Part shown: in pieces, positions 1 to 64,000 of the stretch
Numbering within the stretch: position 1 is the stretch's first letter
Layout: each line of letters opens with the position of its first letter
Origin: an uncultured Chthonomonas sp.
GTDB taxonomy: Bacteria; Armatimonadota; Chthonomonadetes; Chthonomonadales; CAJBBX01
Reading direction: 5' to 3'
NCBI GenBank assembly: GCA_903951425.1
Contig: CAJBBX010000098.1
Location: 1 to 64,000, forward strand
Length of the DNA: 64,000 bases
Notes under the pieces: model-generated
Databases searched by the model: none
What the model saw: the letters and a program-made list of their open reading frames with translations, nothing else
What the model was told of the DNA's origin: nothing
Made by a program: the position numbers and the translations under genes

Positions 1-13
1 GCCGCGCAGCAGG

Positions 14-39
14 GGCTCCCGCCGCCAGGCGGGACAGCC
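14..39 (-). terminator. possible terminator after the dcw operon
   Basis: Just downstream of the ftsZ2 stop codon a CCCGCC/GGCGGG stem with a 4-nt loop is extended by GGCT/AGCC flanks. No clear U-tract follows, so intrinsic termination is only suggested. It would close the long dcw transcript. Confidence 0.4.
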
Positions 40-45
40 GTCTCC

Positions 46-1137
46 TTACTCCGAACCGGGTCGGTTCACGAAGCTGGGCAGGTCGATGGCCTTCGTCTCC
101 GTCCGGGGTGCGGGTTGCGCCGGAACTGCAGGGGCCGGCGCAGAGGCCGCGGCCCGCACCGCAACGGCGGGCCGCACGGCGGGGTGAGGTCCGAAGCCGG
201 CCGCCAGCACGGTCACTCGCAGCTGCCCCTCCATGTCCGGGTCCATCACCCAACCGAGGATAATGCTCGCCTCTTTCAGGTCGCACAGACCGCTGATCAT
301 CTGGGCCGCCTCGTGCGCCTCGGCCAGCGCCAGATCCGGCCCCGAAGTGAGGTTGATGAGCACCTTGCGGGCGCCGTCAATGGTGGTCTCCAGCAACGGG
401 CTGGAGATGGCCGCCTGGGCCGCTTCGACGGCTCGATGATCGCCATGGGCCACGCCGATCCCCATCAGCGCCGTGCCGGCGTTCTCCATGGTGGCGCGAA
501 CATCCGCGAAGTCCACGTTGATGAGGCCGGGGATCGTGATGATGTCCGAAATCCCCTGGACTCCCTGCCGCAAGACGTCATCGGCCATGCGGAAGGCGTC
601 CACCAGGGTCATCCTGCGGTCGCCCAGGCTCAGCAGGCGGTCGTTCGGCACGGTGATCACGGTATCGACCGACTGCTTCAGCTTGTCGATGCCCTCTTCG
701 GCGGTCCGCATGCGGCGCGGCCCCTCAAAGTTGAACGGCTTGGTGACCACAGCAACGGTCAGGGCATTGAGGCTCCGGGCGATATCGGCGATGACGGGGG
801 CTGCGCCGGTGCCGGTGCCGCCGCCCATGCCCGCTGTGATGAACACCATGTCGGCGCCGTCAAGCTCTTTGCGGATGTCGGATCGGCTCTCTTCGGCCGC
901 CTGGTGCCCCACGTCCGGATCGCCACCGGCACCGAGGCCGCGGGTACGGTTCTCGCCGAGTTGCATCTTGACGGGTGACAGCGAGACATCCAGCACGAGG
1001 CGGTCGGTGTTCGCCGCGATGAACTCGACCCCGCCCAGACCCGCCTCAATCATGCGATTGACAGCATTGGTTCCCCCGCCGCCCACGCCCACGACCTTGA
1101 TCACCGCACCGGGTCCACCCGCGTTGTATGCGCCCAT
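46..1137 (-). CDS. ftsZ: cell division protein FtsZ, second tandem copy
   Basis: Tubulin-like GTPase that polymerises into the cytokinetic ring. The protein has 363 residues. It carries the GTP-binding tubulin signature GGGTGTG near residues 105-111 and the catalytic T7 loop NVDFADV near residue 207, so both halves of the GTPase site are present. The globular core is followed by a short Ala/Pro linker of about 30 residues and a conserved C-terminal peptide, DLPSFVNR, of the kind that binds FtsA and other partners. The start has a GGAG element about 9 nt upstream. It lies 83 bp downstream of another complete ftsZ and is the last gene of the dcw unit. It is clearly paralogous to ftsZ1 but diverged, with a much shorter linker, so it is not a recent duplicate. 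Whether both co-polymerise or have separate roles cannot be told from sequence. Confidence 0.95.
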
Positions 1138-1220
1138 GCTTACCTACTCCACTATCTGCACATGCGCGAATGGAGACGGCCTGGGCGGTCGCCTCGCATC
1201 CGAGCCATGCGTTGGGTTCG

Positions 1221-2498
1221 TTATCCTCGGCGCAGGAACGCCGGCATCTGCAACGCTTCCTCGCCCGCTGCCCTGCCGGCCGGCACGCGGCGCGCTACGC
1301 CGCGGCGGTCCTCCAGCGCGAGGTCGGGGAGCTTGATCTCATCGGCAGGCGCCGGCGCCGGGGCGGCCACGGCCACAGGCGGAGCCGCCTGGGTCACCGC
1401 CTCCGGCAGCCTGTACGGCTCTGCAGCGCGCCGCGGCTCAGGCACGGGCGGCGCCGAAGCCACAGGGGCAGGAGGGGTCGCAGGCTTGGGAACCGAGGCC
1501 GCGGCGGCGCGAACCGCCGCGCTACTGGGCTGGGAGCCGAAACCGGTGGCCAACACCGTCACGCGGACCTCGCCGACCATGTCGGGATCGCAGACCCAGC
1601 CGAAGTAGATGCTGGCGTCGCGCGGGTCGCAGAGGTCCGTGACCATCTGGGTGGCCTCGTAGACCTCGGGCAGTGTCAGGTCCGGGCCGGACGTCACGTT
1701 GATCAGCACGCGCAGGGCGCCCTCAATGGAGCACTCGAGCAGCGGCGAGGAGATGGCCAGCCGTGCGGCCTCCACGGCGCGCCTATCGCCGGATGCCGAG
1801 CCCACGCCCATGATGGCCGTGCCGGCCATGCGCATCGTGGCCTCGACGTCGGCGAAGTCCACATTCACCACGCCTGGGATCGTGATGATATCCGAGATGC
1901 CCTGAACGCCCTGGCGCAGCACCTCGTCGGCCATGCGGAAGGCATCGACCAGCGTCACACGCTTATCGGCGATGGAGAGGAGCCGATCGTTGGGCACGGT
2001 GATGACGGTATCGACCGTCGCCCGTAGCGCGTCGACGCCCTGCTCGGCTGTACGACCACGGACGGGCCCCTCAAACGTGAAGGGCTTGGTGACCACAGCG
2101 ACGGTGAGGGCGCCCATTTCGCGGGCCACGTCGGCGACCACCGGCGCGGCGCCGGTACCCGTGCCGCCGCCCATTCCGGCGGCGATGAAGACCATGTCAG
2201 ACTTATCCAGGAGCCGCTTAATCTCGCTCTTGCTCTGCTCGGCGGCGGCTCGGCCCACTTCGGGCCTGCCACCTGCGCCCAGGCCGCGGACATGGTCCTC
2301 GCCCAGGTGGAGGCGCACCGGCGCAAGGGATGTCTCAAGCACCAGCGCGTCCGTATTCATCGCGATGAACTCGACGCCGGAAAGCCCGGCCTCGATCATG
2401 CGGTTGACAGCGTTCGTACCCGCGCCGCCGACGCCGACGACGCGAATCCTGGCGCCGCTCACGTCAGATGCCCGGTGCAGTCCAGAATGACCAGCCAT
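1221..2498 (-). CDS. ftsZ: cell division protein FtsZ, first tandem copy
   Basis: GTP-dependent polymer of the division ring; 425 residues. The GGGTGTG signature is at about 110-116 and the T7 loop NVDFADV at about 212-218, with the catalytic Asp residues retained. The core ends near residue 325. It is followed by a Pro/Ala-rich disordered linker of about 80 residues and a C-terminal peptide ending MPAFLRRG, close to the canonical partner-binding peptide. A GGGGTGG ribosome site sits just upstream of the ATG. It follows ftsA with a 62-bp AT-rich gap that may hold a private promoter. This copy has the more standard linker and tail, so it is the better candidate for the main division FtsZ. Confidence 0.96.
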   Translation of the reverse strand: MAGHSGLHRASDVSGARIRVVGVGGAGTNAVNRMIEAGLSGVEFIAMNTDALVLETSLAPVRLHLGEDHVRGLGAGGRPEVGRAAAEQSKSEIKRLLDKSDMVFIAAGMGGGTGTGAAPVVADVAREMGALTVAVVTKPFTFEGPVRGRTAEQGVDALRATVDTVITVPNDRLLSIADKRVTLVDAFRMADEVLRQGVQGISDIITIPGVVNVDFADVEATMRMAGTAIMGVGSASGDRRAVEAARLAISSPLLECSIEGALRVLINVTSGPDLTLPEVYEATQMVTDLCDPRDASIYFGWVCDPDMVGEVRVTVLATGFGSQPSSAAVRAAAASVPKPATPPAPVASAPPVPEPRRAAEPYRLPEAVTQAAPPVAVAAPAPAPADEIKLPDLALEDRRGVARRVPAGRAAGEEALQMPAFLRRG

Positions 2499-2518
2499 TC
2501 AACCCACCCCCTGGATGA

Positions 2519-2560
2519 GGATATAAATGCAAAGTGATATAAATAACACAACGATCGTGA
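2519..2560 (-). promoter_or_regulatory. AT-rich ftsA-ftsZ spacer with direct repeats, possible internal promoter
   Basis: In very GC-rich surroundings this 42-bp spacer is strikingly AT-rich. It holds two copies of the 9-mer GATATAAAT (2520-2528 and 2536-2544, plus strand) at a 16-bp period. Read on the minus strand it offers several weak -10-like hexamers (TTTATA, TATATC) after a TTGTGT. It may be an internal ftsZ promoter or a regulator site; no single promoter can be assigned. Confidence 0.4.
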
Positions 2561-3805
2561 TTAATGCCCGGTACCGGCGTCCAGTCTGAAGGCGCCCCGG
2601 ATCCTGCGCCACCACTCATGCAACACCGCGAACAGGCCACCATGACCGGCGGCGCCGGTCGACACCGAGGCCGCCCGCAACGCCAATCCCAGCGCAGTGC
2701 AGAATGCCGGGCCGGCCACCACATCTGAGAGCCCAGAAACGCCTGCAGGGCCTCCCAAACGCACCGGAAGGCCCGTCTGCGCTGCGGCGCACTCGCGCAT
2801 CCCCGGCATCGCTGCCGTGCCGCCTATGAGGACGATGCCGCCGGTCGCACGCACATCGGCGCCGCACCCGGCCATCTCGTCCTGCACAATATCGAATATC
2901 TCTCGAACGCGTGCCTCGATGATCTGGCATAGAGCCCGGCGCCTGAACGGCCGCGCGTCCGCCCGGCCGATCTGGTGAACCTCGACCAACTCAGCTTCGG
3001 CCACGGTGGCAGGCGAAGCACTACCGTGGCAGAGCTTAAGACGCTCCGCTTCCTCCGCGCTGACGCGAAGCAACTGGGCGATGTCAGCCGTGATATGGCG
3101 CCCCCCAAGCGCGACAACGGATGTGTAGTATATACCCAGCTCGTCGAAAACGGCCACGTTGGTGGCCTCAGCGCCGACGTCCACGAGGCAGACGCCCTGG
3201 CTGAAATCGCCGGCGGCGAGGGCGGCATCGCCGGCGGCGATGGGCTCAAGGAACATGTCGGCGCAGTAGTAGCCTGCTCGCTCCACGCACTTCCGGATGT
3301 TGGCTAGGAACGTCTGCCCTGCGGTCACGATGTGCGCCTCGACCTCAAGACGTGCGCCTGACATCCCCACCGGATGCCGCACCCCCTCGTGTCCATCCAC
3401 GACGTATCCGCGTGGCAGGGCGTGGAGGATCGTGCGGTCCGGCGGAACCACGATGACCTGGGCCTGCCGCAGGGCGCGTTGGCGGTCCTCCTCGGTGATC
3501 TCCTGACCATGGTCCACAATGGCGGTGACGCCCCGGGAGTTCTGCCCCACGATGTGCTCGCCGGTCACCCCGACATGAAGCGCGGGGACCGCGACGCCGG
3601 CCTGCGACGTCGCGCGGCCGACCGCCTCACGGATGGACGAGGCCGTAAGTTCAATGTCAACCACCGCGCCGCGCCGGACCCCGGTGCAGGCCGCCACGCC
3701 CACCCCTGCAACGGCTACCTCGCCGCCATCACCCACCCGCGCCACAACGCAGCATGTCTTCGAAGACCCTATATCGAGGCCTGCTACCCAGGTTTCCCTA
3801 CCCAA
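2561..3805 (-). CDS. ftsA: cell division protein FtsA
   Basis: Actin-like ATPase that tethers FtsZ filaments to the inner membrane and recruits later division proteins; 414 residues. The first phosphate loop is visible as GLDIGSSKTCCVV (residues 9-21), the second as CLVDVGAEATNVAVF near 205, and the adenosine motif as GIVLIGGTAAMPG near 335. The C-terminus carries an amphipathic, Trp/Arg-rich segment (VLHEWWRRIRGAFR) that fits the membrane-targeting helix. The start codon is TTG, supported by a GGGAG site 6 nt upstream and by the first phosphate loop beginning directly after it. It sits between sbp and ftsZ1, the usual place. Confidence 0.95.
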   Translation of the reverse strand: MGRETWVAGLDIGSSKTCCVVARVGDGGEVAVAGVGVAACTGVRRGAVVDIELTASSIREAVGRATSQAGVAVPALHVGVTGEHIVGQNSRGVTAIVDHGQEITEEDRQRALRQAQVIVVPPDRTILHALPRGYVVDGHEGVRHPVGMSGARLEVEAHIVTAGQTFLANIRKCVERAGYYCADMFLEPIAAGDAALAAGDFSQGVCLVDVGAEATNVAVFDELGIYYTSVVALGGRHITADIAQLLRVSAEEAERLKLCHGSASPATVAEAELVEVHQIGRADARPFRRRALCQIIEARVREIFDIVQDEMAGCGADVRATGGIVLIGGTAAMPGMRECAAAQTGLPVRLGGPAGVSGLSDVVAGPAFCTALGLALRAASVSTGAAGHGGLFAVLHEWWRRIRGAFRLDAGTGH

Positions 3806-3828
3806 GGGCTACTCCCGCCGCCGCGCCC

Positions 3829-4215
3829 TCAGGCGCCGCCTTCCTTGCGCCTGTTCAGCGCGATCTTGGTCAGCCCGTACCTCCGGATCAGGGACAGGTT
3901 CAGGAACACGCGCGATCCGAGCGCCACCACCGCGGCGAGGAAGAGATCGACGCCGATGCGGTCGCCAACAAACGCCAGTCCTGCCGCGAGCAGCGTGTTC
4001 AAGAGGAAGCCGCTAACGAAGATGTCGTCCTGGAAGCGCCCCTCGATGCCTGCGCGGATGCCTCCCAAGACGGTATCGAGCCCCGCCAGCGTAGCCAGCG
4101 AGAGGTACGGCGCGTAGGCGCTGGCCACCTCGGGGCTGATGTTCAGGAGCGGATAGCCAAAGATCCCCAGCATGACGCCGGCGATGAGGCCCGCCACGGG
4201 CATCCAGCCCCTCAT
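3829..4215 (-). CDS. sbp: small basic membrane protein (Sbp, DUF1290)
   Basis: A 128-residue integral membrane protein with three or four hydrophobic segments (about 5-22, 34-50, 68-85 and 88-105) and a basic C-terminus (LIRRYGLTKIALNRRKEGG). It matches the small basic protein found in dcw clusters of Firmicutes, Actinobacteria and related phyla, where it lies between ftsQ/DUF881 and ftsA or ftsZ. Its biochemical role is not settled. The ATG overlaps the DUF881 stop by 4 nt (ATGA), indicating translational coupling. Confidence 0.85.
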   Translation of the reverse strand: MRGWMPVAGLIAGVMLGIFGYPLLNISPEVASAYAPYLSLATLAGLDTVLGGIRAGIEGRFQDDIFVSGFLLNTLLAAGLAFVGDRIGVDLFLAAVVALGSRVFLNLSLIRRYGLTKIALNRRKEGGA

Positions 4216-4988
4216 CGGCGGCGCCTCCGCGAGGAGCCCTCGGTGTCGGCCGGGCGCATGTAGCGCACCTCGGTGCTGCCGGTGTAGTCGGGAATGCTTA
4301 GGAGCGCCCTCTTCTCAAGGCGGAACATACCCGGATCCGTTTGCCGCAGGTTGTCCAGGTAGCCTCCCGGCAGGTTCAGCGCCCCCGCCAGCGTGATCGG
4401 ATCGCCGATGGCCTGGACGCTGTACGGCGGTGTCATCGGCACGGCGTTCACGAGGATCGTCGGGCCCACGCACCGAATTGAGGTACGGCTGATGAACCGC
4501 TGGCCGTTGATGGAGAGGGCCTCGGCCCCGCTGGCGCCCAACTCGTTCACGACGGTCTGCAGGTCGTAGTCGTGTATGTTGTAGCGCTCCTGCTCGAAGG
4601 CCCGGTTCGAGGGCGGTCGGCGTGCGCTGTCGTTCAGGGTGAGGATGATGCCCGGGCCGGTAACGGCCGTGAGCCCCGCCAGCATCTTCGTCTTCTGGAG
4701 CTCGTCGTTCAGCGTCTTGAGGCGGTCGTTGCCGTGAGCCATGGTGTTCTCAAGCTGCGTCTGCTTTTCGCGGAGGTCGGAGATCTCCTTCTCGCGCTTC
4801 CGAACGGTCTCGGACAGCGACGACATGGCCAGGGGCGGACCGCCAACTCGCCCGGTGCCGGCTCCGGACTGGCGGATGCTCGACACGGTCTGTAGCGAGA
4901 CAGTGACAAGCAGGCCCAGCACGAAGCAGAGCGAGGTGACCTGCCAGACCCAGGGCTGGTGGCGTATGTTGGCAGTGAATACATTCAT
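4212..4988 (-). CDS. DUF881 family membrane-anchored protein
   Basis: A 258-residue protein with one N-terminal transmembrane segment (about 14-33), a coiled coil (about 60-95, rich in Glu/Lys/Leu heptads, beginning LSETVRKREKEISDLREK) and a soluble DUF881 domain. The domain includes the characteristic GPGIILTLNDS stretch and an NELGASGAEALSINGQR stretch. Paired with sbp in dcw clusters, it is presumed to sit at the division site or cell envelope; its molecular function is unknown. It lies 37 bp downstream of ftsQ and overlaps sbp. Confidence 0.85.
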   Translation of the reverse strand: MNVFTANIRHQPWVWQVTSLCFVLGLLVTVSLQTVSSIRQSGAGTGRVGGPPLAMSSLSETVRKREKEISDLREKQTQLENTMAHGNDRLKTLNDELQKTKMLAGLTAVTGPGIILTLNDSARRPPSNRAFEQERYNIHDYDLQTVVNELGASGAEALSINGQRFISRTSIRCVGPTILVNAVPMTPPYSVQAIGDPITLAGALNLPGGYLDNLRQTDPGMFRLEKRALLSIPDYTGSTEVRYMRPADTEGSSRRRRR

Positions 4989-5025
4989 GAGTGGTTCGGT
5001 TGCTTACCAGCGCACGATCGTTCGA

Positions 5026-5829
5026 TCAGATCGGCTTCGTCGCAGTTGCCGAGCCGCGCTCGACACAGGAGGGCCGCTTGAGCGACTGCAGGTTCACCAC
5101 GCTGAGCCTCCGGCCCAGCCTCGGCTCCTTGGAGTAGAGCCTGGCGAGCCGTGCCATCTTCTCCGGCAGGTTGGTCGCCTGACCCAGCCGGACCTCCAGA
5201 TCGTCCGAAGTAGTTAACCACACATCCACATTGCGATCAACGACGATGGTGCGAAGTCGCACAGGGCTAACGCGCCCCGCCCTTGCCAGCACCACCAGTG
5301 CGGCGTCCATAGCCGCTCCGCCCTGACGCTTGCCGGCCTTGGGGTACCACTCGGCCTGGATCGTCACCTTGGGGAGATCGACGCCTTTCCGTGCGGGCCG
5401 CACCGCCCGGCCGTTCAGATCGATCTCCCACGGGCCGGCGGCGCCATGCAGGACCGCGGCGGCCTTGCGAGCGGTCACGGAGACGGTAAGGCCCGTCAGG
5501 CCCTTGGTGACTCTCGCGCGCTGGACCCACGGCAGTTTGGCGAGACCGGCCTCGAGCCGACCCGACGGGAACGCCGGCAGGCTCGTACTAGGCCGAACCG
5601 TGCAGGTGGTGCGCACCGCAGCCCGTTCGTCATCAGTAGCAGACCGATCCAGCCTGAAGGTCACCGTCTTTATGTCAAGCATTGGCGATGAGTAGACCAC
5701 CGCCCCTATCTCGGCCGCGAGGATCACGGCCAACCACGCGGCCGCGATGGCAGCGAACGAACGGCGGGCGCGCCGGCCATACCGAGCCACGGGCGGCGTA
5801 TAGCCTGCGCTACGGGGCTTGCCGCTCAT
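5026..5829 (-). CDS. ftsQ: cell division protein FtsQ (POTRA domain)
   Basis: Single-pass inner membrane division protein with a periplasmic POTRA domain that scaffolds the FtsBL complex. The cytoplasmic N-terminus is Arg-rich, followed by a transmembrane helix (about 27-46 from the chosen start). The POTRA region (LDIKTVTFRLD onwards) and the FtsQ domain contain the typical LPWVQRARVTK segment. The longest reading frame would begin at 5910 and overlap murC by 50 nt. The ATG at 5829 is preferred because it clears murC by 31 bp and removes an unconserved leader, giving 267 residues. The ribosome site there is weak (AGGGCGAG). Confidence 0.85.
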   Translation of the reverse strand: MSGKPRSAGYTPPVARYGRRARRSFAAIAAAWLAVILAAEIGAVVYSSPMLDIKTVTFRLDRSATDDERAAVRTTCTVRPSTSLPAFPSGRLEAGLAKLPWVQRARVTKGLTGLTVSVTARKAAAVLHGAAGPWEIDLNGRAVRPARKGVDLPKVTIQAEWYPKAGKRQGGAAMDAALVVLARAGRVSPVRLRTIVVDRNVDVWLTTSDDLEVRLGQATNLPEKMARLARLYSKEPRLGRRLSVVNLQSLKRPSCVERGSATATKPI

Positions 5830-5860
5830 CGCTCGCCCTGCCAGCGACCGCGCACCCGCC

Positions 5861-7270
5861 TCATGGCGCAACGAACGCCCGGCCGATGGCGTCCACATCG
5901 CCGGCTCCAACCGTCAGCACGACGTCGCCGGGCCGAGTGAGGCGCCGAAGGTAGCCCACGGCCTCGCCGTCGCTGTCCGCATAGAGCACCGTCTTGTCCG
6001 GGTCCACGACGCCGATTGCCGCCACCAGGTGCGATCCATGGACTCCCATCGTATCCGGCTCACGGGCCGCGTAGATCCGATCAATGATAACGATGTCACC
6101 GGCCGCCAGCGCCTCTGCAAAGCCCTGCATGAAGTCGCGGGTGCGGCTGTAGAGGTGCGGCTGAAAAACGATAACGAGGCGCCGGCCTGGGTGCCATGCG
6201 CGCGCGCCTCCGAGTAGCGCGGCGATCTCGGTTGGATGGTGTGCGTAGTCGTCCCACACCTCCACTCCGGCCTTCTCACCGACCAGTTCAAAGCGGCGCC
6301 CGACCCCGGTAAACGCCGCCAGCGCCTCGACGGCGGCGTCCAGGTCGGCGTCGCAAGCGTCGGCCACCGCGAGGGTGGCAAGGGCGTTTCGGATGTTGTA
6401 CTCGCCCGGCACGCGAAGGTTCAGGCGTACTCGGCGCAAGGCGGTCGCGCCTGAACGCAGTACCAGCGTGGCCGTGCTGAGGCCCTCGACCTGGGTGGCA
6501 TCCTCGGCAGCCCATCCGTCGGACAGAGCGCCGAAAGCGCTGTAGGCAATCTGCCCAAGGTCCGGCCTGGAGGCCGCCACGCGACGGGCCACCTCGACGG
6601 CTGATGGGTCATCGGCGCAGAAGATCAGCTTGCCGCCCTGCGTGATGCCCTCGCAGAAGCGCACAAAGCTCGCCAGCACGGCTTCGGCATTGCCGTAGTG
6701 GTCCAGGTGGTCGGCGTCGGCGGACGTCACCACGGCGATGTCTGGACGCAGGGAGTGGAATGATGAGTAGGCCTCGCAGCTCTCCGTCACGAAGAGGCCG
6801 GAGGCTCCGATCCGCACGTTGCCGCTGATCGGGCGGTACTCGGCGCCGATGAGACAGGTCGGGTCGAGGCCCGCCGCAGACAGCGCGCAGGTCACCATGC
6901 CCGTGGTCGTGCTCTTGCCGTGGGAGCCAGCGATGGAGATGCGTGGCCCCGGATGGTCGGCCATGAGGCGGCCCAGGTACTCGGCTCGACCCACAACCTC
7001 CACGCCGGCCAGGCGCGCCGACGACAACTCCGGGTGCGCCTCCGGCACGGCTGCCGTGTAGATCAGGAGGTCGGGTCGGAAGCGCTCAGCGTGGTCGGCG
7101 CTGTGGCCCACGACGATGTCGGCGCCTTCAGCCCTCAGCCTGGCAAGCAACGGGCTCTCGCTTCGGTCACACCCGGTCACATGCCATCCCCGGCTCAGGG
7201 CGATGCGAGCCAGCGCACTCACCCCGATCCCGCCGATCCCCATCAGGTGCACCGAACGCCTCTCCGTCAC
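5861..7270 (-). CDS. murC: UDP-N-acetylmuramate--L-alanine ligase MurC
   Basis: Cytoplasmic ATP-dependent ligase adding L-Ala to UDP-MurNAc, the first step of stem-peptide assembly; 469 residues. The N-terminal UDP-binding loop is HLMGIGGIGVSALA (residues 8-21), the ATP loop is GSHGKSTTTG near 114-123, and the central domain has the NIRNALATLAVADAC segment typical of Mur ligases, with a C-terminal Rossmann-like domain. The start is GTG. It follows murG by 3 bp. murB and ddl, which often follow murC, are absent here. Confidence 0.96.
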   Translation of the reverse strand: MTERRSVHLMGIGGIGVSALARIALSRGWHVTGCDRSESPLLARLRAEGADIVVGHSADHAERFRPDLLIYTAAVPEAHPELSSARLAGVEVVGRAEYLGRLMADHPGPRISIAGSHGKSTTTGMVTCALSAAGLDPTCLIGAEYRPISGNVRIGASGLFVTESCEAYSSFHSLRPDIAVVTSADADHLDHYGNAEAVLASFVRFCEGITQGGKLIFCADDPSAVEVARRVAASRPDLGQIAYSAFGALSDGWAAEDATQVEGLSTATLVLRSGATALRRVRLNLRVPGEYNIRNALATLAVADACDADLDAAVEALAAFTGVGRRFELVGEKAGVEVWDDYAHHPTEIAALLGGARAWHPGRRLVIVFQPHLYSRTRDFMQGFAEALAAGDIVIIDRIYAAREPDTMGVHGSHLVAAIGVVDPDKTVLYADSDGEAVGYLRRLTRPGDVVLTVGAGDVDAIGRAFVAP

Positions 7271-7273
7271 CGC

Positions 7274-8377
7274 CTACCTCCCCTTCGAAGCCGTCTCCAG
7301 CAGCAGGTGCGCCACGCGCTCGGCCGCATCGGGCGCGGCCATGGCCAGGGCGGCCTCGCTGAACGCGCGGAGCCGATCCGGCGCCGCCACCAGACCGGAC
7401 ACCTCGGCAATGAGCCGTTGGCCCGTCAGCTCAGCCTGTGGCAGCAGGATACCTGCACCGGCGGACTCGGCCTCCAGCGCGTTGTGCCTCTGGTGGTCGG
7501 CATAGGCGCTGGGTAGAGGCACCATCACCGCGGGAATGCCGTGGGCGTGGCACTCCGCCAGGGTTGACGCGCCGCAGCGGCAAAGGGCGAGCGTGGCCGA
7601 GGCGTAGGCCAGTGAGAGGCGGTCCGCATCCAAGAACGCATGACAGGTGTAGCGGCCGAGCCCCATTGTACTCGCCACCCGTTCTGCGTCGCCGATGCCG
7701 GCGGCGCCGGTCTGGTGCAGCACCTGGACCTCCGATGGCAGCAGGGAGAGGGCATCGTAGACGACCGCGTTGACGCTCTGCGCGCCCTGGCTACCACCCA
7801 GCACGAGCAGCACAGGGCGGCCGGGGTCCAGCCCCAGGGCTTCGCGCGCTTCAGCGGCCGCGTGACGTGTGGTGGCGGCGGACCGCAAGGGCAGGCCGGT
7901 CAGGGTCACGGCGCCGACCGGCCACTGCTCGGCGGCGGCAGGCGTAGAGATGCAGACGCGGGCGCCGACGCGAGCCAGCCAGAGGTTGGTGCGCCCCGGC
8001 TTGACGTTCTGTTCGTGGATCACGGCTGGGATGCCCAACGCCGCAGCCGCTCGCACCGCCGAGGCTGCCGCGTACCCGCCGGTGCCGAGGATCACGCCCG
8101 GACGAAACGAACGCAACAGCCAGAGCGCTTCGGCCAGCCCGCGAACGAGCGACACCGCCACGCCGGCCATGGCGAGGGGCGTGGCTCGCTGGATCTTCCT
8201 GGCGGTGATGCCGCGGTAGGTCAGCCCAGCCTGGACGGCCAAGCCCTCTTCCATGCCTCCGCGGCTACCGACATAGAGCAGGTCGGCGGCCGGGTCAAGC
8301 CGGCGAATAGCCTCGGCAACCGCAAGGGCCGGTGCAGCGTGTCCCCCGCTACCCCCACCGGTCAGGGCGATCCTCAC
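7274..8377 (-). CDS. murG: UDP-GlcNAc transferase MurG
   Basis: Peripheral membrane glycosyltransferase that converts lipid I to lipid II on the cytoplasmic face. The 367-residue length is normal. The glycine-rich loop GGGSGGHAAPALAVA begins at residue 7 and a second G-loop, LVLGGSQGAQSVN, lies near 190. The conserved UDP-GlcNAc-binding stretch LALCRCGASTLAEC follows near 265. The start is GTG. It sits 15 bp downstream of ftsW. Confidence 0.95.
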   Translation of the reverse strand: MRIALTGGGSGGHAAPALAVAEAIRRLDPAADLLYVGSRGGMEEGLAVQAGLTYRGITARKIQRATPLAMAGVAVSLVRGLAEALWLLRSFRPGVILGTGGYAAASAVRAAAALGIPAVIHEQNVKPGRTNLWLARVGARVCISTPAAAEQWPVGAVTLTGLPLRSAATTRHAAAEAREALGLDPGRPVLLVLGGSQGAQSVNAVVYDALSLLPSEVQVLHQTGAAGIGDAERVASTMGLGRYTCHAFLDADRLSLAYASATLALCRCGASTLAECHAHGIPAVMVPLPSAYADHQRHNALEAESAGAGILLPQAELTGQRLIAEVSGLVAAPDRLRAFSEAALAMAAPDAAERVAHLLLETASKGR

Positions 8378-8392
8378 GTTGCGCAGACCAGG

Positions 8393-9568
8393 CTACGCCA
8401 CGGCGCCGCGGCGGGCCGGGCTTGTCGACACGCCATCCATCGCCGCGACGCCTGGGTCAGGCCGGGGCCGGCCGAGCGACAGCACGATCCCTACGGACAT
8501 GAGGCTTGCCACCATGGAGGATCCGCCATCGGAGATGAAGGGCAGCGGCACCCCGGTGGAGGGCAGGCAGTTGGTGACGACAGCGATATTGAGCAGCGTC
8601 TGAGCGGCAAGGCCGAGGCAAATGCCGCCCGCCGCCAGGCGCATGCGGCGATGCGGAGCCCGGGAAGCGATCTGGAACAGCCGCATGATAACGAACACAA
8701 GCCCACCGATGAGAAGCACCGAGCCCAGCAGACCCAGTTCCTCGGCCACCGTGGCGAAGACGTAATCGCTCCCAGCCACCGGCAGGACCGTCTTGCCCAC
8801 GCCGAGACCGAAGCCGGCGCCGGCCAGACCGCTCCGCGCAACGGCGATCAGGCTGTGGGCCACCTGGAAACCGGTTGTCCAGCGATGCCCCTCGGGATCG
8901 AAGAAGGCTGGGATGCGCCCGCTCCTGAAGTGGAGGAGCTTGATCGCGACCGCCAGCCCGACCATCATTAGGGCGCCCCCTGCGAGTAGATGCCGGATCC
9001 GGGCGCCTGCGAGGAAGAGGATGCTGAACGAGATGGCGAGAAGCACCAGCCCTGTACCCATGTCCGGCTGCCTCTCGACCATCAGGAAGCAGAACAGGGC
9101 GACGCCCGCAGGCCACGCAAACGACCGAACAGACGCGCGAAGGTCCGCATCAGGCCACGTGACGATCCGCGCCAGCATCAGTGCCAGCGCCGGCTTGAGG
9201 AACTCCGACGGCTGGACCGTGAGCGGCCCGAGCTGGATCCAGCGTCTGACGCCATTGGGGCCGGAGCCTACGCCCGGTACGAACAGCGCCAAGCAGGCCA
9301 ATACCGCGGCCACGAAGAACGGGGTTGTAATCGAATCGGTGATGCGCGCCGGCATCAATCCGATGACCATCAGCAGGGCAAAGCCGATCCCCGCGTAGAT
9401 CAGCTGCGACTGGAAGACCGTCAGATAGGTGAGGAACGATGCGTCGGCCGGCACCTTGCCGCTCGTGGCATCGTAGACAGCCACCACGCCGAATAGGACA
9501 ACGGCCGCCAGCGGCAGGACCGCCCGCAGGTCAAGCGACGGTCTGGCATACGATCCACGAACGCTCAT
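8393..9568 (-). CDS. ftsW: lipid II glycosyltransferase FtsW (SEDS family)
   Basis: Polytopic SEDS protein that polymerises lipid II at the septum together with FtsI. The 391 residues include about ten hydrophobic segments. Family motifs are visible: GVRRWIQLGPLTVQPSEFLK near 107-126, VERQPDMGTGLVLL, the acidic loop FATVAEELGLLGS, and the C-terminal PSTGVPLPFISDGGSSM. The ATG overlaps the murD stop by 4 nt. The gene order murD-ftsW-murG is standard. Confidence 0.95.
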   Translation of the reverse strand: MSVRGSYARPSLDLRAVLPLAAVVLFGVVAVYDATSGKVPADASFLTYLTVFQSQLIYAGIGFALLMVIGLMPARITDSITTPFFVAAVLACLALFVPGVGSGPNGVRRWIQLGPLTVQPSEFLKPALALMLARIVTWPDADLRASVRSFAWPAGVALFCFLMVERQPDMGTGLVLLAISFSILFLAGARIRHLLAGGALMMVGLAVAIKLLHFRSGRIPAFFDPEGHRWTTGFQVAHSLIAVARSGLAGAGFGLGVGKTVLPVAGSDYVFATVAEELGLLGSVLLIGGLVFVIMRLFQIASRAPHRRMRLAAGGICLGLAAQTLLNIAVVTNCLPSTGVPLPFISDGGSSMVASLMSVGIVLSLGRPRPDPGVAAMDGVSTSPARRGAVA

Positions 9569-10980
9569 GGTGTTGACCTCCCAGCGATCGCTCGACGCGC
9601 GGCCTCACGAAATGCGCGGCCCCGGTGCTCGAAATCCGAGTACAATCCGAAGCTGGCACAGGCGGGGGAGAGTAGCACAACGTCGCCGGGCGCCGCCACG
9701 GCCGCACAGCCCGCCACGGCCTCATCCATGGAGCCGGCGTACGTGATCCTGCTGAAGCCCGCTCGCCGCGCGGCATTGGCGATCTCATCAGCCATGGCGC
9801 CCATTACAAAGAGGTGCCGGGCCTTGCGGGCGATCGCCTGTCCGAGCGGCTCAAAGTCCGTCTCGCCCTTGCGGGAACCGCCGGCGATGAGCACGACCGG
9901 CCGACGGACCGAGTCCATCGACCGGACCGCGGCGTCGATGTTGGTACACATGGAGTTGTTGATGTAGGTCACACCGCCGGCCTCGCCAACCAACTCCATG
10001 CGGTGCACGACGCCGTCGAACTCGCGAAGTCCCAGATCGACGAGCCGGGGGTCGGCCCCATATGCCACTGCAGAGCCAGCCACCGCCAGGGCGTTCTCGA
10101 GATTGTGATTACCCTTGACCCGAAGCTCATCGACCCGGCAGAGCGCCACCTCTTCTCCCTCCCAGCGGACGCAGAGGCGCTCGTCGTGGACGCAGGCATG
10201 GTAGGGCTTGCCGCAGTGCTGCTTGTCGAACCAGAGCGCCCGACCGGGCACGGCGCGGCCGACAGCGCGCGTTGGGGCGTTGACAACGTTCACGACCGCG
10301 ACATCGTCCTCACGCTGCCGGGCGAAGATGCGCGCCTTGGTGGCCGCGTACTCGGCCATGTTGGAGTATCGGTCCATGTGGTCCCTGGAGACGTTGCACA
10401 GGATGCCGACCTTGGGCCGGAACTGGTCCACCCACTCCAGTTGGAAGGAGCTGATCTCCGCGACGATCACGTCGTCGGGCTGCGCCTGCGCGGCGGCGGT
10501 CACCAGCGGCAGCTTGATGTTGTCGGCGCTGATGTTGCCGGCCGCATAGGCGTTTCGGCCGGCGGCCCTGAGCGCGGCGGCGAGCATCAGCGTGACCGTG
10601 GTCTTGCCGTTCGTCCCGGTGACGGCCAGGATATCGCATGGCGCAATGAGGTACGCGATCTCGATCTCGGAGAGGACGGGGATGCCTCGCCGCAACGCCT
10701 CGAGCAGCACGGGAGCATCGCGGCGGACGCCGGGCGACGGCACCAGCAGGTCGATCTCGCTGAGGACAGCGTCAGTACCGGCGGCGTACCGCACTTCGGC
10801 GCCGAGCGCCTCGATAGCAGTCGCAGCATCACCGAGAGCCTGTCGCGTCTTGGCGTCGCATAACACAGGGCGCGCGCCCTGCGCCGCCAGCGCGGGCGCC
10901 AGCGCCTGCCCGGTGCGCTGCATGCCCAGCACGCCCACCGTAAGGCCCTGCAGGCCCACCTTCTGCATGGTAACGCTCAT
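9565..10980 (-). CDS. murD: UDP-MurNAc-L-alanine--D-glutamate ligase MurD
   Basis: Cytoplasmic Mur ligase adding D-Glu. It shows the ATP loop VTGTNGKTTVTLML near 120, the central NHNLENALAVAGSAVAYG segment and the C-terminal IAGGSRKGETDF loop. The reading frame can be extended by three codons to 10989, but an AGGGG site is 9 nt from the ATG at 10980 and abuts the earlier one, so 10980 is preferred (471 residues). It lies 24 bp after mraY. Confidence 0.95.
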   Translation of the reverse strand: MSVTMQKVGLQGLTVGVLGMQRTGQALAPALAAQGARPVLCDAKTRQALGDAATAIEALGAEVRYAAGTDAVLSEIDLLVPSPGVRRDAPVLLEALRRGIPVLSEIEIAYLIAPCDILAVTGTNGKTTVTLMLAAALRAAGRNAYAAGNISADNIKLPLVTAAAQAQPDDVIVAEISSFQLEWVDQFRPKVGILCNVSRDHMDRYSNMAEYAATKARIFARQREDDVAVVNVVNAPTRAVGRAVPGRALWFDKQHCGKPYHACVHDERLCVRWEGEEVALCRVDELRVKGNHNLENALAVAGSAVAYGADPRLVDLGLREFDGVVHRMELVGEAGGVTYINNSMCTNIDAAVRSMDSVRRPVVLIAGGSRKGETDFEPLGQAIARKARHLFVMGAMADEIANAARRAGFSRITYAGSMDEAVAGCAAVAAPGDVVLLSPACASFGLYSDFEHRGRAFREAARRAIAGRSTP

Positions 10981-11004
10981 TGGTCTCATCCCCCTGTCAA
11001 GAAC

Positions 11005-11955
11005 TCAGAGCGCCAGTGAGAGCGCCACAGCCGCCACCGAGACCAGCACGAACCGCGCGACCACCTTCGTCTCGGGGACGCCGCACTCCTCGAAGTGATG
11101 GTGCAGCGGCGAACGGCGGAAGACCCGGTGCGCCCGGGCGTAATCGATCCCATGGCGCACGCGGCGCCACTTGAACACCGCCACCTGGATGATCACCGAG
11201 GCGGTCACGGCCCAGAAGACCAGGCCCCCCACCAGCAGCCTCGCATCGGAACCGCCAAGGACGGCGCCCCCTGCCAGCGCCGCCCCGATGGCGAGGCTCC
11301 CGGTGTCGCCCAAGAAGACGGAGGCCGGCGGCGCATTGTGATACAGGAAGCCCGCCAGGGCGCCGGCCAAGGCAAACATGAAGGTCGAGACGTCGGAGCT
11401 CCCTCCAAAGGCCAAACCGAACGCGAGGGGCAATGCCATGCCCGCCGCGAGCCCATCGGCTCCGTCGGCCAGGTTCACGGCGTTGCTGAACATCACCATG
11501 AGCACGAAGGTCCACACATAGGCGAACCACCCCAGGTCCGTGCCGAACCGCCAGGTTCCGAGGTGGCCGGCATGCGCCGCAATGGCGATGAACGCCACGG
11601 TGGCGATGACCTGCAGCGCCAGCTTCTCGCGCGCCTTGAGTCCGAGGTTCTTGCCGCGGCGAATGCTCAGGAAGTCGTCCAGGAAGCCGATCAGCCCGAA
11701 CGCCAGGGTCAGACCCGCCAGTAACTGGGCCACCACGAAGCCCCTGATCAGCGATACGGTAGACAACCCCGCAAGCAGGCCGAGCAATACAATCGCGCCG
11801 CCCATGGTGGGCACGCCCTGCTTCGCTGCGTGCGCCGCCGGGGCATCCTCGGAGACGTTCTGCCTCGAGCCCACGCGGGACAGCCAGGGCACCACGAGGT
11901 ACCCGGCCGTCGCGGTGAAGACAGCAACGCCAAGGAAGACGTGGCAGGCGGTCAC
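11005..11955 (-). CDS. mraY: phospho-MurNAc-pentapeptide transferase MraY
   Basis: Integral membrane enzyme that transfers phospho-MurNAc-pentapeptide to undecaprenyl phosphate to form lipid I. The 316 residues have about ten hydrophobic segments. Diagnostic sequences are QGVPTMGG near 49-56, the catalytic loop NAVNLADGADGLAAG near 160, and the triple-His loop SPLHHHFEECG near 283. The start is GTG and overlaps the murE stop (GTGA). In many clusters murF lies between murE and mraY; here the two genes overlap, leaving no room for it. Confidence 0.95.
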   Translation of the reverse strand: MTACHVFLGVAVFTATAGYLVVPWLSRVGSRQNVSEDAPAAHAAKQGVPTMGGAIVLLGLLAGLSTVSLIRGFVVAQLLAGLTLAFGLIGFLDDFLSIRRGKNLGLKAREKLALQVIATVAFIAIAAHAGHLGTWRFGTDLGWFAYVWTFVLMVMFSNAVNLADGADGLAAGMALPLAFGLAFGGSSDVSTFMFALAGALAGFLYHNAPPASVFLGDTGSLAIGAALAGGAVLGGSDARLLVGGLVFWAVTASVIIQVAVFKWRRVRHGIDYARAHRVFRRSPLHHHFEECGVPETKVVARFVLVSVAAVALSLAL

Positions 11956-13424
11956 GGGTTGGCCTCCAGCCAGTCCCGGATAACCAGCCGGTCGTCGAAG
12001 GGGTGCTTCACTCCGTCGATCTCCTGGTAATCCTCGTGCCCTTTGCCGTAGACGGCTACCAGGTCGCCGTCACGGGCCTGGGCCAAGGCCGAACCGATGG
12101 CCGCGCGGCGGTCCGGCTCAACGAGGATCGGGGCGCCCGCCTCATCACTGCCCGCGAGGATGTCGGCGATGATGGCTTCGGGCTTCTCGGTGCGCGGGTT
12201 GTCGCTGGTGACCACGACCTGGTCCGCGATGCGCCGCGCGATCCCCAGCATGATCGGGCGCTTGGTCTTGTCGCGGTCGCCGCCGCAGCCGAACACGGCG
12301 ATGAGCCTGCCCGATGTCAGCGCCCTGGCCGACTGCAGGAACTGCTCGACGCTGCCGGGGCTGTGAGCGTAATCGACCACCGCGTACCAGGCGCGGCCCG
12401 TCGGCACGGTCTGGAAGCGCCCCGGCACCGGGCCGACACGGCGTAGCGCCTCTGCGGCAGCTTCCAGGCTCACGCCGAGGGCCATGGCGGCCGCCCCGGC
12501 CGCGGCGGGGGTGTGGACCTGGAACCGGCCCGCAAGCGGCAGGGCGATGCGTTCACTGACAGTGCCGGAGGCCAAGGTCAGGTCGGTAATGGCGGGCCCA
12601 AGCCGCACATCGGTGATGCGCAGGTCGGCGTCCGCAGCCTCCCCGAACCTGACGACCCGGCCGACGCACAGCCGGGCGAGTTCGCCCGCGCGGGCATCAT
12701 CGGCATTGATGACGGACACGGGCGGACGAGATGCGTGCGTGGCTAGGTCAGAGAAGAGCCGGGCCTTCGCCGAGAAGTACTCATCCATTGAGTTATGGAA
12801 ATCTAAATGGTCTTGCGACAGATTTGTAAACACGAGCACATCCCAGTCGCAGCAGTCGACCCGGTGCTTGCAGATGGAGTGCGATGAAACCTCCATGGCG
12901 ACCGCCTGTCCGCCGGCGTCGCGGACCTGGCCGAAGAGCCCCTGCAACTGGTCGGCCTCAGGCGTGGTGTGCGCCGACTCCAGCGGCTGGCCGTCAAGGT
13001 CGGCGCCCAGAGTGCCGATGGAGGCCGTCGACTTGCCTGCTGCGCGCAGGATGGCGGCGAGCATGCGGACCGTGGAGGTCTTGCCCTTGGTGCCTGTAAC
13101 GCCGACCAACGCCAGGCTGCGGCTTGGATGGCTACACAGGGCCGCGGAGACGATGGGCAGGGCCACACGTGTATCGCGAACCCCCAACACCGGCATCTGG
13201 GGCAACTGCGCCGATACCCCGAGCTTGGCTACCAGGGCCACGGCGCCGCGAGCCACGGCATCGGCGGCGAACCGGTGGCCGTCGAAGCGGTCACCCTCGA
13301 TACAGACGAACAGGTCGCCGGGCCGGACTTCGCGCGAGTCGTGGACGGCGCGCTCCAGCCGCAGGCCGCATGCGCTGGCCGGGAAGGCCACGCCCAGAAG
13401 CGTTGCGACCTGCTGCACCGTCAT
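11952..13424 (-). CDS. murE: UDP-MurNAc-tripeptide synthetase MurE
   Basis: Adds the third residue of the stem peptide; 490 residues from the chosen ATG, which overlaps the ftsI stop by one base (TGATG). The ATP loop is VTGTKGKTSTVRML. The DNPR motif (VTSDNPRTEKP) near residue 400 is the known marker for meso-diaminopimelate, so the peptidoglycan is likely DAP type. The reading frame extends upstream to 13520 into ftsI, but that leader is not MurE-like and MTVQQVATLLG is a normal MurE beginning. The protein ends like MurE, with no fused MurF domain. Confidence 0.95.
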   Translation of the reverse strand: MTVQQVATLLGVAFPASACGLRLERAVHDSREVRPGDLFVCIEGDRFDGHRFAADAVARGAVALVAKLGVSAQLPQMPVLGVRDTRVALPIVSAALCSHPSRSLALVGVTGTKGKTSTVRMLAAILRAAGKSTASIGTLGADLDGQPLESAHTTPEADQLQGLFGQVRDAGGQAVAMEVSSHSICKHRVDCCDWDVLVFTNLSQDHLDFHNSMDEYFSAKARLFSDLATHASRPPVSVINADDARAGELARLCVGRVVRFGEAADADLRITDVRLGPAITDLTLASGTVSERIALPLAGRFQVHTPAAAGAAAMALGVSLEAAAEALRRVGPVPGRFQTVPTGRAWYAVVDYAHSPGSVEQFLQSARALTSGRLIAVFGCGGDRDKTKRPIMLGIARRIADQVVVTSDNPRTEKPEAIIADILAGSDEAGAPILVEPDRRAAIGSALAQARDGDLVAVYGKGHEDYQEIDGVKHPFDDRLVIRDWLEANP

Positions 13425-15274
13425 CACCGCGCTCTCCTCGGAAGGCCTGCGGCGACCACTCGGACTTGCGAGTGAGCTGTCGTTTTGGGTTCGACTGCCG
13501 CATCGGGCCGCACGCTCCACTGCCAGAGCAGCTTCTGCGCCACCTGCCGGAAGACGGGGGCAGCCACAACCGACCCGTAGTGCCTGCCCTTGGTCGGCTT
13601 GTCCATGGTGACCATGGCCACCAGGCGCGGGTTGCTCATGGGCGCTACACCAATGAAGGAGCAGACGAAGAACTCATACCTTTTTGTTGCCGGATTCACC
13701 TTCTGGGCGGTGGCGGTCTTGCCGCCCACCCGGTAGCCCTCGACGCCGCCGGTCTTACCGGTGCCGGTGTCGACGACGTTCTCGATGTACTTACGCATCA
13801 GCGCGGCGGTCTCGGGCCGCACGATCTGGGCGCCGGGCCTGGCGGGGGCCGTCCACACAGGCTTGCCATCCGGCCCCAGGTGCTTGTCGATCAGCCGGAC
13901 GGGACGGAGCCTGCCGTCGGTCAGGAGGGCGCAGTAGACGCGCATCAGCGATAGCGGGCTGACCGAGATGGCCTGGCCGAAGGCGATGCGCGCCACGGTA
14001 CCGCGGTCGCTGGGCTTGATCGTGTTGCTGCCGGGCCCGTCGAAGCTGAAGACCGCCGGCCGGTCTCCCGGCAGGCCTGCGCCGGTCTTGCCGAGGAAGC
14101 CGAATCTCTCCAGGAACTCAAGCATCCGATCACGGCCCATCAGGTCGCCGACCCGAGCGAAGTAGCAGTTGCAGCTCTGGGCCAGCGCCCCGCGCAGGTC
14201 CAAGGGCCCGTGCGCCGGTCCCCTACTGCCCGTTTTCGGGCATCGGATGCGGCTCTTACCGATGGCGATCGCGCCGGTGCATCTGTGCGTGAAGCTGGGA
14301 TCGATCACCCCCATGTCGACGGCTGCGGCGGCTGTGGCGAGCTTCATGATGGAGCCGGGCTCGAAACGATCCAGTGAGCGGTTCCGCAGCATCTCGAAGA
14401 ACTGCTTGTGCCCTGCAGGCGTATTCGTCTTCAGCTTGCCCCGACTGGACGGATCCAACGACGGCAGGGAGCCCATGGCCAACACGGACGACGTGGCGGG
14501 GTCCATCACGATGATCTGCGCGGCCTCGGCGCCACACGCATCGAGGCCCTCGCGCAGGCAGGCCATGGCGGTCTCCTGCGCATCTGCGCGGATGGTGAGT
14601 TGGACTGACCTGCCGTCGGCGACAGCCTTAGGGTCCGCTCCGGCCACGGGGCGAAGCACCTTGTCCTGCTGGAACTCAAGGCCCGCCAGGCCGGCGCCGC
14701 GGCTACCGATGATGCCGAGGACCGGCGTGAGGTCGGAGCCGGACGGATAGCGACGGATCGGCTTCCACGTCACCGAGATTCCAGCCAGCGGCGACTTGGC
14801 CTGGAGCATGCGCAACTCGTCGCAAAGGCGTCGTGCGGATACGGGCTCGAGCGGCACCCTGATGGGCCGCCAGCGGGCATCGACGACCCTACCGTCAGGC
14901 AGCTTCCGCTTGACACGCTGCAGGTACGGCAGGATCTCGGCCGCGGGCACCCGGAGGCGCTCGCTCAGCGCGTCGGCGGTGGCCGCGGGCTCAGCCAACA
15001 CCATGGGGTTCGCGACCAGTTCCGGCTCCTCGCGCGTCTCGGCCAGCGCAACCTTCTCGGCGGAGTAGATTCCGCCGCGCAGAGGCTTCGGCTCGCGGCC
15101 CTTCCCGAACATCTCGGCTCCGATCCGAGCCCAGTGCTGCTGGCCGGCGGTCTTCAGGTAGGCGATGCGGACCACGAGCATCAGCGACAGGGCCACCGTC
15201 AGGACGAAGGCCATGGCGAAGCGCGTCCGCTCAAGCTCCGGTTGGGGAGCCTGCACCCTCTCGCCTGTCACCAC
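13424..15274 (-). CDS. ftsI: septal transpeptidase FtsI / class B penicillin-binding protein
   Basis: Monofunctional transpeptidase of septal peptidoglycan, partner of FtsW. The 616 residues comprise one transmembrane helix (about 18-40), a PBP dimerisation domain and the transpeptidase domain. The active-site motifs are S308-I-M-K311 (SxxK), S367-C-N (SxN) and, at 519-521, K-T-A where nearly all family members have K-T-G; the context VGGKTATAQ makes the assignment firm. The C-terminus includes the usual FIGVAPMSNPRLVAMV stretch. No PASTA domain is present. It overlaps the ftsL-like gene by 7 nt and murE by 1 nt. Confidence 0.93.
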   Translation of the reverse strand: MVTGERVQAPQPELERTRFAMAFVLTVALSLMLVVRIAYLKTAGQQHWARIGAEMFGKGREPKPLRGGIYSAEKVALAETREEPELVANPMVLAEPAATADALSERLRVPAAEILPYLQRVKRKLPDGRVVDARWRPIRVPLEPVSARRLCDELRMLQAKSPLAGISVTWKPIRRYPSGSDLTPVLGIIGSRGAGLAGLEFQQDKVLRPVAGADPKAVADGRSVQLTIRADAQETAMACLREGLDACGAEAAQIIVMDPATSSVLAMGSLPSLDPSSRGKLKTNTPAGHKQFFEMLRNRSLDRFEPGSIMKLATAAAAVDMGVIDPSFTHRCTGAIAIGKSRIRCPKTGSRGPAHGPLDLRGALAQSCNCYFARVGDLMGRDRMLEFLERFGFLGKTGAGLPGDRPAVFSFDGPGSNTIKPSDRGTVARIAFGQAISVSPLSLMRVYCALLTDGRLRPVRLIDKHLGPDGKPVWTAPARPGAQIVRPETAALMRKYIENVVDTGTGKTGGVEGYRVGGKTATAQKVNPATKRYEFFVCSFIGVAPMSNPRLVAMVTMDKPTKGRHYGSVVAAPVFRQVAQKLLWQWSVRPDAAVEPKTTAHSQVRVVAAGLPRRAR

Positions 15275-15627
15275 GAGGCCCCTCCCCTCTCCACGATGAA
15301 GGGACGCCCCTCGAAGGTAACCATGCCGGCCTCGCCGGCGTACTCGGCGATGCGAAGCCGATCACGCAGCGGCTTCTGGGCCTCGTAGGCCTGCCATGCA
15401 CGCCGCTGCGACTGCCTGATCTGCCCCGCGATCCTCGAGCGCTCCCTGCGTTGCGCCCGCACCTGGCCAACGCCGGTGAGCCAGACGAAGCTGAGCAGGA
15501 CAATCAGGGCCGCCGAGCAGGCCATAGCCTTGACAAGCGGCCGCGGCAGGTAACGCCTGCTTGCTACGGGCCGCTGCACCGCCCTGGGCGGCTGGTAGAC
15601 CGGTTGTTGCTTCAGCTGTGCGGACAT
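15268..15627 (-). CDS. FtsL-like division protein
   Basis: A small protein of 119 residues between rsmH and ftsI, the place of ftsL. It has a basic Pro-rich N-terminus, a single transmembrane segment (about residues 33-52: AMACSAALIVLLSFVWLTGV), then a charged helical region likely to form a coiled coil (QRRERSRIAGQIRQSQRR onward). The topology matches FtsL, whose sequence is poorly conserved, so the call rests on position and architecture. The ATG at 15627 has GGAGG 5 nt upstream; a TTG four codons earlier lies within that site. Confidence 0.7.
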   Translation of the reverse strand: MSAQLKQQPVYQPPRAVQRPVASRRYLPRPLVKAMACSAALIVLLSFVWLTGVGQVRAQRRERSRIAGQIRQSQRRAWQAYEAQKPLRDRLRIAEYAGEAGMVTFEGRPFIVERGGASW

Positions 15628-15653
15628 GCTGCCCTCCAAGCCACGAATGGTCC

Positions 15654-16607
15654 CTAAGCAGGCCAGGGCGCCGTCTTGGCCGCCGCCCGAAGCACCGCCG
15701 ATCGCGAAAGCGGCGACCTCGACACCTCAGCGGCCGACGGCTTGACGGCCCTTGGGGTCAGGCTCTCCACCACGCGCTCGCGGCCGCACCGGCAATCCAG
15801 CGCACCCGGCTCGCACTGGCACTTCCCGCGCATTCGATCGATGAACGTCTTGACCAGCCGCGCCTCGCCGCTGTGGAATGCGATGAAGGCCATCCGCCCT
15901 CCCACCCGCAGCCTGGCAAGTGCGGCGGGCAGCATCCGCTCCAGCGACGGAAGCTCCGCATTGACGACCATGCGCAGGCTCATCATCGCCTGCGTTGCCG
16001 GATGCGTCCGCGACCGGCCCGCCGGCCGTGGCGCCGATCCCGCCACGATCGCCGCGAACTGGGCGGCAGTCCGGATCGGCTCACGTCTGCGGGCGGCCAC
16101 CACGGCGCGCGCCACACGGCCCGCGCCCGGCTGGTCGCCGTACTCGCGCAGAACCCGCGCCAACTCCGCTTCGTCTACATCGTTCAGGTACTCTTCCGCC
16201 GTCACTCCGGTGGATCGATCCATCCGCATGTCAAGCGACGTCTCGTCGCGGAACGACATACCTCTGCCCGTGTCCAACTGCACCGCGCAGAGGCCCAGAT
16301 CGGCCAACACCACATCGACGCGGTCGATACCGAGGGCATCGAGATGCGCACACAGATCGGCGTAGTTGCCATGGGCCGCCCGGACAGGCGCCCCCTCGCG
16401 GGCCACCTTCTCGGCGGCCTGCCGCAACGACTCTGCATCGCGGTCAATCAGCACAACCAGCCCATCCGGTCCCACCTCCTGGGCCGCTCGGGCCGCATGG
16501 CCGCCCAGACCGGCGGTCAGGTCCAGGTAAGTCTCGCCCGGCCGCAACCGCAGGAGGTCGAACGTCTCCTCCATGAGCACCGGGGCATGACGCTCGCCGG
16601 CCTCCAC
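15654..16607 (-). CDS. rsmH: 16S rRNA (cytosine1402-N4)-methyltransferase RsmH (MraW)
   Basis: SAM-dependent methyltransferase acting on C1402 of 16S rRNA. The 317 residues begin at a GTG directly after the mraZ stop. The HAPVLMEETFDLL opening, the YLDLTAGLGGHA SAM loop, VLIDRD and the terminal SRSAVLRAA support the family. Several normally strict positions deviate: DLGLCAVQLD replaces DLG(V/I)SSxQLD, and FHSGEARLVK replaces FHSLEDRxVK. It is therefore a diverged but full-length member. Location next to mraZ is canonical. Confidence 0.9.
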   Translation of the reverse strand: MEAGERHAPVLMEETFDLLRLRPGETYLDLTAGLGGHAARAAQEVGPDGLVVLIDRDAESLRQAAEKVAREGAPVRAAHGNYADLCAHLDALGIDRVDVVLADLGLCAVQLDTGRGMSFRDETSLDMRMDRSTGVTAEEYLNDVDEAELARVLREYGDQPGAGRVARAVVAARRREPIRTAAQFAAIVAGSAPRPAGRSRTHPATQAMMSLRMVVNAELPSLERMLPAALARLRVGGRMAFIAFHSGEARLVKTFIDRMRGKCQCEPGALDCRCGRERVVESLTPRAVKPSAAEVSRSPLSRSAVLRAAAKTAPWPA

Positions 16608-17072
16608 CTACTTGGCGCCTTCGCGGTCGGCCGGACCGGGCCCGAGCCGGGTAGCGGCCGCGAGTTGGGGCTCCAGGCCGCGCATGGTTTGCTCAAGGTA
16701 GGCCGTGAACCGGGGTTGCGACCAGATTTCCACCCAGCCGCCCTGTGCGCTCACCGTAACGGGGCCCTTCTCCGCGATGCCCGCCCAATCACGCAGGTGT
16801 CGAGGCACGGTGCAGCGGCCGGCAGTGTCCACGGTCACCTTCTGGGCGCCGGCGGTGAGCCTGCGGAAGAAAAGGTCCTCGACAGCGGGCACATCGGGCG
16901 CGGCGCCGGAGCTGATGCGCTGCCAGACATCCTCGGGAGCGGCGATGAGGCAGCCGTGGAGCCAACGCGAGAAGACGAGGACCGGGCCGAACGCGTCGGT
17001 GACTGCGTCTGGCCAGGCGATGCGCCCGGTCGGGTCTATGGTGAGCCAGTATTCGCCTCTGTGTTCCGCCAC
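16608..17072 (-). CDS. mraZ: transcriptional regulator MraZ
   Basis: DNA-binding repressor of the dcw operon with two AbrB-like MraZ halves. The longest frame runs to 17369, but the conserved opening (EHRGEYWLTIDPTGRI) places the start at the GTG at 17072, giving 154 residues, a normal MraZ length. Both DxxGR signatures are present: DPTGR in the first half and DTAGR in the second. It is the first gene of the cluster, and its own leader carries candidate MraZ boxes, consistent with autoregulation. The ribosome site is imperfect (GGAG and AGG within 14 nt) and partly abuts the leader hairpin. Confidence 0.88.
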   Translation of the reverse strand: MAEHRGEYWLTIDPTGRIAWPDAVTDAFGPVLVFSRWLHGCLIAAPEDVWQRISSGAAPDVPAVEDLFFRRLTAGAQKVTVDTAGRCTVPRHLRDWAGIAEKGPVTVSAQGGWVEIWSQPRFTAYLEQTMRGLEPQLAAATRLGPGPADREGAK

Positions 17073-17088
17073 GGCGCCACACCTGACT

Positions 17089-17126
17089 CCAGTGGAAGCG
17101 ACGCTGGAGGTCGTCGCCTCCACTGG
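17089..17126 (-). promoter_or_regulatory. 14-bp hairpin in the mraZ leader
   Basis: Arms at 17089-17102 and 17113-17126 pair over 14 positions in the RNA, with a single G-U wobble and a 10-nt loop. The hairpin ends 16 nt before the mraZ GTG, and its 3' foot touches the GGAG of the ribosome site. It could modulate translation or stability of the dcw leader; it is also palindromic DNA next to the MraZ boxes. Confidence 0.6.
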
Positions 17127-17143
17127 AATCCACCCTAGACCAT
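17119..17143 (-). promoter_or_regulatory. putative MraZ operator (three TGG repeats, 10-bp period)
   Basis: On the minus strand ATGGT, GTGGA and GTGGA occur at 17143, 17133 and 17123, exactly 10 bp apart. Known MraZ sites are short direct repeats with a TGGG-like core spaced 5 nt apart upstream of mraZ. Position between the promoter and mraZ fits autorepression. The third repeat overlaps the leader hairpin arm. Confidence 0.6.
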
Positions 17144-17163
17144 GAGAATCCGTCTGGACCCAG

Positions 17164-17192
17164 ATTATAACGCCACCGGGAGCAGGTGTCAA
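17164..17192 (-). promoter_or_regulatory. consensus sigma-70 promoter of the dcw operon
   Basis: On the minus strand a perfect TTGACA (17187-17192) and a perfect TATAAT (17164-17169) are separated by exactly 17 bp. Transcription would start near 17157, leaving a leader of about 85 nt before mraZ. It is the strongest promoter visible in the window and should drive mraZ through ftsZ2. Confidence 0.9.
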
Positions 17193-17293
17193 CCACCCGT
17201 CACGCTTGACCCGCGGGCGATTTTTGCGATTTTTCGGCGTGCCGCCGTCGAACGCGCTTGGCGTGCGTACGTGCGGTGATGGAGGAGCGTCAA

Positions 17294-18079
17294 ATGTCGT
17301 TGCTGACACGGCTTGGGGCCACGCTGGGCATCTGCGGAGCGCGGGTGCGGATCGACGTAGCAGGCCCATCGCAGTATCGCGGCGGTGAGGTCGCGGGGAC
17401 GGTTACGCTGGCTGGCGGGGCTGAGGCGCAAGCGGTGGAGAAGCTCACCGTAGATCTCTGCGAGTACTGGGTCACGGGTAGCGGGAAGAACCGCACGCAT
17501 CATGAGCGGGTCATCGAACGGTGCGTCGCCGCCGAGCTTGTTACCGCAACTCCTGGACAGGAAGGAGCCCACGACTTCACGGTCCGGCTGCCGCAGTCGG
17601 CGCGATGCTCGCGGCGGCGGGAGGGGTGGATTCTCCGAGCCGAGGCGCACATCGCCATGGCGGTCGATGCGCGCGGCGCGGCCGAGTTGAAGGTGCTGCC
17701 CCAGCCGGAGATTCTGGCGCTTCAGCGGGCCCTGCGTGATGTCCTGGGCTTCACGCCGCTCTCATGGCAGGGCGACGAGCCTGTGGTCCGCTACACGTTC
17801 GCGGCGCCTGAGTGGGCCAGGGGCCAGATCGACGGCGTCGTGCTGGCGGTCTTCGCGGACGGCTCTACGGTGACCGGCAACCTCGAACTGAACATGCAGG
17901 AGCACGGAGTCGGCGACATGTTCCGGGCCATGGTGGCCATGGACCGCAGGAGCGAGCCGCTGGCCATCCCCCGCGAGCTGCTCCTCACCAAGCGCGGTTC
18001 ACCCGACCCGCAGGCGGCGGCCGGGCACCTCTACAGGGCGCTGGCGGCCGCCGGGATCACCACCGCGCGGCCCGCGTAG
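17294..18079 (+). CDS. Spo0M-like arrestin-fold protein
   Basis: A 261-residue protein resembling SpoOM (sporulation-control protein) of the arrestin-like superfamily. The N-terminal half has the Spo0M pattern (LGICGARVRID, then YRGGEVAGTVTLAGG, then KLTVDLCEYWVTG). The C-terminal half has the second beta-sandwich with the typical ELNMQEHGVGDMFRAM stretch. In Bacillus Spo0M influences sporulation and division; here the role is unknown. GGAGGAG 6 nt upstream of ATG 17294 selects this start over an in-frame ATG at 17258. The gene is divergent from mraZ and convergent with the next gene, with only 3 bp between stops. Confidence 0.75.
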   Translation: MSLLTRLGATLGICGARVRIDVAGPSQYRGGEVAGTVTLAGGAEAQAVEKLTVDLCEYWVTGSGKNRTHHERVIERCVAAELVTATPGQEGAHDFTVRLPQSARCSRRREGWILRAEAHIAMAVDARGAAELKVLPQPEILALQRALRDVLGFTPLSWQGDEPVVRYTFAAPEWARGQIDGVVLAVFADGSTVTGNLELNMQEHGVGDMFRAMVAMDRRSEPLAIPRELLLTKRGSPDPQAAAGHLYRALAAAGITTARPA

Positions 18080-18082
18080 AGA

Positions 18083-18769
18083 TCAGGCGGCTGCGGGGAG
18101 TGCGGCCGCCTCGGCGGCGTTGAGAGCGTCCGCATAGATGTCCTCCACGCCCGAGCGATAGACCCAGAGGGTGACGCTGGTGTAGCCCAGGGCGCCGGCT
18201 GCGGCTGCGGCCGCCACGACGGCGGGGGCCAGCAGCCGCGCGAGGCTACGCCGCTCCTCCAGCGTCACAACCTGGCTCTGGCGCATGAGGTCATCGACGA
18301 AGTCGGGCAGCACCGCCGTTCGGGCGCCGGCCTCGCGCCCGATGCGGAGTGCGGCCTCCAGCGCGGCCTGCACGTCTGCCACGGAGAAGCGCTTGGCTTC
18401 GTCCAGCACGACGGCCAGGGCGGCGTTGCGGAACCGATACCGGCCGCCGGGGGCCAGGATCGCCGTGCCGCGGGCCGAGGAACCGACGGCGTCGGCCGCC
18501 TTCTGCGCCGCGTTGGCCGTGGCGTCGCGCACCCACTTGGCGATGCCCGCGGCCATCCGCAGGTCGGTCGCCACAGGCGCAACGACGAGATCGGCGCCGC
18601 GGGGCATCTGCCTCTCGCGGACGGCTACCTCGACCCACGCGCCGCCCAGCCTGGCGAGACCCGCCGAGCGGCTGTTCAAGCGCACGGTCGCCCACGCCAT
18701 GGCGAACGCCGCAACGGGCGTCAGGAGCGTCGCCACTCCGACCAATACCCAACCCGGAATAGACTCCAT
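18083..18769 (-). CDS. membrane-anchored macro-domain-like protein
   Basis: A 228-residue protein with hydrophobic segments at both ends (about 6-28 and 180-205) flanking a soluble domain. The domain reads like a macro (ADP-ribose-binding) fold: ADLVVAPVATDLRMAAGIAKWV corresponds to the NAAN/GGGVAGAI region, followed by GTAILAPGG, then a helix and ARTAVLPDF. The NAAN residues that position distal ribose are not conserved (APVAT), so binding or hydrolysis of ADP-ribose is uncertain. GGAGG 7 nt upstream favours ATG 18769 over the GTG one codon earlier. Convergent with the Spo0M-like gene. The family call is by pattern only. Confidence 0.55.
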   Translation of the reverse strand: MESIPGWVLVGVATLLTPVAAFAMAWATVRLNSRSAGLARLGGAWVEVAVRERQMPRGADLVVAPVATDLRMAAGIAKWVRDATANAAQKAADAVGSSARGTAILAPGGRYRFRNAALAVVLDEAKRFSVADVQAALEAALRIGREAGARTAVLPDFVDDLMRQSQVVTLEERRSLARLLAPAVVAAAAAAGALGYTSVTLWVYRSGVEDIYADALNAAEAAALPAAA

Positions 18770-18891
18770 CACAACACCTCCGCCTTACGCGCAGACGCCC
18801 CGCCGGATGTTACCGGCCGGGCGCCATCGCTCAACTCTACGTAAGAAGGGCCGGGCTCATTCCTGGGCGCCGGCCCCTCGAGGCGCAAAGG

Positions 18892-20229
18892 TCAGGCCGC
18901 AAGCTCCTCGGCCGGCTTCTGCTCATTGCCGCTCCTGAACGTGGCGGCGAAGACCAGCATGATGACGCCCGCAGCGATGCACGGAATCCCCCAGACGTTA
19001 AGCCACTGGATTCTCTCGGCCACGGTGTAGAACGCCACGAGCTTGCCGGCCACCTGCGCACCGATGAGCATGCCCACGCCCTGCGTCACCAGCACCAGGA
19101 AGCCCTGCACCTGGCCGCGAATCCTCGGCGGGGCAATACCGTCGACATAAATCTGTCCGGTCACGAAGAAGAAGTCGTAGCAGATACCGTGAAGAAGTAT
19201 GCCCATCAGCACCAGGGGGTGAACACCGTCCCCAACTATCGCGCCCCAAACGCCGTACTGCGCAATCGCGTGCAGCACCGCACCGTCCGCCAACGGTGCG
19301 TGGCTAGCGGCAAAGGCGAACAGACCGTACCGAACCACCCAAGCCGCCATGCCCACTAGGAGCATCCACTTCACGCCGAGGCGCGCGAAGCAGAGCGGCA
19401 TAACGAGCATGAAGAATATCTCGGACATCTGGCCCAAAGACATCAGCGATGCCACCTCCTTCACACCCGTACCGCCGACGAAGACCGGCGCGTACGAGTA
19501 GTAGAAGGCCAGCGGGATACAGATAAGGAACGAGCTCACCACGAATACGGCGAATGAGCCGTTCCGCATTAACTTCAGCGACTGCACGCCGAGGATGTCG
19601 CCCACACTCGACGTCTTGCCGGCTGCGGGAGGCGGCGTATGCGGCAGCATGAAGCTGTAAACGCCCAGCAACACCGCCGCGCCAGCGGCGACGTAGAACT
19701 GAACTGCCTTGGTGTCGCCCTGCAGCAGCGAGCTAACGACGAGGTTCGCCACGATCCAGCCGATGGTGCCGAACACCCGGATGAGCGGGAACTGCTTCTT
19801 CTGGTCGGTCACGTGGCTAAACGCCACGGTGTTTGTAAGGCCCAGCGTGGGCATGAAGCAGATGGCGTGGAGCAACAGGACGATGTCGAATACCGTGCGG
19901 TCACCAAGGATCCAGAGGTTGTACGTCTCACGCATCGGCGCGACGGACGGCAGCATCGTCAGCGTGATGCCGCTGAGGAGGCACATGACACCCAGGACCT
20001 TTTGCGTGGAGAAGAACCGATCGGCGATGATACCAAGGAAGAACGGCGAGATGATCGCTGCAATCGGGCAAACCGAATAAGCCCAAGGGATAGCGGCATC
20101 CATGCCCTGAGCCTTCAGGAAGTTGCCGACCGTCACGTACCAGCCGCCCCACACAAAGAACTCCAGGAACATCATCACCGACAGGCGCGCCCCGATCGCG
20201 GCCTCCGGTTTCTTCACGCTGTCCGTCAT
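18892..20229 (-). CDS. MFS transporter, nucleoside:H+ symporter (NupG-like) type
   Basis: A 445-residue polytopic permease with about twelve hydrophobic segments. The opening (GARLSVMMFLEFFVWGGWYVTVG), the LGIIADRFFSTQKVLG loop after the third helix, and a late DFFFVTGQIYVDGIAPPRIRGQVQG segment match the nucleoside/H+ symporter branch of the major facilitator superfamily. The substrate is not certain. AGGAG 9 nt upstream selects ATG 20229; the longer frame to 20403 runs through intergenic repeats. No operon partner. Confidence 0.8.
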   Translation of the reverse strand: MTDSVKKPEAAIGARLSVMMFLEFFVWGGWYVTVGNFLKAQGMDAAIPWAYSVCPIAAIISPFFLGIIADRFFSTQKVLGVMCLLSGITLTMLPSVAPMRETYNLWILGDRTVFDIVLLLHAICFMPTLGLTNTVAFSHVTDQKKQFPLIRVFGTIGWIVANLVVSSLLQGDTKAVQFYVAAGAAVLLGVYSFMLPHTPPPAAGKTSSVGDILGVQSLKLMRNGSFAVFVVSSFLICIPLAFYYSYAPVFVGGTGVKEVASLMSLGQMSEIFFMLVMPLCFARLGVKWMLLVGMAAWVVRYGLFAFAASHAPLADGAVLHAIAQYGVWGAIVGDGVHPLVLMGILLHGICYDFFFVTGQIYVDGIAPPRIRGQVQGFLVLVTQGVGMLIGAQVAGKLVAFYTVAERIQWLNVWGIPCIAAGVIMLVFAATFRSGNEQKPAEELAA

Positions 20230-20318
20230 AGGGTCGTACTCCTCTCGGTTCGGATACGGCGGTGTCGCCGAACCATGTATGATTCGACGGCGCGCCTGGA
20301 TTTCCTCCATGGATGCGG

Positions 20319-20390
20319 ACTCGGGCACGTAGGCCCGAGCCACCGGGAAGATCGGAGCCACCGGAAGGGGCCGAGCCACCGGAAGTCGGG
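20319..20390. repeat. dispersed hairpin copy 1 plus three 18-nt tandem repeats
   Basis: CTCGGGC (20320-20326) and GCCCGAG (20333-20339) form a hairpin with a 6-nt loop, copy 1 of a dispersed family. Starting inside it, GAGCCACCGG-type 18-mers repeat exactly three times (20337-20354, 20355-20372, 20373-20390). The block lies between the divergent MFS and YjbH-like genes. Confidence 0.8.
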
Positions 20391-20421
20391 GCTGAGAGCG
20401 CACTCGTCGGCGGGTGATGCA

Positions 20422-20450
20422 TTGACTACCGGGCGTGTGCGTGTTACCAT
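20422..20450 (+). promoter_or_regulatory. likely promoter of the yjbH-like operon
   Basis: TTGACT (20422-20427) and TACCAT (20445-20450) are separated by 17 bp, matching sigma-70 at 5/6 and 4/6 positions. Start of transcription near 20457 would give a leader of about 37 nt. Nothing else competes in this gap. Confidence 0.5.
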
Positions 20451-20493
20451 GACGGCTGTTGCAGCTGGAAATCTACACTGAGAGGTGACCAAC

Positions 20494-22362
20494 GTGCCCA
20501 GATCGCCGGCGCTTACCTTCTCGGCAGCGGCGGGGCTGGCCCTCGTGGCCTGCGGCGCGCTCTGCCAGGAGCCGCCCGCGCCCCTTACGCAGCCGGCTAC
20601 GATCAACGGTCTGACCGGGTTAATCCGCGTCCCGACCGCCGAGATCCTGCCCGACGGACTCTACCACCTGGTCTGGACGCCGCCCTACGGTGGGCTGTCG
20701 ACCTCCATGGCCGGGCGCGTCAACTACTCCATCGGCATGAGCGTCCTCCCGAGGACGGAGCTCTCGCTCAGCCTCAGCTCGCCGTCGCTCGCCACCGACC
20801 TGGCCCTCCATGGGAAGTACCAGATCAGGCCAGGCGGAGCGGGCAGGCCCGCCATTGCCGTCGGCGTCGTCGATGCCGGCCGCAACTTCGAGAGCAAGAA
20901 CACCGCCTACGCCGTGGCTACCTGGCGCGTGCTGAACGACCGCGCGGCCCTCACGCTGGGCGGCTCGGCCGGGGGCCTCAACGGACTGCTGGCCGGCGCC
21001 CAGTGCTCCCTCTACCCGTGGCTCACGCTGCAGGCCGAGTTCGACGGCGACCGCGCCAACGCCGGCGTGGTGCTGCAGCATGGACGCACGTGGCTCCGCG
21101 CGGCCGACACGAACGCGGGCACTGCGGTGACCGTGGGCTTCGCGGCCCCGCTCACCAGCCTGCCGATCCGCCGCCCGGCGACCGCGCCGGCCGCATCGGC
21201 GGGCTCAGCCGACGCCGTGGCCCAGGCCGTGGCCGCGCTGGGCATGGAGGATGTCCGCACGGCAACATCCGGCGGCACACTGACAGTGGCCTATGAGAAC
21301 CGCGTCTACACGCTGGACGAGGCCGACGGCATGCTGGCCGTCTTCGGCGCACTGGCCGAAAGCGCTCCGGCGGAGTCCACCACCTGGCGGCTCGTGCCGC
21401 AGCGGCGCGGCATCGCGCTGGCCGAAGTGGCAACATCCCCGGCGGCCTACCGCTCGTTCGCTTCGGGCAGCATGTCCGCCGAGCAGTTCACCGCGCAGTG
21501 CGACCGCGTCTTCCTGCCCGGCAAGTCCGCCGGCGTTGAGGGCGTGGCTCTGAACGCGCTGGCCGGCCGCACAGACCTCGAGATCGGACCCGGCATCAAG
21601 ACCCAGATCGGCACCGAGACCGGCGTGGCCAAGGTGGGGCTCTCGGTTCGCCCCGAAGCCACCGTGCAGCTGGGCCGAGGCGCCGTCGCCAACGCCCGCA
21701 TGAGCCTGCCCCTGGGCGGGGACCTCTACCGCTACGAGTCGAAGAAGCTGCGCACGGACCGGGCCATCTTGGCCTACGCCTTCGCGCCGGCGGCCGGCTG
21801 GCTGGCGCAGATCTCGGCCGGCCGTTACCCGATGTCGTCCGACGGCGCGGTGCTGGAGGTGCTGAACGCGCCCACCTCGCGGCTCCTGCTGCGGGCTACC
21901 GGCGGATTCGCGAACAACGACCTGTTGGAGAACCAGCCCTACGGCGTGGCCGAGGCCGTCTACTCGCTGCCCGCATGGAACGCCTACGTCAGGCTGCTGG
22001 GCGGCAAGTTCCTTTCGTCCGACACGGGCGCGGGAATCGACCTGGTCCGCTTCTTCGGCCAGACGCAGGTGGCGCTGGCCCTGCGTTCGACTACGAGGTC
22101 CGACACCATCGGCGTGCGCGTCTCGTTGCCGCTTGGTCCGAGGGTGCAGCCCTCGCGGCCGTCGGCGCTACGGGTGCGCACGCCGAGCTACCTGGACTAC
22201 ACACTGCGGTCGGCGATGCAGTCGTCCAACTTCCTCTACCTGGCCGATGAGACCGCGCAAGAGCTCTCTATCGGACCGGACCTGATCGACGGCTTCACGA
22301 ACCGCTACCGGCTGCTGCCTTCCGGTAACTGGTTCGGCGCCGGCTCGGAGGTGCTTCGATGA
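20494..22362 (+). CDS. YjbH-like outer-membrane exopolysaccharide-associated protein
   Basis: A 622-residue exported protein. After a signal peptide ending near CGALCQEP it shows the YjbH opening (TINGLTGLIRVPTAEILPDG), followed by many alternating beta-strand segments typical of an outer-membrane beta-barrel. A second block (about 340-560) repeats the style with GLSVRPEATVQLGRG and later strands. YjbH family proteins are linked to exopolysaccharide secretion in Proteobacteria. Start: GTG 20494 has GAGAGG 8 nt upstream; a GTG at 20485 is possible. The stop overlaps the lipoprotein start (ATGA), so the two are co-translated. Supports a diderm envelope. Confidence 0.75.
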   Translation: MPRSPALTFSAAAGLALVACGALCQEPPAPLTQPATINGLTGLIRVPTAEILPDGLYHLVWTPPYGGLSTSMAGRVNYSIGMSVLPRTELSLSLSSPSLATDLALHGKYQIRPGGAGRPAIAVGVVDAGRNFESKNTAYAVATWRVLNDRAALTLGGSAGGLNGLLAGAQCSLYPWLTLQAEFDGDRANAGVVLQHGRTWLRAADTNAGTAVTVGFAAPLTSLPIRRPATAPAASAGSADAVAQAVAALGMEDVRTATSGGTLTVAYENRVYTLDEADGMLAVFGALAESAPAESTTWRLVPQRRGIALAEVATSPAAYRSFASGSMSAEQFTAQCDRVFLPGKSAGVEGVALNALAGRTDLEIGPGIKTQIGTETGVAKVGLSVRPEATVQLGRGAVANARMSLPLGGDLYRYESKKLRTDRAILAYAFAPAAGWLAQISAGRYPMSSDGAVLEVLNAPTSRLLLRATGGFANNDLLENQPYGVAEAVYSLPAWNAYVRLLGGKFLSSDTGAGIDLVRFFGQTQVALALRSTTRSDTIGVRVSLPLGPRVQPSRPSALRVRTPSYLDYTLRSAMQSSNFLYLADETAQELSIGPDLIDGFTNRYRLLPSGNWFGAGSEVLR

Positions 22363-23444
22363 GCCGAACCTGGCGCATGACAACGGCCCTGGCTTCTGCC
22401 GCCGCCCTGGCCGCACTCTGGGGTTGCGGCGGTGGCGGAGCCACCTCGGGTTCGCTGCAGGGCTTCGTAAAGGACGCCGCAGGCAAGCCGATCGCCGGAT
22501 GCTCGGTGAGCGCCCTGGGAGCCACAGCCACGACCGACGGCGACGGGCTCTACCGTCTCAACGACCTGCCGGAGGCCACCGCTGTGGTGAGCTACCGGGC
22601 GGCAGGCTACACGCCATCGGTGGCGCGGGTGCCCGTGGCCATTGGCCAGACCAGCCAGTGGCACCCCACGCTAACGGTAGCGCAACCGGCTTCCGCGCAG
22701 GCCACCGCGGCCACGGTAAGCGCCGGCCACGACCGTGGTGACGGCACAGGCGCAGGCATCAGCCTGCCGGCCTCCGCGCTGAAGACCAGCGCCGCCACCG
22801 TCAACGTGGGCATCACGGCCGTGATGCCGTCGGATACCGGCTTCGCTGCCTCGGCGCCGGGCTCGGCTGCAGGGCCGGCCCGCACCGCGCTGGGTCGAGC
22901 CTGCATCAGCATCACCGATCCGTCCGGGGCCGCCGTGGCGCTGGACGCGAGCAAAACCGTATCCGTGACCATCACCCTGAGCGCCGCGGGCGCCACGGGG
23001 CTGACGAGCGCGGGCCTCTATCACCTCGACGCGGCGACGGGCGTCTGGAGCCTGGTCGGAACCGCCAATCGCGCGCCGACGGGCTTCGCCTTCGACGGTT
23101 CGGCGCCGGCAGCCACGGGCTGGTACGAACTGGCCGTTCCCGCAGCCACTCCGCTGACCATCCAGACGCTTGTTGTGGAGGAACCCTCCAGCATGAGGCC
23201 GGTCATCGGCGCCACGGTGCGGGCGCAGTCGGTCTCCGGCTCGGCGGACGTGTATGCCCCAACCGACGCCGCCGGCCGGGCCGAGTTGGTGGTCCCCAGC
23301 GGAGACTACAAGGTCACGGCATCCAAGCTGCCGCCGCCCTACGTGTACGTCCAGAAGGGGCAGTTGAAGAGGACCACCGGCAGCGGAACGCTGCAGGTGA
23401 CCTACTGGCTGCAGCCGCAGGGAGGCGCATCGGGCGGCAACTGA
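22359..23444 (+). CDS. lipoprotein with carboxypeptidase-regulatory-like domain
   Basis: A 361-residue predicted lipoprotein: a hydrophobic signal followed by the lipobox LWGC near residue 23 and a Gly-rich segment. Residues about 33-92 form a carboxypeptidase-regulatory-like beta-sandwich (GFVKDAAGKPIAGCSVSALG through GLYRLNDLP). The middle resembles extracellular Ig-like or ZU5-type modules, and residues about 275-340 hold a second CarboxypepD-like unit (DAAGRAELVVPSGDYKVTASK). The start overlaps the YjbH-like stop, suggesting a partner lipoprotein for that envelope protein, analogous to but not homologous with YjbF. Confidence 0.65.
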   Translation: MSRTWRMTTALASAAALAALWGCGGGGATSGSLQGFVKDAAGKPIAGCSVSALGATATTDGDGLYRLNDLPEATAVVSYRAAGYTPSVARVPVAIGQTSQWHPTLTVAQPASAQATAATVSAGHDRGDGTGAGISLPASALKTSAATVNVGITAVMPSDTGFAASAPGSAAGPARTALGRACISITDPSGAAVALDASKTVSVTITLSAAGATGLTSAGLYHLDAATGVWSLVGTANRAPTGFAFDGSAPAATGWYELAVPAATPLTIQTLVVEEPSSMRPVIGATVRAQSVSGSADVYAPTDAAGRAELVVPSGDYKVTASKLPPPYVYVQKGQLKRTTGSGTLQVTYWLQPQGGASGGN

Positions 23445-23469
23445 GCCAGACGGCGCGTTGACGCAATAA

Positions 23470-23498
23470 GGGGACCGGCAGACGGCTTGCCGGTCCCC
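23470..23498. terminator. bidirectional terminator
   Basis: GGGGACCGGCA (23470-23480) and TGCCGGTCCCC (23488-23498) form a perfect 11-bp stem with a 7-nt loop, followed by TTCCCT. It lies between convergent genes (lipoprotein and redoxin-like). Confidence 0.75.
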
Positions 23499-23529
23499 TT
23501 CCCTATGCCTGGCCGCCTGCCGCTGAGGC

Positions 23530-24585
23530 TTACTTGGCCTTCTTGCTACGAAAGAGCTGCAGCCGTTGCCGCATGGTAGCCTTCACCTGCTCGGGTATCT
23601 CCTTATTGGCCTCGGCGATGGGCATGGCCTTCTCCTGCAGCTCCAAGGCCTTGGCCACATTTCCGAGCTTGTAGTGCGAGTAGGCCAGGGCCGTCAGGAT
23701 GTTGGCGTCCTTGAACTGGGTGATCTCGGCGGAGCGCTGCGAGAGGTCCAGGGCCAGCTTGAAGTCGGGCTTCTTGAGGATCGGGTTGTCGTCCACGATA
23801 GAACGAGCCATGAGCCAGAGCAGGCCCGACTGGTCCTTCAGCTCGCCGGTGAGCAGGACTCGACCGTACTTGTAGGCGGCGGGTTCGTCGGCGCGCATCA
23901 GGATGTCGAACCGCACCAGCACCATGCGCTTGGCCATCTCCTTGTCGGAGGCCATCCACTTGTCCAGGTCGGCCAAGCCCTCCTTGGCCTTGCCCGAGCG
24001 GACCAGGGTCATGATGCGCCCGTAGCGAGCGTTGTCGGCCTTCTCCTTGGCCCGCTCCTTGGCGAATTGGGCCACGTTCCACTTGCCCGCCTCGCTCTGC
24101 CTCAGGGCCCAGTCCAGCCCGCCGCGAGGGTCGCCGATCCAGAGCAGGCTACCGTCCTTGCCCACCAGAAAGGCCATGGGCATGTCCTGCTCATCGGCGG
24201 CCACAAGCCACGCCTTGGCGAGCGCGCCGGTGGTGTCCTGGCCGAAGGTGAAGCCGGCGGCCTTGGCGGCTGCGGCGGCCTTGCGGACGGGCTCCGGACC
24301 GGTGGGATCCTGCACGGCGACCACGGCGAAGCGGACCTTGGGGTAGCGCTTCGTCATTTCGAACAGCCCCTGAAGCACCTGCATGTCCTGATCGCCGGTC
24401 GATGACCAGAAGGTCACCGCCGTGAGCGAACCCTTGGCGAAGGCGGCCAGCGGCTTGCCGACCGTCCACGACACACCCTTGATGGCCGGCGCAGGCGACC
24501 CGGCATTGAGCAGCGGCCCGGCGCCGGCCGATGCCATGGCGAGCGACAACAGAGAGCAGAGCGCGGCAACGCGCAGGAACCTCAT
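23530..24585 (-). CDS. secreted redoxin-fold protein lacking redox cysteines, with helical-repeat tail
   Basis: A 351-residue protein with a signal peptide (MRFLRVAALCSLLSLAMASAG). Residues about 28-165 resemble a TlpA/AhpC redoxin domain (GSPAPAIKGVSW, AVTFWSSTGDQDM, MPMAFLVGKDGSLLWIGDPRGG). The position of the usual CxxC is occupied by WSSTGDQ, so no thiol chemistry is expected. The C-terminal half is Lys/Ala-rich and helical with TPR-like units (ILTALAYSHYKLGNVAKALE). A binding or scaffold role is more likely than a reductase. No operon partner. Confidence 0.65.
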   Translation of the reverse strand: MRFLRVAALCSLLSLAMASAGAGPLLNAGSPAPAIKGVSWTVGKPLAAFAKGSLTAVTFWSSTGDQDMQVLQGLFEMTKRYPKVRFAVVAVQDPTGPEPVRKAAAAAKAAGFTFGQDTTGALAKAWLVAADEQDMPMAFLVGKDGSLLWIGDPRGGLDWALRQSEAGKWNVAQFAKERAKEKADNARYGRIMTLVRSGKAKEGLADLDKWMASDKEMAKRMVLVRFDILMRADEPAAYKYGRVLLTGELKDQSGLLWLMARSIVDDNPILKKPDFKLALDLSQRSAEITQFKDANILTALAYSHYKLGNVAKALELQEKAMPIAEANKEIPEQVKATMRQRLQLFRSKKAK

Positions 24586-24765
24586 CGGATAACCTCCAGA
24601 GAGTAGGGATCACGGACGGCGCCGGGGCCTGGATGGCCCGGGCCGGCTCCACAGGGACAGGATACCCAGAGAGCGCAGGCGGTTGGCCGCCCTGTGCAGG
24701 TTACGCAGGCGCGCAGGTCGAATGTTACGGCAACCTGCGGCAAACGCCGCCAACAGGAGCGAACC

Positions 24766-25863
24766 ATGCAGACCGGGCGTGAGGCCATCGACAGCCTGCT
24801 CCGGCACAGGCCGGCGGATCATGTGCCTTGCCACGACTCACCCTGGGGGGACACCATCACGCGGTGGGTCTCCGAGGGGATGCCCACCGACGACAACGGC
24901 AATGCCGTGGAAATCGTCGAGCACTTCGGCTTCGATATGGTCGGTTGCGGCGGATGGTTCGACTGGCAGCCCATGCAGGGCTTCAGCGAGGTAGTGGAGG
25001 AGACCGAGGCCTGGCGCGTCGTGCGGAACGGCGCGGGCGGCCTGCTCAAGTGGTGGAAGCACCAGAGCGGCACACCGGAGCATATCGACTTCGACATGAC
25101 CTGCCGCGAGGTGTGGGAGACCAAGTACCGTCCGCTGCTCATGAACCCTGACCGCTCGCGGTTGGGCGACCTCGACGCGGTCCGCAAGAACCTGGAGCAC
25201 TGGCGCGGCAAGGGCCGCTGGTGCAGCTACGGGAACCAGTTCATCTGGGAGAACATGCGCGGCAGCCTGGGCGACACCATCATGTACACGGCCCTCGTCA
25301 CCGACCCGGACTGGATCCACGACTACTGCCGCGTTTACACGGACCTCTACAAGTGGGCCTACACGATCCTGATCGAGGAGGCGGGCAAGCCGGACGGCAT
25401 CTGGCTCTACGAGGACCTCGGGTACAAGCACGCGCTCTTCGCCAGCCCCAAGACGCTCTCCAAGCTCATCTTCCCCTACTACGCCGAGATGGTGGAGTTC
25501 TTCCACGGCTACGACCTGCCCGTGGTACTCCATTCCTGCGGCTTCACCGAGCCTGCGGTGCCGCTGGTGGTGGAGGCCGGGTTCGATGCGCTGAACCCCA
25601 TGGAGGTGAAGGCCGGCAACGACCTCTTCAGGCTGACGGAGAAATACGGCGACCGGCTGGCCTGGGTGGGCGGGCTCGACGCGCGCATTCTGGAGAGCGG
25701 CGACCGGGAAGTGATCCGGAAGGGCGTCTCCGGCTTCGTGGATGGGCTGAAGGATCGCGGGGCACGCTTCGTCTACGCTTCGGACCACTCGCTGTCGACC
25801 AACATCGGCTACCAGAACTTCCTCTACAGCCTCGAGGTCTACCGGGAGCACATGATGCTGTAG
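24766..25863 (+). CDS. uroporphyrinogen decarboxylase-like protein (UroD-like 1)
   Basis: A 365-residue TIM-barrel protein of the UroD/MtaA superfamily (COG0407-like). The motif LHSCG near 248-252 is the His-x-Cys pair that binds zinc in corrinoid-dependent methyltransferases such as MtaA; further on, MEVKAGNDL and a YASDHSLS stretch near 337 may provide the remaining ligand in place of Cys. The N-terminal Arg pair of true heme-pathway UroD is not evident and no heme genes are nearby, so a methyltransferase-like or unknown function is more likely than HemE. ATG 24766 has a GGAG site 6 nt upstream. Closest relative in the window is the gene at 61311. Confidence 0.75.
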   Translation: MQTGREAIDSLLRHRPADHVPCHDSPWGDTITRWVSEGMPTDDNGNAVEIVEHFGFDMVGCGGWFDWQPMQGFSEVVEETEAWRVVRNGAGGLLKWWKHQSGTPEHIDFDMTCREVWETKYRPLLMNPDRSRLGDLDAVRKNLEHWRGKGRWCSYGNQFIWENMRGSLGDTIMYTALVTDPDWIHDYCRVYTDLYKWAYTILIEEAGKPDGIWLYEDLGYKHALFASPKTLSKLIFPYYAEMVEFFHGYDLPVVLHSCGFTEPAVPLVVEAGFDALNPMEVKAGNDLFRLTEKYGDRLAWVGGLDARILESGDREVIRKGVSGFVDGLKDRGARFVYASDHSLSTNIGYQNFLYSLEVYREHMML

Positions 25864-25868
25864 GGGCC

Positions 25869-27128
25869 TCACCGGTTGCCGAGGAGGTGCCCATGGATAA
25901 CGGTGGGCGGAATGCCGTACCGCGAGGCGGCGCTCTGCCAGCCATGCCCGGCGCGAACGTAGGCCCAGACCGTCTCGACGGGCCTGCCGGAGCGTCGGGC
26001 GACCTCCAGGATGGCGTGGACCGTCTCCCGCGCGAGGCCGGAACCTCGCATAGTGGAGATAAGCCGACCTCCCACGCCGCTCTCAAGCGCCATCCGGGTG
26101 ACGAACGCGCTCTCTGAGGCCGCATCGAACCCGGTCATCATCTCCAGCAGCTCCTCGGGCGCGCAGGGACCCATTACAACCACGTCCATGTCGGGCCCCG
26201 ACCAGTCGACACGCCAGTGCCCCGCGGCGATCCGCCTGGCCTTGTGTTCCGGCGCGGCCATCGTCCGAGGCGGCACGGGCGTCGCCACCAGCGTCAGCGC
26301 GGCCAGGCCGTTTGTGTAGCGCAGCACGGCCGCCTTGCGCCCATCCACCGTGGCCACGGTTCCCTGCTCGAGTTCGAAGCCCGTAGGCGCCTGGGCCGGC
26401 ACACGAACGTGGAATGAAGCCCGGCGCGAGAGTTCATGCAGGTCGCTTGATGCCCGAGAACCGATCACGCTCTCAACGCGGGCGCGACGCGGCCTGGCGC
26501 AGGCTATCGCTGGATCGCGGCCCGGTGGCATGATTGAGACCGAGGTGAACATCTCCGCGTGGACGGAGTTGCCCGCCGCGTCGGTCTCCTCCCTGCGCAG
26601 TTCGGCGCCGGTGCCCTGGTCGAGCCACGTGCGGATCATGAGCCCGGTCCGGCTGTAGGGGTCGAGGGCCATGCGGAGGCACTTACGGCCGGCTACCCTC
26701 TCGACGCCTTCCACGACGAGGTTGTAGCTGCGCTTGGCGAGGTTTAGCCTCCAGGCGGTCGTGGCGCGGGAGGGGCGCCGCTCGAGGGTACGGCGGATGA
26801 GCATGGTACCGGCGCGGGCGTCGTAGGTGCGGATGTAGATGCCGTCGTCCCAGGCGAAGCTGCCCTTCTCGGCTCGGGGCTTGACGGCCGTGTGCATGTT
26901 GCGGCCGTCTGCCGCCTGCGCCACCCGGCGCGTCAGCACCCGCAGGTCGCCTTCGGCATCGGCGGTGATGACCAGCTTCTCGCCGGTAAGGGCCACGCTC
27001 CGCAGTTCGCGGGACAGGGCCTCCCATGCCTCGGTGACAGTTGGCCCGCCAGCCCCCGTCGCCGCCGGTTGCAGTGCCGGGCCGGCAACGCCGAGGAGCG
27101 CCAGGACTATGGTAGCGGAGCGGTTCAC
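25869..27128 (-). CDS. RseB/MucB-like sigma-factor regulatory protein
   Basis: A 419-residue exported protein with a signal peptide. The N-terminal half (about 30-215) fits the LolA-like MucB/RseB N-domain: WEALSRELRSVALTGEKLV, later LNLAKRSYNLVVEGVERVAGRKC and a LDQGTGAELRREETD strand pair. A second domain follows (about 235-330). The last 55 residues form a compact helical segment (VETVWAYVRAGHGWQSAASRYG) resembling a helix-turn-helix-like unit, which RseB does not normally have. It is third in a sigma/anti-sigma/RseB operon, so it probably binds the anti-sigma factor in the periplasm and tunes envelope-stress signalling. Start is GTG. Confidence 0.7.
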   Translation of the reverse strand: MNRSATIVLALLGVAGPALQPAATGAGGPTVTEAWEALSRELRSVALTGEKLVITADAEGDLRVLTRRVAQAADGRNMHTAVKPRAEKGSFAWDDGIYIRTYDARAGTMLIRRTLERRPSRATTAWRLNLAKRSYNLVVEGVERVAGRKCLRMALDPYSRTGLMIRTWLDQGTGAELRREETDAAGNSVHAEMFTSVSIMPPGRDPAIACARPRRARVESVIGSRASSDLHELSRRASFHVRVPAQAPTGFELEQGTVATVDGRKAAVLRYTNGLAALTLVATPVPPRTMAAPEHKARRIAAGHWRVDWSGPDMDVVVMGPCAPEELLEMMTGFDAASESAFVTRMALESGVGGRLISTMRGSGLARETVHAILEVARRSGRPVETVWAYVRAGHGWQSAASRYGIPPTVIHGHLLGNR

Positions 27129-27147
27129 GCGGGGCTACGCCCTCGGG

Positions 27148-27666
27148 CTACGGCTGGGAGCCGAGCGTCTCGACCCGGGAGGCAGGCACGGCCCAGGTCG
27201 AGACCGACTGCCGATCCACGCCGCCGTGGAGCGCCTCGACGTTCCAGTCGGCGACGGTCTGGGCCTGGCCGGCGGGATGGTGGGCGGCGATGGCGTTGCG
27301 CCTATCGGCCTGATCAACCAGCGTGTTCCGCACGGAGAGGGCCAGCGCCGTGACAGCTAGTGCGGCGGCAACGGCGGCAAGCCTGGCCTGGCGAACGCGG
27401 TCCGACGATGCGACGGCAAGCGCAGGCCAGACGGCGGGAGCGCGGCGCTCTTGCGCGACGCGGGTGAGGATCAGGTTCTCCAGGTCGGTCTGCGGAGCGC
27501 GAGTGCGAAGGGCTGCCACCGCCTCCTTGGTGCAGGAGAGGGACTCGCACTCCTCGGCGCACTCGGGACATTGCGACAGGTGCGCCCGGATGGCGAGCAT
27601 CTCGCGCCCGGTAACCTCGCGATCGATATAGGCTGAGAGCAGGCCGTGTACTCTGCGGCAATTCAA
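27148..27666 (-). CDS. zinc-finger anti-sigma factor (ZAS type)
   Basis: A 172-residue membrane protein that should bind and inhibit the sigma factor encoded just upstream. The N-terminus has the H-x3-C-x2-C anti-sigma zinc signature (HLSQCPEC, about residues 29-36) with an upstream Cys at residue 3. One transmembrane segment lies near 95-113 and the C-terminal part is extracytoplasmic. The start is a TTG overlapping the sigma stop (TTGA), giving strong translational coupling and a fixed ratio. Confidence 0.8.
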   Translation of the reverse strand: MNCRRVHGLLSAYIDREVTGREMLAIRAHLSQCPECAEECESLSCTKEAVAALRTRAPQTDLENLILTRVAQERRAPAVWPALAVASSDRVRQARLAAVAAALAVTALALSVRNTLVDQADRRNAIAAHHPAGQAQTVADWNVEALHGGVDRQSVSTWAVPASRVETLGSQP

Positions 27667-28259
27667 GGCAACGCTCCGATGGATTCGCGGGTGAAGCCGG
27701 GCCCCAGGGCAGCCCGTAGCGCCTTCCGGCCGCGGTGCAGCCGGCTGCGCACGGTGCCGAGGGAACAGCCCATGGCCTCCGCGATCTCCTCATAGGATAA
27801 GCCCTCGATATCCGCCAGGACGACTGCCTGCCGGAAATCGTGGGGGAGCGTGGAGAGCGCCCTCTGCAAGGGCTCATCGATCTCTCGCTCCATGATCTGG
27901 CCCTCAGGGTTCGCGCCTTCGTCCGGCAGCTCCAGATAGACCTGTGTATCGATGCCGTTACGCATGATCGGTTGGTCGAGCGACTGGAGGCGGGCCTTGG
28001 GACGGCGGCGAACGCTGTCGATAAAGGCGTTCGAAATAATCCTGTACAGCCAGTTCTCAAACGGCATCTGACGATTGTATCGGTCAAAGAACCTATACGC
28101 ACGGATGAACGCTTCCTGCGTCAGGTCCTCGGCATCGGCGTGGTTGCCGGCCAGCCGGTAGGCGATATTGTAGGCCTGGCGGTGGCACTTGCGCACCAGA
28201 CCGTCGAACTCGCGGGCATCGTTCCGGGCTTCACGTCTGAATGGCGTAGTCAGGTCCAT
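27663..28259 (-). CDS. ECF RNA polymerase sigma factor (RpoE-like)
   Basis: A 198-residue extracytoplasmic-function sigma factor. Region 2 includes YRLAGNHADAEDLTQEAFIRAYR and the -10 contact stretch ENWLYRIISNAFIDSVRRR; region 4 is the helix-turn-helix EEIAEAMGCSLGTVRSRLHRGRKAL. The frame starts at 28268, but an AGGATGG site fits the ATG at 28259 better. Operon with anti-sigma and RseB-like genes implies control by an envelope signal. Confidence 0.88.
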   Translation of the reverse strand: MDLTTPFRREARNDAREFDGLVRKCHRQAYNIAYRLAGNHADAEDLTQEAFIRAYRFFDRYNRQMPFENWLYRIISNAFIDSVRRRPKARLQSLDQPIMRNGIDTQVYLELPDEGANPEGQIMEREIDEPLQRALSTLPHDFRQAVVLADIEGLSYEEIAEAMGCSLGTVRSRLHRGRKALRAALGPGFTRESIGALP

Positions 28260-28289
28260 GGCACCCATCCTATGTCGGCTTGATCTCAG

Positions 28290-29090
28290 TTACGGTTCGG
28301 CGACCGTGCCGGGTTCCGCGAGCGTCATCGACCGCGCCGGCGGAGCCTCGGGGTTGGGCTCCACGCGGACGGGCGGCGACAGGCGGCCGAGCATCTCAGA
28401 GATGGTGACGAACTGGTAGCCCTGGCGTTTCAGCGCCCGGATGATGCGCGGCAGGGCTGTGACGGTTTCGGGGTAGTCGTCGTGCAGGAGGATGATGCTC
28501 CCGTTGGACGCGGACGCCAGGACGCGGTCGACGATCAGGTCCGAGGGTACCTCGACGAAGTCCTTCGCCGCCACCGTCCACCCCACCAGCCTGTAGCCGC
28601 CCTCCTCAGCAATCCTGGCGGTCGCCGCGTTGTAGCGGGCGCCGGGAGGGCGCAGCAGGTTCATACGACGACCGCAAGCTGCCGCGACGGCCGCCTCGCA
28701 ACCCAGCAACTGCGCCCGGATCATGACCTCCGACAGCGTGTCCAACCGCCGGTGCGTGGCCGTATGGCTCCCGACCTCGTGACCCTCGTTCACCATGCGG
28801 GCCACCACGCCCGGATGCTCGCGAACGCGCTTGCCGACCACGAAGAACGTGGCCCGAACATCCTCGACCCGGAGGATATCCAACAGCTGGCGTGCGATGG
28901 GGTCGTGCGGGCCGTCGTCGATGGTCAGTGCGATCTCGCGCCTGCGGGGGTTCCCCTGCTGCAGCGCCTCGCCGAGCGGCAATCCGCGCCCTGAGCCGCC
29001 ACGACCCGGCAGATTCGGGCCCAAGCCCGCGCAACCGACCGCGCCGCAGCAGAGCAGGAGCATGGCCACGGACCGGCGCACCCACGGCAT
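28290..29090 (-). CDS. polysaccharide deacetylase lipoprotein (NodB domain, CE4)
   Basis: Metal-dependent de-N-acetylase of cell-surface or peptidoglycan-like glycans. It has a lipobox (AVGCAGL) after a hydrophobic signal, so it is probably anchored in the envelope. CE4 motifs: TIDDGP (motif 1, with TFDDGP consensus), SHTATH (metal His pair), RPPGARYN (motif 3) and LLHDDYPE (motif 5). The frame can start at TTG 29141, but ATG 29090 gives a conventional signal peptide (266 residues); neither has a strong ribosome site. Divergent from dnaE. Confidence 0.85.
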   Translation of the reverse strand: MPWVRRSVAMLLLCCGAVGCAGLGPNLPGRGGSGRGLPLGEALQQGNPRRREIALTIDDGPHDPIARQLLDILRVEDVRATFFVVGKRVREHPGVVARMVNEGHEVGSHTATHRRLDTLSEVMIRAQLLGCEAAVAAACGRRMNLLRPPGARYNAATARIAEEGGYRLVGWTVAAKDFVEVPSDLIVDRVLASASNGSIILLHDDYPETVTALPRIIRALKRQGYQFVTISEMLGRLSPPVRVEPNPEAPPARSMTLAEPGTVAEP

Positions 29091-29240
29091 TCCGAACCAG
29101 CGGACGGCGCAACCACGGGCAGTCGTATCGCTAGACAGCAAGGCCTTGGGATCTCCTCGGCGGCGCCGCGATGCCGTGTCGGCCGCCCCTCTGTGGCTGC
29201 TAATGTACCCGACGCGACGCAGCCGGGCAGGCCGAGACCC

Positions 29241-29269
29241 TTGACTCGGGCAGGCGGCGCGAATACACT
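29241..29269 (+). promoter_or_regulatory. likely dnaE promoter
   Basis: TTGACT (29241-29246) and TACACT (29264-29269) are spaced by 17 bp (5/6 and 4/6 matches to sigma-70). The start of transcription would be near 29276, giving a leader of about 108 nt to the chosen dnaE start. Confidence 0.5.
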
Positions 29270-29383
29270 GAACGGTCAGACAACCCGCATATGCCGTCGC
29301 CGTTCCCCGCCGTGCCTAGATGTAGGGGGTGCGCCCCCGGGTCTGTCGATTCCAGATTCGCCTACAGGTTGCGTCCCGATCCC

Positions 29384-32300
29384 ATGCCACCGCCACAGTT
29401 CGTCCATCTGCATACGCATTCCGAGTACTCGCTTCTCGATGGAGCCGCCCGCCTGGGCGCCCTGGTGAAGCGGGCGGCGCAACTAGACATGCCGGCACTG
29501 GCGCTCACCGACCACGGCGTCATGTATGGTGCGCTGGACTTCTACAAGGCCGCCAAGGGAGCCGGCATCAAGCCCATCGTGGGGGTCGAGGCCTACGTCG
29601 CACCGGGCTCGCACAAGGACAAAACGCCTCGGCAGGGCCGCAACAGCTACCACATGGTGCTGCTGGCGGAGAACCTGACGGGCTACCGGAACCTCCTCAG
29701 CCTGGTCTCCACCGCCGCCATCGACGGGTTCTACAGTAAGCCACGCATCGACCGCGACCTGCTGGCCGAGCGGCACGAGGGCATCATCGCCCTGAGCGGA
29801 TGCCTGGCGGGCGAAATCAGCGACGCCATCGTGGCCGACGATATGCCCCGCGCGCAGGAGGCGGCCGCATTCTACCGCGACCTCTTGGGGCCGGATCGCT
29901 TCTTCGTCGAAATCATGGCCCACGGCCTGAGCGACCAGGAGAAGGTGCGCGAACTGGCGCCGAAGCTGGCCCGCGACATGGGTCTGCAGACGGTAGTGAC
30001 CAACGATATCCACTACCTGAAGGGCGACGACTACTACGCCCACGACGTGCTGCTCTGCGTGGGCACCGGCGCCAAGATGGACGACGCCAAGCGCCTCCGC
30101 TACGACTCCCAGCAGTTCTACATGAAGTCCGCAGCCGAGATGGCCGCCGCGCTCCCCGAGCACCGGGAGGCCATGGAGCGGACCCTGGCCATCGCCGACC
30201 GGTGCAACCTGGAGATGACGTTCGACCGGCTCGCCATGCCCGCGCCGGGCTTGCCGGAGGGCGTGTCCGCAGATGACCACCTCGACCGCACGGCATGGCA
30301 GGGGCTCCGGGCGCTGATGGGCGAACCCGCGCCTGAGTACCGTGAGCGGCTGGAGTACGAGCTGGGCGTCATCCGAAAGATGGGCTACGCTGCCTACACG
30401 CTCATCGTGGCCGACTTCGCCCAGTTCGCTCGGGACCAGCACATCCACTTCGGCGTGCGCGGCTCGGCGGCCGGCTCCCTGGTCAGCTACGCCTCGGGCA
30501 TCACCGATATCGACCCGGTCGAGTACGGCCTCACGTTCGAGCGTTACCTGAACCCCGAGCGCCTCAGCATGCCCGATATCGATATGGACTTCGAGGACGC
30601 CCGGCGCTGCGAGGTGATGGAGTACGTCACCAGCAAGTACGGCGCCGACCGAGTGGCGCAGATCGTCACCTTCGGGACGCTACAGGCCAAGGCCGTCATG
30701 AAGGACGCGGGCCGCGCGCTGGACATGCCCATCAGCGAGGTCAACAAAATCGTGGGCCTCGTGAAGGGCAACGCCAAGTCGGGCGGCATCGCCGGGGAGT
30801 TGGAGAACAACGCCGAGTTCCGCGAGCTGTATGACCGCGACCGGCCGATCCGCCACCTGGTCGACACCTGCCTGCGGCTCGAGGGCATCGCCCGGCACTC
30901 GTCGGTACATGCCGCGGGAGTGGTCATCTCGGCGGAGCCACTCGTCGAGCACACGCCGCTGCAGAAGTCCACCGACGGCGGCCTGGTGACCCAGTACTCC
31001 GCGTCGACGCTGGAGGAGATCGGCCTCCTGAAGATGGACTTCTTGGGGCTCATCAACCTCACCATCCTGGGGCGGGCCGTGGCCAACATCCGCAAGTCCA
31101 CCGGCGTGACGCTCGATCCGCGGACGCTGCCGCTGGACGACGAGGAAACCTTCGCCCTGCTGGCCCGAGGCGATACCAAGGGTGTCTTCCAGCTGGAGAG
31201 CGCGGGGATGCGCCGAAACATCGCCGCGCTGAGGCCGGGCTCGGTCCGTGACCTGGCGGCCATGGTGGCGCTCTATCGGCCCGGCCCCATGGAGCACATC
31301 CCCACCTTCGTCCGGAGCCGCCACGGCGCCGAGACGATCCGGTATCCCGATCCCTGCCTGGAGCCGATCCTGAAGGAGACCTACGGGGTCATCGTTTACC
31401 AGGACCAGGTGCTGCAGATCGCGCGGGTCTTCGCCGGGTTCAGCCTGGGCAAGGCCGACCTGCTGCGGCGAGCCATGGGCAAGAAGAAGGCGTCCGACAT
31501 GGAGAAATCCCGCGCCGACTTCATCAAGGGCGCGCTGGAGCTTGGCCGGACCGAGGCGCAGGCGGAGCGCATCTTCAAGCTCATCGAGCCCTTTGCCGGG
31601 TACGCATTCAACAAGGCGCACGCGGTCTGCTACGCCATGGTGGCCTACCAGACGGCCTACCTGAAGGCCCACTACCCCATCGAGTACATGTCCGCGCTGC
31701 TCACCTGCTACCTCGAGAAGCCGGACAAGATGCGCAGTTGCCTGGCCGAATGCTCCCGCATGGGCCTCACCATCCTGCCACCGGACGTGAACCGCTCTGA
31801 CGTGGAGTTCTCCCGCGAGGGCGACGCCATCCGGTTCGGCCTGGCGGCCATCAAGAGCGTGGGCAAGGCCGCCGTGGAGGCCGTCATGGCCGCCCGGGCC
31901 GACGGCGGGGCGTTCCGATCGCTGGCCGACCTCTGCGAGCGCACCACGGCGCGCAAGGGCATGACGAAGGCATGCATCGACTCGCTCATCCAGTGCGGCG
32001 CCCTGGGATCGATCCACCCCGTGCGGCGGGCGCTCTCGCAGGGGCTGGACGACGCTATGCGCCTGGCGGCCTCCAAGCAGAGGGCGCGCAATAGCGGTCA
32101 GGCCAGCCTGTTCGATGACGGCGCCGTGGAAGAGGCGGACCCGCCCCTGCCCGACGTGCCCGACTACGCCACCGAGGTCCAGCTCCGGGCCGAGCGCGAC
32201 CTGCTGGGCTGCTACATCTCAGGCCACCCGCTGGCAGACCACAGGGAGCGCCTGAGCCGCGCCGGCGCGGTCGCCACCGAGGACCTGGCCGAGCAGGAGA

Positions 32301-32824
32301 AGGACAGCATCGTCAACATCGCCGGCGTGATCGCCGAGATCCGCGCGCGGGTCGACCGGAACAAGAACACCATGGCGCACATCGTCGTAGAGGACCTGAC
32401 GGGAGAGGTCCAGGTCACCGTCTTCGCCTCCACCTACAAGGAGTGCGCCGCCGCGCTCGTGAAGGACGCCGTGGTGCAGGTCACGGGCCGGGTGCAGTTC
32501 CGCGAGAACATCGGCGCAGGCGAGGAGAGCGCGGCGGAGCGCGAGGCCGAGATCGTGGCGGACATGGTGACGCTGCTGCCCAGCCGCTCGTCGGCCCAGG
32601 GCGGCCAGACGCTGAATGTGCGGATCAGCCCGGAACAGGCCGGCGTACTAGGCTTCGTGCGGACGACGCTGCTGCAGCACCCGGGCGCCACGGGCGTGTG
32701 CGTCCATGTGGCCGACCCCGCGGGGCCGCGCCGCGTCATGGCAGGCTTCCGCGTGGAGCCGACCGACGACCTCCAGGTGACCCTCAGGGGCCTCATCGGC
32801 AGGAGCGCAGTATGGGTCGACTGA
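29384..32824 (+). CDS. dnaE: DNA polymerase III alpha subunit DnaE
   Basis: Replicative polymerase catalytic subunit; 1146 residues from the chosen ATG (FVHLHTHSEYSLLDG right after it), a typical DnaE1 length. Order: PHP domain (about 1-280) with HLHTHSEYS, TDHG, GVEAY, SYHMVLLAE and NDIHYL metal sites apparently intact; palm with the catalytic PDIDMDF near 397 and the third acidic site in LLKMDFLGL; fingers; helix-hairpin-helix region; C-terminal OB fold (VNIAGVIAEIR through DLTGEVQVTVF). No intein seen. An ATG at 29291 would add an unconserved leader. The stop overlaps the next gene by 13 nt. Confidence 0.97.
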   Translation: MPPPQFVHLHTHSEYSLLDGAARLGALVKRAAQLDMPALALTDHGVMYGALDFYKAAKGAGIKPIVGVEAYVAPGSHKDKTPRQGRNSYHMVLLAENLTGYRNLLSLVSTAAIDGFYSKPRIDRDLLAERHEGIIALSGCLAGEISDAIVADDMPRAQEAAAFYRDLLGPDRFFVEIMAHGLSDQEKVRELAPKLARDMGLQTVVTNDIHYLKGDDYYAHDVLLCVGTGAKMDDAKRLRYDSQQFYMKSAAEMAAALPEHREAMERTLAIADRCNLEMTFDRLAMPAPGLPEGVSADDHLDRTAWQGLRALMGEPAPEYRERLEYELGVIRKMGYAAYTLIVADFAQFARDQHIHFGVRGSAAGSLVSYASGITDIDPVEYGLTFERYLNPERLSMPDIDMDFEDARRCEVMEYVTSKYGADRVAQIVTFGTLQAKAVMKDAGRALDMPISEVNKIVGLVKGNAKSGGIAGELENNAEFRELYDRDRPIRHLVDTCLRLEGIARHSSVHAAGVVISAEPLVEHTPLQKSTDGGLVTQYSASTLEEIGLLKMDFLGLINLTILGRAVANIRKSTGVTLDPRTLPLDDEETFALLARGDTKGVFQLESAGMRRNIAALRPGSVRDLAAMVALYRPGPMEHIPTFVRSRHGAETIRYPDPCLEPILKETYGVIVYQDQVLQIARVFAGFSLGKADLLRRAMGKKKASDMEKSRADFIKGALELGRTEAQAERIFKLIEPFAGYAFNKAHAVCYAMVAYQTAYLKAHYPIEYMSALLTCYLEKPDKMRSCLAECSRMGLTILPPDVNRSDVEFSREGDAIRFGLAAIKSVGKAAVEAVMAARADGGAFRSLADLCERTTARKGMTKACIDSLIQCGALGSIHPVRRALSQGLDDAMRLAASKQRARNSGQASLFDDGAVEEADPPLPDVPDYATEVQLRAERDLLGCYISGHPLADHRERLSRAGAVATEDLAEQEKDSIVNIAGVIAEIRARVDRNKNTMAHIVVEDLTGEVQVTVFASTYKECAAALVKDAVVQVTGRVQFRENIGAGEESAAEREAEIVADMVTLLPSRSSAQGGQTLNVRISPEQAGVLGFVRTTLLQHPGATGVCVHVADPAGPRRVMAGFRVEPTDDLQVTLRGLIGRSAVWVD

Positions 32825-33819
32825 GGCGACCGGTGTGGTTCGCCGCCGCGGCGCTGGCGCTCGGAGCGTCCGGCGCCTCCGCCCAGGCGCCCTGCCCCGC
32901 GTCGCAGCTGCCGCTCTCGCGGCCCGCCTCGAAGGCGTTCGTGACCGATGTGCCTACTGACGCCGTCGCGCCGCCCGCCGTCGGCACAGGCAACGCGGCG
33001 GCGTGGTACCTGCAAGCCGTCAACTCCTACCAACGACGCCGGCGCACCAAGGGCAGCCTGGCCGCCGGGTTCGAGGGGCTGAACCTGCCGCCCCTGAACG
33101 GGGCCGAGATGGGCGACCTAACCATCGGTACGCGCCAGAGCCAGGCCGATTTCTACGTGGAGCGCAACGGCGCCCCCGCCTTCGGCGTCTTGGTGGAGCC
33201 CGGCGCAGAGCTGCACCCCATGGCGCTGACCGTCAACACCATGGAGATCGCCGCGCACGCCGAGCCGCTGCATGCCTTCGCCATGGCCACCGTACGGGAG
33301 GCAGAGCGTCGGTTGCGTGCGGGCCGGCGCGACAAGGCCCTGGCGATCTGCGCACGGCTTGTTCGGATGGGCTCGCACATGCGCCAGAGGCCCGGCGCAC
33401 TGACTGACGTCGACGGCGGCATCCGCATCGAGCAGATGGCGCTGGCCCAGATGGCCCGGTGCCGGACGCCGCGCGATGTGACCCAGGTGGTGGCCGCCCA
33501 GTCCTACGCCAGGTCGCTGGAGCGGCTGCAGGCGAAGGTGCGGGGCATCTACACCGCACTGGGCGACCTGGCCCACTGCCGCAAGGCCCTCGCGCCGGGC
33601 ATGGAGCGCCTCTGGCGCGTGCTGGCGGCCTCGGCAATGACCCAGACCGCACGCCTGCGGTCCACGCCTCCGGAGGTGCGCGAGGGCATCGTGGCGACGT
33701 TGCGCGTCGTGGCCGAAGACCCGGACAGCCATGTGAGCCGCGCGGCGGTCTTCCAGCTGACCCGCCTGCGTCGGGCGTCGCAACGGCCCGCCGGGCAGGC
33801 CCGAGCCGTGGGCGGATGA
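32812..33819 (+). CDS. secreted protein of unknown function
   Basis: I do not recognise this 335-residue protein. It has a signal peptide (FAAAALALGASGASAQ), then a mostly helical sequence rich in Ala, Arg and Leu, including NAAAWYLQAVNSYQRRRR near residue 64 and long helices from about 150 to the end, which could be an all-helical repeat. AGGAG 6 nt upstream fixes the start within the last codons of dnaE. It overlaps the following gene by 4 nt (ATGA), so dnaE and the two secreted genes probably share a transcript. Confidence 0.7.
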   Translation: MGRLRRPVWFAAAALALGASGASAQAPCPASQLPLSRPASKAFVTDVPTDAVAPPAVGTGNAAAWYLQAVNSYQRRRRTKGSLAAGFEGLNLPPLNGAEMGDLTIGTRQSQADFYVERNGAPAFGVLVEPGAELHPMALTVNTMEIAAHAEPLHAFAMATVREAERRLRAGRRDKALAICARLVRMGSHMRQRPGALTDVDGGIRIEQMALAQMARCRTPRDVTQVVAAQSYARSLERLQAKVRGIYTALGDLAHCRKALAPGMERLWRVLAASAMTQTARLRSTPPEVREGIVATLRVVAEDPDSHVSRAAVFQLTRLRRASQRPAGQARAVGG

Positions 33820-34741
33820 GCGGCATCCGGGCGGCGGCGGCGGCCCTATCCGCGCTGGCGGCCTGCTCGCCGGCCGGAGCGCAGGCGCCCGCCATCCCCG
33901 TGATTCCCGCCCCGCCCGAGGTACGAGAGCTGCTTGCCGGCACCGTGGCGGCCTACCGCAAGCTCCGGTCGCTTCGCCAGGAGACCACCTACACCAAGAC
34001 CGCCACTGTAGCTGCCGCCGCGTCACTGGTGGGAGCCCTCTTCGAGGCGCGTCGGCCCAACCGGATGGTGCTGGAGGTCCGTGCGCGGACCCCCGGCTTT
34101 GCGCAGCCGGCGGTGACGCGGTTCGTCTGCGACGGGCGCAAGTTCTACACCTACCAGCAGGTGGCCAACAACTTCACCGAAGCCCCGGCGCCGAAAGACT
34201 TCGTCGGCCTGCAGACGCTCTCGCCCAGCCTTGAGGTGGCGGCGTTCACGGGGCTGGACATCGGCCAGGCGCTGCTGGAGGAGAGCAAGTCGATGAAGCT
34301 GGAGGCCGATGAGACCTCCGACGGCGTGCTCTGCCGCGTGTTGGTCGCGGACATGAGCGACCCGGTGTACGTCGCGACCACGCGCATCGCCATCGGCAAG
34401 GATGATCGCCTGATCCGGCGCTTCAGCTTCGACGCCGTGGCCCGGCCGCTGCCGCCGAGGGAGAAGAAGCCGCCCGAGCCGGATCCCGACAACCCCGGCG
34501 AGTTCCTGATCGATGAGGACCCATTGCCCCCGGCCGACGTCCACTTTGACTACGAGAACCGCGTCGAGGCCAACCCAAGCTGCCCGATGCCCTGTTCCAG
34601 TGGGTGCAGCCCAGGGCCGCCATGCGGTTCTACTCGCTGACGGACCTGATGAACACGCCGGAGGCGCGAAAGGCGGCGACGCCCCGGAAGAAGAGACGCC
34701 TGACGCTGTTCGACCAACTCCACGGCGACCGCAAGCGCTGA
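33816..34741 (+). pseudogene. LolA/DUF2092-like secreted protein broken by a one-base frameshift
   Basis: The intact 5' part encodes a signal peptide and a LolA-like beta-sheet domain: LAGTVAAYRKLRSLRQETTYT, RRPNRMVLEVRA, VCDGRKFYTYQQVANNF and VHFDYENRVEANP. Around 34574-34576 the frame breaks and stops at 34640. In the +1 frame from 34577 the sequence continues sensibly for 54 residues (LPDALFQWVQPRAAMRFYS and a basic tail) to a stop at 34739-34741. One missing C in a CCC run restores a single reading frame of about 308 codons. It may be a sequencing error or a real recent mutation. Confidence 0.75.
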
Positions 34742-34753
34742 CCCGGCCCTGGC

Positions 34754-34781
34754 GGGGCCGCACCGGGTGTGGCGCGGCCCC
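34754..34781. terminator. bidirectional terminator-like hairpin
   Basis: GGGGCCGC (34754-34761) and GCGGCCCC (34774-34781) form an 8-bp stem between the convergent frameshifted gene and the GH4 gene. No long T-run. Confidence 0.5.
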
Positions 34782-34792
34782 GAGGGTGCGGC

Positions 34793-36121
34793 CTAAAAGT
34801 CGAACGACTTGAACTGCGGCAGGTAGTTCTTCGACGCCTCGAACATCTCCTTGACCATCGACTTGATCTCGGCCAGGGAGAGGACCGCCGAGGTCAGCGG
34901 GTCGAAGCAGATGCTGTGGAACACCGAGCGCGCATCGCCGGTGATCGCACCGTGCACGGCCATCTCCTCGTTCTGCGCCGAGATCGAGATGAGCGCCGCG
35001 CACTGGGGCGGCAGTGCGCCCACCCGCATGGGATCGAGACCGCGCTTGCTGGCCATCACCGGGACTTCCACGCAGCATCCCTGCGGCAGGTTGTCGATGA
35101 GCCCGTTGTTCAGCACGTTGCCGTTGAACTCGAAGAGGGCGCCGTCGCCGCAGGTGGCGTTGATGATCGAGGCAGCGTACTCATGCCCGCGCTGCAGGTT
35201 GACGGGCTCGTTGCGCTCCATCTCGGCCTTGATGTCGGCCTGCCAGGTCCCCTCGCGGCGCAGGTACTCATCCATGATGTAGCCGTACTTGCCGGGGTTC
35301 CAGCCGGTGCCGTGGGTGCAGTACTTCTCGATGAGGTCGGGGCGCTTGCGGAACCAGGCGACGTACTCGGAGTTGTGGCCGCTGCTCTCGGTGACGTAGT
35401 AGCCCAGGTGGCGGAAGAGCTCGTTGCGGACCTGCTCCTCGTTGCTCACGTCCGGCCGCTCCACCGCCTCGCGGATCAGCGGGTAGGCGTCCTTGCCGTT
35501 CCACTTGAAGTCGAGGTAGAAGGCCTGGTGGTTGATGCCGCCGCAGAGGTAGGTGATCTCGTTGGTCGGCGCGCCGATCCAGTGGGCCAGCATGTGGGCC
35601 GTCCCCTGCACGCTGTGGCAGAGGCCGCTCAGGCGTATCTTGGTCTCCCCCAGCATGGCGCGGCAGAGCATGGCCATGGGGTTGGTGTAGTTGAGCAGGA
35701 TGGCGTCCGGGCAGACCTCCTCCATGTCGCGGCAGATGGAGAGCATGACCGGGATGGTGCGGATGGCGCGGAAGGTGCCCGACGGGCCACGCGTGTCGCC
35801 CACGTTGGTGTCGACGCCGTACTTCATGGGGATTTCGATGTCGTGCCGCCAAACGCTGACCGGCGCGGCCAGGATGGTGCAGAGCACGGCATCGGCGCCC
35901 TCGAGCGCGGCGCGGCGGTCCAGGTGCGCCTCGACCTTGGCGGGGTAGTTGCCCGCCTCGACGATGCGTGTCACGGCCGTCTTGGCGAACTCGAGGCGGT
36001 CGGGGTCGACGTCCATAAGGCTGATGGTCGAGTCGGCCAGGGCCGGGAAGGTCAGAATATCCCTGACGAGGCCGCGGGTAAAGCCGAGGCTGCCGGCTCC
36101 GATGAAGGCGATCTTGGGCAT
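34793..36121 (-). CDS. family GH4 alpha-galactosidase-like glycosidase
   Basis: NAD- and metal-dependent GH4 enzyme, cytoplasmic, 442 residues. The N-terminal Rossmann loop ([21 protein letters not shown]) binds NAD. The catalytic metal Cys lies in GLCHSVQGT near 172, [11 protein letters not shown] follows, and NYTNPMAM is the typical GH4 stretch. Sequence and length are closest to MelA-type alpha-galactosidases or glucuronidases; exact specificity is uncertain. The frame extends to 36340 through repeats, but [10 protein letters not shown] is the natural start. Not part of an operon. Confidence 0.85.
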
Positions 36122-36253
36122 GGGCTTGCGCACTCCTGCGATTTGATCGGGCCGACCCATCCGGGCTCCGGCCTTGCGGGCTTCATTGCGACGCCGGCGT
36201 GCCGATTTCCTGCCCAGGCGCCGGGCCATCGGACAGCCGGCCCAAGGTCGAGT

Positions 36254-36279
36254 GCCTGCCCGCCGACAGGCGGGCAGGC
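36254..36279. repeat. perfect 11-bp stem palindrome
   Basis: GCCTGCCCGCC (36254-36264) and GGCGGGCAGGC (36269-36279) pair perfectly around the loop GACA. Shorter CCCGCC/GGCGGG-type palindromes also occur at 18-33 and near 54696-54715, suggesting a dispersed element. Confidence 0.75.
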
Positions 36280-36316
36280 GTATCGAGCCCTCGGTGACCG
36301 ACCCCGAACCGGTGGA

Positions 36317-36336
36317 CTCGGGCACGGAGGCTCGAG
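36317..36336. repeat. dispersed 20-nt hairpin, copy 2
   Basis: CTCGGGC (36317-36323), loop ACGGAG, GCTCGAG (36330-36336, one mismatch to the family arm). It is followed by GAGCCACC as in copy 1. Confidence 0.75.
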
Positions 36337-36358
36337 CCACCAGGCCGGCCGCCGCCCC

Positions 36359-36451
36359 AAGGCTGCCAGATCCCCAAGGTAGGCAACTGGCAGCCTTGGG
36401 TCCAACGCGGCCAAGGCTGCCAGATTCCCAAGGTAGGAAACTGGCAGCCTT
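36359..36451. repeat. duplicated 11-bp-stem hairpin
   Basis: AAGGCTGCCAG and CTGGCAGCCTT flank a 17-nt loop twice: 36359-36369/36387-36397 and 36413-36423/36441-36451. Stems are perfect and identical; loops differ at two positions. The copies are 54 bp apart, and adjoining arms of neighbouring copies can also pair. Confidence 0.85.
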
Positions 36452-36544
36452 GATCCGCAGACTCAGGACTGGTCCGTGCCCTCACCTGCGGGCATGGGCC
36501 GCCGCAGTATAATGGAGCCAGACCATCCGGGAGGGACTAGCGAT

Positions 36545-37108
36545 ATGGGCTTTGCTGCGCAGTACATGCAGAACCTGGCGGCGACCGTCGGGACGGTGGA
36601 TGCCGATGCGGTGGACGGACTGACCGATCTGCTGGAGGAGGTCTGGCGCAGCGGCGGCCGCGTCATGCTGATGGGCAACGGCGGCAGCGGCGCAACGGCC
36701 TCGCACATCGTCAATGACCTGCAGAAGTGCATCGGGCTGGACACGGGCAAGGCCATCAAGGCGATCTGCCTCTGCGACTGCACCGCGCTGATCCTCGCAT
36801 GGGGCAACGATACAAGCTACGACAACATCTTCGCGCCGCAGGTGGAGTGCTGGGCCGAGCCCGGCGACCTGGTCATCGGCATCAGCGGCAGCGGCAACTC
36901 GCCGAACGTGCTCAACGCCATGGAGGCCGCGAAGAAGGCGGGCGCCACCGCCTTCGGGCTGGCGGGCTTCGGCGGCGGCAGGTTGGCCGGCATCGCCGAC
37001 CGGTGCATCGCCCTGGCATCGACCAACATGCAGCTGGTCGAGGACGTCCACATGGCCATCCTGCACGCGGCCTTTGCCGGGCTTCGGCTGCGCCTGACGG
37101 CCGGTTAA
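36545..37108 (+). CDS. gmhA: sedoheptulose-7-phosphate isomerase-like SIS protein GmhA
   Basis: SIS-domain isomerase making D-glycero-D-manno-heptose 7-phosphate, first step to ADP-heptose for LPS core. 187 residues. Motifs: LMGNGGSGATASHIVNDL near 38-55 and GISGSGNSPNVL near 111-122. The metal ligands of GmhA appear as His in ASHIV, Asp four residues later (usually Glu), and Gln/His in QLVEDVHMAILH. GGAGGG is 9 nt upstream of ATG 36545. The next gene, gmhB, follows by 7 bp, confirming the pathway. Confidence 0.85.
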   Translation: MGFAAQYMQNLAATVGTVDADAVDGLTDLLEEVWRSGGRVMLMGNGGSGATASHIVNDLQKCIGLDTGKAIKAICLCDCTALILAWGNDTSYDNIFAPQVECWAEPGDLVIGISGSGNSPNVLNAMEAAKKAGATAFGLAGFGGGRLAGIADRCIALASTNMQLVEDVHMAILHAAFAGLRLRLTAG

Positions 37109-37115
37109 CCACCCA

Positions 37116-37676
37116 GTGCCCGATGCGCTTCGCCCCGCCGTCTTCCTCGACCGCGACGGCGTCCTGAACACCGATCCTGTGCTCTACGTCATGCGGCCCG
37201 AGCAGCTAACCATGCTGCCCGGAGCCGCAGAGGCGGTGGCGCGCATCAACGCGGCGGGCCTGCCCGCTGTGCTGATCACCAACCAATCGGGCATCGAGAA
37301 GGGCCTCATGAGCCACGAGGACCTGGCCGACGTCCACCGTCTGATGGAGGAGCGGCTATCCGAGGCCGGCGCCGCGCTGGCCGCTATTCACTACTGCCCG
37401 CACACGCGGGAAGCGGGATGCACCTGCCGCAAGCCGCTTCCCGGCATGGTGCTGGAGGCCTCGGCGGCGCTCGGCTTGGACCCGACGCGCAGTTACTTCG
37501 TGGGCGACAAGCCCCTGGACGTGCAGTGCGGGGCTTCGGCGGGATGCCGCACGGTCTTCGTGCTGTCGGGGCTGCACGGGCGCTACGACCCGACCGACTT
37601 CCCGGTGCAGCCCAACTACGTCTGCACGGATGTCACCCAGGCCGTGGATTGGATCCTGGCCCAGCGCCCCGCGTGA
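37116..37676 (+). CDS. gmhB: D-glycero-D-manno-heptose-1,7-bisphosphate 7-phosphatase GmhB
   Basis: HAD-superfamily phosphatase of the ADP-heptose pathway, 186 residues, GTG start. HAD motifs: FLDRDGVLN (10-18), LITNQSG (near 54), CRKPLPG with Lys as motif 3, and VGDKPLDVQCG as motif 4. The Cys/His cluster YCPHTREAGCTC near 92-103 is the zinc loop that distinguishes GmhB and HisB phosphatases. No heptosyl kinase/adenylyltransferase (HldE) is in the window. Convergent with recR, 6 bp between stops. Confidence 0.88.
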   Translation: MPDALRPAVFLDRDGVLNTDPVLYVMRPEQLTMLPGAAEAVARINAAGLPAVLITNQSGIEKGLMSHEDLADVHRLMEERLSEAGAALAAIHYCPHTREAGCTCRKPLPGMVLEASAALGLDPTRSYFVGDKPLDVQCGASAGCRTVFVLSGLHGRYDPTDFPVQPNYVCTDVTQAVDWILAQRPA

Positions 37677-37682
37677 CGCCGG

Positions 37683-38282
37683 CTACATCTCCCGGCGCCA
37701 CTGGAGCGCGGAGATGAGCGTGGCCTGGTCGGCGTAGTCGAGGTCGCCGCCGGCGGGGAGACCGTGGGCGATGCGCGTCACCTTGATGCCCAGCGGCTTC
37801 AGCAGGCGCACCAGGTATAGGGCGGTGGCCTCGCCCTCCACCGTGGGGTTGGTCGCCACGATGATCTCGGTGGTGCTGTGCCGCTGGATGCGCGGCAGCA
37901 GCTCCTTGATCTTCAGCATATCGGGCATGATGCCCTCTTGCGGGGATATGACGCCCTGGAGGACATGGTAGAGCCCCTGGAACTCGGCGGTCCGCTCAAT
38001 GGCCATCAGGTCGCGCGGCTCGGCGACCACGCAGATGACCGTGCCGTCGCGCTTGGGGCTGCGGCAGACGTCGCAGACCTCCTGGTCGGCGAAGTTGAAA
38101 CACTCCCGGCAGAAGACAATCTTCTCCTTCACCTCCATGATGGCCTGGGCCAGCCGCTCGGCGTCGGCATGGGGCGCGCGCAGGAAGTGGAAGGCCATCC
38201 GCTGGGCGGACTTGGGCCCGATGCCCGGCAGTTTCTCCAGTTCGGCCACCAGCCGCGCCAGCGGCCGGGCATAGTGCAGCAT
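37683..38282 (-). CDS. recR: recombination protein RecR
   Basis: RecFOR-pathway protein that loads RecA at gaps; 199 residues, the usual length. It has the helix-hairpin-helix LEKLPGIGPKSAQRMAFH (15-32), a C4 zinc finger (CRECFNFADQEVCDVC, 57-72), a Toprim domain (VICVVAEPRDLMAIE) and the Walker-B-like LPAGGDLDYADQATL. The frame begins at 38321, but ATG 38282 gives the standard MxxYxxPLARL opening and has GGAGG 10 nt upstream. dnaX and ybaB, common neighbours, are not here. Confidence 0.95.
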   Translation of the reverse strand: MLHYARPLARLVAELEKLPGIGPKSAQRMAFHFLRAPHADAERLAQAIMEVKEKIVFCRECFNFADQEVCDVCRSPKRDGTVICVVAEPRDLMAIERTAEFQGLYHVLQGVISPQEGIMPDMLKIKELLPRIQRHSTTEIIVATNPTVEGEATALYLVRLLKPLGIKVTRIAHGLPAGGDLDYADQATLISALQWRREM

Positions 38283-38383
38283 CACTCGGTCATCCTCCGT
38301 GGCCTGCGGCCGCTTCGGCACGCCCGGCTTGGTGTCTCAGTGTACCAAACCCCGGCGCGCTCGGGCGGCCCGGATCAGCGCTC

Positions 38384-40225
38384 TCAGGCCGAGGGCAGGA
38401 TCGGGAAGGTGAGCGCGTACGGCTCATCCACCACCCGGTGCAGCGGGACGAATCGCATGCCCTGCGGCTGCCCTACGGTCCTGAAGCCGTCGCCCCAGGG
38501 GTAGCCCTCGCCGTCGGCGTTGGGGCGCAGCAGCTCCGCCGCGTGCTCCGGGTCGCCGTAGAGCGCGCGCTCGCAGTCGCAGAGGCCCGCCATGACGACC
38601 GGTCCGTGGATGAACGCCACCGAGGTGGGCTCGTCGGGCACCGGCTCTGCCCGGAGTTCCGCGGGAAGCTCCACATAGACCTGCTCCGAGCCCCACACAC
38701 GCCGGATCGCCTCATAGCCGGCGCCGGCGCCCACCTCGACGGGCTCAGAGCCCACCCAGACCGCTATGGGCCCCGCGAGCCAGCCGGGGCGGCGCAGCGA
38801 CAGCGTGAACTCGGTCGGGCTGGGCGCGTCCACTGTGATCCTGTAGGTCCACGAGCCGGGGCGGTGGGCCGAGTGGCGCCACGGATGGCCCGCGCCGGTT
38901 GGCGTGCCAACAGAGCCGCCGCAATGGACCGGCTCCACGCGCACGGTCACAGGCGCATCGCCGACCTGCGCCCGCGCCTCGAAGGGCATGTACTGGTCGA
39001 TCCGCAGGCCCGCGTCGTCCTGGTGGCAGAGCAGCAGGTCGTGGATGGCGTGCGCCTGGACGACGCTGCCGTGGCAGCACCAGAAGTCGTGCGTGGGGTG
39101 TCCCCAGACCTTGCGGTCCCCGGCGCGCATGGAGAGGTAGTAGGCGACCATGCCGGTCTCGGGGTTCTGCTGTGCCAGGATGCCGTTGTAGAGGTTCTTC
39201 TCGATGAAGTCGGTGTAGGCCGCGTCGCCGGTCCAGCGGTAGAGGGTGTCGGCCAGCCGGATCATGTTGTAGACCGTGCAGTGCTCTTGAGCCCACCGGC
39301 CTCGCCGCTCAGCAATGGCGAAGGGCGGCGTCCAGGCCTCGTCGTTGGTCTGTCCGCCGGTGCAGAAGGTTCCGCGCCGGGTCACGGCCATCTCCCAGTA
39401 GGCCTCCACGATGGCGCGCCAAGCGGGGTCGCCGGTCACCTCATAGCAACGGGCCGCACCGTGGGCCTCGGGGATGGTGGTGTTGGCGTGGCGGTTGGTG
39501 AGGACATCCCGGCCCTCCAGGAGGGCGTCGAAGAGGCGTCCGCGCCGGTAGCGCGCGATGAGTTCCAGGTACCGGGCATCCTGCGTCAGCCCGTAGAGGT
39601 CGGCCCAGGCCTCCAGCATGCCGCCGGTCTCCACGTCGAGGATGTCGTCCATCTTGGACCGGTCGAAGGGCTCTGTCCAGCGCAGGAACCAGTCGGCGAA
39701 GAGGCCCGCCACCTCGAGCGCCTGCGAACTGCCCGCGAACTCGGCCATGTGGGCCAGTCCCATGAGCGTTTTGTGGTGCACGTACTGGGGCGCCCAGGTA
39801 GCCTTGCCCTGGGCGGTCCAGTGGAGGTACTTCTCCGGGATGGGACTGCACCAGCCGCCACCGTTCTTTGCCTGGCAGGCGGCCAGCTCGGAAACGACAT
39901 GGTCGGCCCGGGCCTTTAGTTCGGCGTCGCCGCGGACCGCCCAGATCTGCGCGGCAGCTGAGAGCCAGTGCCCCAGGAAGTGGCCGCGCACCTGGCACGT
40001 GGGCGATTCCCAGCCCCAGTGGCGCTCCACGCCCTCGCCCGTTTGTCCGTGCGCCGTGTTCCGCATGTACCACTGGTGCATGCCGGCCTCGGCGTAGAAG
40101 TTCTGCAGTAGGTTGGCGGGCTTCAGCGAGGCGACGTAGGCGCGGTTGAGGTCGGCCCTGTGGCTGAGGAGGCCGGGCAGGTTCTGCACGGACCCGCGGG
40201 GCAGTGCGCGGCATACGGGGGTCAT
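38384..40225 (-). CDS. GH127 beta-L-arabinofuranosidase-like protein (DUF1680)
   Basis: A 613-residue (alpha/alpha)6-barrel glycosidase of family GH127. The zinc/cysteine catalytic site known from HypBA1 is visible: EHC (in AQEHCTVYNMIRLADTLY, near residue 312) and the Cys pair in FWCCHGSVVQ near 383, which includes the nucleophile. The C-terminal third is the usual beta-sandwich (TYRITVDAPSPTEFTLSLRRPGWL). No signal peptide is evident, so it probably acts in the cytoplasm on imported arabinosides. GGAG 8 nt upstream supports the ATG. Confidence 0.85.
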   Translation of the reverse strand: MTPVCRALPRGSVQNLPGLLSHRADLNRAYVASLKPANLLQNFYAEAGMHQWYMRNTAHGQTGEGVERHWGWESPTCQVRGHFLGHWLSAAAQIWAVRGDAELKARADHVVSELAACQAKNGGGWCSPIPEKYLHWTAQGKATWAPQYVHHKTLMGLAHMAEFAGSSQALEVAGLFADWFLRWTEPFDRSKMDDILDVETGGMLEAWADLYGLTQDARYLELIARYRRGRLFDALLEGRDVLTNRHANTTIPEAHGAARCYEVTGDPAWRAIVEAYWEMAVTRRGTFCTGGQTNDEAWTPPFAIAERRGRWAQEHCTVYNMIRLADTLYRWTGDAAYTDFIEKNLYNGILAQQNPETGMVAYYLSMRAGDRKVWGHPTHDFWCCHGSVVQAHAIHDLLLCHQDDAGLRIDQYMPFEARAQVGDAPVTVRVEPVHCGGSVGTPTGAGHPWRHSAHRPGSWTYRITVDAPSPTEFTLSLRRPGWLAGPIAVWVGSEPVEVGAGAGYEAIRRVWGSEQVYVELPAELRAEPVPDEPTSVAFIHGPVVMAGLCDCERALYGDPEHAAELLRPNADGEGYPWGDGFRTVGQPQGMRFVPLHRVVDEPYALTFPILPSA

Positions 40226-40455
40226 GGAATGGCTCCTGGAGTGGTCTGGCCGCGCCGATGGGCGGGCAAATCCAACTTCGGCGCGGTGGGCCGAAACCCC
40301 TCCAGCGTGCGGGTCGATGTCCGTCTACGGCCGCAGGGCGATCAAGCAGAAGCACGCCGCCGCAGCCGGTGAGTGTGCCGTCGGGGTAGACTCCGCAATG
40401 ACGGCGCGGACTGGCCGCGCCATTTCGACACCAGAGGATGAGGCCTAACGTCGCT

Positions 40456-42990
40456 ATGCGCGCTACATACTGGTTCCTATCAGCGGTCGCTCTGCCGGCT
40501 CTCAACGCCGTTGCGCAAACCTCCGAACCCCTGCCCACCGGCAAACTCATCACGCCATCCGGCACGCATGTGGCCGTGGGGAGCTATCCCGCCGCCCTGG
40601 CCGCGAGCCCCGATGGACGATTCATCGTAGCCACCAGCCTGGGGACGCGGCAGTTTCTGTCGGTGATCGACACAGCCGACGGCCGCCTCGTCTCGCAGGT
40701 CGCCGCCAACGGCCGCCGGGGCTCCGTACGCGAGGGGCTCTACTTCGGCCTCGCGTTCCGGCGAGCAGATGACGGCAGCGCGCTCCTATACGCCTCGCGG
40801 GGGGCAGAGCAGCGCGTGACGGTCTACCGGCTCGGCTCCGACGGCAAGCTCACCGAGACGGCCTCGCTGAGCAACCCCGGCAAGGTCGCGGGCAAGGGCA
40901 CAGACAACATCACCGCAGGCGTCGCGCTGAGCCCTGACGGCCGCCGCGTCTACGCCGCCGACAACAAGACCAGCCGCCAGACAGGCCTGAAGGGCTCGCT
41001 CAGCATTCTGGACGCAGTCTCCGGGGCGCTCTTGGGCCGGGTCGTCACGCCGGGCTTTCCGCTGGGCGTCGCCGTTGTCACAGAGGGTGGGCGGGAGAAG
41101 GTCTATGTCACCAGCGAGCGCGATAGTTGCGTGGCGGTGGTCGATCCTGTGGCCATGCGCGTGGTGAAGTCCGTTCGCACCGGCGCATCGCCGACCCACC
41201 TGCTCGTCGATGGCGCCGGCCGCCGTCTGTTCGTGGCCAATTCGGGAAGCGATACTGTGAGCGTGGTCGACACCCGGACGGACCGCGTCGTGAAGACAAT
41301 CGTCCTGCGGCCCAATGACCTCCGCGGCTTGCCGGGCGCCACACCGCTGGGCATGGCGCTCTCACCCGACGAGAGCCGCCTCTACATCGCCCTGGCCGAC
41401 ATGAACTGCGTGGCTGTAGCGGACCCCACAGAGGCCGAGACGCTGGGTTACATCGCTACCGGTTGGTACCCGTCTGCCGTGAAGTGCGGGCCCGACGGCG
41501 CGCTCTTTGTGGCCAACGCCAAGGGACACGGATCGCGCAACCCCAACGGCAAGGCCGCCGGACCCAACGGCGCGTGGGGGCAGTACATCCTCGGCGTCAT
41601 CGAAGGATCGGTGAGCCGCATCGCGCTGCCCGACGCTGTCGGCCTCCGCTCTGCCACGGAGCAGGTCCTGCGCAACAACCGCATCGCCGATGCCCGGAAG
41701 CCTGCGTTCCGCAACCCCGGCATCAAGCACGTGATCTACGTCATCAAGGAAAACCGGACCTACGACCAGGTCTTCGGCGATCTGGCCAAGGGCAACGGCG
41801 ACCCATCGCTCTGCCTCTTCCCGCGCGAGGTGACACCCAACCACCACGCCTTGGCCGAGCGTTTCGTGCTCATGGACAACTTCTACTGCTGCGCCGAGGT
41901 CTCGGCCGACGGCTGGAACTGGTCTACGTCGGGCATGGCGAACGAGTACACGTCGCGCAACTCCACCTACGGCTACAGCGGCCGCGGCCGGGGTTACGAC
42001 TACGAGGGCGACAACGAGGGAGTGCCGGTCGATCTGGAGGGCCTGCCCGACGTGGCGGCGTCGCCGGGCGGCTATATCTGGGATAACGCCCTGAAGCATG
42101 GCCTGAGCCTGCGCAACTTCGGATTCTTTGTAGACCGCGTCACGCTGAAGCCAGCCCGCAAGGGCGCCGCGTCCGAGGAGCGGATGGCAGCCAACAAGCG
42201 CGCCCTGCGCCGCGCCACCGATCCGAGTTTTGCGGACTTCGACATGAGCTACGCCGACAGCGACGCATGGGTGACCTTGGGTTGTCCCTCCCCCAAGCAG
42301 GCTCTGGCCTTCGGGGCCAACATGGCGCCCAGCCGCATGAGCCAGTGGCTCGGCGAGTTCCAGCGCATCGTGGCCACAGGCAACATGCCGCGGCTCATGC
42401 TTATCCGCCTGCCCCGCGACCACACCGCCGGCGCCACCGAGGGGCTCCACTCTCCCCGCGCCATGGTGGCCGACAACGACTACGCCGTCGGGCAGCTCGT
42501 CGAGGCCGTCAGCAATAGCCCCTTCTGGAAGGAGACGGCCATCGTCATCCTGGAGGACGACGCGCAGAACGGTAACGACCATGTGGACGCCCATCGCTCG
42601 CCATGCCTTGTAATCAGCCCCTACGTGGAGCGCGGCAAGGTCGACAGCCGCTTCTACAACACCGATAGCGCCCTGCGGACCATCGAGCTTCTGCTGGGCC
42701 TGCCGCCCATGTGCCAGTACGACGCCGTCGCAACGCCCTTCCAGTTCTTTGGCCCGAAGCCGGACAACGTGGAGCCCTACGCGGCCATCCTGCCCGCGCG
42801 CAAGGTGCTGGCCGAGGTGAACACCTCGAAGACCGCAGGAGCGGCGCAGTCGGCGAAGCTCAACTTCCGGGTGGCCGACGCGGTGCCGGACGAGCTACTC
42901 AGCGACATCGTCTGGCACGCGGTGATGGGCGCCGATACGCCGAGGCCGCCCCTGCGCCGGGGCCTGCGCACTGTCGCAGGCGAGGACTAG
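40456..42990 (+). CDS. YVTN beta-propeller / phosphoesterase fusion
   Basis: A large exported protein (844 residues). After a signal peptide (YWFLSAVALPALNAVAQ) comes a seven-bladed YncE/YVTN propeller (about 30-390) with repeats such as LFVANSGSDTVSVVDTRTDRV and ALSPDESRLYIALAD. Then comes a PF04185-type phosphoesterase domain: HVIYVIKENRTYDQVFGDL near 422, LPRDHTAG, and AIVILEDDAQNGNDHVDAHR. Such fusions are predicted phospholipase C or acid-phosphatase-like enzymes; the substrate is unknown. An ATG at 40438 is also in frame, but its purine tract touches the start codon, so 40456 is preferred. Confidence 0.82.
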   Translation: MRATYWFLSAVALPALNAVAQTSEPLPTGKLITPSGTHVAVGSYPAALAASPDGRFIVATSLGTRQFLSVIDTADGRLVSQVAANGRRGSVREGLYFGLAFRRADDGSALLYASRGAEQRVTVYRLGSDGKLTETASLSNPGKVAGKGTDNITAGVALSPDGRRVYAADNKTSRQTGLKGSLSILDAVSGALLGRVVTPGFPLGVAVVTEGGREKVYVTSERDSCVAVVDPVAMRVVKSVRTGASPTHLLVDGAGRRLFVANSGSDTVSVVDTRTDRVVKTIVLRPNDLRGLPGATPLGMALSPDESRLYIALADMNCVAVADPTEAETLGYIATGWYPSAVKCGPDGALFVANAKGHGSRNPNGKAAGPNGAWGQYILGVIEGSVSRIALPDAVGLRSATEQVLRNNRIADARKPAFRNPGIKHVIYVIKENRTYDQVFGDLAKGNGDPSLCLFPREVTPNHHALAERFVLMDNFYCCAEVSADGWNWSTSGMANEYTSRNSTYGYSGRGRGYDYEGDNEGVPVDLEGLPDVAASPGGYIWDNALKHGLSLRNFGFFVDRVTLKPARKGAASEERMAANKRALRRATDPSFADFDMSYADSDAWVTLGCPSPKQALAFGANMAPSRMSQWLGEFQRIVATGNMPRLMLIRLPRDHTAGATEGLHSPRAMVADNDYAVGQLVEAVSNSPFWKETAIVILEDDAQNGNDHVDAHRSPCLVISPYVERGKVDSRFYNTDSALRTIELLLGLPPMCQYDAVATPFQFFGPKPDNVEPYAAILPARKVLAEVNTSKTAGAAQSAKLNFRVADAVPDELLSDIVWHAVMGADTPRPPLRRGLRTVAGED

Positions 42991-42996
42991 GCGGCC

Positions 42997-43797
42997 ATGA
43001 AGGGGTTCGCGTCCTACCACAACCACTCCGTCTGGAGCGACGGCGGCGACACGCTGGAGGCCATGCTGGCGGCCTGTGCCGCGGTGGGCCTGGCCGAGGC
43101 GGGCATTTCGGACCACTACGGCTTCTACCCCGGCCCGCCCCAGGACTGGTCCATGCGGCGCGACCGCTTGCCCGACTACCTCGCCACACTCGGCTCGCTG
43201 CGGGGCTCCTACGCGCCGCTGGCGGTGCGGACCGGGCTGGAGGTCGACTACTTCCCGTCCACGTTCGACCAGACCCGCACAGCCCTGGCGTCCGTCGACG
43301 TGGACTACCTCATCGGCTCGGTCCATTTCGTGGAGGACTTCCCCGTAGACGCGGCCTCGAGTTGGTGGGAGACGCTGAGCCCGGAGCGCATCGATGGGGC
43401 CTGGCGGGCCTACTTCGGGCTGATCCGCGACATGGCCGCCACGCGCTTCTTCGACTTCGTGGGGCACTTGGACCTGCCCAAGAAGTACGGGTTCCGACCT
43501 GACGCGGACATGTCAGGCGAGATCCTGGCCACACTGGATGCCATCTCCGACGCGGGCATGGCCCTGGAGATCAACACCGCCGGCCGGCACCTGCCCGCAG
43601 GCGAGGTCTACCCGGAGCCGTGGATCCTGGCGGAGGCAAGGAGGCGGGAGATACCGATCTTGATCAACGCCGACGCACACCGCGCCGCCCATGTCGCCCG
43701 CTCGTTCGACTACGCGGCCGGGCTGGCCCACAGCGCGGGCTACACCGAACTCGCCCGCTACCAGCAGAGGGAGCGGAGCGCCGCTCCCCTGCCCTGA
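42997..43797 (+). CDS. PHP-domain phosphatase (HisK-like histidinol phosphatase)
   Basis: A 266-residue PHP metal-dependent phosphoesterase. The N-terminal metal site is YHNHSVWSDGGDTLE (7-21), followed by SDHYGFYPG, the LEVDYFP Glu, IGSVHFVEDF, DFVGHLDLPKKYG and the final NADAHR. The pattern best matches HisJ/HisK histidinol-phosphate phosphatases, but no other his gene is near, so a general sugar- or amino-acid phosphatase is possible. It follows the phosphoesterase gene by 6 bp. Confidence 0.8.
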   Translation: MKGFASYHNHSVWSDGGDTLEAMLAACAAVGLAEAGISDHYGFYPGPPQDWSMRRDRLPDYLATLGSLRGSYAPLAVRTGLEVDYFPSTFDQTRTALASVDVDYLIGSVHFVEDFPVDAASSWWETLSPERIDGAWRAYFGLIRDMAATRFFDFVGHLDLPKKYGFRPDADMSGEILATLDAISDAGMALEINTAGRHLPAGEVYPEPWILAEARRREIPILINADAHRAAHVARSFDYAAGLAHSAGYTELARYQQRERSAAPLP

Positions 43798-43828
43798 CGC
43801 CCACCGCGGGCGTACCGCAAAGCAAGAC

Positions 43829-43860
43829 GGGCCCCGGAGCGCCATTGCGCCGGGGCCCGC
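43829..43860. terminator. strong bidirectional terminator hairpin
   Basis: CGGGCCCCGG and GCGC arms pair with GCGCCGGGGCCCG around a CATT loop with one bulged A. It lies between the convergent PHP and degP genes. Confidence 0.7.
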
Positions 43861-43887
43861 CTCATCGCTGCTCCGGTCGGACGGCCG

Positions 43888-45411
43888 CTACGGCACCGTC
43901 ACTGCGACCAGAGTGCGCGACTTGTCGCGCGAGATCACCATGGAGACGCTGTCGCCCTTCTTTGCGCCGGAGAGGGCGGCCTTCAGGTCGGCATCGGCCT
44001 TCAGTTCGCGGCCGCCGGCCTTGACGATGACATCGCCCACCTGGATGCCCGCCTCATCGGCGGGGCCGCCGGGCTGGACCTCTAGCACCACCAGGCCGGT
44101 GACACCCGACGCGATCTTGTACTGCTGCCGTGCCTCGGCGTCCACCGGGGCGACGCGGATGCCGATCTTGCCGCCGGTGCCGGGCTCGGGCGCATTGTCC
44201 TGCGCGTCGGCGGTTACGTCGGGCGGCGTCTTCAGGGCAGCGGTCACCTTCTGCTGCTTGCCGTCGCGGAAGAGCGTCATCCCGACCTTGGCGCCCGGCG
44301 CCGTGGAGGCCACCATCTGCCGCAGGTCCACGTCGTCGCGAACGTCGCGCCCGTTGTACTGCAGCACCACATCGCCGGGGGCGATGCCCGCCTCGGCGGC
44401 CGGAGTGCCCTCGGAGACACTCTCGATGATCGCGCCGCCGTTACCGGGCACCTTGTAGCTGCTCCGCTCACGCGGGGTCAGCGCGCGCGGAACCAATCCC
44501 AGGAAGCCGCGGGTCACCTTGCCCTTGGTGATGAGCTGGTCCATGATCCCCTTGGCGGTATTGGCCGGGATGGCGAAGCCGATGCCGACGCTTCCGCCGG
44601 TGGGCGAGTTGATGGCGGTGTTCACACCGATGACGTGTCCGCGGATGTCCACCAGCGGGCCGCCGGAGTTACCGGGGTTGATGGCCGCGTCGGTCTGAAG
44701 GAGGCTCGGGTAGAAGCGGCCCTCAAGGCCCTCGCTGATGGCCTTCTGGCGGCCGCGGGCGCTGATGATGCCCACGGTCATCGTGTCATCGAGCGTGAAC
44801 GGGGCGCCGAACGCCACGGCCCACTGGCCCACCTTGACCTTGTCGGAATCGGCAAACTCAAGGGCCGGCAGACCCGTGGCGTTGATCTTGACCAGTGCTA
44901 GGTCGCTCCGGAAGTCGCGGCGGACCGTGCCCTCAAACTCGCGGCCGTCGGCGAACTTCACGGTTACCTTGTCGGCGCCGCCCACCACGTGGTCATTGGT
45001 GAGGATCCAGCCATCCGACCGGACCACCAGGCCGCTGCCCGAGCCCTGCTGGCGCAGGACGGGCGGCATGGTTCGGCGGCTGCCCGGATCAGGGGCCTGC
45101 ATGTCGTCGGGACCGAAGAAGTCGAAGCCCTGCGGCAACTGCATCCGTGCAGGCGCCCGCATGGCCTTCTTGACCTCGATGGAGACCACCGCCGGCTGAA
45201 CCTGCTCTGCGATTGCAGTGAAGCCACTCTCCAGTGAGGCCAGGCCCGCCACCTTGGCCGCCGGTACTTCCACCGTCTTCTGCGAGCCCTGGGCGCCGGC
45301 GGCAATGCCTGTCCGGGCGATGATGAGCCCGCCCAGGGCCATGCCAAACAGAAGCGCCAGGGCAAGCATTCCTGCTCGTGCGCCGAATCTTGTGATCGTG
45401 CGATCAGACAT
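43888..45411 (-). CDS. periplasmic serine protease DegP/HtrA family
   Basis: Do-like protease/chaperone of envelope quality control; 507 residues. It has an N-terminal signal anchor (MLALALLFGMALGGLIIA), a trypsin-like domain with catalytic His in LTNDHVVGG, Asp in RSDLALVKI and Ser in NPGNSGGPL, then two PDZ domains (about 300-385, 410-505) with RGFLGLVPRALT and IGIRVAPVD. The frame extends to 46056, but ATG 45411 has GGAGG 9 nt upstream and starts MSDRTITRFG. About 230 bp upstream hold no gene, only a GCGGCG/CGCCGC palindrome. Confidence 0.93.
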   Translation of the reverse strand: MSDRTITRFGARAGMLALALLFGMALGGLIIARTGIAAGAQGSQKTVEVPAAKVAGLASLESGFTAIAEQVQPAVVSIEVKKAMRAPARMQLPQGFDFFGPDDMQAPDPGSRRTMPPVLRQQGSGSGLVVRSDGWILTNDHVVGGADKVTVKFADGREFEGTVRRDFRSDLALVKINATGLPALEFADSDKVKVGQWAVAFGAPFTLDDTMTVGIISARGRQKAISEGLEGRFYPSLLQTDAAINPGNSGGPLVDIRGHVIGVNTAINSPTGGSVGIGFAIPANTAKGIMDQLITKGKVTRGFLGLVPRALTPRERSSYKVPGNGGAIIESVSEGTPAAEAGIAPGDVVLQYNGRDVRDDVDLRQMVASTAPGAKVGMTLFRDGKQQKVTAALKTPPDVTADAQDNAPEPGTGGKIGIRVAPVDAEARQQYKIASGVTGLVVLEVQPGGPADEAGIQVGDVIVKAGGRELKADADLKAALSGAKKGDSVSMVISRDKSRTLVAVTVP

Positions 45412-45641
45412 CGATTGCCACCTCCACTGGCCCATACGGTCAAGCCTCGTTGGACCCAACCGGTCTCGGAGCTTTGTACGCCTGTGCCGTAGACCCCGGT
45501 TCCCGTGCGTTGGGGCCACGGCAGTCGCTGGGGTCTCGGCGAGTGCGGAACGCCACGGGCGGCGAAGCGCCGCGGGTCCGTATCCAAGAAGACGGACGAC
45601 GCGGCGCTTCGGTGTCATGCTGCTGCGAATGGGATGCGGGC

Positions 45642-46787
45642 TCAGCGGGCGGCGGCGTCCCTCGCCACGTCGGAGGCGGCCTTGAGCAGCGTCGCCGCCG
45701 ACCAGGCCGACCGCGACGGCGGCGTGACCGACGCGCCGGGGCAGGCCACGATGAAGGTGAGTTCGCGTGAGCCCTTTGCCGGGACCGTCAGCGTGAACTC
45801 GGCCTTGCCGGAGCCGTAGATCGCCTGATCTCCAGGGCCGCCCACGTCCACGAAGCGCGTGGCGGTCTTGTTGATCGATCCGCTGATGAGGGCGACCGGA
45901 TCGGCCGGCGCCCCCGCCGGCAGCAGCCAGATGGCGCTGAGGATCGGGTTCTGGTCGCCCGACGACGACGCAGGGCTCACGGCCACGTCGATCTGCCCGT
46001 CGCCGTTGGCGTCGCGCCCGGCAAAGGTGAGGATGCCGGGCTTGTGTTGTCCCCACTTAGCCACGGGGTCCACCGACTGCCTCGGGGCGCCCTCGACGCG
46101 GGCGAGCATCACCCGCTGCCCCGCCACGGCCCAGTGGCTCTCGCAGAAGCCGAGGGCAACCGTGACGGCCTCGCGGGGCTCCACGGCGAACCGGTACTTA
46201 ATTGGCACGCCGCCCATGCCCGCCCGGATGCTGCGGAAGGCGGGGTCGCAGGGCACATTGGGCGAGCCCCAGCCCGGCATGGGCTGCGACTCGTCGCAGG
46301 CGCCCCACTCGCGAACCTCCTGATCGACATTGGGAGAGAGCGGCAACGCTAGCACGGTCCTGCCGCCCACCGCCACCGTCCGCTCGCCGACCACGGCGCC
46401 CGCGGGCAGGTCCAGCGTGAGCAGAGGCGTCACGTCGGCCGCGCCGGTGTTGGCGATCCGGAGTGTCAGCACGTCGAGCCCGGCCGGGAACGCAGGCGCG
46501 CGGTAGGCCGTGCTCTCGACGGTCAGGCCCAGGGCCGCGCCCTTGCCCGATGCTGCCGCCACGAGCCCGTTGAGCTTCGACGGCGCCACCTGGAAAGTCA
46601 GCGGCTCGCTCCGGCCGTTAAGGGCCAGCTTGAACCCGACCGAGCCCCAGTCCTCAACCAGCCGACCCGACGCGTCCACCTTGGAGGCGCCGAAGCCCGG
46701 CTGGCTCAGCGTCACCTCTCCGGCCTGGGCGCAGAACGCCGTCGAAGCCACCGCAGCGCAGGCCGCAAGCGTTAATGACCGCTTCAT
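45642..46787 (-). CDS. secreted beta-rich protein of unknown function
   Basis: A 381-residue exported protein (signal MKRSLTLAACAAVASTAFCAQ). The sequence is beta-strand-rich, with Gly/Ala/Val repeats and a calcium-binding loop, DANGDGQID near 255, as in EF-hand or dockerin repeats. No known family was recognised. Its ATG overlaps the stop of the upstream fucose-isomerase-fold gene (ATGA), so the two are translationally coupled and may act together outside the cytoplasm. Confidence 0.7.
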   Translation of the reverse strand: MKRSLTLAACAAVASTAFCAQAGEVTLSQPGFGASKVDASGRLVEDWGSVGFKLALNGRSEPLTFQVAPSKLNGLVAAASGKGAALGLTVESTAYRAPAFPAGLDVLTLRIANTGAADVTPLLTLDLPAGAVVGERTVAVGGRTVLALPLSPNVDQEVREWGACDESQPMPGWGSPNVPCDPAFRSIRAGMGGVPIKYRFAVEPREAVTVALGFCESHWAVAGQRVMLARVEGAPRQSVDPVAKWGQHKPGILTFAGRDANGDGQIDVAVSPASSSGDQNPILSAIWLLPAGAPADPVALISGSINKTATRFVDVGGPGDQAIYGSGKAEFTLTVPAKGSRELTFIVACPGASVTPPSRSAWSAATLLKAASDVARDAAAR

Positions 46788-48283
46788 GATGCCACCTCCT
46801 CGGCGGACGGCGCCCGCTCCGGCGACCGAATCACGCGGATGCCGTAGAGCTGGCAGAAGGCGTCGATCGCACGCTTGTGGTGGCCAAGGGTCACCACCTG
46901 GTGGAAGCCCTGCACGTCGCGGGCATCCTCCACCGCGTCCATCTTCACCTCGATGCAGGTGCGGCAGCCACCGGCGGGCGGGGTGTTCACGTTGCCCACC
47001 ACGGTGCCCGTGTCGACGATCACCTCGTGCGGGCTGTTGAACCGAATCAGCGTCGTCGGCTGCCCCACGGGCCAGATCACCTGCGTGGAGACGCCCAGGG
47101 CCGACTCCGAGTGGTCGCGCAGGATGTAGGGCGCCGCGGGCTTGTCGAACCCGGCGATGCGGGTGCCGCTGGTGCAGTGCGAGGCGATCAGCAGGTTCTT
47201 GGCGGTCTCGGCCACGGGGTCATTGATGTAGCCGGGCCGGTTGAGCAGGTAGCTGCTGAACATCAGCGACACGGCCCCGAAGAGGTCCGCCTCGCATCCT
47301 GCGGTCACGCCGAGGTCCTGCAACTGCGTCCACGCATAGCAGGGCGGCGTCGGCACCAGCTTGGAGCCCACCATCCCCAGGCAGTCCATGGAGAGCGCGT
47401 TCGACTTGTTCTCGGCCAGCAGCTGCTTGGCGGTAACCAGGGCGCGGGCCGAGTTCTCCGAATCGCGGACGGAGGGCTCCACGATGCGCTTGGCGTGCTT
47501 GCGCGCGGTAGAGGCCACGGCGCGCACCTCCTCGCCCGCCGGCACCTTGTCGAACCGGAGGTTGAACGTGTCGCGGGGAATCTGGCGGACTTTCGTGCCC
47601 AGGCGGTCCAGCACGGTCTCGCCGGTCTGGTTGCCCTGGATCCAGAGGATGCGGCTCTCCTCGAAGAGGCGCTTGGCCCGCACCATGCGGAGGGCATCCT
47701 CCACGGCGCTCCACTCCAGCGAGGAGACGACGTGGACGCCCTGGCGGCGCGAGATGCCCAGCACGTGCCCGGTGAAGGAGGTGCCCACGGGCGAAAAGAC
47801 GATGAGTGGCACTCCGGCCTCGTTGGCCAGTCGCTCGGCCCAGCCCCAGCAGCCCATGTGCTGGAGGATGACGAGCAGGCCGTCGGGCTTCTGATCCTTC
47901 ACGCGGTTGAGCAGGGCGGCCATCCCGGCCTCGTCCTGGATCGGCTTCGCCTCGAGGCCGAGGTCGAAGCCGACGGTCCCGGACGACTTGCGTAGCATTC
48001 CCAGGTACTCGGCCTGGTGCTTGTCCAGGTCATACGTCGTGCCGGGCCAGCCCAGCCAGTAGGGTCGGGGTAGCTGCAGGATTGCGGCGGCGATGCGAAC
48101 CCTGGGGCGCGGGCGCAACGTAGTGGGGTCGATGACGTCGGCCGGACCCACGGCGCCCTTGGGCGATGCGGTCGCCGGCTCCACGGCATCACCGATGAGC
48201 CCTGTGGCCAGGGCGGCGCTGCCGATATACCGGAGGCATTGCCGGCGCGACAGGCAGCAGTCGCAGCGATGTCCTTGATGCAT
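46784..48283 (-). CDS. exported L-fucose/L-arabinose isomerase-fold protein
   Basis: A 499-residue protein beginning with a Cys-rich leader and a twin-arginine-like signal (SRRQCLRYIGSAALATGLIG). The body resembles sugar isomerases of the FucI/AraA fold: VPLIVFSPVGTSFTGHV, a central ALSMDCLGMVG block, GCEADLFGAVSLMFSSYLLNRPG and LLIASHCTSGTRIAG. FucI-type enzymes are normally cytoplasmic; export suggests a non-catalytic sugar-binding role or an unusual enzyme. AAGGAGG 8 nt upstream selects ATG 48283 over the longer frame to 48346. It overlaps the next secreted gene. Confidence 0.65.
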   Translation of the reverse strand: MHQGHRCDCCLSRRQCLRYIGSAALATGLIGDAVEPATASPKGAVGPADVIDPTTLRPRPRVRIAAAILQLPRPYWLGWPGTTYDLDKHQAEYLGMLRKSSGTVGFDLGLEAKPIQDEAGMAALLNRVKDQKPDGLLVILQHMGCWGWAERLANEAGVPLIVFSPVGTSFTGHVLGISRRQGVHVVSSLEWSAVEDALRMVRAKRLFEESRILWIQGNQTGETVLDRLGTKVRQIPRDTFNLRFDKVPAGEEVRAVASTARKHAKRIVEPSVRDSENSARALVTAKQLLAENKSNALSMDCLGMVGSKLVPTPPCYAWTQLQDLGVTAGCEADLFGAVSLMFSSYLLNRPGYINDPVAETAKNLLIASHCTSGTRIAGFDKPAAPYILRDHSESALGVSTQVIWPVGQPTTLIRFNSPHEVIVDTGTVVGNVNTPPAGGCRTCIEVKMDAVEDARDVQGFHQVVTLGHHKRAIDAFCQLYGIRVIRSPERAPSAEEVAS

Positions 48284-48432
48284 GAGGTAGTCCTCCTTAC
48301 GGCGCCTTTGCCCGCGGAGCGGAGGCACCCGCACCGTGCATTTCACCGCACACTGCGCTCATTCCTGCGGAATCCCGGTGGGGCGCCAACCAAAAGGCCC
48401 CTACGGCGCTACTAACTGGTTAGAGGTGTCCA

Positions 48433-49098
48433 ATGACGGCAGATGAGAGCCAACTGGCGAGGAGCTTCCGGCAGAGCGAGCCGGACGCGTTCGACGAGGT
48501 CTATCGCACCTACGGCGGACGCGTGCTGGCCTACGCGCAGCAGGTGACCGGCAGCCGCACCGATGCCGAGGACCTGACGCAGGAGGTCTTCCTGGCCGCC
48601 TACGCCGGGCGCGGCTCGTTCCGCGGCCGCTCAAGCCTGCTGACGTGGCTCTTCTCCATCGCCTCGCGGCGCTGGCGCGACGGCCGGCGGGTGCGCTCGG
48701 CCCAGGAGAGTCCCATGGACCCGGCGTCGATGCCCGATGCCGGCGGTCCCGGCGGGCTCAGCCTGGATGCCATACGCCTGTGTGACGCCGTGGCCCAACT
48801 GGAGCCGTGCATTCGGGAGGCCTTCCACCTGGTCATGGTGCAGGGGCTGACCCATGCCGAGGCTGCCCAGGCCATGGGCCGGCCGTTGGGCACCGTGAAG
48901 TGGTACACGGCCACGGCCGTGCGGAGACTGAGGGAGGTACTGCAAGATGATTCCCGACATGAGCCGAAAGACGTGCAACAAGATCAGCCGCGAGGAGCTG
49001 ATCGCGCTGCAGACCGGCGAGCTGAGCAAGCCGCGGGCCTGGGCGCAGCAGGTGCGCCTGCAGATGCACATCGCCAAGTGCGCGGCGTGTTCGGCTGA
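48433..49098 (+). CDS. ECF RNA polymerase sigma factor
   Basis: A sigma-70 family ECF factor. Region 2 (SRTDAEDLTQEVFLAAYAGR; LLTWLFSIASRRWRDGRR) and region 4 (LTHAEAAQAMGRPLGTVKWYTATAVRRLREVL) are clear up to about residue 172. The remaining 49 residues (Asp/Arg/Ala-rich, no secondary pattern) overlap the downstream anti-sigma gene by 152 nt and look like out-of-frame translation. The functional protein may therefore end earlier if a base has been lost, or the tail may be genuine. AGAGGTG precedes the ATG. Confidence 0.85.
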   Translation: MTADESQLARSFRQSEPDAFDEVYRTYGGRVLAYAQQVTGSRTDAEDLTQEVFLAAYAGRGSFRGRSSLLTWLFSIASRRWRDGRRVRSAQESPMDPASMPDAGGPGGLSLDAIRLCDAVAQLEPCIREAFHLVMVQGLTHAEAAQAMGRPLGTVKWYTATAVRRLREVLQDDSRHEPKDVQQDQPRGADRAADRRAEQAAGLGAAGAPADAHRQVRGVFG

Positions 49099-50464
49099 GT
49101 GGAGCTTCCTGCAGCAGATCGCCGTGACCGCCCGTGAACTCCGAGCCGCCGATGTCCCCCAGGGGCTGATGGCGCGCAACCGCACCGAGGTCGTCAAGCC
49201 CGCCGAGCCCGTGCGGAGGCACGCGCCGATACGGCCGATCCTGGCCGTCTGCGGCCTGGGACTGGCCTTCTCGGCGGGCACTGCGCTCTGGCCCGAGGCG
49301 GCGCGCTGGGCCGATCGCAACGCCCTGCCGAAGGTGAGCCAGGCCGACCAGGCCGCCTACCAGCGCCTCCTGGCCGAGCCGATGCCGAAGCCTAACCGGT
49401 GGGACGCCTATGCCACCGCTGACGAGGCCGCAGTTACCGCCGAGCGGCCGCAGGGGCCGGTCGAGCAGTCGGACGCCACCCTCCGCCGCGCGGCGGATGC
49501 AGCCGTGAAGGCCAACGGCGAGGCCTACCGGCTGCTTGCAGCCGTCCGGGGAAATGACTGTCGCATCCCGCTCCGCGACCTGACACTCAATGGGAAGAGG
49601 GGCCATACCGGGATTGGGCGGCTGGGCTACGCGCTGGCAGCAAGGGCGACTGCCCAGCGGCTGAAGGGCGATATGGCCGCGAGCGCCCAGACCGGGCTGC
49701 AGATGGTGCGCCTGGGCTATGATGTGGCCGGCGCAGGCGATAGCGTCACGCTGAGCAACGGCGTAGGTCAGGCCGCTGGCGGCCTTCGAGCCATGGCGGC
49801 CGTGCTGCCGAGGCTCAGCGCAAAGGAGAGCCGCGACCTTGCCGGGCAACTGGAAGGGATGCTCAAACAGGGCATCGACCTCGACCGTGTCCTGCTTACC
49901 ACGGTCTATGTCAAGTCCGACGTGGTCGGCGAGTTCAGGGTCTTCATCGAAGGCGAGGGCCTGCCGGCAAACCAGTGGCTCATGAACGCAGACCGGAACA
50001 GGGCGCTCTTCGCCGACTATGTGGCCCGCCTCAGGGCAGAGATGCGCAAGCCCTACCAGCAACGGAACTGGAAGATCAGCCTTGGGCCCGCGGACTGGCT
50101 GATTGACCAGCCGAGCGTTCCCGGCGCCCTGCGCGAGGCCGTTAAGCTGGAGGCCCAGGCGCGCTGCATGGCGGCCGCCCTGCGCGTCCACGCCTTCACA
50201 GAGGAGCAGGGCAAGGCGCCGCGCAACCTGAAGCAGGCGGGAGTGACAGGCAAGCTCAGCACCGACCCATTCACCGGCGACCCGCTACGGTACGTGGTGG
50301 ACAAGAGCGCGGTTCTGCTGTACAGTGTGGGTCACGACGGCCGGGACGGCCGCGCCTCGCAGGCCGACGACGTGGGCCTATGTCCGCGGGAACACCAGGT
50401 CGAGGCCGCGACGCTAGGCGCCGCTCCTGTAGATGTGCCCTACATGCGCCCCAAGACCGGTTAG
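48947..50464 (+). CDS. anti-sigma-like zinc protein fused to a large extracytoplasmic domain
   Basis: A 505-residue protein. The first 60 residues are an anti-sigma zinc module (C-x-rich start, LQMHIAKCAACSAEW with the H-x3-C-x2-C signature); a transmembrane helix follows at about 92-110. The rest (110-505) is a large mostly helical extracytoplasmic domain of unknown family. It ends with a pseudopilin-like block, STDPFTGDPLRYVVD then LLYSVGHDGRDG and DDVG, as seen at the C-terminus of general-secretion pseudopilins and related Planctomycete-type proteins. ATG at 48947 or 48959 possible. Follows and overlaps its sigma gene. Confidence 0.7.
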   Translation: MIPDMSRKTCNKISREELIALQTGELSKPRAWAQQVRLQMHIAKCAACSAEWSFLQQIAVTARELRAADVPQGLMARNRTEVVKPAEPVRRHAPIRPILAVCGLGLAFSAGTALWPEAARWADRNALPKVSQADQAAYQRLLAEPMPKPNRWDAYATADEAAVTAERPQGPVEQSDATLRRAADAAVKANGEAYRLLAAVRGNDCRIPLRDLTLNGKRGHTGIGRLGYALAARATAQRLKGDMAASAQTGLQMVRLGYDVAGAGDSVTLSNGVGQAAGGLRAMAAVLPRLSAKESRDLAGQLEGMLKQGIDLDRVLLTTVYVKSDVVGEFRVFIEGEGLPANQWLMNADRNRALFADYVARLRAEMRKPYQQRNWKISLGPADWLIDQPSVPGALREAVKLEAQARCMAAALRVHAFTEEQGKAPRNLKQAGVTGKLSTDPFTGDPLRYVVDKSAVLLYSVGHDGRDGRASQADDVGLCPREHQVEAATLGAAPVDVPYMRPKTG

Positions 50465-50486
50465 GAAGCCACACGACGAATGCACC

Positions 50487-51641
50487 ATGCATGAGTTTGA
50501 ACGCCTGATCTTCGAGTTGCGGCGGTCCCGCGCCATGCCGGACCGCTGGCTCGACACCGTCGAGACCCGCGGCGGCGCGTTGGTCCGCTGGTTCCGGCGG
50601 ATGCAGCGCCGCGACCCGTTGCGCGACGCCGTCAAGCGGCTTCCGCGCTGGTCGGCCGTGCGCCGCGCCGTGGAGGCCCGCGCCGAGACCGGCGACGACG
50701 TCTGCGCCCAGGCCATGGTAGACAGCCTTCTCACCGACCGCGTGTCGGCCTGGCGCGAACGGGCCGCGGCGGCGCGGGTGGCCGGCGCGCTGGCCACGAG
50801 CCCGAAGTGCCGCACCGTCGTGGACGAACTGCTCTGCCAGGTCGCGCGCGGCGAGAGCATATTCGACCGGAACCCGATTCGGCGGGCCGCCGCGATCTCC
50901 GTGGGATGGGGCGCCTTCATCCTTGTGGCCGGCGCCGGCGCCGCTCTGGCGACCTTCAGGGTAATCCTCTGGACCGACGCGGCCGACCTGGTCCGTGCGC
51001 TCTGGGCGCTGGCGCTCCCGGTCTGGGCCGGCCTGGCGTTGGTCTTCTACCCCATGGACTACTGGGGCAAGCTGAACGAGGCGAACGGGCGAATGGCGAA
51101 GCTACGGGCCGCGGCGGCCGAGGGCCTGGCCATCCACCCGGACCCGCGCAACCTCGCGGCCCTGGCGTCGGCGGCGGCCACCGACAAGCCGGAGGTAAGG
51201 AAAGCCGCGCTGGCCGCGCTCGATGCCGTTGTGCCTCTGGTGACCGAGGCCCACTACGGTGAGTACTCGCCGGACGTTGTGCGCGACCTTTGCCGGGTCC
51301 TGGGCCGAGGCCCCGAGGCCCGCGATCTGGCCCTCATCGCGGCGCTGACGCGGGCGGGCACGGGGCGTTCGGTGGACGCCATGGACCGCCAGGCCAGGTT
51401 CGGCAAGACGCCGGCTATCCGCCAGGCGGCGCTGGCCGCCCTGCCTGTCCTCCTGGGACGTCGGGAGAAAGAGCGGTTATCCGAGCAGCTCGTGCGGCCC
51501 GCCGTGGCGCCTTTCGGCCCCGCCGATTTGCTGGTCCGGCCAGCCCCGGCCGGCGCGTCGGGCGACACGTCGACGCTGGTTCGGCCGGCCATGCCCGAAG
51601 AGGCGGCCGCCCTGCAGCAGACCGTCGGCGGAGGCGGCTGA
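50487..51641 (+). CDS. HEAT-like membrane protein with triple L-x-R-P-A tail (copy 1)
   Basis: A 384-residue protein of unknown function. N-terminal helical region, two transmembrane segments (about 135-160 and 170-190), then helical repeats resembling HEAT/ARM units (PRNLAALASAAATDKPEVRKAALAALDAV; TPAIRQAALAALPVLL). The C-terminus (from about 335) carries three LVRPA motifs with fixed spacing, almost identical to the tail of the gene at 60047. It lies 22 bp after the anti-sigma fusion gene, probably in the same operon. The ribosome site is weak; an in-frame ATG at 50433 would overlap the previous gene. Confidence 0.65.
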   Translation: MHEFERLIFELRRSRAMPDRWLDTVETRGGALVRWFRRMQRRDPLRDAVKRLPRWSAVRRAVEARAETGDDVCAQAMVDSLLTDRVSAWRERAAAARVAGALATSPKCRTVVDELLCQVARGESIFDRNPIRRAAAISVGWGAFILVAGAGAALATFRVILWTDAADLVRALWALALPVWAGLALVFYPMDYWGKLNEANGRMAKLRAAAAEGLAIHPDPRNLAALASAAATDKPEVRKAALAALDAVVPLVTEAHYGEYSPDVVRDLCRVLGRGPEARDLALIAALTRAGTGRSVDAMDRQARFGKTPAIRQAALAALPVLLGRREKERLSEQLVRPAVAPFGPADLLVRPAPAGASGDTSTLVRPAMPEEAAALQQTVGGGG

Positions 51642-51655
51642 ACAAAGAGGGGTAA

Positions 51656-51687
51656 CGGCCCCAGGGCGTTGGGAGCCCCCGGGGCCG
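51656..51687. terminator. bidirectional terminator hairpin
   Basis: CGGCCCC (51656-51662) and GGGGCCG (51681-51687), with additional GGG/CCC pairing in the loop, between convergent HEAT and rubrerythrin genes. Confidence 0.6.
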
Positions 51688-51695
51688 CGAACCGA

Positions 51696-52190
51696 CTACA
51701 TGGCGACGAACCGCTCGCCCTTGGCTCCGCAGACCGGGCAGGCCTCGGGCGCCTTGCCCAGCTCAATGTAGCCGCAGACCGGGCAGAGGAAGAAGTCGGT
51801 GGCCAGGTCGTTGCCCTCGGCCACGGCCTCAAGCGCCTGCTGGTAGAGCTTAGCGTGGACCGCCTCGGCCTCCAGCGCCAGCCCGAACATGCGCTTGGCC
51901 TTGTGTCCGACGGCGGTGGCGCGCTCCAGCATGGGCGGGTACATGGTCGTAAACTCGAAGGTCTCGCCGGCCACGGCCGCCTTCAGGTTGTCGGCGGTAC
52001 TGCCCACGCCGTCCATGGCGGCGAAGTGGGCCAGCGCGTGGATCGTCTCGGCCTCGGCGGCGGCTCGGAACAGGCGCGCCACGTTGGCGAAGCCCTCTTG
52101 CTCCGCCTTCTTGGCGAAGGCGAGGTACTTCCGGTTGGCCTGGCTTTCGCCGGCAAACGCATCCTTCAGGTCGCTGATCGTATCGGGCAT
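51696..52190 (-). CDS. rubrerythrin
   Basis: Non-heme di-iron peroxidase reducing hydrogen peroxide; 164 residues. The four-helix ferritin-like domain shows two ExxH motifs (EAETIHALAH, EAEAVHAKLY) with GESQANRKYLAFAKKAE. The C-terminal rubredoxin-like domain has CPVCGY and CPVCGAK separated by 12 residues. ATG 52190 has GGAGG 6 nt upstream; the longer frame starts at 52208. Divergent from the cytochrome-peroxidase fusion, so the pair forms a peroxide-defence locus. Confidence 0.93.
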   Translation of the reverse strand: MPDTISDLKDAFAGESQANRKYLAFAKKAEQEGFANVARLFRAAAEAETIHALAHFAAMDGVGSTADNLKAAVAGETFEFTTMYPPMLERATAVGHKAKRMFGLALEAEAVHAKLYQQALEAVAEGNDLATDFFLCPVCGYIELGKAPEACPVCGAKGERFVAM

Positions 52191-52361
52191 GATGGTCCTC
52201 CAGAGCAATCGGTAGTGGGTTGGCGGAACTACGCCGCCGGGCTATTGTTCGTTGTCGGGCGGCCTGGTTCCTGCCATCGGGCGAAGCCTCATCGCACAGT
52301 GCGTATACCGCAGTGTGCGGCAGCACTCCTGCGCCGCCATGACACATCACCGGAGATCCAC

Positions 52362-53141
52362 ATGAACCCTACGGCCCGACTGCTGCTCGCCGCGACCCTT
52401 TTCGGCGTCCTGCCTGCGGCGCCCAGCTTTGCCCGGCCCGAGTACGCCGCGCGGGAGAACGCCGCGTGCAACCACTGCCACGTGGTACCGGGCGGCCCGC
52501 GCAACTTCCGGGGGCTCTTCTATGCGGCGAACAACCACTCCTTGGCTGCGTTCGACAACCAGTACGAAGCCAAGTTGGCCGGGGTGGACCCCGCCGCCGT
52601 CGGCGGTGACGCCGTGACCAAGACGCCGAACTACCCTAGGCGGACCGTGCCCGCCGGACTGAACTACATCTATCCCGATATCGAGGGCAATCGCGTGAAC
52701 CTGGCCCGGTACGCGGGCAGTGTCGTCATGATCGTGAACGTCGCCAGCCAGTGCGGCAACACACCGCAGTACGCCGCCTTGCAGAAGCTCTACGAGAAGC
52801 ACAAGGAGCGCGGGCTGGTGGTGCTCGGCTTCCCGTGCAACGACTTCGGCGCCCAGGAACCGGGAACCGAGAAGGAGATCCAGGCCTTCTGCACGGAGAA
52901 GTACAAGGTCACCTTCCCCATGTTCGCCAAGGTCGCCGTGAAGGGCCAGAAGCAGGCGCCGCTCTACAGGCGCCTGACAGACAAGGCGGCCAACCCGAAG
53001 TTCGGGGGCGAGATTGAGTGGAACTTCGCCAAGTTCCTGCTGAACCGCAAGGGTGAGGTCATCGGCCGCTTCGCCGCCCGCACCTCGCCCGATGACCCAG
53101 AATTGGTCATGGCCATCGAGGCCGCACTGAAGGAGAAGTAG
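52362..53141 (+). CDS. cytochrome c motif / glutathione-peroxidase fusion, exported
   Basis: A 259-residue protein: signal peptide (LLLAATLFGVLPAAPSFA), then a single heme c attachment motif CNHCH (about residues 36-40) in a short 60-residue module, then a complete thiol peroxidase of the GPx family (about 95-255). GPx features: NVASQCGNTPQY with the peroxidatic Cys, FPCNDFGAQEPGT with a second Cys and the conserved Gln, and EWNFAKFLLNRKGEVIGRF with the Trp-Asn pair. A covalent heme domain on a GPx suggests electrons could be fed from a cytochrome chain instead of thioredoxin; this is inference. GGAG is 6 nt upstream. Confidence 0.8.
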   Translation: MNPTARLLLAATLFGVLPAAPSFARPEYAARENAACNHCHVVPGGPRNFRGLFYAANNHSLAAFDNQYEAKLAGVDPAAVGGDAVTKTPNYPRRTVPAGLNYIYPDIEGNRVNLARYAGSVVMIVNVASQCGNTPQYAALQKLYEKHKERGLVVLGFPCNDFGAQEPGTEKEIQAFCTEKYKVTFPMFAKVAVKGQKQAPLYRRLTDKAANPKFGGEIEWNFAKFLLNRKGEVIGRFAARTSPDDPELVMAIEAALKEK

Positions 53142-53160
53142 CGCAGGCGCATATGCGCCG

Positions 53161-53188
53161 CATGCCCGGCCTAGCGCGGCCGGGCATG
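53161..53188 (+). terminator. terminator after the peroxidase fusion gene
   Basis: CATGCCCGGCC (53161-53171) and GGCCGGGCATG (53178-53188) make a perfect 11-bp stem with a 6-nt loop, followed by TTCCCT. Confidence 0.75.
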
Positions 53189-53216
53189 TTCCCTCTACGC
53201 CGACACACTGGACGGG

Positions 53217-53236
53217 CTCGGGCACGGAGGCCCGAG
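53217..53236. repeat. dispersed 20-nt hairpin, copy 3
   Basis: CTCGGGC, loop ACGGAG, GCCCGAG: perfect arms, consensus copy of the family. Confidence 0.8.
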
Positions 53237-53355
53237 CTACCAATCGCGTCTGATCGACTGGACCTCCTGGATACCGATTGCCGGCGCGAACCGTGGTACC
53301 GTTGTTGGTGACGAGCGAGACGGGCGTCCGCCACCGGTGGCGATGCCGCTGGCGG

Positions 53356-53375
53356 CTGGGGCCTCCGTGCTCGAG
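53356..53375. repeat. dispersed 20-nt hairpin, copy 4 (inverted, degenerate)
   Basis: Read on the minus strand: CTCGAGC, loop ACGGAG, GCCCCAG. Loop identical to copies 2 and 3, one change in each arm, opposite orientation. Confidence 0.65.
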
Positions 53376-53415
53376 TCCGCTACCTCCGCCGTCGCCCAGT
53401 GCCCACCTGGCGAGA

Positions 53416-53435
53416 CTCGGGCACAGAGGCCCGAG
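53416..53435. repeat. dispersed 20-nt hairpin, copy 5
   Basis: CTCGGGC, loop ACAGAG, GCCCGAG, with perfect arms. It is followed by AGCCAC as in copies 1 and 2. Confidence 0.8.
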
Positions 53436-53518
53436 CCACGAGACCGGCTGTGCCGGCGACCGGATTTGGGCGTCCAGGGCTGGTTGTAGCGGTCCCGTGG
53501 CGGGCATGGAGGTGCGGC

Positions 53519-54634
53519 ATGGATGGACGTGAGCTGGCTCTGCGGACGCTGGCGGGCGAAGAGGGCTTGCCCGTGCCCGCCCACTTCTTCAACATCATGG
53601 AGCACGGCCACATCGAGCGTCTCGCCGGTGCGGAGCCCGGCGACTACCGCAACGACCCGCACGGCGTCTACCTCCGGATGATCCGCGCCTGCCACACCTG
53701 CTCCGTGGACCAGTACCTGGCCGAAAACCCGCTCTCCATGGGCGACACGGGCTACGAGGGCGCCACCCACGGGGCCACCACGGGCGCCGAAGCAGTGGTG
53801 GTGGACGGCATCGCCATCCATGGCGCCGACGACGTGGCGCACCACATGGAGGCCGTCGTCTTCCCGGCCCTGCGCTCGGCCGCCGACCAGCTCGACGAGG
53901 AGCAGCGAACCGCCGACGTCATCGCCCACGAGGCCGACCTGCAGCGACGACTAGGCGACGAGATCCTGAAGCTCCCCTACGGCCACGGCTCGTTCCCCTA
54001 TATGGCCTACGGGACCTACGGCTACGGCCCCTACCTTGAGGCCTGGGCGCTCTATCCCGAGGTCATGGAGCGCCACTTCGCCCTGCAGGCCGACGTGGCC
54101 GTGCGCAATAACCGGGCCGTGGCCGAGGCATTCAGGCGGGCCGGATCGCCGCTTGTAACCCGGTTGGACCACGACATGGCCGACGCCCGCGGACCGCTGG
54201 TGAGCCCGGCGTCGCTGGAGCGGCTCTGGTACCCACACTTCGCGCGCAGCATCGAGCCCCTGTTGGCTGCCGACGTCCGCTGCGTCTGGCACTGCGACGG
54301 CAACGTGATGCCCATGGTGGACCCGCTGATCGCATGCGGCATCTCGGGGTTCCAGGGCTTCCAGTACGAGTGCGGTGTGGACTATCCGGCCCTCTGCCGC
54401 CGAACCGACCGCCAGGGCCGTAGCCCACTCATCTGGGCCGGCGTCTCCGTGACCACCACGCTCCCGTTCGGCACGCCCGCACAGGTTCGTGACGAGATGC
54501 GCTTCCTGATCGACCACGGACCGCGCGCCGGCCTCTTCCTGGCGCACAGCAGCTCCCTCGCGCCCGGAGCGCCCTGGCGGAACGTAGCCGCCTACGTGGA
54601 GGGCCTCCGCCACTACCGGGAGGCGGCGCGGTAG
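53519..54634 (+). CDS. uroporphyrinogen decarboxylase-like protein (UroD-like 2)
   Basis: A 371-residue UroD-superfamily TIM barrel, more divergent than the other two in the window. The motif [12 protein letters not shown] near 259 corresponds to the HSCG metal site; later [16 protein letters not shown] and [15 protein letters not shown] match the C-terminal part of the fold. GGAGG 6 nt upstream fixes ATG 53519; the longer frame to 53399 is translation of hairpin repeats. Followed after 101 bp by the beta-helix protein. Confidence 0.7.
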
Positions 54635-54735
54635 GTCGAGCCCAATGTGGCCCTCCCTGTTGCCCCGCCGCCGCCTTCCGTGCCACTCTATTGTGGGCCG
54701 CCCGACGGCGGGCAGGCAACTGGAGGACTGATACC

Positions 54736-57453
54736 ATGCTTCATCGAGTGGCGCTGGGCGCCGCGCTCTGCCTTGCTGCCGGGATCGCCGCCGCCGGGCC
54801 TGTCACCGTCTACGTGGCTCCCAACGGTAAGGACAGCTGGACCGGCACGGCGGCACGCCCCAACAAGGCTCGGACCGACGGTCCCGTGGCGTCGCTCCTG
54901 GGCGCCCGCAACGCACTGAGGAAGCTCCGGACCGACACCAGCACGGCCGCCCGCGTCGTCATCGCGGGAGGCCGCTATCAGGTGCGCGAGCCGCTGGTCC
55001 TCGAGCCTCGCGACGGCGGTTCCGACGACGCCCGGGTGTTCTATGCGGCAGCGCCGGGAGCGAATCCGGTCTTCGACGGCGGCTTCCGCATCGGCGGCTG
55101 GAAGCCCGCGGCAGGCGGCCTCTGGCAGGCAACCGTGCCGGCGGGTCTGCGGTTCGAGCAGCTCTTCATCAACGATGCCCGCGCCACTCGCGCCCGTACG
55201 CCCAACGCGTTCTACCACTACATGGCCGGAAAGCTGGAGTACGGCAAAGACCCCGTGACCGGCAGGGAGGCCCAGCTCGGAGGCCGCGCCTTCATCGCCC
55301 GTCCCGAGGACCTGAAGCCGTTGCTCAGCGTGCCCAAGCAGGACATCTCCGATGTCGTCGTCATGGCCTACCATTCGTGGGAGACCTCGCGGCATCGCGT
55401 GGCGGCAGTTGATGGCCAGACCAACGCCGTCATCTGTTCGGGACCAGGTGCGCCCTGGGCCTTCATGCAGTGGGGCACGACGCAGCGCTACCACTTGGAG
55501 AACTTCCGCGGCGCGCTGGACGCCCCCGGCGAGTGGTTCCTCGACCGCGACGGCACGCTCCTCTACAAGCCGTTACCGGGCCAGGACATGCGCAAGGCCG
55601 AGGCGTTCGCGCCGGTGGCTTCCGACTTCGTTCGGTTCGAAGGGACCGAGGCGAGGAAGGTCGAGGGCATCACGCTGGAGGGCCTCGCCTTCCGGCACGC
55701 GGCGTACAACCTCGCCGCTGAGGGGCACGGCGACGGTCAGGCTGCGGTGACCATCCCCGCGGCCATCATGGCTGACCACGCGCGCGGCCTGCTGATCCGG
55801 CACTGCGACGTCCGGCATATCGGCATCTACGGCGCCTGGTTCCGCAAGGGCTGCTCCGGCTGTGAGGTTCGACGGTGCCGGTTCGATGACATGGGCGCGG
55901 GCGGCGTGAAGATCGGCGAGGGCTGGGGAAACGACAATCCGACCTCGGAGCAGTTGACCCACCACATCACGATCACCAACTCCATCATCCACCGGGGCGG
56001 GCGGATATTCCCCGGATGCATCGGGATATGGATCGGCGCCAGCGGCGACAACACGATCACGCATAACGATATCAGCGACCTCTACTACACCGGCATCTCA
56101 GTGGGCTGGCGATGGGGCTACGGGCCCAGCCCGGCCAAGCGCAACACCATCGACTTCAACCACATCCACCACCTGGGCCAGGGCGTCCTCAGCGACATGG
56201 GCGGCGTCTACACGCTGGGGCCCTCCGAGGGCACCACGGTCAGCAACAACCGCATCCACGACGTCTACTCCTACGACCTCTACGGACGCGGCGGCTGGGG
56301 GCTCTACAACGACGAGGGCTCCACGGGCATCGTCCTGGAGAACAACCTCGTCTACAACGTGAAGACCGGGCTTTACCACCAGCACTACGGCAAAGAGAAC
56401 GTGGTGCGAAACAACATCCTTGCCTACAGCATGGATGGTCAACTGCAGCGCTCCCGGGTGGAGGAGCACCTCTCGTTTACCTTTAGCCACAATATCGTGC
56501 TCTACAAGCAGAGCGATCTGCTCTCCGCCAACTGGCGCGACGCCAAAGTGGCGCTGGATAACAACCTCTACTGGAACGAGGCGGGCCCCGTCCGCTTCTA
56601 CGACATGGCGCTGGAGCAGTGGCAGGCCACGGGCAAAGACCAGGGCTCCCGCGTGGCCGACCCGCTCTTCGTGAACCCGCGCGCAGGCGACTTTGGCCTG
56701 AAGCCCGGCTCGCCGGCGCTGCAGATGGGCTTCAAGCCGTTCGACTATGGCCTTGCGGGCCTCAAGGGCGACAACGCGTGGCGCGCCGTGCCGGCGACCT
56801 TCACCTACGCGCCGGTTCGGTTCGCTCCCCAGGCCCCGGCGTCGCCGCCGATGGCGTTCCAGATGGACTTCGAGCAGGTCCTAGTCGGCGCGCCCTGCCC
56901 GAGCGGCCAGAACAACACCGAGGGCAAGGGCGACACCATCGCCGTGGTTGAGGGGCTGGGTGCCTCGGGCAAGCGATGCCTCCAGATCACCGACGCGCCG
57001 GGATTGCAGGCCGGCTTCAACCCGCACCTCGTCTTCACGCCGAGCCACCGCGACGGTGTCACCACGTTCTCGTTCACCATCCGCACCGAGGCCGCCACAG
57101 ACATGTACGCCGAGTGGCGCGATTGGTCTGATCCGGCGGGCTACAAGACCGGGCCCATGGTCTGGATCAAGGGCGGGTCGCTCTCCTCCAACGGGATCGA
57201 ACTGATGCAGGTCCCGAGCGGGCAGTGGGTCAAGGTCGACATGCGCTGCACCGTGGGCGCGGCCTCCACCGGCAAGTGGGACCTGACGATCACGCTGCCT
57301 GACGGAGCCAAGCGCGAGCTCGCCGCGTTGCCTTGTGGGTCAGGGCCGATCCGCAACCTGACCTGGCTGGGCTTCAGCTCCATGGCCACCGTGAGGACGG
57401 CCTTCCAACTCGACGACCTGGCGCTGACCAGCACCGGGAAGGCCCGCAAGTGA
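54736..57453 (+). CDS. secreted right-handed beta-helix glycosidase-like protein (GH141-like)
   Basis: A 905-residue secreted protein with a signal peptide ([16 protein letters not shown]). The N-terminus ([49 protein letters not shown]) and [11 protein letters not shown] with [16 protein letters not shown] match the entry part of family GH141 and related enzymes. About residues 310-640 are parallel beta-helix coils with repeated N-I-I/N-H-I steps. The last 190 residues form a concanavalin-like sandwich. It probably acts on fucose- or xylose-containing plant or bacterial glycans; specificity is inference. GGAGG is 9 nt upstream. The stop overlaps the next gene's GTG. Confidence 0.75.
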
Positions 57454-58556
57454 TCTGGCGACGCTGGGCGACTGCCCTGGCCCTTGGTCTTTCGGCGGTC
57501 GCCGCCTTGGGCCAGCCAGGTTCGCAGGCCTGGACCATGTTCCGCGGCGCCCCCGATGGAACGGGCGTCGCGGCTCCGTTGGCCCCGCCCCTCCGCAAGC
57601 TCTGGGCGCAGAAGCTCAACGGCCCAGTGGAGGCCACCGCCGCCGTCGTGGGAGACAGCGTCTATGTGGCGACCATGCGCGGCAACGTGCTGCGCATGCG
57701 GCTGGCCGACGGAAAGCAGGTTTGGAGGTTCTCCTGCCGCGACGCCTTCAGCGCCTCGCCCACAGTTGTCGGCGCGCGCCTCTTCATCGGCGACGAGAGC
57801 GGCCTCTTCCGCGCACTCGACCGCAACACGGGCAAGTTGCTCTGGAAGCTGCAGACCGACGACAAGATCGCCTCGTCGGCCACGCCCATCGGCGATGACG
57901 TGCTGTTCGGCTCCTACGACAATCGCCTGATGCGCGTGAACCAGGCCACCGGCAAGGTGCGTTGGACCTTCCACGCAGAGGCGCAGGTCCACGCCACACC
58001 CACCCTCTCCGAGGGACGCGTGGTGACCGCCGGATGCGACGGCCACGTGCGGGTCATCGACATCGAGACCGGAAAGCAGACCGGCGCGGCCAAGGTGGGT
58101 GGCAACTTCGCCTCGGCGCCGGCCATCGTGGGAGGCACGGCCTACGTCGGCTCGCTCGACGGCACCTACCTGGCGGTCGACCTGGCCGACGCCCGCATCC
58201 GCTGGCAGGTGAAGGAGAAGGAGAGCGGCGCGGCCTGCTTCTCATCGCCGGCGGTGGCCCAGGGCAAGGTGATCTTCGCCTCGCGCAGCGCCCGCGTCTT
58301 CGCCATGAACCCGGCCAACGGGCAAGCGATCTGGACCTTCCGAACGCGCAGCCAGGTCAACAGCTCGCCCGTGGTGGCAGGCAACACGGTCTACGTGGGC
58401 TCCGACGAGGGCATGCTCTACGCCGTTGACGTTGCCACGGGCCGCAAGCTATGGCAGTTCCGAGCGGGCCGCGAGATCCTCTCCTCCCCGGCCATAGCGC
58501 AGGGCAGGCTCGTGTTCGGCAACTCGGACGGCTGGGTCTGGTGCCTGGGGAAGTAG
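57450..58556 (+). CDS. secreted PQQ-like (BamB-type) beta-propeller protein
   Basis: A 368-residue exported protein. Signal peptide, then eight PQQ/BamB-type blades with regular steps: [87 protein letters not shown]. No quinoprotein active-site residues are evident, so it is likely a scaffold or binding propeller. The GTG start overlaps the upstream stop (GTGA), coupling it to the beta-helix protein. Confidence 0.8.
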
Positions 58557-58574
58557 GCTGACAGGTGCACCCGC

Positions 58575-58693
58575 GCCGTCATGCTGACGCGAAGCGGAAG
58601 CATCCCCTGTACGACATCGGAAGGCCCTCGGCAATGCACAACCCCGTGCGCTGAACTCCGGGGGGTCCTTCCGCTTCGCGTCAGGATGACGGC
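58575..58693. repeat. 33-bp inverted repeat pair (REP/BIME-like)
   Basis: Left arm 58575-58607 and right arm 58661-58693 are reverse complements over 33 bp with three mismatches; the core is GACGCGAAGCGGAAG. The spacer is 53 bp. No transposase. It sits between convergent genes. Confidence 0.85.
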
Positions 58694-58711
58694 AAGGGCG
58701 GGACCCCTCCC

Positions 58712-59959
58712 TTACCCCAGCGCCTCGCGCAACGTGTCCCACATGCCGTAGGCGGTAAGCTGGCCTGCGCAGAAGATGCATAGCCTTCCCGTGCCTGCGG
58801 CGCGAATGGCGGCTACCGCGCGCCGGAGCTTCTCGTGGGGCCATTCGGCCTGCGGGACGGCGGCTTCAGCCTCCTCCTTGTACAGGAAGTTGACCGCGAA
58901 GCCGGGCCAGAGGGTGCGGTAGTCGCGGGCCCAGACCTTCTGCCGGCCTATCGCCTCGGCCAGTAGCGTCAGGTACTGCTCGAACGTGCCGGGGAAGTGG
59001 TCGCGGTAGTCCATGGGCATGCAGTGCTCGACGTACGGCGCGAAGGTGCGCCAGTCCTGCCCGATGAAGCGGCCGCTGTGGATGGGGTTCTTGAAGACCG
59101 CGGCACTGAACTCCATCTGTGGGCGCGCCTGCCGCACGGCCTCGCGAACCTCGCGGGCGAACTCGGTGACCCAGTGCATGCGGTAGCTGTAGAAGAAGTG
59201 GTCCAGGTCGTTGAGGCCGCCCTGGAAGAAGCCGCCGTGGAGCAGGAAGCGGCTCTTCATGGAGCGTGGCAGGCGGTCCCAGTTGGCGGGCAGCACTCGG
59301 GGGCTCTGCTCCCAGTGCGACTCGAGGTAGGGGCGGTCGTAGAGCTCGTGGTAGAAGGGCTCGTCGGGGATCGCGTCGGAGACGAAGCCCGCCCAACGCG
59401 GCAACTCGCGCAGGCAATCGTCGCAGAAGCAGTAGGTGTCCGGCGCCAGGTCGCCGGGGTAGCGGATGTAGTCGTGATGGACGGCGTCTACCTCGTAGCG
59501 CTCGGCGAACTCACGGATGAGCGGCACGAGCCACTGGTCGGTGTAGCCCGGTCTGCGCGCGGGGCACATCCAGACGGCGCCGTACCGGTTGCCGCGGAGC
59601 GTCGTGCCGCACGTGGGACGGCCGTCGGCGTCGGTGGCGGCCCACTCCGGGTGGCGGCGGAAGGCGGGGCCCTGCTCGCCCTCGTAGTAGTCGATGAACC
59701 AGGCATGGAGCTGGATGCCCGCCTCGCGGCATCGCCGGAGCAGGTGCGCGGGCATGTCGAACCCCTCGTAGCCGGGCTCGACGGCCTCGGCGAATTCGCG
59801 GCTCGGGTATCGGAGCAGTCCGTGGCCGCCCTTCACCTCCATGATGAGCGTCGTCACGCCGGACCGCGCCGCCCGCTCGACGAACTGCGCCACCGAAGCA
59901 TCCGACATCCCCGCGTCCGACGGTCCGCACCAGACCCCGCAATCCACCCGCTCGCCCAT
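58712..59959 (-). CDS. GHL10-like putative glycoside hydrolase (YngK-type TIM barrel)
   Basis: A 415-residue protein without a clear signal peptide. It resembles the DUF4015/GHL10 hydrolases: SGVTTLIMEVKGGHGLLRYPS, QLHAWFIDYYEGEQGP, a MCPARRPGYTDQWLVPLI stretch, EVDAVHHDYIRYPG and later MPMDYRDHF, all in the order of a TIM-barrel. The HHDYIRYPG motif is diagnostic of this group. Substrate unknown. ATG 59959 has a GGGAGGGGG tract upstream; the longer frame starts at 60019. Confidence 0.72.
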   Translation of the reverse strand: MGERVDCGVWCGPSDAGMSDASVAQFVERAARSGVTTLIMEVKGGHGLLRYPSREFAEAVEPGYEGFDMPAHLLRRCREAGIQLHAWFIDYYEGEQGPAFRRHPEWAATDADGRPTCGTTLRGNRYGAVWMCPARRPGYTDQWLVPLIREFAERYEVDAVHHDYIRYPGDLAPDTYCFCDDCLRELPRWAGFVSDAIPDEPFYHELYDRPYLESHWEQSPRVLPANWDRLPRSMKSRFLLHGGFFQGGLNDLDHFFYSYRMHWVTEFAREVREAVRQARPQMEFSAAVFKNPIHSGRFIGQDWRTFAPYVEHCMPMDYRDHFPGTFEQYLTLLAEAIGRQKVWARDYRTLWPGFAVNFLYKEEAEAAVPQAEWPHEKLRRAVAAIRAAGTGRLCIFCAGQLTAYGMWDTLREALG

Positions 59960-60046
59960 AGCGCCCCCTCCCGCTTGTGATCGGCAGAACGTTACCCGAT
60001 GCGCGGCGAATGCCGGCACGCCGGCCGGCGTTTCACAACAACCCCG

Positions 60047-60940
60047 TCAGGACTTGGCCTTGACGTGGTTGACGGGGTTGGCGTGGCTGACGGCGCTGTC
60101 GGTCTCGTCGGGCTCGGGGGATGGGGCGGGCCTGAGGAGCGTTGCGGTGTCGCTGGAGGCGCCGGCGGGCGCCGGCCGCACGAGAATCTCCGCCGGGTTG
60201 GCGGGGTCCGAGGCCGGGCGGAGGAGCGTCCTGCTCAAGCGGTTCACCGGGATACGCTCGTCCACGGCCTTCAGGGCCGCCTCGGCGGCGCGCCGAAGCT
60301 CCGCGTGTCGCCGCTTGCCGCGTCCCGCCTTGCCTGCCACCAGCTTGCGGAGGACCGCCGCGTCCTCCTGGGTATCGCCGATCTGCGACAGGGCATGCAC
60401 GGCGGCGGCGGCGAGTTGGACATCGACTGCCACGACACAGAGGCGAAGGTGAGCGCGCTCGTTCGGCGCCAGCAGGTTGCGGTCCTCGGGCGTCATCGCC
60501 CGAAGGAGGCGAGCCAGCGGCGGACCCGCCACGGAGAGGGCATCCATGTAGCCTGAACCATACCGATACGTCTGCAGCAACGGGCCGATGGCCCGCTTGT
60601 CGGCGGCCTCGCCCAGGAGCCGGACGGCCGTGCGCTGCCTCCGGGAGACTGCGAACAGCCCGCCGATGCTCATTCCCGCCATCGTGAGGCCCGTTGAGAC
60701 CTTCCCCAGCCCCACTACCTCGGCCAGAGCGCTGATCGCCACCGCCGTCACCGCGTAGGCGCCGACAAACCGGAGCAGCGCCAGCCACCGCTCCTGCTGC
60801 ACGATCTTGATGAGCCGCGGCAGGGCGACGGCCCCCAGGTTCGTCAGGTCGCGCGCCGCCATGCGGGCCACAGCGGCATCGCGGCCCGAAGCGCGGCGCA
60901 GGAGGTCATCGACTTGCTTGGCGAGCTCGGCTTCGGTCAT
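60047..60940 (-). CDS. HEAT-like membrane protein with triple L-x-R-P-A tail (copy 2)
   Basis: A 297-residue protein. N-terminal helical repeats (VARMAARDLTNLGAVALPRLI), two hydrophobic segments (about 57-78 and 82-96), a second helical-repeat block (DKRAIGPLLQTYRYGSG; QLAAAAVHALSQIGD), and from residue 239 a tail with LLRPA, LVRPA and LLRPA at the same spacing as in the gene at 50487. Codons in the two tails differ, so conservation is at protein level. ATG 60940 begins MTEAELAKQ; the longer frame to 61078 translates tandem repeats. Function unknown. Confidence 0.65.
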   Translation of the reverse strand: MTEAELAKQVDDLLRRASGRDAAVARMAARDLTNLGAVALPRLIKIVQQERWLALLRFVGAYAVTAVAISALAEVVGLGKVSTGLTMAGMSIGGLFAVSRRQRTAVRLLGEAADKRAIGPLLQTYRYGSGYMDALSVAGPPLARLLRAMTPEDRNLLAPNERAHLRLCVVAVDVQLAAAAVHALSQIGDTQEDAAVLRKLVAGKAGRGKRRHAELRRAAEAALKAVDERIPVNRLSRTLLRPASDPANPAEILVRPAPAGASSDTATLLRPAPSPEPDETDSAVSHANPVNHVKAKS

Positions 60941-61020
60941 GGAGGCCCCGGCACGGGTGGTGTTGCGACGATGGAACGATACCACGCAACGGCGGTCGAG
61001 AGGGACGGCGAGTGGCCAGG

Positions 61021-61060
61021 GGTGGCCCAGGATGGCTTGGGATGGCCCGGGATAGCCCGG
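61021..61060. repeat. 10-nt tandem repeat, four copies
   Basis: Four adjoining decamers (GGTGGCCCAG, GATGGCTTGG, GATGGCCCGG, GATAGCCCGG) with consensus GATGGCCCGG. It runs directly into the hairpin array. Confidence 0.75.
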
Positions 61061-61193
61061 CGACTGAAGTCGCGGCAACGAACGGCGGGAGGTCGCCCTT
61101 CGGCGACTCCACGGCGGCGGACCGCCTTTCCGTGGTGGTGTCGAGTGCCCGCAAGGGCACTTCGCGCCTCTGCCTAGCCGGCGGCTGCAGCCG
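61060..61193. repeat. array of four short perfect hairpins
   Basis: GCGACT-GA-AGTCGC (61060-61073), GTCGCC-CTTC-GGCGAC (61092-61107), GTGCCC-GCAA-GGGCAC (61145-61160) and the palindrome CGGCTGCAGCCG (61182-61193). The two middle hairpins carry 4-nt loops, one of them a GNRA tetraloop. This looks like a dispersed intergenic repeat, possibly transcribed. Confidence 0.7.
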
Positions 61194-61310
61194 GCGGCCC
61201 GTTTCCGGCGCGCGCTCCTCGTCCTGGGCTTAGCGCCGCCACTGGCAATGGGCAGGAATGCGCGGCTCGGCGGTGAACCTTAGGGCATCACGCATCAGGA
61301 GCCATGCCAC

Positions 61311-62396
61311 GTGGAGCTAACGGGTAAGGAGAGGATCGCGCGCATCCTTCGGCGCGAGCCGGTGGACCGCATCGGGCTGTTCGAGCACTTCTGGGGGGAC
61401 ACCCATGCCGAGTGGAGCAAGCAGGGCCACCTGCGCGAGGGCGAGGACCTGGCCGACACGTTCGGCTTCGACATGGCCCTCTGCTGGCCGCTCAACTTCG
61501 TCGCAGACCTTGACTACCCGGGCGAGGTGCTGGAGGAGACCGACGAAACCATCCTCACGCGCAACGGCAACTACGCCACCATGCGCTCGCACAAGCTCCA
61601 CTCCTCCACGCCGGAGCATGTGGACTTCCTCGTCAAGGACCGGCAGGGCTGGCTGGAGCACATCAAGCCCAAGCTCACTGTCGACCGCCGGCGCATTAAC
61701 TTCGAGGGCTACCGCAACGCACGCCAGTACGCCGCCGACCGGCAGCGCTTCTTCGCGTGGTCGGGCGTCAACGTCTTCGAGATCATGAAGGACGTCTGCG
61801 GCCACCAGTACATGCTCATGGGCATGGTGGACGACCCCGAGTGGGTCCGCGACATGGCCGACACCTTCGGCGACCTCTGCGTGGAACTGCAGAAGATCCT
61901 CTTCGCCGAAGAGGGGTTGCCCGACGGCGTCTGGTACTACGAGGACATGGGCTTCAAGGGCCGCCCCTTCATGTCGGCCGCCATGTACCGCGAGATCATC
62001 CAGCCGGCCCACGCCCACACGATCGGCTACGCCAAGTCGCAGGGGCTGCCCGTCATCATGCACTCGTGCGGCTACATCGAGCCGCTGCTGCCGGGCATGG
62101 TGGAGGCCGGGATCGACTGCCTGCAGGTCATCGAGGTGAAGGCCGGCATGGACCTGCTGAAGCTCTACCGCGAGTGGGGCGACCGGCTCTCGTTCTGCGG
62201 CGGCATCGACGTGCGAGCCCTCTACACCAACGACCGGGCCATCATCGACGCGGAGCTGGAGGCCAAAATCCCCGAGGTGATGCGCGGCAACGGCTACATC
62301 CTCCACAGCGACCACTCGATCCCGAACACGGTGAACTACGAGACCTACCGCTACTTCGTGGATCGGGGCCTGGCGCTCGGAACCTACAGGGCCTGA
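61311..62396 (+). CDS. uroporphyrinogen decarboxylase-like protein (UroD-like 3)
   Basis: A 361-residue UroD/MtaA-like TIM barrel, closest in the window to the gene at 24766. It opens with ELTGKERIARILRREPVDRI, has the metal motif IMHSCGYIEPLLPGMVEAG near 248, EVKAGMDLLKLY, and YILHSDHSIPNTVNYETY near 330. Like copy 1 it has DHS where corrinoid methyltransferases have a late Cys. Start is GTG with AGGAG 9 nt upstream. The next gene begins 4 bp after its stop, so it is probably co-transcribed with the DUF6259-type protein. Confidence 0.75.
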   Translation: MELTGKERIARILRREPVDRIGLFEHFWGDTHAEWSKQGHLREGEDLADTFGFDMALCWPLNFVADLDYPGEVLEETDETILTRNGNYATMRSHKLHSSTPEHVDFLVKDRQGWLEHIKPKLTVDRRRINFEGYRNARQYAADRQRFFAWSGVNVFEIMKDVCGHQYMLMGMVDDPEWVRDMADTFGDLCVELQKILFAEEGLPDGVWYYEDMGFKGRPFMSAAMYREIIQPAHAHTIGYAKSQGLPVIMHSCGYIEPLLPGMVEAGIDCLQVIEVKAGMDLLKLYREWGDRLSFCGGIDVRALYTNDRAIIDAELEAKIPEVMRGNGYILHSDHSIPNTVNYETYRYFVDRGLALGTYRA

Positions 62397-62400
62397 CCCC

Positions 62401-64000
62401 TTGCGACAAGGGAGCGCCTGGGCCTGCTGTGCCGCGCTGGCGGCCGCAGCGGGAACGGCCGGCGGGCAGGTGACGGTCGCCAACCGGAGCCTCTCCGTCG
62501 CCTTCGACGCGGCGGGGCGCGTGTGCAGCCTGCGTAACAGGGCCGGCGGCGCGGAAATGCTCCACGGCGCTCCCAGCCTGCCCTTGCGCCTCTACCGGCA
62601 CACAGGCAAGGAACTGGTCGAGGCGCCCCTGCGCGTCCGGTCGGCACCGCGGAGCTTGAAGTCGGGCAGGGCCATGACGGTGGAGTACGCCGGCCCCGGC
62701 GTGGTGGCCCGCGTAACCGTCGAGGCGCCGGACCTGTCCGGCCGGACCGACTGGCGGGTGGCCGTCACGAACCAGGGCGGCGACCCCATCGCCGAGGTGA
62801 TCTTCCCCGCCTTCGCCGGCGCCCGCGTGGGCGCCACGGGTTCCGATGACTGGCTCGTGCGGCCCAACCGCTACGGCCAGCGCATCCCCGACCCCGAGCG
62901 GAACCTGGAGCGCAAGGAGGGTGAGGTGGTGGACGGCCTCCCCTACGCCGGGTGGTGGAACCAGCCCCGCCTCATCTACCCAGGCAGCGCGGGCATGTTC
63001 TGGATGGACCTGCACGACGCCTCGGGCGGCCTCTACCTGGCCAGCACAGACAAGCGCCTCATCGGCGGCTTCCTGGAGACGAGGCCCGGCGTCGGGCTGG
63101 CGCTGGGCATCGGCAAGTACGTGCGCATCCAGGCCGGCCAGACGCTGGCCCTGCCCGCCGTGGTCGGCATCCATACCGGCGACTGGCGCTGGGGCGCGCG
63201 CACCTATCGCCGCTGGGCCGAGGGCTTCATGCGCAAGCCCGACGTGCCCGCCTGGGCCCGAGAGATGCCCAACTGGTACTGGCGCGCCATGCTCTGGAGC
63301 ATGGGCCCCACGCGGCCGCCGCTCACATCGCCCTTCACCTGGGCCGACCTTGACGGCAAGCTGATGGATGGCGCGCTGGCGCTGGGCTCTTCGGTGGTAG
63401 GTCTCGCCGGGCAGGAGTTCATGGGCCACGACTTCGGCTACTGGTGGCCCGATCCGACGCTGGGCGGCGAGGCGCTCCTCCGCAAGCGGATGGCCAATGT
63501 GCGGCGGCGAGGCGGGCGCGTGGTGCCCTACATCAACCCGATCTACGTCTGGGAGGGCTTCCCCGCCGTGCCCCACGCCGATGACCCCGCCTTCCGGGAG
63601 CGCCTGGCCCAGGCCCCGCCGGACAGCGTCGCCCCGCGCCCGCTCTGGGAGCGCTACCGCCGCGACACGGCAATCAAATACGACGGCGTGGAGAACTACG
63701 TGGAGACGCACTACTTCGGTAACCTGGCCCAGACCTGCCTGGCCAGCCGACCGTGGCAGGACTACGTCCTCTTCTGGACCCACAAGTACGCCACCGACTA
63801 CGGCTTCGCAGGCGTGCAGTGGGATCAGCTCGGGGCCTATCCCAGCCAGTACTGCGCCGACACCTCGCACGGCCACAGCGTCTCCGGAACAGGCGCGCAG
63901 GGGATGCTGCAACTGGCCGACCGCATGTGGGGCGACCCGCGCTACCGCGCGCCGAAGGACTTCTACATCTGGTATGAGGGCGCCTCGGACGTGGCGGCCC
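62401..64000 (+). CDS. DUF6259-like secreted protein, partial at window end
   Basis: An open frame of at least 533 codons that runs off the window. It begins at a TTG 4 bp after UroD-like 3 with a hydrophobic leader (WACCAALAAAAGTAGG), then a beta-sandwich region (VTVANRSLSVAFDAAGRV) and, from about 270, a TIM-barrel-like part: MPNWYWRAMLWSMGP, GHDFGYWWPDP, RRRGGRVVPYINPIYVW and GFAGVQWDQLGAYPSQYC. The pattern resembles DUF6259 proteins, predicted glycosidases common in Armatimonadota and Planctomycetes; the family name is tentative. No good ribosome site at the TTG; translational coupling is likely. Confidence 0.6.
   Translation, partial: MRQGSAWACCAALAAAAGTAGGQVTVANRSLSVAFDAAGRVCSLRNRAGGAEMLHGAPSLPLRLYRHTGKELVEAPLRVRSAPRSLKSGRAMTVEYAGPGVVARVTVEAPDLSGRTDWRVAVTNQGGDPIAEVIFPAFAGARVGATGSDDWLVRPNRYGQRIPDPERNLERKEGEVVDGLPYAGWWNQPRLIYPGSAGMFWMDLHDASGGLYLASTDKRLIGGFLETRPGVGLALGIGKYVRIQAGQTLALPAVVGIHTGDWRWGARTYRRWAEGFMRKPDVPAWAREMPNWYWRAMLWSMGPTRPPLTSPFTWADLDGKLMDGALALGSSVVGLAGQEFMGHDFGYWWPDPTLGGEALLRKRMANVRRRGGRVVPYINPIYVWEGFPAVPHADDPAFRERLAQAPPDSVAPRPLWERYRRDTAIKYDGVENYVETHYFGNLAQTCLASRPWQDYVLFWTHKYATDYGFAGVQWDQLGAYPSQYCADTSHGHSVSGTGAQGMLQLADRMWGDPRYRAPKDFYIWYEGASDVAA

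Follow-up and report, generated by a model that had tools for sequence, protein, structure and literature searches.

In this work we analysed the control region of mraZ in a 64,000-nucleotide stretch of DNA (the window) from an uncultured Chthonomonas sp. of the phylum Armatimonadota. The features of this region are summarized in Table 1. The product of the mraZ gene (147-residue query) matches the family model PF02381 with 38.5 bits, above the cut-off of 23, and TIGR00242 with an E-value of 8.8e-11 and 41.9 bits, under the curated cut-off of 98.35. Its best sequence matches among solved structures are MraZ proteins (1n0e, 9qlr, 9sx6, 9qlg), and residues D13, G16, R17, D82 and R86 are invariant among eight aligned MraZ proteins, so that the arginines of the DxxGR motifs are kept. 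The protein is nevertheless a divergent MraZ, with 24-32% identity to five MraZ proteins from other Armatimonadota genera. Downstream of rsmH lie, in this order, a 123-residue open reading frame that has no Pfam match, a transpeptidase PBP, a Mur ligase, a glycosyl transferase family 4 protein (MraY family), a second Mur ligase and an FtsW/RodA protein; mraZ therefore stands at the head of a dcw cluster, followed by rsmH and by cell-wall and division genes. The first Mur ligase gene (11955-13520) abuts the MraY-family gene (11008-11955) on the minus strand, and as it runs straight into it there is no room for MurF between the two. Two or more MraZ-like matches per genome were observed in several Armatimonadota (among them G003, G011, G155, G156 and G171), with up to four in G171.

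Table 1. Features of the mraZ control region, in window coordinates
Feature	Position	Strand	Basis or remark
-35 hexamer TTGACA	17187..17192	minus	Promoter scan; 0/6 columns variable in 3/3 genus members
-10 hexamer TATAAT	17164..17169	minus	Promoter scan; 17-bp spacer from -35
Core 1, TGG, weaker candidate box	17160..17162	minus	TGG in 3/3 genus members
Core 2, CGG, doubtful box	17150..17152	minus	In phase; no clear enrichment of CGG elsewhere in the phylum
Core 3, TGG here, CGG in both relatives	17140..17142	minus	Sequence and genus alignment
Box 4, GTGG here and in G002, ATGG in G001	17130..17133	minus	Sequence and genus alignment
Box 5, GTGG in 3/3, within the hairpin 5' arm	17120..17123	minus	Sequence and genus alignment
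Leader hairpin ACCTCCAG	17085..17130	minus	Arms 17130-17112 and 17103-17085, 19 pairs (two G-U); 8-base loop 17111-17104
AGGTG, probable Shine-Dalgarno	17080..17084	minus	Directly 3' of the hairpin; anti-Shine-Dalgarno pairing
mraZ	16608..17072	minus	GTG start 17072-17070; family models, and codon-position pattern for the start
rsmH (mraW)	15654..16607	minus	GTG directly after the mraZ stop

The mraZ frame is open through the leader and the promoter (16608-17369, minus strand; 253 codons from an upstream ATG), which makes this gene a trap for automatic start calling. Position of the start matters for the nature of the hairpin, as a start at the in-frame GTG at 17123-17121 would lie inside it and turn it into coding sequence. 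The frame up to this codon is open in all three members of the genus sample (the window genome, G000, and its two relatives G001 and G002), and an AGGGTGG resembling a Shine-Dalgarno is fairly well placed for it, with a duplex energy of -7.5 kcal/mol compared with -7.3 kcal/mol for the 17072 start in the window genome. In G002 and G001, however, the duplex is better for the 17072 start than for the 17123 start, and the boxes of relatives precede the likely mraZ start. Moreover, changes among the genus members fall at codon positions 1/2/3 in numbers of 2/2/2 in 17119-17073 but of 5/6/38 in 17069-16700. The even distribution in the former stretch, where there are only six changes, looks non-coding; we therefore place the start at 17072, with AGGTG (17084-17080) abutting the foot of the hairpin, and regard the upstream start as very unlikely.

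The sigma-70 promoter ahead of mraZ matches the consensus at 12 of 12 positions with a spacer of 17 bp, as was claimed in an earlier note made from the sequence alone. A promoter scan of 15 kb on both strands yielded one further site, which is weaker (9/12; 0.9 expected). Within the genus TTGACA and the 17-bp spacing are present in all three genomes, and the -10 reads TATAAT in two of them and TATCAT in G001. A Spo0M-like gene (PF07070) lies on the plus strand from 17294, divergent from mraZ, and the two genes have a common upstream region.

The earlier note had also described TGG cores at 17142, 17132 and 17122, in steps of exactly 10 bp, and this phasing is borne out. Between the -10 and the GTG start at 17072 lies a leader of 91 bases; three TGG in 10-bp steps were reached in 3 of its 2000 dinucleotide shuffles. 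The three-box array is incomplete, as YGG is also found in phase at 17152 (CGG) and 17162 (TGG), which brings the number of cores to five: GTGG at two of the five places, TGG at two more and CGG at one. Whether TGG (three) or YGG (five) is counted, the direct repeats of the leader thus number three or more, at a spacing of about 10 bp. Five YGG at 10-bp steps were found in none of 2000 dinucleotide shuffles, and occur once in the window. In the whole 6.1-Mb genome, the bare five-fold YGG pattern has 11 matches, compared with 11 for the reversed control; since it is no commoner than the control, the case for the array rests on its position and conservation, not on the pattern by itself. Several of the 10-bp-period matches, on contigs C15, C128, C148 and C157 of G000, are CACGGAC-type runs at unrelated places. 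As for position, the cores lie 1 to 41 bases past the -10, which puts the array downstream of the -10 and presumably over the transcription start.

Conservation within the genus points in the same direction. Each of the three genus members has YGG at every one of the five phased positions, and one of the 15 core columns of the array varies, compared with 13 of the 35 other columns (Fisher one-sided p 0.026). The GG of the cores is invariant (0/10 columns vary), and the sole core change is that of T at 17142 to C in both relatives. Both nearest genomes thus retain the hairpin as well as the 17132 and 17122 boxes, but have CGG in place of the TGG at 17142, and a strict array of three TGG across the genus is rejected for this reason.

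MraZ was found in 26 of the 31 genomes of the order (the class-wide set consists of the same 31 genomes) and in 190 of the 205 genomes of the phylum set. We assembled 97 upstream regions from 95 genomes: 27 from the order (28 matches, minus one that has no upstream sequence) and 70 from the 190 phylum genomes with a match, of which 30 were returned loci and 40 were hand-chosen, one or a few per family. Two of the 27 order regions, which have no recognisable promoter, were left out of the box analysis of the order. In the 94 regions outside the genus, GTGG occurs 255 times compared with 105.5 in shuffles, and pairs of GTGG are spaced by 10 bp in 28 cases (0.42 expected) and by 11 bp in 53 cases (0.56 expected), compared with none at 9 bp and one at 12 bp (0.53 expected); more peaks are seen at 20-22 and 30-33 bp. 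At least two GTGG boxes 10 or 11 bp apart are present in 41 of the 94 regions (shuffle mean 1.2, maximum 5) and absent in 53. A purely 11-bp habit in the order is rejected, as the phylum set shows both spacings. At in-phase places beside good arrays, TGG (15, 4.8 expected) and GGG (12, 5.0 expected) are both enriched, whereas CGG shows no clear enrichment (5, 2.9 expected). The array in the window accordingly fits a phylum-wide habit in which 10 bp is one of two spacings used, with its CGG core remaining doubtful. The boxes are degenerate by comparison with the GTGG of the phylum: only two of them have this sequence, and it is doubtful whether CGG is accepted as a core. Many of the 94 other Armatimonadota leaders share with the window GTGG boxes 10-11 bp apart just past a sigma-70 promoter, but many have more and cleaner GTGG boxes than here, often 11 bp apart, and none has a comparable hairpin. 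Judged by its sequence, the array appears to be an MraZ-type operator that is ordinary in kind for the phylum, with degenerate boxes.

The array also resembles operators described in other phyla. In Mollicutes, MraZ operators have the form (AAAGTGKN3)3 with a 10-bp period, and the Mycoplasma gallisepticum protein, as a single octamer, is described as binding a related array in which a gap differs by one base (PMC5282649). The direct repeats, the GTG core, the 10-bp period and the location at the mraZ promoter are common to those operators and to the array described here, but here there is no AAA before the core, two GTGG boxes are accompanied by degenerate cores, and the last box lies within a hairpin. 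In Burkholderia cenocepacia, four 7-base repeats with 3-base gaps are located past the -10 and over the start site (PMC7761207); this PmraBc operator shares with the present array repeats of 10-base period that follow the -10 and extend across the transcription start (a presumed one in our case), but the array has up to five in-phase cores and a weaker consensus. Finally, a G-quadruplex is reported in a G-rich stretch downstream of the mraZ promoter of Staphylococcus aureus (PMC11796246). There too a nucleic-acid structure lies downstream of the promoter, but it is a G-quadruplex in DNA, instead of a long hairpin. Among the records listed for MraZ in Armatimonadota or Chthonomonas, and for MraZ with cryo-EM since 2024, none dealt with this subject.

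The second element of the leader is the hairpin. It had been described as a 14-bp stem; the hairpin exists, but its size was understated, as 19 pairs are found. Its foot ends at 17085 and AGGTG begins at 17084, so that the proposed contact of the 3' foot with the ribosome site is verified, and so is the proposed overlap with the third box, the last box being contained in the 5' arm. This is the longest stem in the window on either strand with a loop of 3-12 bases, the next one having 15 pairs. Folding of the 102-base leader gives a z-score of -5.3 (none of 200 shuffles as low); with slightly different bounds it is -4.6 in G000, -2.8 in G002 and -3.3 in G001. The stems of the three genus members (19, 17 and 16 pairs) are the three longest of the 97 regions, and a comparable strong hairpin is present in 3/3 genus members and in none of the other 94 regions: the next-longest stem has 15 pairs, terminates in a T run and is located 117 bases upstream, and no other exceeds 13 pairs.

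In the alignment of the three sequences, 54 of the 57 pair cells of the hairpin are paired (94.7%). One change is compensatory (A-U to C-G, in G001) and two are one-sided changes to G-U, while of the three broken cells two are at the foot in G001 and one is near the loop in G002. The covariation check proposed in the earlier note therefore gives a mixed result, with one compensatory pair set against three broken cells, and the covariation of the hairpin alone is matched by 164 of 500 shuffles. Variable columns number 7/46 in the hairpin and 0/8 in its loop, compared with 8/17 in the promoter spacer, 44/138 in the upstream stretch and 49/373 in the coding stretch; variability in the hairpin is thus below that of the promoter spacer and of the upstream stretch, and similar to that of the coding stretch. 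The inverted repeat might be a recent product of chance or mutation that has no function and has been kept by short divergence, as its confinement to one genus (3 of 97 regions), the three broken cells and the small number of sequences (three only) would allow. We nevertheless find this unlikely, given that the hairpin columns change less than the promoter spacer or the upstream stretch, that most changes preserve pairing and that the stem is the longest of the window.

Several other origins were considered. No second copy of the hairpin was found in its own genome (the best other match covers 22 bases, E 0.2), and a dispersed repeat or mobile hairpin is therefore rejected. An intrinsic terminator or attenuator is rejected as well, because no T run follows the hairpin on either strand; the hairpin is also absent from the terminator scan. 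The leader has no Rfam match at E-values up to 1. The hairpin could alternatively be a feature of the DNA, a dyad with inverted MraZ boxes forming a longer two-sided operator, RNA folding being then a by-product. Inverted TGG cores are indeed present in the hairpin arms on the plus strand (17093, 17105 and 17124), and box 5 lies within an arm. However, these inverted cores are spaced by 12 and 19 bp rather than 10-11, and 12 bp is a spacing for which the phylum set gave no enrichment. In addition, of the distinct departures from Watson-Crick pairing, by our count 4/7 are G-U on the mRNA strand versus 1/7 on the other strand. A two-sided DNA operator is therefore improbable, and we favour a hairpin acting in the RNA.

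Closure of the ribosome site might have provided strong evidence for control at the RNA level, but is rejected as such. For the footprint from -20 to +15, opening energies of 24.9, 24.2 and 21.9 kcal/mol were obtained in the genus members, which rank first to third of 25 order members (starts were hand-assigned, and the two regions that have no recognisable promoter were left out). The leaders of the genus are GC-rich (60-66%), so that this ranking is confounded by GC content. Random segments remove most of this effect: among 1000 random 120-base segments of the window, 163 have an opening cost at least as high as the 24.9 kcal/mol of the window leader, and by this measure the ribosome site is not closed beyond chance. 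The cost at another dcw start used for comparison, that of ftsI, is 24.7 kcal/mol. A strong specific closure is thus not supported.

Our observations support a model in which MraZ probably represses its own operon and a genus-specific leader hairpin tunes the mraZ mRNA. MraZ, the product of the first gene, would be expected to bind the phased boxes, with good GTGG at 17133 and 17123 and weaker cores at 17142, 17152 and 17162. The predicted operator spans the end of the -10 and extends into the leader, and bound MraZ would block RNA polymerase, leading to repression of its own operon. The leader RNA would fold into a strong hairpin that contains the last box and ends at the mraZ ribosome site. 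This hairpin appears to be a genus-level addition, and would most likely be a fixed element of the RNA, by which translation of mraZ is lowered or buffered or the 5' end of the transcript is shielded.

The features reported in the earlier note, promoter, phasing and hairpin, largely hold and are partly confirmed, and the interpretation that it drew from them, a dual control of the whole dcw operon by DNA and RNA, is partly supported. The DNA part, an MraZ operator heading a dcw cluster, is supported by the matches to MraZ models, the DxxGR arginines, the gene order and the GTGG arrays of the phylum. The RNA part is weakly supported: the hairpin exists and is conserved within the genus, but the comparison comprises three sequences, broken cells outnumber the compensatory pair, and closure is not unusual. 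Combined control by DNA and RNA is a possible hypothesis. RNA-level control that would extend to the whole operon is not supported; the leader hairpin would act first on mraZ, and the hairpin as a switch for the whole operon is without support.

The leader may also adopt other structures. In the RNAalifold consensus of the three leaders, columns 9-12 pair with 24-27 (window 17163-17136, minus strand) to form a small four-pair 5' helix with three both-side changes, and the covariation score of this helix together with the hairpin is reached by 6 of 500 shuffles. Within the hairpin, a six-pair helix TGGAGG/CCTCCA (columns 42-47 with 54-59 of the leader alignment) is possible in all three sequences. 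The hairpin loop carries ACCTCC, invariant in the three genomes, which we take to resemble an anti-Shine-Dalgarno. We consider the small 5' helix, the six-pair alternative and the ACCTCC loop as leads and not as findings. They might indicate that the leader is a regulatory RNA switch, in which alternative helices change state and thereby control translation of mraZ; besides the six-pair helix, a four-pair helix with three both-side changes is contained in none of 600 column shuffles, and the RNAalifold consensus pairs the ribosome site and the start. However, a simpler reading of the four-pair helix is a one-base register shift of both GAC and GTC, in which case two matched indels, and not three events, may account for it. 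This helix is in addition weak, and the leader has no Rfam match and no T run past the hairpin; we judge a switch to be rather improbable. Less plausible still would be a composite element with two roles for the last MraZ box, that of DNA operator and that of one arm of an RNA hairpin whose loop resembles an anti-Shine-Dalgarno, the level of MraZ setting transcription by DNA binding, and translation of mraZ being set by a two-state leader that passes from the early six-pair helix to the 19-pair hairpin.

The MraZ operator autorepressing its operon, with a fixed hairpin acting on the mRNA, remains our preferred reading. On the basis of sequence, the MraZ operator is thereby extended to the Armatimonadota, a phylum that has received little study, in which the spacing of the boxes is 10 or 11 bp and not 10 bp alone. 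The locus offers a natural case of an operator box locked in an RNA stem. Should the hairpin affect translation of mraZ, it would add a second layer to a circuit for which a single one is usually shown. Another member of the order (L027, genome G025) also has a strongly folded mraZ leader (z -2.4), with a different long structure near its GTGG box.
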